Shown: positions 1 through 32,258 of the stretch, piece by piece
Numbering within the stretch: position 1 is the first letter of the stretch
Layout of the letters: each line of letters begins with the position of its first letter
The notes under the pieces: model-generated
Database searches by the model: none
Told to the model about the DNA's origin: nothing
Seen by the model: the letters and a program-made list of their open reading frames with translations, nothing else
Program-made: the position numbers and the translations under genes
Origin: Sphingobacteriaceae bacterium
GTDB taxonomy: Bacteria; Bacteroidota; Bacteroidia; B-17B0; Aurantibacillaceae
Length of the DNA stretch: 32,258 nucleotides
Direction of reading: 5' to 3'
Assembly: GCA_023251775.1 (NCBI GenBank)
Contig: JAHEYC010000040.1
Location: 1 to 32,258, forward strand

Positions 1-56
1 TTTGAGATAGAATTAAAGAGAACAAGCCCAATAAAAAGAGAGAGAAATTTTTTCAT
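1..56 (-). CDS. N-terminus of an exported protein (partial, runs off the window)
   Basis: An ATG on the minus strand (plus-strand cat at 54-56) opens a frame that stays open to the window edge. The 18 complete codons read MKKFLSLFIGLVLFNSIS: a lysine pair followed by a hydrophobic run, which is the classic start of a Sec signal peptide. A good -7 box (TACATTTG, 84-91) lies 27 nt upstream of the start codon. The product should be exported or membrane-anchored. Nothing can be said about its function because the mature part lies outside the window. Confidence 0.6.
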   Translation of the reverse strand, partial: MKKFLSLFIGLVLFNSIS

Positions 57-83
57 AAGAGAAACGTTGTGTTTTTTGCTGGG

Positions 84-91
84 CAAATGTA
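84..91 (-). promoter_or_regulatory. -7 box of the left-edge signal-peptide gene
   Basis: On the minus strand the sequence reads TACATTTG, a full match to the Bacteroidota -7 consensus TAnnTTTG. Transcription would start some 20-25 nt before the ATG at 56. I see no clear TTG at the -33 position. Confidence 0.4.
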
Positions 92-203
92 AAGGTAATA
101 CTAGGAAATTGGTGCTAAATATGTGCTAATTTAGATTAACGGCGTATTTTATAGATAGTTGGGGCATATTTGTCTACAAAAACCATGGAAAACGTTAATG
201 CGT

Positions 204-575
204 TTATTTTGAGGACTTTACAGCCTTCTTAAATTCGGCCTGCACCTTTTTTGGAAGCGAAGAAACCACCAGATCGTAGGAGTGATCGATCCAATTTAAA
301 ATAAGCTTAGAACTCACCGAACCATCGCATTCAATGGTGTTCCAATGGGTTTTGTTCATATGAAATCCGGGCTCTACGCAGCTGTATTTTTCGCGCAATT
401 CGATGGCTTTTTGAGGATCGCATTTTACGTTGAAAGATAAGGGTTTTGAATCGATATCCACTAATAAGAACATCTTTCCGGCCACCTTAAAAACCAAGGT
501 AGTTTCATCAAACGGAAAACATTCTTCTGTTCTTTTTTTGGAGATGCAATACTCGCGGAGGGTTTCGATGTTCAT
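204..575 (-). CDS. MmcQ/YjbR-like family protein
   Basis: The 123-residue protein starts MNIETLREYC. It has the signatures of the MmcQ/YjbR (CyaY-like fold) family: an N-terminal helix with LREYC, the acidic ECFPFDETTLVFKVAGKMF segment, the DIDSKPLSFNVKCDP strand pair, and HMNKTHWNTIECDG near the middle. Family members are about 110-125 residues, so the length is complete. The frame is open further upstream to 647, but homology begins at MNIET, and a TAATTTTA box sits 5 nt before this ATG, so 575 is the better start. The family is often annotated as DNA-binding from its fold; its cellular role is poorly defined. It is transcribed away from the repeat at 604-697. No operon partner is seen. Confidence 0.85.
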   Translation of the reverse strand: MNIETLREYCISKKRTEECFPFDETTLVFKVAGKMFLLVDIDSKPLSFNVKCDPQKAIELREKYSCVEPGFHMNKTHWNTIECDGSVSSKLILNWIDHSYDLVVSSLPKKVQAEFKKAVKSSK

Positions 576-603
576 GATGGTAAAATTAAGGACTTTAGGG
601 CAT

Positions 604-697
604 TTAACCACGAAAGCCACGAAACTGAGAGGCAACACGAAAGACACAAAATAATTTCGTGCCCTTCGTGAAAAAGCTTCGTGTTCTTCGTGGTTAA
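604..697. repeat. Intergenic inverted repeat of CACGAAG-type units
   Basis: Both outer ends carry TTAACCACGAA in inverted orientation. The left arm (604-652) and the reverse complement of the right arm (653-697) follow the same plan: TTAACCACGAA, a second CACGAA unit, a spacer, then CACGAARG and CACRAA. The arms are imperfect copies and could fold into a long hairpin of about 90 nt. The element lies between two divergently transcribed genes and codes for nothing convincing. A related single arm is present at 17867-17922. Confidence 0.7.
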
Positions 698-794
698 AAA
701 AGGGAAGATCTCGTTAAAAAAACAAAAATCCCCACCAATTATTCCCGCATTTGAACCACTTGTAAAACACTTTAAATTACCCCGTGTAAATACA

Positions 795-802
795 TAATTT
801 TG
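795..802 (+). promoter_or_regulatory. -7 box of the exbB operon
   Basis: TAATTTTG matches the Bacteroidota -7 consensus TAnnTTTG exactly. It would give a leader of roughly 120 nt before the exbB ATG at 930. It is the best promoter candidate in the 576-929 gap. No clean -33 TTG is seen at the usual spacing. The rest of the gap between the repeat and this box is AT-rich with nothing further recognisable. Confidence 0.45.
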
Positions 803-929
803 TGTCGCTAAGAGCGTTAAAACTGCTGAAAAGGTTTATGGCGTAAAAATTTGATTTACTAAGGATTTTTATTAAGTTTGACGCTCTATTAATCTTAGAA
901 AAATAATAACTAAAAATAACACAAAAACT

Positions 930-1724
930 ATGAGCACACAAAAAACATCGGGAGGGTTCCCACTAATTGTTTCGGCCTTGGCAATTGTAATTTGCCTTTG
1001 CATCGGACTGTTTATTTATAAATTCATTTTAGGGGCTAAATCTAACTTCGATGAGTCGGGAACACATCCACATAATATATTAGGTACTATGTACATGGGT
1101 GGATTTATCGTACCAATCCTAATTGGCTTTTTATTGACGGTAATTACGTTTGCTATTGAGCGTTTCATTACCATTATGAAAGCTACAGGAAGCGGACACA
1201 CCGATAAATTTGTTACTAAAATAAAATCGTTGATCGCGAGTCACGATTTTGACGGAGCAATTGCCGAGTGCGGAAAGCAAAAAGGATCTTTAGCTAACGT
1301 AGTTCACGAAGGTGTTGTGAAATATCAATTCGTGCAAAACGATACGCAATTAGATAAAGAAGCTAAAGTTCACGCTATTCAAAAAGCATTAGAAGAAGCA
1401 ACATCATTAGAATTACCAATGTTATCTAAGAACATGGTTGTAATTTCAACCATGGCTTCTATCGGAACTCTAGCCGGTTTGATTGGAACGGTTGTGGGTA
1501 TGATCCGTGCGTTCGCCGCATTATCGGCTGCAGGTGCTCCTGATACAGGTGCATTAGCAACTGGTATCTCTGAGGCTCTTGTAAATACATTAGTGGGTAT
1601 CTTAACTTCTGCTTTAGCGATCATTTTCTATAACTATTTCAGTAATAGGATAGATCAGATCACTTATTCTATGGATGAGGCTGGATTTTCGATCATTCAA
1701 GAATTTCAAGCGAGCGGAAAATAA
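930..1724 (+). CDS. exbB: MotA/TolQ/ExbB proton channel family protein
   Basis: The 264-residue inner-membrane protein is the proton-channel stator of a TonB energy-transduction motor. A first hydrophobic segment lies near residues 10-33 and a second near 50-72 (GGFIVPILIGFLLTVITFAI). A cytoplasmic region follows, then the two conserved channel helices: GTLAGLIGTVVGMIRAF (about 182-198) and ALVNTLVGILTSALAIIF (about 217-234). The second carries the Thr and small residues typical of the MotA_ExbB domain. It is slightly longer than E. coli ExbB (244) because of an extra N-terminal segment common in Bacteroidota. It is the first gene of the cluster and is followed 57 nt later by exbD. The leader has no Shine-Dalgarno sequence, only an A-rich stretch. 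TolQ is the alternative, but the TonB gene downstream favours ExbB. Confidence 0.93.
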   Translation: MSTQKTSGGFPLIVSALAIVICLCIGLFIYKFILGAKSNFDESGTHPHNILGTMYMGGFIVPILIGFLLTVITFAIERFITIMKATGSGHTDKFVTKIKSLIASHDFDGAIAECGKQKGSLANVVHEGVVKYQFVQNDTQLDKEAKVHAIQKALEEATSLELPMLSKNMVVISTMASIGTLAGLIGTVVGMIRAFAALSAAGAPDTGALATGISEALVNTLVGILTSALAIIFYNYFSNRIDQITYSMDEAGFSIIQEFQASGK

Positions 1725-1781
1725 TTCCGTTAAAGCTTTATGGAATTTAAATAATTATTCATCTAAATAAAAAAGACACTA

Positions 1782-2465
1782 ATGTCAAAAAAACCATCAA
1801 AAGGAGGAGCACCCGCACTGGACATGACGCCCATGGTGGATCTGGCTTTCTTACTGGTAACATTTTTTATGTTAACGGCATCGTTTCGTATGTCGGAGCC
1901 TGTGGTTGTTGATCCGCCCTCGTCTATTGGAAAAGTGGATCTTCCGGATAATCACATCATGGTAACGGTTGACGATAAAGGCCGTGCTTTTTTTGGGATC
2001 AGCAATGCTTCTGCAAAAAAAGCCGCGCTTATTGAGATGGCTGCAAAATATAAAGTTGGTTTTACCGAAGAGCAGATCATAAAATTTACCGGACTACCAA
2101 GTTTTGGCGTAGATATAAAAGATCTTCCAAAATATATTGATGCAACTGAAGATCAACGTGCAAAATTTCAACCACAAAAAGGAGTTCCTTTAGATACCAT
2201 CACGCCAAATAATCAATTGAAAGATTGGATAGCAATTGGTGGAAGAGAAGCGGTGAAAATATATTTGGATGCAAAAACAAAAGCCGAAGAAACCAATACC
2301 GATTTCAAAGGCAAGAAACCTGTTTATGCGATCAAGGCTGCATCTAAAACAAAATATATTTATGTAAAGGATGTCATCAAAACATTTACCGATCTTAAAT
2401 TGTACCAGTTTAATTTAATTACATCTTTAGAAGGTGGCGGAACTATCATTGATCCGATAAAATAA
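1782..2465 (+). CDS. exbD: ExbD/TolR family biopolymer transport protein (first copy)
   Basis: ExbD pairs with ExbB to couple the proton gradient to TonB. A short basic cytoplasmic tail leads into the single membrane helix. The invariant proton-carrying aspartate is Asp20 in the motif DMTPMVDLAFLLVTFFML. The remaining roughly 185 residues are periplasmic. At 227 residues the protein is much longer than E. coli ExbD (141). The extra length is an insertion in the periplasmic part (about residues 75-175), a pattern known in Bacteroidota. A second, related exbD follows after 26 nt, so the motor may contain two ExbD types. Confidence 0.93.
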   Translation: MSKKPSKGGAPALDMTPMVDLAFLLVTFFMLTASFRMSEPVVVDPPSSIGKVDLPDNHIMVTVDDKGRAFFGISNASAKKAALIEMAAKYKVGFTEEQIIKFTGLPSFGVDIKDLPKYIDATEDQRAKFQPQKGVPLDTITPNNQLKDWIAIGGREAVKIYLDAKTKAEETNTDFKGKKPVYAIKAASKTKYIYVKDVIKTFTDLKLYQFNLITSLEGGGTIIDPIK

Positions 2466-2491
2466 AATTAGTAAACTAAAAATATTATAAA

Positions 2492-3127
2492 ATGGCAGAG
2501 ATACAAGAAGGTGGCGGAGGCCAGAAGGGCGGGAAGAAAAGAGCAAAGAAACAAAGTACGCGTATTGATATGACGCCTATGGTTGACTTAGCATTCTTAC
2601 TATTAACGTTCTTCGTTTTAACCGCAACTTTTAATAAACCAAAATCCATGGAGCTTACGTTCCCTGCACCACCGCCTATAGATCAAAAACAAGATCAGGT
2701 AAAGAATGGTATCACCTTTTTATTATCAAAAGATGATCGCATTTTTTATTACGAGGGTGAATTTAAAGTGGCAGATGATCCGGTAAAAGGACCAAAGACA
2801 ACGATCTCTGAATTGAATTTTTCGAGAGAAAGCTTGCGTAAATATCTTTTGGATAAAAGTAAAGAAATGCAAGATAAAATTTTGGTGTTAAAAGAAAAGT
2901 TCGAGAAGAATCAATTAGTGGATACAGCTTACAAACGCATGGTGCGTGATGTAAAAGCAGATCCAAAATCGTATACCTATCTTATTAAGACCGATGATAA
3001 AGCAACGTACAAAAATGTGATCGATATCATTGATGAATTGAATTATAATACCGTTGGTAAATATGTAATGGTAGATATTTTAAAACCGGAACTAGATCTT
3101 GTGATCGAAAAAGTTGGTGCTAATTAA
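2492..3127 (+). CDS. exbD: ExbD/TolR family biopolymer transport protein (second copy)
   Basis: This is the second ExbD of the cluster, 211 residues. It has a Gly/Lys-rich cytoplasmic tail (residues 5-23) and the same membrane motif as its neighbour, with the catalytic aspartate at Asp32 (DMTPMVDLAFLLLTFFVL). The periplasmic part is enlarged, with a charged helical insertion (about 95-150). Outside the membrane helix the two ExbD copies differ strongly, so they are old paralogues rather than a recent duplication. The gene sits between exbD and tonB and should be cotranscribed with both. Confidence 0.93.
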   Translation: MAEIQEGGGGQKGGKKRAKKQSTRIDMTPMVDLAFLLLTFFVLTATFNKPKSMELTFPAPPPIDQKQDQVKNGITFLLSKDDRIFYYEGEFKVADDPVKGPKTTISELNFSRESLRKYLLDKSKEMQDKILVLKEKFEKNQLVDTAYKRMVRDVKADPKSYTYLIKTDDKATYKNVIDIIDELNYNTVGKYVMVDILKPELDLVIEKVGAN

Positions 3128-3130
3128 AAA

Positions 3131-3137
3131 AAGGAGG
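3131..3137 (+). promoter_or_regulatory. Strong Shine-Dalgarno sequence before tonB
   Basis: AAGGAGG lies 4 nt before the tonB ATG. Such a strong Shine-Dalgarno match stands out here, because nearly all other starts in the window have only A-rich leaders, as is usual in Bacteroidota. It fixes the start of tonB at 3142. Confidence 0.6.
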
Positions 3138-3141
3138 CAAC

Positions 3142-3996
3142 ATGTTATTTATTTTAATAGGATTATTCGCAGCCGTTTCAGTAACGATGCTAATGCTCGA
3201 CCTTAAAACAGGTTGGAGCGGCGAAAGCTACGAAACCAGGAATACTGTGGTTTTTGAAGGACGCAATACAGAATATGGCGCGCACGAACTGCGCACAAAT
3301 TACAACCGACGCGTAATGTTCATTTTAGCGGGCATGATCATTTTCTCGTTCATGCTGTTAGGTGTAAAGAAATTTGTTGACCGTCCGAAAGAAGAAATAA
3401 AAGAAACTTTAAAAGTGGAGCAAATTGACTTAACACCTCCTCCGCCAATTGAAGATGTTCCACCACCGCCACCACCGCCACCACCGCCGCCAATGGTTGA
3501 GATGGTGAAATTTACGCCTCCCGTAATTAAAGATGATGCTGTTGAAGAAGAGCCACAAAAATTACAGGAAGAAGTAAAAGAAACGCAAGTGGGTGAAAAA
3601 AATCAGGAAGGTGAAGAAATTATTGCACCTCCAACTGAAAATACAGGACCTGCAGAACCGTCACAACCGGAGATCTTTACCATTGTGGAAGAGCAAGCAG
3701 AATTTCCGGGCGGTATTGCGGAATTAGGAAAATTCTTGAAAAAGAACATTGAGCCTAATTACCCTGCGATGGCAAGAGAGAATGGTATCAGCGGAAAATG
3801 CTTTTTGAAATTCGTTGTTAACGAAGATGGATCGATCACCAATGTAGAAATACTAAAAGGTGTTCCGGGCTGTCAGGATTGCGATAAATTAGCGGTTCAA
3901 ACAGTGAAGAATATGCCTAAGTGGAAACCTGCTAAAATGACGGGTAAATCGGTTAAGTGCTATTTTAACTTACCTATCAACTTCAAGATCCAATAA
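3142..3996 (+). CDS. tonB: Energy transducer TonB
   Basis: TonB carries energy from ExbB/ExbD to outer-membrane receptors. The 284-residue protein starts with a short hydrophobic helix (about 2-19). The Bacteroidota TonB signature EYGAHELRTNYNRR (about 44-57) follows, then the main membrane anchor (about 59-76). Next come a proline-rich periplasmic spacer with 11 consecutive prolines (codons 3460-3492), an acidic linker, and a C-terminal TonB domain (about 195-284) ending in LPINFKI. The extra N-terminal helix implies two membrane crossings before the periplasmic part. The domain contains GCQDCD, and the same CxxCD pattern recurs in the second TonB-domain protein downstream. A rho-independent terminator follows directly. 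Confidence 0.93.
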   Translation: MLFILIGLFAAVSVTMLMLDLKTGWSGESYETRNTVVFEGRNTEYGAHELRTNYNRRVMFILAGMIIFSFMLLGVKKFVDRPKEEIKETLKVEQIDLTPPPPIEDVPPPPPPPPPPPMVEMVKFTPPVIKDDAVEEEPQKLQEEVKETQVGEKNQEGEEIIAPPTENTGPAEPSQPEIFTIVEEQAEFPGGIAELGKFLKKNIEPNYPAMARENGISGKCFLKFVVNEDGSITNVEILKGVPGCQDCDKLAVQTVKNMPKWKPAKMTGKSVKCYFNLPINFKIQ

Positions 3997-4012
3997 TAAG
4001 TGTAAAATTTGC

Positions 4013-4044
4013 AAAAAAGCCATAACTAAAGTTGTGGCTTTTTT
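4013..4044 (+). terminator. Rho-independent terminator after tonB
   Basis: A 14-bp stem (one G-U pair) is formed by 4013-4026 and 4031-4044 with the loop TAAA; the stem ends in a run of six T. It lies 17 nt after the tonB stop. It divides the exb/tonB genes from the PstS-like/TPR genes, possibly as an attenuator, because no clear promoter follows it. Confidence 0.85.
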
Positions 4045-4065
4045 CATTTGTACGTAAATTTAAAG

Positions 4066-4266
4066 ATGAATAAACAGGTGAATATTTGGTTCAGTGCCGT
4101 AATGATATTACTGGTAACATGCGGCGCTTTTTTATTCGCCTTCACCGATGTGATGATCGACAGAGTGAGTGGCAACAAACGCATCATGCTTATTTTTGTT
4201 TTCGCGGGATATTCGATCTACCGAGTGATGCGATTGAAATTTTTATTAAAGAAAAAAGAGGATTAG
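4066..4266 (+). CDS. Small two-helix membrane protein of unknown function
   Basis: The 66-residue protein starts MNKQVNIW, preceded by an A-rich leader. Two hydrophobic helices (about 8-27 and 34-52) are followed by a basic tail (FLLKKKED), suggesting both ends face the cytoplasm. A longer version could begin at TTG 4048, but that codon lies just after the terminator stem, so ATG 4066 is preferred. The gene ends 4 nt before the PstS-like gene and is probably translated together with it. I recognise no family; the position between tonB and a PstS-like gene suggests an envelope accessory role, which is inference only. Confidence 0.65.
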   Translation: MNKQVNIWFSAVMILLVTCGAFLFAFTDVMIDRVSGNKRIMLIFVFAGYSIYRVMRLKFLLKKKED

Positions 4267-4270
4267 TACT

Positions 4271-5185
4271 ATGAAGGGATCTTTGGGCTTGATAGCCTGT
4301 ATATGTTTAGCATCATGCGATAATTATTTTAAGAACGATTACGTGGATAATTCGCCAACATCGGGCAAATTAAAAGTGTATTGCGAAGAAGGTTTAGCCG
4401 CGCAGATAGAAAGTCAGATCTATTCGTTTGAGAACGATTATAACAAAGCAGATATTGAAATGATCGTAAGATCAGATGCAGATGCGATACAGGCATTGTA
4501 TAACGATAGTTGCAAAGCCATGGTTATCTCAAGACTTTTAACGCCGGAGGAAGAAGGACAATTTAAAAGCAAGAACATGGATGTGCGTTATACGAATGTT
4601 GCGTGCAGCGGAATTGCAGTGATCACAAATGTAAAAACCAATTTAGCGAAATTAACTACGGTACAGTTAGGAGAATTATTGACAAGACCATTTGTGTGTA
4701 TGGATTCGATAGATGCAAATTGTAAAATAAAAGTGGTGTTTGAAAGTAACCGTTCGTCGGTGGTTTTTTATTTAAGAGATTCGGTGATCAAAGGAAAAGC
4801 ATTTTCTGAGAATTGCGCTTCACTAAAAACCTCTTTGGAAGTTATTGAACATGTGGCTAAAAATCCAAATGCGGTTGGCTTCATTGATTTTGCTTATTTG
4901 AGTGATGTTGACGATTCGCTATACAAAGCCAATAAGGACAAAATAAAATTCATTCCAATTGGAAACGGGAACGGCACCTATTATGAACCTAATCAAACCA
5001 GTTTTAAAACTGGCGAATATCCTTTGACCAGAAAAGTGTATGTTTATCATCAGGCATCGGAGTTCAGTTTAGCAAAAGGATTTGAATCGTTTGTAGCGGG
5101 ACCAAAAGGACAAACCATTTTTTTAAAACAAGGTTTGTTGCCAACAAAACAACAAGAACGAATGATCAATGTAAAAACGAAGTAA
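4271..5185 (+). CDS. PstS-like phosphate-type substrate-binding lipoprotein
   Basis: This 304-residue periplasmic binding protein resembles the phosphate-binding PstS family. The signal peptide ends in the lipobox LASC with Cys16 as the lipidated residue, so the mature protein is membrane-tethered. PstS-type features follow: LKVYCEEGLAAQI near the mature start, VACSGIAVITN (about 113), a SSVVFYLRDSV segment, NAVGFIDFAYL (about 200), and YPLTRKVYVY near the C-terminus. No pst permease or ATPase genes are nearby. Its place between tonB and TPR genes suggests a scaffold or sensing role rather than classical phosphate uptake. That combination recurs in Bacteroidota, but its function is not established. 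Confidence 0.75.
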   Translation: MKGSLGLIACICLASCDNYFKNDYVDNSPTSGKLKVYCEEGLAAQIESQIYSFENDYNKADIEMIVRSDADAIQALYNDSCKAMVISRLLTPEEEGQFKSKNMDVRYTNVACSGIAVITNVKTNLAKLTTVQLGELLTRPFVCMDSIDANCKIKVVFESNRSSVVFYLRDSVIKGKAFSENCASLKTSLEVIEHVAKNPNAVGFIDFAYLSDVDDSLYKANKDKIKFIPIGNGNGTYYEPNQTSFKTGEYPLTRKVYVYHQASEFSLAKGFESFVAGPKGQTIFLKQGLLPTKQQERMINVKTK

Positions 5186-5221
5186 TGAAATTAAAAAATG
5201 AGATCGATAAAAATAAATAGT

Positions 5222-5662
5222 ATGAAGAAACAACTAACCCTAGTACTTTGTTTGCTGGGAATGTTTGCCATAGCACAAACAAAACCCACAGCATCTGCTA
5301 AAAAAGCAGGAACAAAAAAAGAAACAAAAACAGAAGAGGCAACAAATGTTCCCGATAGAAAAGCGGAATATGTTGGCGGAAATGACGCGATGGAAAAATA
5401 CATTATTTCCAATTTAAAATATCCTTCAAAATTAGAAACTGATACATCTATCAAAACGCGAAAAGTGTTCATGAAATTCATGGTAGATAAAACCGGAAAA
5501 GTTGCCGATGTGAGCGTAATGAAAGGAATAAAAGGATGTAAAGAATGCGACGTTGAAGCTATCCGCGTTGTAAGCACTATGCCAAATTGGACTCCGGCTG
5601 TTGAAGCTAATCAGGTGATTGATTCGTGGTTCACTTTACCTATAACTTTTGCTAAAAAATAA
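5222..5662 (+). CDS. Exported TonB C-terminal-domain protein
   Basis: The 146-residue protein has a signal peptide (MKKQLTLVLCLLGMFAIAQ) with a likely cleavage after Ala-Gln. A Lys/Thr-rich linker (about 20-45) and a TonB C-terminal domain (about 50-146, from AEYVGGNDAMEKYI to LPITF) follow. It lacks the membrane anchor and proline spacer of a working TonB, so it should be free in the periplasm. Like the anchored TonB upstream it has a GCKECD motif. The start at 5222 is chosen over an in-frame ATG at 5198 because it begins the signal peptide. The gene lies 36 nt after the PstS-like gene and 64 nt before the TPR gene. Confidence 0.8.
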   Translation: MKKQLTLVLCLLGMFAIAQTKPTASAKKAGTKKETKTEEATNVPDRKAEYVGGNDAMEKYIISNLKYPSKLETDTSIKTRKVFMKFMVDKTGKVADVSVMKGIKGCKECDVEAIRVVSTMPNWTPAVEANQVIDSWFTLPITFAKK

Positions 5663-5726
5663 GGCCAAAATTTGCTAAAAAATGTCCAGGATCTATCTTT
5701 GGCACTCTATTAGAACATATACCATT

Positions 5727-7415
5727 ATGAAAAAACTTATCATATTTAGTTTGTTACTTGCAGCAGGAATTTCAACTGCGCAAACTTTACCCGACGCCAT
5801 TAAAAAAACGGATAACGAACGTTTTGAATCTGCTGCCGCCGATCTTAAAGCGTTAATTGCAAAAGAACCGAACAACGGGGCCAACTATTTTTACTACGGA
5901 GAAAATTATTTTAAGCGTGGTGATATTGACAGTGCAAATATGTTCTATTTGAAAGGAACAGAATTAAGTCCTGCTTACCCAATGAACTTTATTGGAGTTG
6001 GAAAAGTAATGCTATGCAAAAGCGATGTGAATGGTGCCAAAGCACAATTTTTTAAAGCTACCAGCATTTCTCAAAGTAAAAATGCGGATGTATTCCGTAA
6101 AATTGCCGAAGCCTATTTAGCCGGCGAATTTAAAAATCCCGATGAAGCCATTGTTGCCGCAAATGCAGCTATTAAATTAGAACCAAAAAATCCTGAAGGC
6201 TATATTATTTTAGGCGATGCGCAATTGGAAAAAAATCCGGGCGAAGGTTCAACTCCAATTAAGAATTATCAAATGGCAACAACGCTAGATCCGAAATCGG
6301 CGAAAGGAACTATTCGTATTGGTAAATTATTTCAACGCGGACGTAATTACCAAGGAGCATTAGATAAATATAAAGAAGCAGAAGCTATTGATGCAACGTT
6401 TGCACCTGCTTATCGCGAGAAAGCAGAATTATATTTCTTAGCGGGACAACCTGCAAAATCCATTGAGAACTGGAAAAAATATTTGGAATTGAATAATAGC
6501 GATTGGGCACGTTACCGTTATATGAGTGCTTTGTATAATAATAAGCAATACACCGATGCAGTTTCAGAATACGAAGGACTAAAAGCAAAAGGCTTTAAAA
6601 ATTTATATTTTGAACGTTTGGCAGGTTACAGTTATGCCGAGATGGGCGATAAAACAGATAAAGAAGCTTATAATAAAGGTTTAGCAGCGCTGAATAATTT
6701 CTTCACTATGGCCCCGCAAAATTTTAAATATATTTCTAACGATTATAAGTACAAAGGAATTCTTTTATCAAAAACAGGAAAAGATTCAGTGGCTTTAATA
6801 GAAATGGAAAAAGCTATTGTTGCTGATCCTGCTTCGAGCAAAGCAATTTATACTGAGATGGCCATTATTGCCTATCGCGGAAAAAAGTATGATAAGGTAT
6901 CGAGCATTGTTGAACGGAAAATGAGTGAGGATGCAAATTCTTTAGATAACAATGATTATTTTAATTATGGTCGCGCTAATTATAATTTGGGAAATTACAA
7001 ACTCACAGAAGCTGGCACTATTAAAGATAAAAAACTAAAAGAGGCAAAAGAATTAGAAGGCGTTCCGTTCTACATAAAATCAGATACAGCATTTTCACGA
7101 CTGATACGATTAAATCCGAATTGGGTAACTGCTTATACTTGGAAAGGAAGAAGTACATCTTCATTGAAAAATTTAGAAGGCGCTAAAATTGCTTACGAAA
7201 AAGTATTGAGTATGGTAAAACCGGAAGAAAAAACGGGCTCTTATAAAAAGGATGTTATTGAGGCCTATGAATTCTTAGGATATTATCACGTAGAGAAAAA
7301 GGATAATGCTAAGTCCGATGAAATGTTCAACGCATTAAAGGAGATAGATCCAACCAATCCAAAGGTGGTAAGCTACTTTAAGCCTAAGGCTCCGGGCGGA
7401 AACAAGCCAAAATAG
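5727..7415 (+). CDS. Exported tetratricopeptide repeat protein
   Basis: The 562-residue protein begins with a signal peptide (MKKLIIFSLLLAAGISTAQ); the frame extends upstream to 5682, but the signal peptide fixes the start at 5727. The rest is built of TPR units: clear copies near residues 40-75 (NGANYFYYGENYFKRGDIDSA), 145-180, 215-250 and near the C-terminus (VIEAYEFLGYYHVEKKDNA). TPRs bind protein partners, so the product is probably a periplasmic scaffold. It closes the exb/tonB-PstS-like cluster and is followed by a terminator. An enzymatic role is not indicated. Confidence 0.85.
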   Translation: MKKLIIFSLLLAAGISTAQTLPDAIKKTDNERFESAAADLKALIAKEPNNGANYFYYGENYFKRGDIDSANMFYLKGTELSPAYPMNFIGVGKVMLCKSDVNGAKAQFFKATSISQSKNADVFRKIAEAYLAGEFKNPDEAIVAANAAIKLEPKNPEGYIILGDAQLEKNPGEGSTPIKNYQMATTLDPKSAKGTIRIGKLFQRGRNYQGALDKYKEAEAIDATFAPAYREKAELYFLAGQPAKSIENWKKYLELNNSDWARYRYMSALYNNKQYTDAVSEYEGLKAKGFKNLYFERLAGYSYAEMGDKTDKEAYNKGLAALNNFFTMAPQNFKYISNDYKYKGILLSKTGKDSVALIEMEKAIVADPASSKAIYTEMAIIAYRGKKYDKVSSIVERKMSEDANSLDNNDYFNYGRANYNLGNYKLTEAGTIKDKKLKEAKELEGVPFYIKSDTAFSRLIRLNPNWVTAYTWKGRSTSSLKNLEGAKIAYEKVLSMVKPEEKTGSYKKDVIEAYEFLGYYHVEKKDNAKSDEMFNALKEIDPTNPKVVSYFKPKAPGGNKPK

Positions 7416-7431
7416 ATAGGCACTTTTAACA

Positions 7432-7463
7432 AAAAACCCCTTCGATGAATCGTAGGGGTTTTT
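7432..7463 (+). terminator. Rho-independent terminator after the TPR gene
   Basis: CCCCTTCGAT and ATCGTAGGGG form a stem with one T-T mismatch and a GA loop, flanked by A5 on the left and T5 on the right. It lies 17 nt after the stop codon and ends the energy-transduction cluster. The stretch 7464-7595 contains a 7-bp inverted repeat (GTTCACT 7527-7533 and AGTGAAC 7556-7562) and no gene. Confidence 0.85.
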
Positions 7464-7595
7464 CGTTTAACCCTTATAAAAGGCCCTCCACTCAGCTAAA
7501 AAAGGCCCAAAATTTAGTTAGCTCTGGTTCACTCAATAATACGGGGGTTTAAATAAGTGAACGCAAGAAATGTTTTAGGCGCCAGGAAGTTGTAG

Positions 7596-7603
7596 TAATT
7601 TTG
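7596..7603 (+). promoter_or_regulatory. -7 box of the T9SS type B gene
   Basis: TAATTTTG matches TAnnTTTG and is followed by only four bases before the ATG at 7608. The transcript would start at or very near that codon, so translation is either leaderless from 7608 or begins at the next ATG (7626). Confidence 0.45.
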
Positions 7604-7607
7604 ACCC

Positions 7608-10600
7608 ATGAAAAACACAGCAATCATGAATAACCTTTTAAAGATCACCCTTATTGCCTTAGTAGTATTTGGAAGCACACTAAGTGCACAAAATATTCCG
7701 CCGGCTTGCCCAACAACTTCAATTTACGCGCAGCAAGGTAATAGTATTTTTGCCTATCCTCAATTTAACGGTCCGGGTACGCAAGTAATTAATAATATGC
7801 CGGGAGCTGCTGGTTTAGCAGTTGGTCCTAATTTTGGTTTTCCTGCACCAAATCCAACCTGGTGGACATTATCAGGTGGTACATATTGGTACTTTAATAA
7901 TACAGGTACCTGGTCAAATACCGGACACACTGCAGGTAATGCTGCTGCGGTTAATATTGGTGGAGGCGGCGGCTGTCTCTATAATTTAGTTGGTGCAAAC
8001 GGAGGTGTGTATAAATATACCGGTGTCGCTAACGGAGTACTTGTAGCTAATATTCTTCCTGCTTTTGCAGGTGGTGGACCATACGACATTGTTGCTGATA
8101 TGGCCGATAATTTTTATGTTTTAAAAACAAATTCACCGGGACAAGGTTTATACGCTTATAATCCACAAGGTGTATTAACGTGTTCGTGGGCAGCTATAGG
8201 AATGAACAATGCAACGGCAGGTTGTGGTTTTTCAATTTTAAATACAACCAATCCAAGTATGCACAGAGCATATTATGATTCTAATGGACAAGATTATGTA
8301 GGTAATATCATCCCCGGAAGCTCAACCATTACTTTTTCTGCTATCAATGTACCTCAAGCCTCATGTGATTACGCGAGTTGCGCACTAAGCGTTCCTTATG
8401 GAAGTGTTACAGCAGGAGCGAGTGGAGGAACATTGACATGTACCAATCCTGTGGTAACTTTAATAGCTTCTATCTATGGTAACCAAAGTTTAAACTGGTT
8501 ACCTGCGTATCCAACACCAACTAACGCTGCGCAAAATCCAACGTGTGGCGCAATTAACTGGACTGGTCCGGGACCAAACACTACAGCAGGTATCATAAGC
8601 GGACAAGGAACAGCAACGATCCAAGTGAATCAACCGGGTGTTTATTCATTTACATGGACAGGTTGTAACGGATGTCCTGGATATTCTGTTACTGCTTCTT
8701 ATACAGTTGTAGGACAAGGTGCAGTTATCCTTCCTGTAATTACAGCACCAACTTGTTATACAGGTCCAACACAAATTTCAGTTACGCCAAACTCAGCAAC
8801 AAATACAATTCAATGGACAGGACCTAGCATCATTGGTGCAAGTAATACTCCAACCATTACTGTGGGAGCAGCGGGTATTTATTCAGTTTCAATTAGTATT
8901 CCAAACAGCGCGTGTGCAGGAACGGCCACGGTGCTTATAAATCCAACACCAACAATTAATATAGCAGCAAGCAGTTTATCAATGTGTGCTAATAATTATA
9001 ATAACTCACTTAACTCTGTAACACTTACAGGTTCGGGTGCTACAAGTTATACTTGGAGCAGCACAGGTTTAGTTCAAACAAGTGCATCTAACACAAATGC
9101 AACTATTACATATACGCCACAAGCAAACATGTTAGTTGGAACGGCAACATTAATAGGTTCTAACGGAACATGTTCAGCTTCTGCAACAGCATCTATTGTA
9201 ATTATTGATAATCCTACAATTACAGTAACAAGTCCAAGTGTGTGTGCAGGCAATACAATTTCAATAATTGCCAACGGAGCAAATTCGTATAACTGGAGTC
9301 CTTCAACAAATTTAAATTCTACTTCAGGAGCAACGGTTGTTTCAAATACACCTTCAACAACAATTTATAATGTTATTGGTTCAAGTAGTGGTTGTAACAG
9401 TCAAACACAAAGTGCAACGGTTACTGTAGTTCCAAATCCTACAATAACAGTTACGCCTATAACAAACACAATTTGTGCAGGCGGAAATCTAACATTAACC
9501 GCAACAGGTGCAACAACTTATTCATGGAGCCCGGCAGCAACATTAAATACAAATAATGGTCCTGTTGTAGTTGCAAATCCAATGAATACAACAAACTATT
9601 TAGTTATTGGATCACAAGCCGGTTGTACTGCAAGTGCAGTGTATCAAGTGAGTGTAATTCCTCAACCAAATATTCAAGCGAGTGCATCTAATTATACCAT
9701 CTGTCAAAATCAAGGTTCTTTATTAACTGTAAATGGTGCAGATAATTATGTATGGTCACCTTCAATTGGATTAAACACTACAATAGGCAGTCAGGTAAAT
9801 GCAAAACCAATGACCACAATTGTTTATCAGGTTACCGGTAATAACGGTGTGTGTACTGCAGTTGCTACGTTAACTATTAATGTAGTTCCTTTACCGGTGT
9901 TACAGCTTAGCACATCAAACAATAAAATTTGTCAAGGTAAGTCAACCAATATCTTCGCAAGTGGTGCAACAAATTATGCATGGAGTCCTTTAACCGGATT
10001 ATCAAACTTGCAAAATCCAACTATGGTTACAGCGAGTCCTTCGGTATCTACAAATTATACTCTAACAGGAAGTAATTCTTTAGGAAGTGTAAATTGTCCG
10101 TTCACAAAAGAGATCTTGATAGAAGTTGTTCCGAACGTTACAGCAACTGCAACTTACAGTGCTGAAATTTGTAAAGGACAATCAACACGGATAATTGCTT
10201 ACGGAGGAAATACCTATATGTGGTTACCAACTCAAGGTGTAAGTGCATCTGATGTGAGTGATATTTATGTAACTCCTGAGGCAACTACAATTTATACAGC
10301 TTTTGTTTCAAACAGCGGAAATTGCGGTTCAACTGCAACGGTGTTAGTAAAAGTAAATCCAATTCCTTTGGTTAGTGCAGGTGAAGATTTTGTATCTAAT
10401 GTAGATGAGCCAATGTATTTAAAAGCCAGCAGTAATGGAACTATCACTTGGGTATTTGGTGAAGGTGTGTTGTGTGCATCTTGTCCTAACAGCCAGATCA
10501 TGCCAAAGAAAAGTGGTTGTTATGTTATAGAGGCTGTGAATAATTATAATTGTAAATCAAGAGATGAGGTTTGTGTGGAAGTAACAACTGATTATAATAT

Positions 10601-10865
10601 TTATATTCCAAACGTGTTCACACCAAACGATGATGGAATGAACGATGTGTTCTTGGTTTACGGTACAGGTTTATCTAAATTTGAAATGACCATCTTTGAT
10701 CGTTGGGGAGAGAAATTATTTACCTCAAAAGAACAACTACAAGGATGGGATGGAATGTATAAGGGCGTATTGAGCAAACAAGACGCATACACTTACCAAG
10801 TTACTTATACATCGTTAGATGGCAAGAAACACACAAAAACAGGACACGTAACATTATTAAAATAA
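7608..10865 (+). CDS. Large secreted protein with Ig/PKD-like repeats and T9SS type B sorting domain
   Basis: This is a surface or secreted protein of up to 1085 residues. A signal peptide (NNLLKITLIALVVFGSTLSAQ) is followed by a Gly/Asn-rich region (about 30-270) that could form a beta-propeller. Tandem repeats of about 75 residues with Ig/PKD-like character follow; five have the clear form ICxGxSxxIxAxGAxxYxWSP and others are divergent. The last 85 residues (IPNVFTPNDDGMNDVF, FDRWGEKLF, GWDGMYKG, TGHVTLLK) are the gliding-motility-associated C-terminal domain, the type B signal for type IX secretion. Likely roles are adhesion or gliding. The start is ambiguous between 7608 and 7626. A small secreted protein follows after 18 nt. 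Confidence 0.88.
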   Translation: MKNTAIMNNLLKITLIALVVFGSTLSAQNIPPACPTTSIYAQQGNSIFAYPQFNGPGTQVINNMPGAAGLAVGPNFGFPAPNPTWWTLSGGTYWYFNNTGTWSNTGHTAGNAAAVNIGGGGGCLYNLVGANGGVYKYTGVANGVLVANILPAFAGGGPYDIVADMADNFYVLKTNSPGQGLYAYNPQGVLTCSWAAIGMNNATAGCGFSILNTTNPSMHRAYYDSNGQDYVGNIIPGSSTITFSAINVPQASCDYASCALSVPYGSVTAGASGGTLTCTNPVVTLIASIYGNQSLNWLPAYPTPTNAAQNPTCGAINWTGPGPNTTAGIISGQGTATIQVNQPGVYSFTWTGCNGCPGYSVTASYTVVGQGAVILPVITAPTCYTGPTQISVTPNSATNTIQWTGPSIIGASNTPTITVGAAGIYSVSISIPNSACAGTATVLINPTPTINIAASSLSMCANNYNNSLNSVTLTGSGATSYTWSSTGLVQTSASNTNATITYTPQANMLVGTATLIGSNGTCSASATASIVIIDNPTITVTSPSVCAGNTISIIANGANSYNWSPSTNLNSTSGATVVSNTPSTTIYNVIGSSSGCNSQTQSATVTVVPNPTITVTPITNTICAGGNLTLTATGATTYSWSPAATLNTNNGPVVVANPMNTTNYLVIGSQAGCTASAVYQVSVIPQPNIQASASNYTICQNQGSLLTVNGADNYVWSPSIGLNTTIGSQVNAKPMTTIVYQVTGNNGVCTAVATLTINVVPLPVLQLSTSNNKICQGKSTNIFASGATNYAWSPLTGLSNLQNPTMVTASPSVSTNYTLTGSNSLGSVNCPFTKEILIEVVPNVTATATYSAEICKGQSTRIIAYGGNTYMWLPTQGVSASDVSDIYVTPEATTIYTAFVSNSGNCGSTATVLVKVNPIPLVSAGEDFVSNVDEPMYLKASSNGTITWVFGEGVLCASCPNSQIMPKKSGCYVIEAVNNYNCKSRDEVCVEVTTDYNIYIPNVFTPNDDGMNDVFLVYGTGLSKFEMTIFDRWGEKLFTSKEQLQGWDGMYKGVLSKQDAYTYQVTYTSLDGKKHTKTGHVTLLK

Positions 10866-10883
10866 TTTTTTAAAACACAACAT

Positions 10884-11300
10884 ATGAAAAAGATATTATT
10901 AGCAATTACATTTATCTGCGCATTCTCTTTACTTGGAAATGCACAAAACACCGAAAAGGTTTTGAAAATGGGTAAATGGTATGCCAATGCAGAATTGGGA
11001 AGTAAAGCCATTACACTTACTAAAACAATGCCGGCCAAATCGGAATTTGATATGGAATTGATAAACGAAACGGCAATGAGCATTGGTAAGATAGCGAAAG
11101 CTGATTTTGTTAATGATCAAGGAGGTCAAACAAAAGCAGGAACCTATTATGTAAACGGATATGGCTATAAAGTAACAGGGAGCACTGTTCTTATCACAAG
11201 TCAACCATTAAGTTGGACCTATAATGTGAAGAGCTTAAAGAATGGAGATCTTCTTTGGGAAATAGTAACTTCAACATCAGGGAATAAAAGCACTAATTAA
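10884..11300 (+). CDS. Small secreted protein of unknown function
   Basis: The 138-residue protein has a signal peptide (MKKILLAITFICAFSLLGNAQ). The mature part alternates short polar and hydrophobic stretches (KWYANAELGSKAITLTK, YYVNGYGYKVTGSTVLIT, LSWTYNVKSLKNGDLLWEI), which suggests an all-beta, possibly lipocalin-like barrel. This is a guess from the pattern, not a family match. It has no T9SS tail. It lies 18 nt after the large T9SS type B gene and shares its terminator, so the two are probably expressed together. Confidence 0.75.
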   Translation: MKKILLAITFICAFSLLGNAQNTEKVLKMGKWYANAELGSKAITLTKTMPAKSEFDMELINETAMSIGKIAKADFVNDQGGQTKAGTYYVNGYGYKVTGSTVLITSQPLSWTYNVKSLKNGDLLWEIVTSTSGNKSTN

Positions 11301-11328
11301 GTACAATAAGCTCTGTAAAGCTTAAAGC

Positions 11329-11363
11329 AAAAACCCGTCGCTTCATGTCGCGACGGGTTTTTT
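11329..11363. terminator. Bidirectional rho-independent terminator
   Basis: CCCGTCGC (11334-11341) pairs with GCGACGGG (11350-11357) around an 8-nt loop. The stem is flanked by an A-run on the left and a T-run on the right, so it can end transcription on both strands. It lies between the small secreted protein (+) and the M3 peptidase (-), whose genes converge. Confidence 0.88.
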
Positions 11364-11377
11364 GTTTTTGGAATGTT

Positions 11378-13069
11378 TCAGATCCCCTCATACTCCATCT
11401 TCACAAAATCCATTAATTCTTTTACGTACTCGGGAGAAAAATCAAATTTAATTCCGGCGGCTTCGTAAACTTCAGGAATGGTTTTGGTATAGCCTAAACT
11501 TAAAGCTGCTTTGTATTGATCAATAGTGCGTTTAGCATTTGTTTTATAATTACGCCATAGAGCAATTGCACCTAATTGTGCAAAGCCATATTCAATATAA
11601 TAAAAAGGCACTTCGTATAAATGCAATTGAACTTGCCAGCGGCGTTTTAAATTTGCTTCCAGGCCTTTGTAATTTATCACGTCGCTGCCAAAATCTTTCA
11701 TGATGTTGGTCCATTCTTCGTAGCGCGCTTTAATGCTGTGCTTAGGATTTAAATAGATCCAATGTTGAAATTTATCAATAGCTGCTATCCAAGGCAATGT
11801 ATCCATTACACTTTCTAATTGCTGGCGCTTGGCGCGTTTTAGATCTTCGGTATTTTCAAAAAACGCTTGCCAGTGTTCCATGCTAATTAATTCCATGCTC
11901 ATGCTTGCCAATTCGGCAATTTCACTTGGTGGAGATTTAAAATCAACCAAGTCAAGATCTTTGCATAAAAAAGAATGAACTGCATGTCCGCCCTCATGAA
12001 CCATAGTAACCAAGTCGCGATGCAAGCCAACCGAATTCATAAAAATAAATGGCACATCAGTTTCATATAATGGATATTGATAACCTCCGGGCGCTTTTCC
12101 AATTCTGCTTTCAAGGTCCAAGCGTTTTAAAACGTCCATGGTATAAATACATTCTCCAAAGAACGGATCTATCTTATTAAAACATAAAATAGTTTTCTCC
12201 ACTAATTCTTTTCCGTTCGAAAATGGTTTTAAAGGTTCTTTGCCTTCATCGTCAACGGCTGTATCCCAAGGACGGTAATCATCTAATTTTAATTTTTCTT
12301 TACGTTTGCGATCGTGTTCGCGAATTAAAGGAACAGCGTGTAATTTTACCGCTTCATGAAAGTTCAAACAATCTTGCACGCTGTAATCAAAACGGCCTAG
12401 TTCCTCATGTTTAAAATCGCGGTAATTTTTAAAGCCTGTATTTTTTGCAATTTGTGTGCGAAGAGCAATTAATTCGGTATATAATTTATTCAATGCTTTT
12501 TCATCCTGTGCTCTTCTTTCGGCAACTTTGGTATAAACTTCTTCGCGAACTCTTCTATCTAAACTTTTCAAAAACACACCGGCTTTTTGCAAGGTCATTT
12601 CTTCGCCGTTGTATGTAATGGTTTGTTTTCCATTAATAGCGCCAAACTCTTGTTCTTTGGTTTGTAATTCAGTTTTTAAAGGAATATTTTTCTCTCTGAA
12701 TAATAAAATGCTTTTCTCAACACCGCGGATATAAACAAAATATTTTTCCTTTGATAAATTTTTAGCGAACGCACAATCAATTAATTTTTTGTTGAGGTCG
12801 TTGGCAATAGGGGCAATGTTGGGCTCAATATTATTCACAAAATCGTTAAAGCTATCTCTTATGGCTTCATCTTTTGTATCGCAGGTCATTTTAATATAAC
12901 GCCAGGCCATATCTTCGCTCACCACCGAACTTAATTCGCTAATATCATGCAACCATTTTTCCAATTCCGATTCCGACGAAAGCAGACGTTTCATGAGTTC
13001 ATCATACGATGGTTTTAAAAGTTCCCAGGTTGTAACTTTGAATGTTTGGGGTACGTAATGTCTTTGCAT
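11378..13069 (-). CDS. M3 family oligoendopeptidase
   Basis: This is a cytoplasmic zinc metallopeptidase that cleaves short peptides. The HExxH zinc motif is HEGGH at residues 358-362 in TMVHEGGHAVHSF. The third ligand is most likely Glu386 in SEIAELASMSME. Both match the peptidase M3 (thimet/PepF) fold, as does the usual C-terminal tyrosine-rich segment (VPFYYIEYGFAQLGA, about 490-505). The 563-residue length is normal for the oligoendopeptidase branch. No signal peptide is seen. It is the last gene of a tight operon: its ATG lies two bases after the patatin stop. Peptide recycling is the likely role; a specific substrate cannot be given. Confidence 0.92.
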   Translation of the reverse strand: MQRHYVPQTFKVTTWELLKPSYDELMKRLLSSESELEKWLHDISELSSVVSEDMAWRYIKMTCDTKDEAIRDSFNDFVNNIEPNIAPIANDLNKKLIDCAFAKNLSKEKYFVYIRGVEKSILLFREKNIPLKTELQTKEQEFGAINGKQTITYNGEEMTLQKAGVFLKSLDRRVREEVYTKVAERRAQDEKALNKLYTELIALRTQIAKNTGFKNYRDFKHEELGRFDYSVQDCLNFHEAVKLHAVPLIREHDRKRKEKLKLDDYRPWDTAVDDEGKEPLKPFSNGKELVEKTILCFNKIDPFFGECIYTMDVLKRLDLESRIGKAPGGYQYPLYETDVPFIFMNSVGLHRDLVTMVHEGGHAVHSFLCKDLDLVDFKSPPSEIAELASMSMELISMEHWQAFFENTEDLKRAKRQQLESVMDTLPWIAAIDKFQHWIYLNPKHSIKARYEEWTNIMKDFGSDVINYKGLEANLKRRWQVQLHLYEVPFYYIEYGFAQLGAIALWRNYKTNAKRTIDQYKAALSLGYTKTIPEVYEAAGIKFDFSPEYVKELMDFVKMEYEGI

Positions 13070-13071
13070 AC

Positions 13072-14079
13072 TTAAATCTTTATTTTTAAAGTACTAATTT
13101 TTCCAATGTCGTTGTAATTCTCTTCAAGCCATTTGCTGCAGGCTTTGTAACCAAGATCTTTTAAATGCATTAAAAAATCCCAAGAGGTATTTAATTTACT
13201 CGACAAATTTAATTCCGACAGATCGCTATCGGCACTGATGCAATGAAGATTTGTTTTTTTAATGGCACCGTCTAAAGTAATTCCTTTTTCAACCAACGTG
13301 CGTTTAAATTCAATTTGTCTAATTTCGTGATGTAAGGATGAATTAAAACTAATTTCATTTACGCGATCTTTAATTTCTTCAATAGTTTTTGGAACATCTT
13401 TTATTTTGAAAGGATTTATCTGGATCAATAAAATATCGTCGGTGTCTTCGGTATTATTAATGAGTGGTTCTAAAGGCGGATTTCCCATATAACCTCCATC
13501 CCAATAAAATTCGCCGTCTATTTCAACTGCGGCATACATATATGGTAAGCAAGCCGAAGCCATAATTGATTTTGCCGAAATTTCGGTAGGACCAAAAATG
13601 CGCGGTTCGCAGGTAAGCACATTTGTTGCGCACACAAATAATTTTGGAGGATTAAAGCGATGCAGTTCTTCGAAGTCTATTAATTCATTCAATATTTTTT
13701 CGAGGGGATTAAAACCTAAGGGATTAAACTGCGCGGGCGACATGGTTTCTGATGTCATGCTAAAAAATTTATAGCCCGGCGAAAAATCCATATTGCCTTT
13801 GCTCATCATTTTATCGAACATAGATGGCTGCAATAACGATGATTTTCCTGCTTCAGAAACTTTATGCCAAAATTTTACGAGTAAATGTTTCGCTTGATTT
13901 TTTCCGCCTTTGTTTAAACCGTAAATAGCGCAAACACCATTCATAGCGCCGGCGCTTGTTCCGCAAATTCCGTCAATGTCAATTCGGTCATCATCCAACA
14001 AGCGATCGAGAACTCCCCAGGAATATGCGCCGTGAGCGCCGCCGCCTTGTAGGGCTATATCCAATTTTTTTGTTTTCAT
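13072..14079 (-). CDS. Patatin-like phospholipase family protein
   Basis: This is a predicted cytoplasmic lipid acyl hydrolase with a Ser-Asp dyad. The oxyanion loop is GGGAHG (12-17), the nucleophile Ser42 lies in GTSAG (40-44), and the catalytic aspartate is Asp194 in DGGYMGNPP. The segment SETMSPAQFNPLGFNPLEKIL and the C-terminal FNSSLHHEIRQIEF resemble the widespread bacterial patatin branch of 330-390 residues rather than short toxin-like effectors. The 335-residue length is complete. Its ATG overlaps the nucleotidyltransferase stop by one base (TAATG), so translation is probably coupled. Natural substrate and physiological role are unknown. Confidence 0.9.
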   Translation of the reverse strand: MKTKKLDIALQGGGAHGAYSWGVLDRLLDDDRIDIDGICGTSAGAMNGVCAIYGLNKGGKNQAKHLLVKFWHKVSEAGKSSLLQPSMFDKMMSKGNMDFSPGYKFFSMTSETMSPAQFNPLGFNPLEKILNELIDFEELHRFNPPKLFVCATNVLTCEPRIFGPTEISAKSIMASACLPYMYAAVEIDGEFYWDGGYMGNPPLEPLINNTEDTDDILLIQINPFKIKDVPKTIEEIKDRVNEISFNSSLHHEIRQIEFKRTLVEKGITLDGAIKKTNLHCISADSDLSELNLSSKLNTSWDFLMHLKDLGYKACSKWLEENYNDIGKISTLKIKI

Positions 14080-14552
14080 TATTTTTTATTTGACCTTATC
14101 ATTTCTAATTCTTCAACATCTAAAAGGTCTTTCGGTCTGCCGGAAGCTTTTTTTGCTTCAATGAGTTGGTTGATATGCAAAAATTTGATCTTGATCTCAC
14201 CTATGACTGCTTCATTTGCTAATTTATAACACTCTTCAAATCTTACTTTAGGAAAACCACTTAAGTCGGTCATAATATCCAAGGGAAATCCGGAAGGTAA
14301 GTTGATACCTGACCATCCCGGAACGAAATCGATCTTTTCAATTTGGGGCATATCAGGTAGTCCGATCTCTTTTAATGCTTTTTGCAAACATCTCCTATTT
14401 TCCAAAGTATCCTTGATCCAAATATCCAGATCCTCAGTTATTCTTTTTGACCCATTTAAATATCCCGCAAATCCCCCAACCAAAATATAGTGAACGTTAT
14501 TGTCGTGTAGTGACTTGAAAAGATCTAATATTTCATCATCATGGATGTCCAT
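14079..14552 (-). CDS. Minimal nucleotidyltransferase-fold protein
   Basis: The 157-residue protein has the pattern of small nucleotidyltransferases (DUF6036/AbiEii-like). GGFAGYLNGSKR (26-37) precedes the metal-binding DLD at 41-43, and a third acidic residue is Asp92 in FPLDIMTDL. The C-terminal part (INQLIEAKKASGRPKDLLDVEEL) resembles the usual end of this fold, where a Lys and Asp follow the KxxxxRxKD pattern. Members occur as toxins, antitoxins and orphan enzymes. Its start codon directly follows the stop of a 42-codon gene (14553-14681), and it overlaps the patatin gene by one base. It lacks the length and helical C-terminal half of CD-NTases, so it should not be called a CBASS cyclase. 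Confidence 0.75.
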   Translation of the reverse strand: MDIHDDEILDLFKSLHDNNVHYILVGGFAGYLNGSKRITEDLDIWIKDTLENRRCLQKALKEIGLPDMPQIEKIDFVPGWSGINLPSGFPLDIMTDLSGFPKVRFEECYKLANEAVIGEIKIKFLHINQLIEAKKASGRPKDLLDVEELEMIRSNKK

Positions 14553-14681
14553 TTAAGAATGGGGTTGTGGAGTAATTTTGATCTTGGCCGAGCGCATCAT
14601 TTTTGCGATCCGAATAAGACGAAGGAGTTTATGAAGCCTTTCTTCATAGATGTTTGTCGGTTTATGTTCGTTTGATCTCAC
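14553..14681 (-). CDS. Small basic helical protein encoded directly upstream of the nucleotidyltransferase
   Basis: A GTG-started frame of 42 codons ends in TAA directly followed by the ATG of the nucleotidyltransferase, which implies translational coupling. The product is strongly basic and has an amphipathic helical middle (NIYEERLHKLLRLIRIAKMM, residues 10-29), ending in KIKITPQPHS. A near-consensus -7 box (TATCTTTA, 14686-14693 on this strand) lies 4 nt before the GTG, and the terminator of the upstream gene lies just beyond, so this is probably the first gene of the operon. No ATG is available before codon 28. I recognise no named family; small basic partners encoded next to minimal nucleotidyltransferases are plausible as binding partners, but that is inference. 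Confidence 0.55.
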   Translation of the reverse strand: MRSNEHKPTNIYEERLHKLLRLIRIAKMMRSAKIKITPQPHS

Positions 14682-14694
14682 GGCATAAAGATAA

Positions 14695-14722
14695 CAAAAA
14701 AGGGCCTTATAAAGGCCCTTCT
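14695..14722 (-). terminator. Rho-independent terminator of the Cys-rich gene
   Basis: AAGGGCCTT (14700-14708) pairs with AAGGCCCTT (14712-14720) around a 3-nt loop. On the minus strand the stem is followed by a run of six T. It lies 30 nt after the stop of the Cys-rich gene and separates it from the nucleotidyltransferase operon. Confidence 0.8.
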
Positions 14723-14750
14723 TCTGTAAGATATAGTGGTTCTAAACCAA

Positions 14751-15074
14751 TTATTTATGCTCTTTACTGCAACATGCACCGGCAGTTTTTGTATCGCCTA
14801 CTTTACAAGTAGAGGTACATTTACCTTCAGCACATTTCTTTTTGCACTCATCGGCAGTTGCGCAACATGAAGTTGCTTTTTTGCAACATGCACCACCTTT
14901 GCATCCTTCGGTTGCACATTTTTTGCAGCAATCCTTATCGGTGCATTTGTTTTTTTTGCACATTTCGATACACTCTTTTGAGCACTTATCGGTACAACAT
15001 TTTGGCTTATCGTCGCCATAATTTTTAAAGCTGAATGTTACTAGGCAAACTAATGCCAATAAAATATGTTTCAT
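14751..15074 (-). CDS. Exported Cys/Lys-rich protein, possibly metal-binding
   Basis: The 107-residue protein has a signal peptide (MKHILLALVCLVTFSF). The mature part of fewer than 90 residues contains 20 cysteines, five of them as CC pairs. They form irregular KCxxxC, CKKKC and DCCKKC-type units separated by lysines. The pattern is metallothionein-like or that of a disulfide-rich protein, but it does not match a family I can name. The frame is open upstream to 15140; the signal peptide fixes the start at 15074. A near-consensus -7 box (15087-15094) precedes it and a terminator follows. The gene upstream on the same strand also encodes a protein with CC motifs, so metal handling is a reasonable guess. 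Confidence 0.75.
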   Translation of the reverse strand: MKHILLALVCLVTFSFKNYGDDKPKCCTDKCSKECIEMCKKNKCTDKDCCKKCATEGCKGGACCKKATSCCATADECKKKCAEGKCTSTCKVGDTKTAGACCSKEHK

Positions 15075-15086
15075 TTTGTATGTTTT

Positions 15087-15094
15087 TAAAATTA
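15087..15094 (-). promoter_or_regulatory. -7-like box of the Cys-rich gene
   Basis: The minus strand reads TAATTTTA, one base from TAnnTTTG, 12 nt before the ATG at 15074. A TTTAGG sequence at the -33 distance supports a separate promoter for this gene. Confidence 0.35.
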
Positions 15095-15155
15095 AATAAT
15101 GTTTTGTTTTTCCTAAATACAGTAATTGCGCGGAAAGCAATTAGGGACGAATGTT

Positions 15156-15521
15156 TTAAGAAACAGCCGGCGGCTTGATCAAAGAATTTAAATGACCTTC
15201 TGATAATTCAGCGGTTAATTTTAAATGAGAAAGATAGAAATTGGTTAATTCGGGTGTTGTAATTTGTGTCTCAATTTTTTTATCTACGCCAATGATCACA
15301 GAAACGTTTATATGAGCCGATTGCAAAGGAACTTGAGCACAGCAACTTTCTTTTTGGCAACAAAAGTCGATCGTTTCGGTTTCCATGCAACAGCTGCCGT
15401 CTTCCGATTCACATACAATAACAACTCTCTCCTTTTTTTCAGTGGAATAAGTGAACAACAGGTTGTTTAATACAAAACACACCAATACATTACTTACAAT
15501 TATAATTCTTCTTAAATTCAC
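15156..15521 (-). CDS. Small exported protein with a CC motif cluster, function unknown
   Basis: From a GTG at 15521 the 121-residue product starts MNLRRIIIVSNVLVCFVLNNLL, a basic end plus hydrophobic helix consistent with a signal peptide or anchor. Residues 44-60 contain CCMETETIDFCCQKESCC, three CC pairs, followed by a polar region ending in SLIKPPAVS without further cysteines. An in-frame ATG at 15548 would add nine residues but would overlap the trmH start on the other strand; the TACCTTTG box at 15532-15539 lies between the two candidates and favours the shorter form. No family is recognised. The Cys-rich gene follows 81 nt downstream on the same strand, suggesting a related role. Confidence 0.65.
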   Translation of the reverse strand: MNLRRIIIVSNVLVCFVLNNLLFTYSTEKKERVVIVCESEDGSCCMETETIDFCCQKESCCAQVPLQSAHINVSVIIGVDKKIETQITTPELTNFYLSHLKLTAELSEGHLNSLIKPPAVS

Positions 15522-15531
15522 GCTTCTATAC

Positions 15532-15539
15532 CAAAGGTA
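15532..15539 (-). promoter_or_regulatory. -7 box overlapping the trmH start, with a small palindrome
   Basis: The minus strand reads TACCTTTG, a full TAnnTTTG match, placed to start transcription just before GTG 15521. It overlaps the first base of the trmH ATG. It is also part of the palindrome ATACC-AAA-GGTAT (15528-15540), which could be an operator for the divergent pair. Confidence 0.4.
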
Positions 15540-16219
15540 TGAAAACAACAGAGGAGAAAAGAAGACTTATATCATATTTAACAGAATTTATAAGTCCGCG
15601 ACGCAAAGAACGCTTTGATGAAGTGATGAAACATCGAATGAACCATTTACAACTGGTAGTAGAGGATCTTTATCAAGCACATAATGCCAGTGCTGTATTA
15701 CGAAGTTGCGATTGTTTTGGTGTGCAATATGTGCATTTTATTGAAAATAAAAATACCATGAAGGTGAGTAGTGATATTGCACTTGGCGCCGAAAGTTGGG
15801 TGAGTATCAAAAAACATAATGGCGCAGAAAATAATACCCGCGCCTGCTTACAAAAATTAAAAGATGAAGGATTTAGAATTGTTGCAACTACCCCTCATAA
15901 AAATGATATCACCATTGATCAATTACCGGTAGACAAAAAAATTGCTTTGGTATTTGGAACAGAAGTTGACGGCATTACACAAGATGTGATAGACATGGCC
16001 GATGAGTTCGTAAAAATTCCCATGTATGGTTTTACCGAAAGTTTTAATATTAGCGTAAGTGCTGCTTTGTGTATGTACGAATTAACAACGCGTATTCGTC
16101 AAACTGTTCCTAATTGTTATTTAAGCGAAACAGAAAGGACTGATATTTATTTGGATTGGTTGATGAATAGTATTGATAAGAGCGAAGAGATCGTGAAAAG
16201 GTTTCAAGAAGAAAAATAG
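15539..16219 (+). CDS. trmH: TrmH-type (SpoU family) RNA 2'-O-methyltransferase
   Basis: This enzyme transfers a methyl group from SAM to a ribose 2'-OH, most likely of tRNA guanosine-18. The three SPOUT motifs are visible: HNASAVLRSCDCFGV (48-62, with the motif 1 Asn and Arg), LVFGTEVDGIT (motif 2), and IPMYGFTESFNISVSAAL (motif 3, which forms the SAM-binding knot). Length 226 and the C-terminal helical tail match TrmH (about 229) rather than the longer rRNA methylase RlmB. Its start overlaps the promoter region of the divergent Cys-motif gene. It converges with the T9SS type A gene, leaving only 5 nt between the stop codons. Confidence 0.9.
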   Translation: MKTTEEKRRLISYLTEFISPRRKERFDEVMKHRMNHLQLVVEDLYQAHNASAVLRSCDCFGVQYVHFIENKNTMKVSSDIALGAESWVSIKKHNGAENNTRACLQKLKDEGFRIVATTPHKNDITIDQLPVDKKIALVFGTEVDGITQDVIDMADEFVKIPMYGFTESFNISVSAALCMYELTTRIRQTVPNCYLSETERTDIYLDWLMNSIDKSEEIVKRFQEEK

Positions 16220-16224
16220 TTGTT

Positions 16225-16872
16225 TTATTCCTTAATGAATTTAATTGTTCGTGATCTTGTTCCCGAACTTATCTCAAGAAAATAAATACCGGGTGAAATA
16301 TCGATGTAAATTTCTGAATTGAATTTTGGCTCTAAATATTCCTGAACCTTTTGCCCAACTGAATTAAAAATGCAAATTTTGGTCAAGTTGATACCATCAT
16401 CGTTGCATTGAATTTTGAAGTTATTCTTAACAGGATTTGGAGCTAATTGAATTTTTTGAAGATCATTTAATTCTTCAATGGAATTTGGCCCTACGTGAAA
16501 TTGATAAGGAGGTTTGATGATGGTATCATATGGCATGCAATCGGAGTAACTAGAAGAATAATAAGCAACATAATCTAGTGTATAATTTCCTTGATAAAGT
16601 ATCCCAATATTGACCGTGTCAATGAAGGTTATATTAGATAGTAGAATACCATCCGGAACGTAACATGATCTCAAGTGGATGATATTATTAAAGTAGTCGA
16701 TCAGAAACGAATGCCCAAGTCGAGCGCCTACACTTGAAAATACTGCTTTTGTAATTATCCTAACATATTGCGAATTAGTTCCAATAACTGTTGGGGTATA
16801 AACGCCAAATGTTTGTGCCTTTTGTGTAAAGGAAAAGACGGATATGAAAAGTATGACGTAAAGCATTCTCAT
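16225..16872 (-). CDS. Secreted protein with T9SS type A sorting domain
   Basis: The 215-residue protein has a signal peptide (MRMLYVILFISVFSFTQKAQ). A beta-rich mature domain (about 22-140) of no recognised family follows. It ends in a type A type IX secretion tail of about 75 residues: IQLAPNPVKNNFKI, IFNSVGQKV, IDISPGIYFLEISSG, TIKFIKE. It should cross the outer membrane through the Por/T9SS system. ATG 16872 is preferred over GTG 16878 because AGGTG lies just before it as a weak ribosome-binding site. The small mature domain is short for a T9SS cargo, which usually carries an enzyme or adhesion domain. Confidence 0.82.
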   Translation of the reverse strand: MRMLYVILFISVFSFTQKAQTFGVYTPTVIGTNSQYVRIITKAVFSSVGARLGHSFLIDYFNNIIHLRSCYVPDGILLSNITFIDTVNIGILYQGNYTLDYVAYYSSSYSDCMPYDTIIKPPYQFHVGPNSIEELNDLQKIQLAPNPVKNNFKIQCNDDGINLTKICIFNSVGQKVQEYLEPKFNSEIYIDISPGIYFLEISSGTRSRTIKFIKE

Positions 16873-16938
16873 AATCACCTAAACGCAAATACCATACCAA
16901 ATACATACAGATTTGTTAAAAGTAAGAGAAACGACTTG

Positions 16939-17640
16939 TTAATTCAATATCATATTAAGGATTATACTTATTTCATCCGCCCTCGTCAACGTCATCATAT
17001 GCGAGCCTTTTTTAATTGTATGATCAACATGCTTTAATTTGCGATAGGGTAGGGTATGATCTTTTGTGCCGTGAATATGATAGATCTTTTTTGAACTCTC
17101 TTTCTTTTTCCAATTCACGATCATGCGGATGGTGCGCTTAATGAATTTTGGTTTTTTATCATGCAACATGGCTTTGAATGTTTTCTTATTCTTTTTTCTA
17201 TCGGGTTCAACAATAGGTTGCATTAGTTTTGCACCGCCTCTTAAAACAATTGGCGGTAAAATAGCGTATAAAGGAATATAGCGTTGAAATTTATATCTGA
17301 AAGGAAGTTCTTTTCTGCTTTTTGCACTGGAGATAATTATTACTTTTTCGGGATGCAAATATTCATTCATTTCGCAACAGAGCATCCCTCCCAGTGAAAC
17401 ACCTAATAAAATGAAAGGCTGTGTTGTGTCAATTTGCATAGAAAGTTCTTTAGCGAATTGTTTTAACGATGTTCCTCTTTTTGGAACAGGATATTCTATA
17501 AAAACTTTTTTGAAATTTGGATCAATGGTCAGTGAATCAAAAATGCGTTTGTCGGAGCCTTGGCCGGGGAAGAAATAGATGGTGGTGTTTTGCGCTTTTA
17601 AAGCCGCACTAAAAAAAATGAGTATAAAGATCTTCTTTAT
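16939..17640 (-). CDS. Alpha/beta hydrolase with non-ATG start
   Basis: The 233-codon frame has an alpha/beta-hydrolase layout. The first strand and oxyanion loop are YFFPGQGSDKRIFDSL (22-37), the nucleophile elbow is GVSLGG with Ser82, an Asp candidate lies in HIHGTKDHTLPY, and a His candidate in KKGSHMMTL near the C-terminus. The start is odd. The first ATG (17439, residue 68) would delete the first strand. Upstream the frame reads a perfect signal peptide, KKIFILIFFSAALKAQ, preceded only by ATT and ATA codons at 17638-17643 and then a TAA. Translation therefore starts at ATA or ATT, or the start codon has been lost by mutation. I favour an intact gene body with a rare or damaged start. Confidence 0.7.
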   Translation of the reverse strand: MKKIFILIFFSAALKAQNTTIYFFPGQGSDKRIFDSLTIDPNFKKVFIEYPVPKRGTSLKQFAKELSMQIDTTQPFILLGVSLGGMLCCEMNEYLHPEKVIIISSAKSRKELPFRYKFQRYIPLYAILPPIVLRGGAKLMQPIVEPDRKKNKKTFKAMLHDKKPKFIKRTIRMIVNWKKKESSKKIYHIHGTKDHTLPYRKLKHVDHTIKKGSHMMTLTRADEISIILNMILN

Positions 17641-17690
17641 AATGGCTAAACGAAATTAAAAATAAAATATTGTTATATATTCTTTCCTTT

Positions 17691-17774
17691 ACTTTTTGTC
17701 TTGACACAAAAAGTAACAAAAAGGTCAAGGCCATGCGATTCTGCGCACAAGCCACGCTCCTAGCACGCATGGCC
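17691..17774. repeat. Intergenic palindromic repeat cluster
   Basis: Two inverted repeats lie next to each other. ACTTTTTGT (17691-17699) pairs with ACAAAAAGT (17706-17714) around CTTGAC, followed by an AACAAAAAGGTCAAGGCC tail. GGCCATGCG (17729-17737) pairs with CGCATGGCC (17766-17774) around 28 nt. The ACTTTTTGTCTTGACACAAA type of sequence resembles an intergenic repeat I recall from Bacteroidota genomes. The second part is clearly more GC-rich than its surroundings. No gene is supported here. Confidence 0.55.
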
Positions 17775-17866
17775 AGGCCCGCGCACGCGTCTCCGTAGTA
17801 TGATTTGTGCTAATATTAAGATGGTGCTTCGAAAAGAGTTTGGAAAGTTGTTGTAATTCCATTTCG

Positions 17867-17922
17867 CTCCCTGTGCCCTCCGTGCAAACCTCTGTGATCG
17901 CCGAAGGCGTCTCTGTGGTTAA
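17867..17922 (-). repeat. Single CACAGAG/CACGGAG-unit repeat arm
   Basis: Read on the minus strand this begins TTAACCACAGAG, then CACAGAG, CACGGAGGG and CACAGGGAG, the same plan as each arm of the repeat at 604-697. On the plus strand both share GTGCCCTYCGTGMAAA and TGTGGTTAA or CGTGGTTAA. Between its first two units it carries an extra small hairpin (CGCC-GAA-GGCG, 17899-17909). It lies 10 nt after the stop of the aldehyde dehydrogenase gene. Confidence 0.65.
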
Positions 17923-17932
17923 AAATGGGACC

Positions 17933-18814
17933 TCAATACTTCGCCCCGCCAACCCCAATATTCTCAATTGGATGCCAAGTGGTTTTTGTTTCTTGAAGAT
18001 CTAAAATTAAATAGGGGTTTTGATTTTCGTCCTTACTCCAATCTTTATCCCAATAAAATGTGCGCTTTACATTTAGTGAAGCATTTTCGCCAATGGCTTT
18101 TATTTCGGCTTTATCTTTTCGGCAATAAATAATGGCGTTCACATCCATATGCGTCGAAAAATGCGGATGTAATTCATCGCTTGTACCGGTTAACATATTT
18201 ACAACGCCGGCCGGAAGATCGGAAGTAGCAAGAATTTCGGAAAACGTAATAGAACATAATGGTTTTGATTCTGAAGCCAAAACTACGCAGGTATTTCCGC
18301 CTGCAATTACAGGAGCAATAACGCTTACAATTCCTAATAGTGAAAACTCTTCGGGCGCAATGATATTTACAACACCTGTTGGCTCGGGAACAGAAAAATT
18401 ATAATGCGACGAAGCAACGGGATTTACAGAACTGAACAAAGCAGAATATTTATCACACCAACCTGCATAATAAATTAAACGATCAATGCTCACTATAACT
18501 TCCGCCTCCGCTTGTTTTGCGTTTGAACCTTGTAACATCAATTCTTCTTTCAATTGTGCTTTTCGTCCCTCCAACATTTCAGCAATACGATAAAGTATTT
18601 GCGAACGATTAAATGCCGTTTTTCCGCTCCAACCTGTAAATGCGCTTCTGGCAGCAGTTACGGCGTTGCGCAGATCTTTGCGCGAGGACAAACACACATT
18701 AGCAATGTGCTTTTTGTGTTTATCCCTCAATTCATAATAGCGTCCGCTTTCGGTGCGAGGAAATTGTCCTCCAATATAAATTTTATATGTTTTTAAAACA
18801 GGTATACGGTTCAT
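17933..18814 (-). CDS. Half-length aldehyde dehydrogenase-family protein
   Basis: The 293-residue protein covers only the N-terminal, NAD-binding half of the aldehyde dehydrogenase (ALDH) fold. Recognisable parts are KIYIGGQFPRTESGR (10-24), AARSAFTGWSGKTAFNRSQIL, VNIIAPEEFSLLGIVSVIAP (the usual PWNFPL region), AGGNTCVVLASES, and DLPAGVVNMLTG. The FTGS strand and the LELGGK glutamate are replaced, and the segment with the catalytic cysteine is absent. The C-terminus ends in TTWHPIENIGVGGAKY. Full ALDHs have about 480 residues. No continuation is found in the repeat-rich 292 nt downstream. Short ALDH-like proteins encoded beside full-length ALDHs are known in some bacteria, so it may be a non-catalytic subunit rather than a remnant. 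No full-length partner is in the window. Confidence 0.75.
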   Translation of the reverse strand: MNRIPVLKTYKIYIGGQFPRTESGRYYELRDKHKKHIANVCLSSRKDLRNAVTAARSAFTGWSGKTAFNRSQILYRIAEMLEGRKAQLKEELMLQGSNAKQAEAEVIVSIDRLIYYAGWCDKYSALFSSVNPVASSHYNFSVPEPTGVVNIIAPEEFSLLGIVSVIAPVIAGGNTCVVLASESKPLCSITFSEILATSDLPAGVVNMLTGTSDELHPHFSTHMDVNAIIYCRKDKAEIKAIGENASLNVKRTFYWDKDWSKDENQNPYLILDLQETKTTWHPIENIGVGGAKY

Positions 18815-18818
18815 ATTA

Positions 18819-18826
18819 CAAATTTA
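18819..18826 (-). promoter_or_regulatory. -7 box directly before the half-ALDH start
   Basis: The minus strand reads TAAATTTG (full TAnnTTTG match) only four bases before the ATG at 18814. It lies within a 10-bp direct repeat (ATTACAAATT at 18815-18824 and 18830-18839). The mRNA would be leaderless or nearly so, and the gene would be transcribed separately from the kinase gene upstream. Confidence 0.45.
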
Positions 18827-18856
18827 CAGATTACAAATTCTTTCGCCAAGCGTTCA

Positions 18857-21800
18857 TCATGCTTCATCTTTATTAAATTCCAAATAGAAAACAGTTCCTT
18901 TATTTTCCTCACTTTCAAACCAAATAGTTGCACCGATGGTATCAAAAATATTTTTGATCATGGCTAATCCCAATCCCGAACCCGTTGATTTGGTAGTGAA
19001 GTTAGGCGTGAAAATATTTTGTTTTAAATTTTCGGGTATGCCGCAACCGTTATCGGCAACCGTTACAACATAGCCTTTTCCGTTCTCCATTTCAGAAGTA
19101 CTTATCTCTATGTGAGCTTCTTTTACTTCCGAAGTTGCATGAAGCGCATTGGTAAGTAAATTATTGAAAACGCGCAGCATTTGTTCTTTGTCGGCATTAA
19201 CCGGAATTTCTTTTGCATGCAGATCGACCGAGATCTTCACTTGTTTTTCTTTTTCAAAAAGATCAACGGTAGAATTGATCACTTCCACCAAATTTATTTT
19301 TTCTAATTCACCGCTTGGTAATTTGGCGAAATTGCTGAACTCAGTGGCGATGTTTGCCAAGGTATCAATTTGCTCGATGATATTATTACTTGCTTTGGTA
19401 AAACGTTCTTCAAAATCTTTCGGGTCGTTCTTCATCACATGTTGCAAGTATTGCAAATTCAATTTCATTGGTGTTAAAGGATTTTTGATCTCGTGTGCAA
19501 CTTGTTTTGCCATTTCTCGCCACGCCGTTTCACGTTCGCTTTTTGCTAAGAGTCCTGCGCTCTTATCCAATTTTTCTATCATCGAATTATATTCGTCAAC
19601 CAGTTTTCCTACTTCATCTTCACTTTCCCAAACAATGGCTTCGTTCTGTTTTCCCAAGGCAACATTGGCCATTTGTTGTTTTAAGATCCGCAATGGTAAA
19701 GTAATATATCCCGAAAGAATTAAACCCGAAAGGATACTGATGATAAATAAAATAACATACACGTTGATGAGCGTACTGATGATGCCCGATAATTTATTAT
19801 TGAGCACACTTTGTTTTCCAAAATACGGCAAGTTCAAATAACCCATTAATTTTTTGTTGGCGTTATATATGGGTGCGTACAAGGATAAATAATCCAAATT
19901 TCCTGCTTTATCTTTGGATGTATAACTCGACATAAGGTCGTTCTTTAAATTCACCAGCGCTTTCGAATTAAGCAATGGTGCAGCTAATCCTAACTCGTAT
20001 AAGCGTGGCTGACTGCTAATATATAGCTGTCCCGAATTATCAAATATGCTTACATCACTTTTAAAGATCTGTGCATATTTTTTTATCGTTGCGTCTATCA
20101 ATTCTTTTGACACATCGGTGATCGTATCGCTGTTTTGCAATACGCCCGATAGATCGCTGAGGATGCTAATTGATTTTTCCTGCAATTGTTTTTCATTGTC
20201 CTTATCAAATTGATCGGATACCAATTTGCTGGACGTAATTCCAACCGCTGCAATTGACACTAATAACAATAGAATAACGGTGGTTTGAATACGACGCGTT
20301 AATGAGGTAGTGACCGTGCGTTCAGCAAAGAAAAGCGAATAAGCGATATAACTTAAATACGCGATCAGGGAGAACAATAAAAATAAATAAGAGTTATAGG
20401 TAAAGAAATAACTCAAATTTTTTGTCTTGGTAGAAATGATCACGGTGGAATTCTCATCCGGGTATAAATAATAATGGCGGTATTGCGGATCAACTTTACT
20501 TAAGGTAGCTGAATCGTTCAAATTCACGGGATAATTAAAATCGCCATTCATTTTATTGTTGATGCCCGAGCGATATACAACGCGACTGAGATTACGCAAT
20601 TTATCTAATTTTTGTTGTGAAGCATCAATAAGCAGATCGGGAAAAGCGCCCACTTCTTCAAAATATTTTGGCTCAAATAAAATGTACAATTTATTTTTTC
20701 CCAATTCAACGCGCGCAATGTATCGTGAATTATTTTTATACTGATCAATAAAGTATAAATGCGGACTCGATGTTTTTGTGGATTGATATCGTATTTGTTC
20801 TTCAAAAAATCCTTCATTGCGCAAAATAGGCTGTGTATTTTGAATAAGCGCTTTGCAATCCTCATCAAACATAGAGAATTCGATATTGTATCGGTCAAAG
20901 TATCCAAAAAAGAAATTCTGACGTAATAGTTGCAAGAATTCTTTATCGCCATTAACCCCAACAAATTGACTCAATACAAGCAGCGGATCATTTTTTTCGA
21001 TCTTATCCGAAAGGTTAAAGAATTCACTTTCCAAAACAGCATCTCGTCGATCGATGAGTTTATACGAAAGCACTTCAAAATCTTGTTGCTGATTTTTTGA
21101 GATATAAAAATTAAGAATGGCCGATGAGATCACGGCCATAAAAAGCAGTACACCGCCAACTGCTAAAATATTTTTTTCTAATTTAAGGTAGCCAATAAAT
21201 AGAACAATGATGCTTATGGGGAAGAACCACCATTTTTCCATCCAATAATTAGAAGGAAAAACAAAATTGAGTACAAGTGAAATAACTAATGTAATACCCA
21301 AGTAAAAAAGTGCCGAACGTAAATTTTGTTTCAACGAGTACTTAAATAAAATGTACAGTAACATAAGTGTAGAAATATTGACCAACACAATTGGCAAAAG
21401 CGCCACATAACTGTACCAATGCAGATTCAATAGATTTAAAAAGTCGAACGAAATGGTGGAATTGCTAATGATGCTATTAATAATATGATGATGAAAAAAG
21501 AGATTGGTAAAAAGTAAACCAATACTCAAGCCAACATAAATGATCTTGCCAATTTGTTTTTTAGAATTCTTGAGCCAATAATAACAAATGATACTTAACC
21601 AAATAAGTAAAATGGAATTTAAAATAAGATCACCCAAATACGTATTGAGATACGATTGTGCATTTCCAAAAAGAATAAGGTCGTACAGATCTCCTTGATA
21701 AAGATACCCAGGCCATTTATATTCGAGCATTACAAAACGAAGTATGAAAATGAGCACCACGTAGATCAAGCCCATTGGTGCAAATGGTTGGCGTTTTGTT

Positions 21801-22438
21801 TGAAGCAAAACAAAAAGTAAAAGAAGAATGCAAATTAAAAAGAATAAAATGGTGAGCGTACCAATTGTGCCTTGTGTTTTATAACTGATCTCACTCCCTG
21901 AAATAGAAAATAAAAGCGCATCGTTCAAGTTCACTTCACTTCCGGCGATCTTGCTTAATTTAAGATCAAGCCCTATTGGCAGATCCAACCAATCGGCAAA
22001 ATTATTCTCTAAAAAATCATTCTGAAGATCGTAACGTGTTTTTAAAATGCTTAATACAAGATAGATTGTATTACCTTGATCAATATGATGTGCCAAATAA
22101 TACCCATTTCGAAGTTTTACAAGTTGGGGTTTAAGTTCGGCAGTGAATTTAATAGGAATAGGAATTTGAGAATTGTTCCAATATGCTAATTTGTCGTTGG
22201 TAAAAACGTAAACGCCAATATCTCTAGTAGAATAAAGTTCCTGTAATTTTTCGGGATCCATGCCCCTTGCCAATTCGGCGGCAACTGTTAACTCATTGTA
22301 TTTTTCGCTCACCTTTAAAGAAGCCTGCTTAGAAAGTTCAGCAGAGGTTTTGGTGCCGTTGACATTAATATAAAAAGAGCTTAAAAAAAGGGCTATGACC
22401 AGGTAAAGCAAAAAATATTTGTTTCTAAGCAGCTTCAT
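18857..22438 (-). CDS. Giant membrane sensor histidine kinase (NtrY-like catalytic core)
   Basis: The 1193-residue sensor kinase has a first membrane helix at 8-25, a cluster of hydrophobic helices (about 190-450), a further extracytoplasmic sensor region and helices near 690-750 and 890-915, a HAMP linker (about 905-960), then the kinase core. The phosphorylated histidine is His982 in AHEIKNPLTPMKLNLQYL. The ATPase domain shows NNLLTNALHA (about 1092-1101), DNGCGIP (about 1129) and GSGLGLAMIK (about 1152-1161). The core resembles NtrY-type kinases. The start is ATG 22438; a TTG lies directly before it. No response regulator is adjacent, so the partner is unknown. Most kinases are 400-700 residues; the large membrane part here is unusual. 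The signal sensed cannot be predicted. Confidence 0.9.
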   Translation of the reverse strand: MKLLRNKYFLLYLVIALFLSSFYINVNGTKTSAELSKQASLKVSEKYNELTVAAELARGMDPEKLQELYSTRDIGVYVFTNDKLAYWNNSQIPIPIKFTAELKPQLVKLRNGYYLAHHIDQGNTIYLVLSILKTRYDLQNDFLENNFADWLDLPIGLDLKLSKIAGSEVNLNDALLFSISGSEISYKTQGTIGTLTILFFLICILLLLFVLLQTKRQPFAPMGLIYVVLIFILRFVMLEYKWPGYLYQGDLYDLILFGNAQSYLNTYLGDLILNSILLIWLSIICYYWLKNSKKQIGKIIYVGLSIGLLFTNLFFHHHIINSIISNSTISFDFLNLLNLHWYSYVALLPIVLVNISTLMLLYILFKYSLKQNLRSALFYLGITLVISLVLNFVFPSNYWMEKWWFFPISIIVLFIGYLKLEKNILAVGGVLLFMAVISSAILNFYISKNQQQDFEVLSYKLIDRRDAVLESEFFNLSDKIEKNDPLLVLSQFVGVNGDKEFLQLLRQNFFFGYFDRYNIEFSMFDEDCKALIQNTQPILRNEGFFEEQIRYQSTKTSSPHLYFIDQYKNNSRYIARVELGKNKLYILFEPKYFEEVGAFPDLLIDASQQKLDKLRNLSRVVYRSGINNKMNGDFNYPVNLNDSATLSKVDPQYRHYYLYPDENSTVIISTKTKNLSYFFTYNSYLFLLFSLIAYLSYIAYSLFFAERTVTTSLTRRIQTTVILLLLVSIAAVGITSSKLVSDQFDKDNEKQLQEKSISILSDLSGVLQNSDTITDVSKELIDATIKKYAQIFKSDVSIFDNSGQLYISSQPRLYELGLAAPLLNSKALVNLKNDLMSSYTSKDKAGNLDYLSLYAPIYNANKKLMGYLNLPYFGKQSVLNNKLSGIISTLINVYVILFIISILSGLILSGYITLPLRILKQQMANVALGKQNEAIVWESEDEVGKLVDEYNSMIEKLDKSAGLLAKSERETAWREMAKQVAHEIKNPLTPMKLNLQYLQHVMKNDPKDFEERFTKASNNIIEQIDTLANIATEFSNFAKLPSGELEKINLVEVINSTVDLFEKEKQVKISVDLHAKEIPVNADKEQMLRVFNNLLTNALHATSEVKEAHIEISTSEMENGKGYVVTVADNGCGIPENLKQNIFTPNFTTKSTGSGLGLAMIKNIFDTIGATIWFESEENKGTVFYLEFNKDEA

Positions 22439-22589
22439 CAATAGTATTAGTAGTACAAATTAACAATATTTCCTTGTAAAAGCCATATTTCAGGGAAGTT
22501 TTGGGGGTTTGGAGTGAATAGGCTGCTTAAGGGGCTTTTTTTAGCAGAAATATTTTTTAAATAAGGTTAAACACTTACCTATTTCCCAT

Positions 22590-22597
22590 TATTTTTG
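22590..22597 (+). promoter_or_regulatory. -7 box of the TMTC-like/pfkB operon
   Basis: TATTTTTG matches TAnnTTTG, with TTA 20 nt upstream at the -33 position. Transcription would start about 14 nt before ATG 22616, which argues against the in-frame TTG at 22595 as the start. Confidence 0.5.
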
Positions 22598-22615
22598 TAT
22601 TTTCAGCTTTTAATT

Positions 22616-25159
22616 ATGGCACGCGAAACTAAAACAACAGCAAAGCAACCCAGTCTACCTGAGTTGACCACAAAATTCACCTATTTCCCATTCCTTAACC
22701 AAAAGTTAGCCGCTATTCTTATAGGTATTATTGGCTTTACGTTCTACATCACTTCTATCAATGGTGAGTATGCGTTGGATGATGGAATTATCATTCACCA
22801 AAATGATCACGTATTAAAGGGATTCAGGGGTATTCCTGATATTTTGACCAAAGATGCTTACGAAAGTTTTTATCGCCGCATGTGTGCAACCGATCAATTA
22901 GCCGGTGGTCGTTACCGTCCATTATCTGTTGTAAGTTTTGCAGTTGAGCAACAATTTTTGGGTGCGTACAGAAGCGGATTGTACATGCAAGTACGAGATC
23001 TTAACCAAAATAATATTTTAGATGATAAACCTGTACCCCACACATCTGATTGTGGGCGGCCGGAGGTGAATTATGAATTCAACGATTACGTTGATGTGAA
23101 TAATGATGGGGTTGTGCAAGGTAACGAGTGTTACAGTTGTTGGGACTTGAATAAGAATTTTAAGAATGAGTTTGATGAGGACCTTAATGTCGATGGGATC
23201 TTTAATGAAGTAGACTGTCAGGTGTATAGCGCCAAGGTTCGTCACTTTAATAATATTTGGACATTCGCCTTGGGTTGTGTGTTCTTGTATCTAGTATTTG
23301 CAAAATGTTTCTTCCGCAAAAATCCGGATCTTGCATTCTTAGCAGCTTTATTATTTACCATGCATCCTATACACTCGGAAGCAATTGCCAATGTAAAAAG
23401 TCGCGACGAGATATTTTCGTTGATATTCGTCTCGCTCACCTTCCTCTATTCGTTTAAATATATAGAAACAAAGACCTGGAAGGATCTGTTCTGGGCAAGT
23501 TTCATGTTCTTGTTGGCCGTACTTTCAAAAGAGTATGCAGTATTCCTCTTGTTCCTATTGCCATTAGCGGTTTACACATTTACTGAAAATGATATTGATG
23601 TAGGAAAATATCTTAATAAAGATGAGTTCTTAAAACTTTTGAAGACAAAAGAAATGAAGAACGTTCTTATTGTTGGTGGTTTATTTGTGATCGCTGCATT
23701 TTTGATGTTGTACATGAAACGTGATTTTGACATGCACGCAAAACCGGGCGCAAAACCTATCAAATCATTTTGGTTATGGCCATTTGTGTATTTGATACTT
23801 GGCGTTTTTGTAATTGGGCGCACAAATAAATTAAAGAATTTCCATACGTTAATGAGTTGGTTGTATTTTGTGATGTTGGTTTATCTCGCTATGCGTTTAA
23901 TGGCTGTAAAATTAAAACCGGGAGTTCCTGATACAGAGATCTTGAACAATCCATACTTGTTAGCAAATGGCGAAGAACGTTTTGCAACAAAAGGATATGT
24001 GCTTTTAAAATATCTGCAATTATTAATTTTCCCTCATCCATTATCGTCCGATTATTCGTTCCAAACAATTCCTTATCGTCATTTTACCGATTGGGATTTC
24101 TTATTATCTATTGTACTTCATGTGGGAATGTTGATAGGCGCTGTTTATTATACAATTAAAAAACACGTTTTAGGTTTCGCTATCATGACCTATATCATTT
24201 TCGCATTAATGATCGGCAACGTATTAATGGATATTGGTGCCACCATGGGCGAACGTTTGATATTTCACTCGTCCATTGGTTTCTGTATAGGAATGGCTTA
24301 TGTTATTTTGAAAGGATTTGATAAACTCGCAAGCATTCAATTGAATTTACGTCGCTCGGTATTAATTAGTTTTGTATTAGTGGTAGGATTCCTTTTCGGA
24401 TGCAAAACATGGGAGCGTAATTGGGATTGGAAAAACGACGTGACCTTATTTTTGAAAGATGTAAAAACAATGCCACACTCGGTATTAGTATTAGGAAATG
24501 CCGGCGCACGTTGGGTTGATTTGGCCGATACAAAAGAGGTTACCGGAATACAAGTGGTAGGACAGGATTCAACAAAATTCAATGATTATAACGGAACATT
24601 GGTTGTAACCGATGAAGAAGTAAAACAAGGTGGCTATAAAGATAAACGTGAAGCGGCTTTATATAAAGGTATTGCTTTCTTAAAACACGCTATTGAATTA
24701 CATCCGCGTTACGTAAATGGGTATTTGAATTTAGGTTTAGCATACTTTAAATTGCGTAAGGATTTTGAAGCGCTTTACTATTGGAAAAATGCTGAGCGTT
24801 TATATCCGAACAATCCGTATTTAAGGAATTATTATCAAGTATATAGTAATGATCTTAAAAATAGAGGGATCATGGCGTTCAACAGAGGACATATGGATAC
24901 GGCGGCCATTGAGTATAACAAGTGGACGATCTTAGAACCAAATAATCCTGAAGCTTGGTATAATTTGGGAGGCGCTTTCTTTAATACGCGAAAATATTTT
25001 CAAGCCAAACAAGCTTGGGAAAGAACGCTCCAATTAAATCCGGCGCATGCACAAGCAAAACAAAATTTACCAATGGCCAATCAAATAGTGAATCAAATGA
25101 TGATGGCTACTCAACAAGCAACACAACAAGCTCAGGCGCAACCTATAAATTTGAAATAG
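22616..25159 (+). CDS. TMTC-like GT-C membrane protein with TPR tail and an EF-hand-like insertion
   Basis: The 847-residue membrane protein has the layout of TMTC/GT-C glycosyltransferases with TPRs. The first helix (about 32-50) is followed by GEYALDDGIII with the acidic DD pair, GGRYRPLSVVSFAVEQQFLG, a row of membrane helices including LAALLFTMHPIHSEAIANVKSRDE (about 240-262), and a C-terminal part with TPRs (HPRYVNGYLNLGLAYFKL, NPEAWYNLGGAFFNTRKY). Between FLGAY and VRHFNN, where TMTC proteins normally continue directly, lies an insertion (about 117-205) with four calcium-loop-like segments and four cysteines. The tail is Gln-rich. A lipid-linked sugar donor and protein acceptor are likely by family, but unproven. 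It leads a four-gene operon. Confidence 0.8.
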   Translation: MARETKTTAKQPSLPELTTKFTYFPFLNQKLAAILIGIIGFTFYITSINGEYALDDGIIIHQNDHVLKGFRGIPDILTKDAYESFYRRMCATDQLAGGRYRPLSVVSFAVEQQFLGAYRSGLYMQVRDLNQNNILDDKPVPHTSDCGRPEVNYEFNDYVDVNNDGVVQGNECYSCWDLNKNFKNEFDEDLNVDGIFNEVDCQVYSAKVRHFNNIWTFALGCVFLYLVFAKCFFRKNPDLAFLAALLFTMHPIHSEAIANVKSRDEIFSLIFVSLTFLYSFKYIETKTWKDLFWASFMFLLAVLSKEYAVFLLFLLPLAVYTFTENDIDVGKYLNKDEFLKLLKTKEMKNVLIVGGLFVIAAFLMLYMKRDFDMHAKPGAKPIKSFWLWPFVYLILGVFVIGRTNKLKNFHTLMSWLYFVMLVYLAMRLMAVKLKPGVPDTEILNNPYLLANGEERFATKGYVLLKYLQLLIFPHPLSSDYSFQTIPYRHFTDWDFLLSIVLHVGMLIGAVYYTIKKHVLGFAIMTYIIFALMIGNVLMDIGATMGERLIFHSSIGFCIGMAYVILKGFDKLASIQLNLRRSVLISFVLVVGFLFGCKTWERNWDWKNDVTLFLKDVKTMPHSVLVLGNAGARWVDLADTKEVTGIQVVGQDSTKFNDYNGTLVVTDEEVKQGGYKDKREAALYKGIAFLKHAIELHPRYVNGYLNLGLAYFKLRKDFEALYYWKNAERLYPNNPYLRNYYQVYSNDLKNRGIMAFNRGHMDTAAIEYNKWTILEPNNPEAWYNLGGAFFNTRKYFQAKQAWERTLQLNPAHAQAKQNLPMANQIVNQMMMATQQATQQAQAQPINLK

Positions 25160-25163
25160 AGAT

Positions 25164-25559
25164 ATGAGAAAAGTTTTCTTTGGATCTTTTTTAGCCATGT
25201 GTTTTTTTGCAAGCGCGCAAAATCCACAAATGATCAATACATTAGAAATTGAACCGGGAAGTACCGGATTAACCAGCAAAAATCTATTCAACGATAGTTT
25301 ATGCAGCAGTTTTTGCTTGATCATTAAAAATGAGGTAAAAGGACACAAGCACATGAAGCATAGTGAACATGTGATCGTTCAAAGTGGAGAAGCGGTGATG
25401 CGTTTAGGCGAAAAAGAATTTACGATTAAAGAAGGCGATGTTATTTTTATTCCAAAAGGAACTGTGCATTCGGTTATTGTAAAAGGTAAAAAACCTTTGA
25501 AGGTATTAAGCATTCAATCGCCTTATTTCAATGGCGATGACCGTGTGATGGTGGAATAA
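25164..25559 (+). CDS. Exported cupin-domain protein
   Basis: The 131-residue protein has a signal peptide (MRKVFFGSFLAMCFFASAQ) and one small cupin barrel. The metal-binding motif is visible as GHKHMKHSEHVIVQSGEAVM (cupin motif 1 with three His) and GDVIFIPKGTVHSV (motif 2 with His). It may bind a metal and a small ligand in the periplasm or be an enzyme; substrate unknown. It begins 4 nt after the TMTC-like gene and its TAA directly precedes the pfkB ATG, so it is embedded in the operon. Confidence 0.85.
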   Translation: MRKVFFGSFLAMCFFASAQNPQMINTLEIEPGSTGLTSKNLFNDSLCSSFCLIIKNEVKGHKHMKHSEHVIVQSGEAVMRLGEKEFTIKEGDVIFIPKGTVHSVIVKGKKPLKVLSIQSPYFNGDDRVMVE

Positions 25560-26495
25560 ATGAGCTTCAAGATAGTTACTATAACCCTTTCGCCTTGTCT
25601 TGATAAAAGCACAATCGTAGAAAAATTCGTTCCCGAAAAAAAATTAAAATGTTCGTACCCCATGTTCGAAGCGGGTGGTGGAGGTATTAATGTTTCGCGC
25701 GCCTTGCGCAATTTTAAAACCGATTCGCTTTGCATTTATATTTCGGGAGGCTATACCGGTAAAATTTTAAATAGTTTGGTTCATCACGAGAAATTGAATG
25801 CAGCAACTGTGACCAGTGATGCCTATACCCGCGAAAATTTTATTGTCTTCGAAAATCAAACGCATTTACAATTTAGGTTTGGCATGCCGGTAAATCCTGT
25901 TCCTAAAAAGGAATGGAAAGAAGTGATGGCACGTTTAAAAAAAGTGAAAGCAAAGTATTTAGTTTTGAGTGGAAGTGTATGGCCAAACATAGATCATGAC
26001 TTCTTTGTAGAACTCAATACGTATATCAAAAAGAATAAAGTCAACTTTGTGGTCGATACCGCCGGCAATGCGCTGCGCTCGGTTCTGAGTACGGGTGCGT
26101 TTCTTATCAAACCAAATCAAAATGAATTCTCGCAGTTATTCGGTAACAAACAATTGAATGTGAAACAAATTGTTGTGAAGGCAAAACAATTGGTAAAAAA
26201 AGGGAAAGTGCAAAATATTCTTGTCTCACTTGGTGAAGAAGGTGCGGTATTGATAAATAAAGAAAGCGCCTTGCAATTTGTGGCACCAAAATTAAACATC
26301 AAAAGTACGGTTGGCGCAGGAGATACGATGGTAGCGGGGATGGTTTATCAATTACATAAAGGACAAAGCATTTCTGAAGCTGTAAAATTTGGTGTTGCTT
26401 GTGGATCGGCCACTACCATTAATTCGGGAATGCAATTAGGAACTCTTACCGGCGCAAAAAAATTGTTGGGCCGCATAAAAATAAAAAAACTCTAA
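25560..26495 (+). CDS. pfkB: 6-phosphofructokinase 2 (PfkB family)
   Basis: This cytoplasmic sugar kinase converts fructose 6-phosphate and ATP to fructose 1,6-bisphosphate. The 311-residue sequence follows E. coli PfkB (309) closely: TLSPCLDKSTI at the start, PEKKLKCSYPMFEAGGGGINVSRAL (26-49), LVLSGSVWP, a KPNQNEF segment and STVGAGDTMVAGM, with the catalytic base Asp255. The likeness is closer to PfkB than to 1-phosphofructokinase or tagatose-6-phosphate kinase, but these activities overlap in the family. Its ATG immediately follows the cupin stop, and the transporter gene follows after 3 nt, so translation is probably coupled along the operon. Confidence 0.88.
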   Translation: MSFKIVTITLSPCLDKSTIVEKFVPEKKLKCSYPMFEAGGGGINVSRALRNFKTDSLCIYISGGYTGKILNSLVHHEKLNAATVTSDAYTRENFIVFENQTHLQFRFGMPVNPVPKKEWKEVMARLKKVKAKYLVLSGSVWPNIDHDFFVELNTYIKKNKVNFVVDTAGNALRSVLSTGAFLIKPNQNEFSQLFGNKQLNVKQIVVKAKQLVKKGKVQNILVSLGEEGAVLINKESALQFVAPKLNIKSTVGAGDTMVAGMVYQLHKGQSISEAVKFGVACGSATTINSGMQLGTLTGAKKLLGRIKIKKL

Positions 26496-26498
26496 GTC

Positions 26499-27470
26499 GT
26501 GTCGAAAAAACGATTGATGATAATTAGTTTGATCGTAAGTGTGCTGCTGCTCGCAGTAAAATTCACAGCTTATTTTCTAACACACTCCAATGCTATTTTA
26601 ACCGATGCGGTAGAATCTATTGTGAATGTTGTTGCGGGATCTTTTGCCTTGTTCGGAATTTATTATGCCAGCAAACCTGCTGATGCGGATCATCCATACG
26701 GACATGGAAAGATCGAATTCTTTTCTTCGGGTTTTGAAGGTGGAATGATCACCATTGCCGGAATTGGAATGATGGCAAAAGGTGTTATCGCTTTTTTTCA
26801 AAAGGATGAAGTGCATTCGGTGGATCTGGGAATTTATTTATCGCTGTTTGCAGGAAGTGTAAATTACTTAGTTGGATTTTTGATCGTGAAGAAGGGAAAA
26901 GCAGGACATTCAGATCTTATGATCGCCAGTGGAAAGCATTTAATAAGTGATGCAATTTCGAGTGGAGGATTAGTGATTGGATTAGCGCTGGTGTATTTTA
27001 CAAACATCATTTGGATAGATTACGCTGTGGCTGTTCTGTTTGGCGCTTACATTACGTTTTCGGGATTTCGTATCTTAAAAGAATCGGTTTTCAATTTATT
27101 AGATCAAGCTGATCATGACAAGATAGATCATGTGATAACGATCTTAAATAATAATCGTCGCGAAAATTGGATCGACATTCACAATTTAAGGATCTTAAAA
27201 TACGGATCGGTATTGCATGTGGATTGTCATGTTACATTGCCTTGGTACAATAATCTACAACAAACACATGATGAAATTGATGCGATAGAAAAACTAGTAA
27301 GTAAAGAATCGCCTCACGATGTTGAATTTTTTATTCACGCCGATCCATGCTTACCAATTTCGTGCGCTATTTGTCAGGTAAAAAATTGTCCTGAGCGCAA
27401 ACATGAGTTTACGAAAAAACTAACATGGGGAATAAACAATGTTCTTCCCGACAGAAAGCATCAATTATAA
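26499..27470 (+). CDS. Cation diffusion facilitator family transporter
   Basis: This is an inner-membrane antiporter that exports divalent metals (zinc, iron or manganese type) against protons. It starts at GTG. About six helices span residues 8-210. Metal-site elements are TDAVES (Asp36, where zinc transporters often have His/Asp), DADHPYGHGKIEFF (64-75) and HLISD (His147, Asp151). The cytoplasmic domain (about 212-290) has HNLRILKYGSVLHVDCHVTLPW. The C-terminal end is Cys-rich (PCLPISCAICQVKNCPERKHEF) and may bind metal. The metal cannot be assigned with certainty. It ends the operon and converges with the universal stress gene, only 3 nt apart, with no visible terminator. Confidence 0.9.
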   Translation: MSKKRLMIISLIVSVLLLAVKFTAYFLTHSNAILTDAVESIVNVVAGSFALFGIYYASKPADADHPYGHGKIEFFSSGFEGGMITIAGIGMMAKGVIAFFQKDEVHSVDLGIYLSLFAGSVNYLVGFLIVKKGKAGHSDLMIASGKHLISDAISSGGLVIGLALVYFTNIIWIDYAVAVLFGAYITFSGFRILKESVFNLLDQADHDKIDHVITILNNNRRENWIDIHNLRILKYGSVLHVDCHVTLPWYNNLQQTHDEIDAIEKLVSKESPHDVEFFIHADPCLPISCAICQVKNCPERKHEFTKKLTWGINNVLPDRKHQL

Positions 27471-27473
27471 AAT

Positions 27474-28367
27474 TTAAAACGGTACTCCCGCAGTTCCTCC
27501 TGTATCTAGATCACCGCTAATTTCAGGTTGAATTGAAATGATAGGGATCTTAGCAGTGTGCACGATCTCGTGATCGTAAGTACTTAAAATACCTCGCGCG
27601 CCATCTAATTTTTGATCTGTCATAGTAACGATCATATCATTCTTATGTTTTTTGGCAAAACTGATGGTCTTGCTTACACGATGATTTGTTTTATCAATAA
27701 AATGTTCGCAAAGCACGCCCTTCTTTTCGCAAAGTGCAGCAATTTGTTTGGCCACAATTTCCAATTTGAATTTATCGGCTTTTTCATCTTCATCGTAAAT
27801 ACCTAATACGGTTACTTTGGCGCTAAATGCTTTTGCTAATCCAATAACGTAATTTACTTTTTGACGGGAGTGATCAGAAAAATCAATTGGCATTAAGATA
27901 CTTTGGTAACCTTTTTTGCTTACAAGATCTTTAATGGTCATAACCGGAACCGGTGCTTTAGTAATTAAACGATAGGCTGTGCTTCCAAGGAAAAGATCCG
28001 ATTTTGAATCTTTACCTTGAGTACCCATCACAATAAGATCAATTTTATTTTCTTCGACAAGATTTACCAATTCAGTGGTGATATTGCCTGTAGAAACGAT
28101 CGTCTTTGGTGTAATGCCATAATCCTTACGAATTTTTGCCGCAACATCACTTAAGCGTTCATTCACCATATCTACAACCACTTTATTCGACTTAAGTTTC
28201 ATCAACGGTAAAATAATATCTACCAATTCAGATTTATTGATCACGTGTATCAAATAAAGATCGGCTTTGATAAGTGAAGCAATAAATGCAGCGTGACTAA
28301 CAGCTTTATCTGCGTTTGCCGAAAAATCGTACGGCAACATGATGCGTTTAACTTTAAAATTGATCAT
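27474..28367 (-). CDS. Universal stress protein with two UspA domains
   Basis: The 297-residue cytoplasmic protein consists of two UspA domains: residues 1-140, starting KRIMLPYDFSANADKAVSHA, and 147-285, starting YQSILMPIDFSDHSRQKV. The first carries the ATP-binding pattern GTQGKDSKSDLFLGST. In the second this pattern is degraded (MTDQKLDGARGILSTYDHE), so only the first half is likely to bind nucleotide. It follows kynA after 22 nt on the same strand and may share its transcript. A function in stress adaptation is known for the family, not for this member. Confidence 0.9.
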   Translation of the reverse strand: MINFKVKRIMLPYDFSANADKAVSHAAFIASLIKADLYLIHVINKSELVDIILPLMKLKSNKVVVDMVNERLSDVAAKIRKDYGITPKTIVSTGNITTELVNLVEENKIDLIVMGTQGKDSKSDLFLGSTAYRLITKAPVPVMTIKDLVSKKGYQSILMPIDFSDHSRQKVNYVIGLAKAFSAKVTVLGIYDEDEKADKFKLEIVAKQIAALCEKKGVLCEHFIDKTNHRVSKTISFAKKHKNDMIVTMTDQKLDGARGILSTYDHEIVHTAKIPIISIQPEISGDLDTGGTAGVPF

Positions 28368-28389
28368 AGTTATTTAGTTTTAATTTAAT

Positions 28390-29337
28390 TTATAATTTTT
28401 TATAGCCTTCAAGATTATCAACACCCCAGTTCTTTAATTCCTCTTCGTTCCATAAACTTGGGAAGAAAATGCGTCGCTGATATTTTGGATGCATGTATTT
28501 ATGCCAATCACTTCCACCGGTAGCTTCTGCTTTTTTTGGTCCACTATCTAAATATTTTGCTGCAGCATTATAGTGATTCATTACCCAACGAATATTTACG
28601 GTATGATCGTAATGACGCATGGCATTAATGAGGCCTTTATTATTTTTTTCGTTGTCGGGAAGTAATTTGTATTTGGTATAAAGATTAATGGTATTGAACT
28701 CTTCCATTTTTTGAAGAAAGAAATGTTTATATTTATTTTCGAAGTTCTGAACTAACGGACTTTTCTTTCCTGTTGCATGATCTTTTCCGGCCGCTTGCCA
28801 ATATAAATGGTCGTAAGCGTGCTCGTAGGGCGTATTGCGATCGATGGTGGCACGAAAACGGAAATCGATGAGGTTAATTAATTCGGTGGAACCAAATTCT
28901 ATTAAACGGTATTGCGCACTTTGAAAACCGCTGGCCGGTGTTAAAGCATTTCTAAATTTCATGTACTGATCCACATCCATACCATCACCCATAATGGTGA
29001 ACGAATTTGAAAGCATATCAAAATATCTGCTGATGCGATCTAAATGCTTGGTGAATTTTTCAGGTGAAATATTTGTAGTGTGTGCTACCTGATCCATTTC
29101 CCATAAGATCATTTTAAATAACAACTCATTTATTTGATGGTACATGATAAATACCATTTCATCGGGCAAAGTGGTGCGCTGAATTTGTAAGCCTAAAAGA
29201 GCTTCCGTTTGAATATAATCCCAATAGGTCATTTGTTTGGTCCACATTAAGCCATCTAAATGAATATTCACATCCTGGTTGATGGCTTTATATTTCTCTT
29301 CTAAACGCTCAACTAATTTTTGCTGTGCTTCGTTCAT
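28390..29337 (-). CDS. kynA: Tryptophan 2,3-dioxygenase
   Basis: This heme enzyme opens the indole ring of L-tryptophan with O2 to give N-formylkynurenine, the first step of the kynurenine pathway. Family features are YWDYIQTEALLGLQ (38-51), MYHQINELLFKMI with active-site His67, YGSTELINLIDFRFR-like helix residues, WVMNHYNAAAKYLD with His255 as the likely heme ligand, and ATGGSDWHKYMHPK. The 315-residue length fits bacterial members. It follows kmo after 11 nt, so the two steps are coexpressed. A formamidase for the intermediate product is not seen in the window. Confidence 0.95.
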   Translation of the reverse strand: MNEAQQKLVERLEEKYKAINQDVNIHLDGLMWTKQMTYWDYIQTEALLGLQIQRTTLPDEMVFIMYHQINELLFKMILWEMDQVAHTTNISPEKFTKHLDRISRYFDMLSNSFTIMGDGMDVDQYMKFRNALTPASGFQSAQYRLIEFGSTELINLIDFRFRATIDRNTPYEHAYDHLYWQAAGKDHATGKKSPLVQNFENKYKHFFLQKMEEFNTINLYTKYKLLPDNEKNNKGLINAMRHYDHTVNIRWVMNHYNAAAKYLDSGPKKAEATGGSDWHKYMHPKYQRRIFFPSLWNEEELKNWGVDNLEGYKKL

Positions 29338-29348
29338 ATGCTTAGTAA

Positions 29349-30704
29349 TTAATGTTTTATTTTTTCACCAAAAGATCGGTGTATGAAATTGTCAATATCC
29401 TGTGGACTGGTTTCATTAGTGATATTGTTTTGTAAAATAAGATCCAAAATTATTCGGTCTTGCTCTTTTCCTTTATTTAAAGCTACATTGTATTCTACAT
29501 CACTAAAAGATACCATAGAATACATGGGGAAATAATTTCCCGGATACAATTCGGCCATGCGTCGTTCAACTTTTTGTTGGAGTAAAAAAACAGGATCAGC
29601 AACTTTATCGCGCATCACAATATAATTCAACATCGATAGATCTTGCACTGCATCGCCATTTGGTTTTCTAATGATCTCATATTCTTTAAAGATCTCGGTC
29701 CAATTTTCCTTATGTTTTTTCATCAACGAAAACAGAACAGAGCAATCTTCAAAACCGGCGTTCATCCCTTGTCCGAAAAATGGAACGGTAGCATGTGCCG
29801 CATCTCCCATTAATGCAACTTTACCATGTGTCCAAGGGAAACAACGAATAATAGCAAGCGAAGCTAAGGGATGATCTTCCCAAGCATCGGCAATGTTTGG
29901 CATCATATCAAAAAAATCAGGAAAAACAGTTTTGAAAAAAGTATTTACTTTTTCTTTTGAGGTGAGATTATTAAAACAATGTTCGTGGTTCTCGAATGGC
30001 ATGAATAAAGTACAAGTAAAAGAACCATCAAAATTCGGAAGTGCGATCAACATAAATCGTCCGCGTGGCCAAATGTGTAAGGTATTTTTTTCTAATTTAT
30101 AACTTCCATCTGTGTTTGCCGGCAATAATATTTCGCGATAGCCATCTTCAATATAGTTCTGACTATAGGCAAAACGATCGGTAATTTGAAATGCATTATA
30201 ACGGATTGCAGAAAACGCTCCATCAGTTCCAAACACAACATCAGAGGTGTGATCACTTAATTTTCCGGTTTCAGTATTTTTTAAACGAACGGTTCCGTTC
30301 TTAAGATCAGCGCCAATACATTCTTCGCTAAATTTTATTTGAGCGTTTCCTTCACGTTCGGCAATATCCATTAATTTACAATTGATCTCGCCGCGCGAAA
30401 CCGAATAAATGGCTTGGTTATTTATTCCATAAGGTTGATAGGTCTTTTTTCCATCAAGTGCATGCATGGTTCGTCCATACATTGGAATTGAAATTTTTCT
30501 GATCTCATCGCCAATTCCCATTTCGTCCAAAGCTTTCCATCCGCGAAACGACATGGCAAGATTAATTGATTTTCCGGCCGAGATCTTTGCTTTACGCATA
30601 TCGGTGCGGCGTTCGAATACATTTACCTTATAGCCTTGCTTTGATAAATAAACAGCCCATAACGAACCTACTAATCCTGAACCTATAATGGTGGCTTGTT
30701 TCAT
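29349..30704 (-). CDS. kmo: Kynurenine 3-monooxygenase
   Basis: This FAD-dependent enzyme hydroxylates L-kynurenine to 3-hydroxykynurenine using NADPH and O2. The N-terminal dinucleotide-binding motif is IIGSGLVGSLWAVYL (6-20). FERRTDMRK follows as the second strand, then SAGKSINLAMSFRGWKAL (42-59), typical of KMO. The FAD-binding GDAAHATVPFFGQGMNAGFED begins at about residue 300. A hydrophobic C-terminal membrane anchor as in the eukaryotic enzyme is absent, as usual for bacteria. It is the first gene of the kmo-kynA(-usp) group. 3-hydroxykynurenine could feed 3-hydroxyanthranilate and NAD synthesis or degradation. Confidence 0.95.
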   Translation of the reverse strand: MKQATIIGSGLVGSLWAVYLSKQGYKVNVFERRTDMRKAKISAGKSINLAMSFRGWKALDEMGIGDEIRKISIPMYGRTMHALDGKKTYQPYGINNQAIYSVSRGEINCKLMDIAEREGNAQIKFSEECIGADLKNGTVRLKNTETGKLSDHTSDVVFGTDGAFSAIRYNAFQITDRFAYSQNYIEDGYREILLPANTDGSYKLEKNTLHIWPRGRFMLIALPNFDGSFTCTLFMPFENHEHCFNNLTSKEKVNTFFKTVFPDFFDMMPNIADAWEDHPLASLAIIRCFPWTHGKVALMGDAAHATVPFFGQGMNAGFEDCSVLFSLMKKHKENWTEIFKEYEIIRKPNGDAVQDLSMLNYIVMRDKVADPVFLLQQKVERRMAELYPGNYFPMYSMVSFSDVEYNVALNKGKEQDRIILDLILQNNITNETSPQDIDNFIHRSFGEKIKH

Positions 30705-30725
30705 AAACTATCTTCACAAACGGCG

Positions 30726-30733
30726 CAAAAATG
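30726..30733 (-). promoter_or_regulatory. Possible -7 box of kmo inside a small palindrome
   Basis: The minus strand reads CATTTTTG, one base from TAnnTTTG, 21 nt before the kmo ATG. It overlaps the palindrome GCGCA-AAAA-TGCGC (30723-30736), which might be an operator. Weak evidence. Confidence 0.25.
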
Positions 30734-30799
30734 CGCATGTAATTAATACCGTGAAATTAAAGGATTTGAAGGGCTTTTAAAAATAAAAAGGCTTAAAAT

Positions 30800-32258
30800 T
30801 CAATGATTTTGGTTAGGTAGGAAAGCATTCACTAGTTTTTGATAATTGTTTCGCCGTTCTGAGTCGTGAAACAGGGTCTTTAAACACGAATCGGCTGCTT
30901 TATAGTTCTTTTTTCGGATAAATATGGCCGTCATATTTAGTTTGGGGTCATCAAAGCGCGGACTAATTCGCGAGGACTCTTTATAATAATTGAAGGCAAG
31001 ATCTTCGTTAGAAGTATAGATATAAGAAGAAGCAAGATCGTTCAATACATTTCGGTTATATGGATTTTTATTTAAGGCCTCAATAAAATCACGCTGCGAG
31101 AGTTCAAACGCATTTTGCAAAGCGTACGCATTTCCGGTATACCATTTAATAGGAAGAGAAGTAGGATCGAGTTGATAAACAAAACTTAGCGCTTTGTTTC
31201 CTTCGGTTATAACTCCCGCCAGATCTTTTTGAGCTTTATGATCATACATTTTTCGGGTGTGGTATTCGCCTAAATAACGATAAATGCCGCAAGCAAGAAT
31301 AAATGTACATAAAGCCATTCCCAAATAATTATACTTTGGTTTCAAATTAAATTCACGTGATCTTATCACTGGTAAATGTTTGCAAACAGCGTGAAAGCAA
31401 AAACCAAGAATAAGACTTAGCCAAACCATGTGTTCAATTCTCTCTTTTGGAAAATCAAAAAATGCAGCCGTAAAAAATCCGGGGATGATGGCCGCAAATA
31501 AAATAAGTTCAAAATTCTCTTCTTTTGAAAGGGAAGATGTTTTGATAACATGAATAAGTGAGGCCCATAAAGAACAAATGAACACAACACATAAATTAAA
31601 ACCTATCAACCCGGTTTCAGAAAGAACCCATAGCATATCGTTGTGTGGTCGCTGAAATGTATAATTAAGATCCTCGGCGCGCCATAGACCTTTTAATGTG
31701 ACATTTGGAAAATGCACCTGCCAATTACCTGCGCCAACGCCCATAAGCGGATGATTTTTGTACATAGAGTAGGTTTTATCCCATAGCACCAAACGTTCTT
31801 GATCGAGTTCCCTTTTTTGCTGATCACTTTGATCTTTTAGTTGTGATAAATTAAAATCTATACCTCGTTCGATAAGAGATGGAAGGATAAAAATAAAAAA
31901 AACATTAGCTAAGATCACAAGTGTGGCAATGCTTACTTTTAGGTTTAACGTGAATTTTATTTTTTTATAAATAAAGATAAGAAGAAAAGTTACAAGGCTC
32001 ATACCACAGCCTATCCAAACGGCTTTGGTTTGTAGGAGTGCAAGCAATCCCAAATAAATTAAAATAATATTGAGCATCGAAAATAATTTCCAATTTCCAT
32101 TTAGTTTTTTAAAACACAAGATCAAAAAAGGGAGCTGCAACAAAATAAAACTTGAAAATAGATTTTTGTGCGAATTCATTCCGTAAACAGAATACAATGA
32201 CTCTTTTTGAAAAGAGGGAGCGTGCAACAACTGATAAATTGCCATGGCGAGTTCTAAT
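30800..32258 (-). CDS. O-antigen ligase-like (Wzy_C) membrane protein with TPR tail (5' partial)
   Basis: The frame is open to the window edge (upstream codons read LELA before the first ATG at 32245), so the N-terminal helices are missing. Several membrane helices are followed by the O-antigen ligase/polymerase core: YKNHPLMGVGAGNWQVHFP and RPHNDMLWVLSETGLIGF, the usual periplasmic loop with Arg and His. Two more helix groups lead to a C-terminal part (about the last 130 residues) with TPR-like repeats (LNDLASSYIYTSNEDLAFNYYKESSRISP). The family joins or polymerises surface glycans; some members glycosylate proteins. The exact substrate is not predictable. It ends 95 nt before kmo with no convincing terminator. 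Confidence 0.82.
   Translation of the reverse strand, partial: LELAMAIYQLLHAPSFQKESLYSVYGMNSHKNLFSSFILLQLPFLILCFKKLNGNWKLFSMLNIILIYLGLLALLQTKAVWIGCGMSLVTFLLIFIYKKIKFTLNLKVSIATLVILANVFFIFILPSLIERGIDFNLSQLKDQSDQQKRELDQERLVLWDKTYSMYKNHPLMGVGAGNWQVHFPNVTLKGLWRAEDLNYTFQRPHNDMLWVLSETGLIGFNLCVVFICSLWASLIHVIKTSSLSKEENFELILFAAIIPGFFTAAFFDFPKERIEHMVWLSLILGFCFHAVCKHLPVIRSREFNLKPKYNYLGMALCTFILACGIYRYLGEYHTRKMYDHKAQKDLAGVITEGNKALSFVYQLDPTSLPIKWYTGNAYALQNAFELSQRDFIEALNKNPYNRNVLNDLASSYIYTSNEDLAFNYYKESSRISPRFDDPKLNMTAIFIRKKNYKAADSCLKTLFHDSERRNNYQKLVNAFLPNQNH

Follow-up and report, generated by a model that had tools for sequence, protein, structure and literature searches.

A lineage-specific insertion with predicted calcium-binding loops in the first outer loop of a TMTC-like GT-C protein, and the recurrence of its 27-residue core in other exported-looking proteins of Bacteroidia

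In the GT-C/TMTC fold, the outer loops EL1, EL2 and EL4 form the acceptor region (PMC7801869, in the part of the paper available). PMTs carry a luminal accessory domain, termed MIR (PMC7759382, available portion). In EmbB, a GT-C arabinosyltransferase, a calcium ion is tightly bound between TM2, JM1 and a strand, and the authors ascribe a structural role to it (PMC7341804, likewise a partial text). At the level of short motifs, Dx[DN]xDG loops constitute a known calcium-binding scheme that is found across many families (PMC3123361, partial text). Described here is a GT-C protein with loops of this type in EL1, the first outer loop.

The window, i.e. the whole stretch of DNA analysed, consists of 32,258 nucleotides of contig JAHEYC010000040.1 from a Sphingobacteriaceae bacterium. 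The gene is listed as an open reading frame of 854 amino acids that extends from a TTG at 22595 to 25159 on the forward strand. The ATG at 22616 is the more likely start, because the family consensus begins MAKQ; residue numbers of loops and cysteines are counted from the TTG. The protein matches the Pfam families PMT_2 (29.7 bits, cut-off 26.1) and TPR_2 (46 bits) in addition to TMTC_DUF1736 (Table 1), and NCBIfam models of the TPR region match the whole protein below the cut-off. Equivalents of most human TMTC luminal motifs are present (LDDG, GGRYRPL, SRDE, SKEY, SSDYS and GERLIFH); in a comparison that covered M1–M5 and M7, motifs M2, M3 and M5 deviate from the human TMTC form. An AlphaFold2 model, made from 49 sequences (the window and genome contig loci), has a mean pLDDT of 81.9 and a pTM of 0.79. 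Its best structural match is Pmt1-Pmt2 (Z 17.0, 364 aligned, rmsd 5.0), and further GT-C matches are Pmt4 (Z 16.9) and STT3 (Z about 16); Foldseek alone with the full model lists TPR proteins. The membrane domain as modelled has the GT-C fold, and the host protein is a TMTC-like GT-C enzyme. It is a putative glycosyltransferase, and may or may not share the protein O-mannosyltransferase activity of the TMTC family. In many close homologues the alignment is split in two around GT-C residues ∼341–350 and the open frames are about 900–940 amino acids long, which suggests a second variable insertion in that loop.

Both neighbouring genes were compared by tblastn with 50 related loci, many of which are too short to hold either one. 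The kinase finds a match in 33 loci, often at 25–40 percent identity, a level so low that the matches perhaps represent only common kinase domains; the cupin finds a match in 17.

Table 1. Positions of the GT-C gene, its insertion and the adjacent genes in the window
Feature	Positions	Strand	Basis
Sensor histidine kinase, 1194 aa, divergent upstream	18857-22441	-	
TMTC-like GT-C protein, predicted glycosyltransferase, 847 aa from ATG	22616..25159	+	Pfam, fold model
Asp-Asp pair (D62-D63) in EL1, corresponding to TMTC motif M1	22778..22783	+	motif from PMC7801869
C97, found exactly in tree rows having C153; possible staple	22883..22885	+	
GRYRPL segment in EL1, belonging to TMTC motif M2	22907..22924	+	motif from PMC7801869
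EL1 insertion, long form	22964..23230	+	homologue alignment
Loop 1, DLNQNNILD	22997..23023	+	sequence, row conservation
C153, co-occurs with C97	23051..23053	+	
Loop 2, DVNNDGVVQGNE, followed by C179	23093..23128	+	sequence, row conservation
C179	23129..23131	+	
27-residue module, C182-W-[loop 3]-[loop 4]-C208	23138..23218	+	sequence, profile searches
Loop 3, DLNKNFKNEFDE	23144..23179	+	sequence, row conservation
Loop 4, DLNVDGIFNEVD	23180..23215	+	sequence, row conservation
TMTC_DUF1736 match, EL4, 28.8 bits (cut-off 27)	23945..24124	+	Pfam
Best TPR_2 match, C-terminal TPR region	24947..25048	+	Pfam
Cupin, mannose-6-phosphate-isomerase-like, directly downstream	25164-25559	+	

The insertion is in frame with the gene and reads AYRSGLYMQVRDLNQ...DCQVYS. 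A sequence-only reading had placed four D-x-N-x-[DN]-type loops and four cysteines here, in an insertion between the RYRPL segment and the next membrane helix of a TMTC-like protein, and all of this is confirmed. About 87 extra residues lie between RYRPL and TM2 in the first outer loop; the long form has 93 residues between flanking columns, compared with 6 in most insert-free homologues. The four loops begin at residues 135, 167, 184 and 196, and the cysteines are C153, C179, C182 and C208. Loops 3 and 4 follow each other head to tail, as two 12-residue loops within a C-W...D-C frame. The D-x-N-x-[DN] sites of the 854-residue protein are those of the four insertion loops only. When the whole protein was shuffled, none of 20,000 shuffles gave four sites within 90 residues and 3 gave three; of 20,000 shuffles restricted to the D/N-rich segment, 7 gave four. 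We regard conservation as stronger evidence for the loops than the shuffle test.

The insert is lineage-specific: among the GT-C proteins examined, it is found in families f1 and f6. Alignment with 12 homologues that come from other families within the class shows that the connection from the second juxtamembrane helix of EL1 (JM2) to TM2 is ∼6 residues in eight and 15 residues in one. Two others (L084, L085) carry unrelated inserts of ∼50 residues in this place; these have no calcium loops, and the EL1 site thus seems to tolerate different arms. The remaining homologue (L081, of family f6) carries a two-loop form of the module. It is very improbable that the segment is an ordinary part of the TMTC/GT-C fold. 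Close homologues do share it, and 36 of the 40 genomes of the genus have the module, but the homologues with a short connection contradict such a reading, and the loops are the most conserved part of the insert, their residues being near-invariant and not poorly conserved. Of the four genus genomes in which the module was not seen, two are incomplete (G005 and G031, 73 percent), and in the other two (G027 and G004) the best match is a partial gene only. Several genus genomes, e.g. G001, G010, G017 and G030, have two module-bearing GT-C paralogues (L093–L096).

Module-bearing GT-C proteins display either a two-loop insert of 45–53 residues or a four-loop insert of 85–117 residues. The window protein is of the long form, with two additional loops and a pair of co-occurring cysteines; the two-loop form is found in 29 of the 73 module-bearing rows of the tree. 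The tree has 84 rows and was made by a quick method with the insert columns removed. A branch with an SH-aLRT of 91 (95 being firm) separates the 73 module-bearing proteins from the rest, and the method warned of long outgroup branches. Long and short forms require three changes each on the tree. One gain before the f1/f6 split would fit these data, with the outer loop pair either added or lost later; the tree is compatible with both. Twelve family rows were removed beforehand, five as partial (L022, L029, L056, L059, L064) and seven by eye as near copies (L011, L012, L020, L027, L065, L099, L100). L133 was removed as it is the same place as L081; L079 and L080 fall below the 600-amino-acid limit, and L060 and L029 are one protein. 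Some of the counted rows represent one gene taken from two collections (L038/L136 and L023/L134, branch length 0), and therefore the 70 deposits of module-bearing rows are not independent observations. The exact 27-residue C-W-12-12-C pattern is found in 70 of the 84 rows; 11 of the remaining 14 are without the module, and L057, L058 and L072 differ in length.

The Dx[DN]xDG ligand pattern is conserved across the insertion loops. In loop 4, D1, N3, D5, N9 and D12 are each kept in 73 of 73 rows, and E12 of loop 3 is kept in 72 of 73. The long rows, counted without L058 and L072, retain E12 of loop 2 and D1, N3, N5 and D9 of loop 1 in every case (42/42). The mean share of the commonest residue at ligand positions 1, 3, 5 and 12, as opposed to the interleaved positions 2, 4, 7, 10 and 11, is 0.93 versus 0.50 in loop 2, 0.95 versus 0.51 in loop 3 and 1.00 versus 0.66 in loop 4. 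Loop 1 shows 0.82 versus 0.51, the lower ligand value being due to a non-acid at its position 12. Glycine is at position 6 in 39/42 rows for loop 1, 32/42 for loop 2 and 72/73 for loop 4, whereas phenylalanine is the commonest residue there in loop 3. In some members a loop has decayed, as loop 3 has in L057 and loop 2 in L098. The sequence-only reading likened loops of the insertion to those of EF-hands. Of these, DLNVDGIFNEVD is EF-like but departs from the canonical loop, its position 8 being Phe and its position 12 Asp. Loop 1, given as DLNQNNILDD, lacks the acid at position 12, with an invariant D9 instead, and belongs to the shorter DxNxNGxLD type.

Perhaps these are disulfide-closed Asp/Asn-rich loops that serve in folding only, with another divalent ion or with no calcium in vivo. 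The frequent asparagines at ligand positions could be read in this way, and manganese occupied a Dx[DN]xDG site in one crystal (PMC3123361, available part). Such an explanation is quite unlikely, as positions 1, 3, 5 and 12 (9 in loop 1) are kept like calcium ligands while the spacers drift, and the same source describes calcium binding by this motif in many families.

C182 is found in 77 of the 89 aligned rows, and all 77 also have C208. Of the tree rows, 28 have C97 or C153, and each of these has both; the two cysteines are concordant in 73/73 rows. Each changes once on the tree; their co-occurrence amounts to one event and hence to weak evidence for a bond, and a C97–C153 bond is possible. 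For C179 no partner cysteine is evident in the 89 aligned rows.

In the full model, the insert has pLDDT values of 61–88 by blocks, the 27-residue core being lowest (61–75); when folded alone, it has a mean pLDDT of 71 and a pTM of 0.54. The loops of the full model are in coil, and no helix of at least four residues is predicted after JM2 as far as loop 4 extends. The model of the insert alone has short helices at residues 193–196 and 204–210, the ends of loops 3 and 4. Confidence is moderate in both cases. In both models, residues L142 and V174, which occupy position 8 in loops 1 and 2, are predicted as isolated bridge residues. A PDB fold search with the insert alone gave a best Foldseek E of 2.5, and none of 58 chains had a Z of 2 or more. 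A canonical EF-hand domain is not supported, in that the 107-amino-acid region has no match to the Pfam EF-hand at E up to 1 and the full model shows no flanking helices, though the insert folded alone has the short ones just mentioned.

The core of the insertion is not limited to GT-C proteins. A profile built from 12 GT-C copies only was run on 395 genomes of the class, and 47 were matched at E up to 0.001. Fourteen of these belong to the window's family and six to family f6. In all 20, the locus that was read encodes a GT-C protein, as judged by its RYRP segment; one of these loci is the window itself. In the other 27 matched Bacteroidia genomes, with at least one locus read in each, no GT-C protein is among the loci read. 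These non-GT-C proteins reach an E of 1.4e-12 per genome with the GT-C profile. In 22 of the 27 genomes, the module is in collagen-like proteins that contain five or more consecutive G-x-x triplets. In three, it is inside lipoproteins (L142 and L151, both DUF6340 by Pfam; L162, by likeness only), and in two (G398, G405) it is in exported-looking proteins that have no G-x-x runs. Export was judged by eye from the N-termini. The collagen-like rows are L139–L141, L143–L145, L147, L149, L152, L154–L161 and L163–L169, and one of these proteins (L167) has the module up to seven times.

Among the 494 frames of the window, a reverse profile made from 54 unique non-GT-C copies singles out the GT-C protein (E 4.4e-9), all other frames scoring no better than E 3. 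Comparison of the two profiles, GT-C versus other copies, gives 99.2 percent, a figure that is partly circular because the copies were chosen by the first profile; the per-genome E-values are not circular. The best identity of a non-GT-C module to a GT-C copy is 20/27, and to the window copy 16/27. A DNA pattern for CWDxNxNGxxD gave 16 stretches in viral contigs. Most are in open frames with C-W-D-x-N-x-N-G, and many adjoin collagen-like repeats; five (L102, L103, L109, L110, L112) have the first loop only. L111 proved to be an unrelated frame, and L115 matched by chance. A tblastn search of phages and plasmids with a 29-mer found no match, and the 29-mer is probably too short for such collections, given that related modules do occur in viral contigs. 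A scan of the phylum gave weak partial matches in 3 of 395 genomes besides the window. Pfam has no family that matches the 29-mer (E up to 10) or the 107-amino-acid region (E up to 1), and a control search of all PDB sequences with the module returned single dockerin loops only (best E 0.037).

These data suggest that the core is a portable 27-residue module that consists of Cys-Trp, two abutting 12-residue loops and Cys. Homology and strong convergence are not fully separable at a length of 27 residues; the tryptophan, the two cysteines and their exact spacing speak for a shared module. The sequence-only reading did not mention the recurrence of this core in unrelated exported-looking proteins, the short, long and empty versions of the insert or the C-W...D-C frame. 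What it proposed holds in part: the segment is lineage-specific, is located in EL1 and has loops of predicted calcium type, whereas actual calcium binding and the suggested use in acceptor binding or regulation are conjectural.

It seems moderately probable that the insertion forms an extracytoplasmic arm, locked by disulfides and by a metal predicted to be calcium, which lies at the acceptor cavity rim and has a mainly structural role. The arm would sit between JM2 and TM2. A C182–C208 disulfide would close the two tandem loops into a clasp, and the loops would offer side chains at positions 1, 3, 5 and 12 (9 in loop 1) to calcium. In the long form there is a second loop pair, and a C97–C153 bond perhaps anchors the arm to the catalytic loop. 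The disulfides and bound calcium probably hold the arm rigid at the cavity rim, and a rigid arm would act mainly as a structural cap or spacer and not as a sensor. The exported appearance of the other host proteins agrees with an extracytoplasmic EL1, and the unrelated inserts of L084 and L085 are what a site open to different arms would be expected to show. A structural calcium near TM2 and JM1 has a precedent in EmbB.

This raises the question of whether calcium also gates the enzyme, i.e. whether occupancy of the loops opens or closes the acceptor cavity so that glycosylation follows extracytoplasmic calcium. In the sequence, the four loops lie near the DD and RYRPL segments, and the predicted bridge residues at position 8 would, if they pair, resemble those of paired EF-hands. 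Gating is nevertheless unlikely, in that a stabilising role is simpler for the same module in collagen-like proteins and lipoproteins, and relatives with two loops or no insert retain the enzyme or exist without the arm. Also doubtful is a broader proposal, that a portable module of exported Bacteroidia proteins was inserted and then doubled, making glycosyl transfer calcium-dependent.

Another role for the arm may be docking, where it would bind a protein or glycan substrate, perhaps proteins with the same module. The location in EL1 (PMC7801869, partial text) is suited to this, and the module is present in exported-looking proteins, one of which, an S74-type surface protein (L119), is from the same genus. 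The probability of docking is low, however: of the 54 module matches in the genus, 48 are at GT-C places, five are in three further genomes and only the surface protein is seen as non-GT-C, and the window's own genome has one copy, in the GT-C protein. As a main reading, the notion that the module marks substrates was rejected, module-bearing non-GT-C proteins being rare in the genus.

If calcium holds or moves an arm on the acceptor side of a GT-C enzyme, one could test directly whether a protein glycosylation step depends on calcium, and homologues with no insert, two loops and four loops provide a natural comparison series. The 27-residue clasp has a sharp signature and no Pfam match here, and annotation of it would be possible in Bacteroidia, in enzymes as well as in collagen-like proteins and lipoproteins.

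Literature searches found no calcium-loop module in EL1 of a TMTC-like enzyme, no match to the motif string of the module and none to a disulfide calcium-binding module of Bacteroidetes collagen-like proteins. A search on calcium in GT-C enzymes led to EmbB, one for DUF1736 with tetratricopeptide in bacteria returned the human TMTC paper only, and the available portion of a work on Bacteroidota O-glycosylation (PMC10897501) names no enzyme like the window protein. Calcium loops and GT-C enzymes are each already known; their combination in EL1 was not found in these searches and appears to be new. Thrombospondin type 3 repeats are Asp-rich tandem calcium loops with cysteines. The Pfam model for them does not match the 29-mer or the 107-amino-acid region, such short models being insensitive, and the dockerin model also matches neither.

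Human TMTC1–4, of the GT-C/PMT clan, share with the window protein the GT-C domain, the DD of EL1, YRPL, the KE and ER motifs, DUF1736 and C-terminal TPRs. They differ in M2 (SHKSYRP, compared with AGGRYRP in the window protein) and in M5 (Asp-Trp, compared with Asp-Tyr), and it is the window protein that has the calcium-loop module in EL1. Pmt1-Pmt2 and Pmt4 are the closest solved GT-C structures by Z; the MIR domain of PMTs is a beta-trefoil, whereas the EL1 module is small and made of predicted calcium loops. EmbB has one calcium site in a pocket, in contrast to the predicted sites of an inserted loop module. Collagen-like and DUF6340 proteins of Bacteroidia have the same 27-residue module in unrelated, non-GT-C hosts. 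With the Dx[DN]xDG loops of EF-hands, dockerins and the calcium blade, the window protein shares D1, [DN]3, [DN]5, often G6 and an acid at 12 or 9, but differs in having two abutting 12-residue loops within a Cys-Trp...Cys frame.
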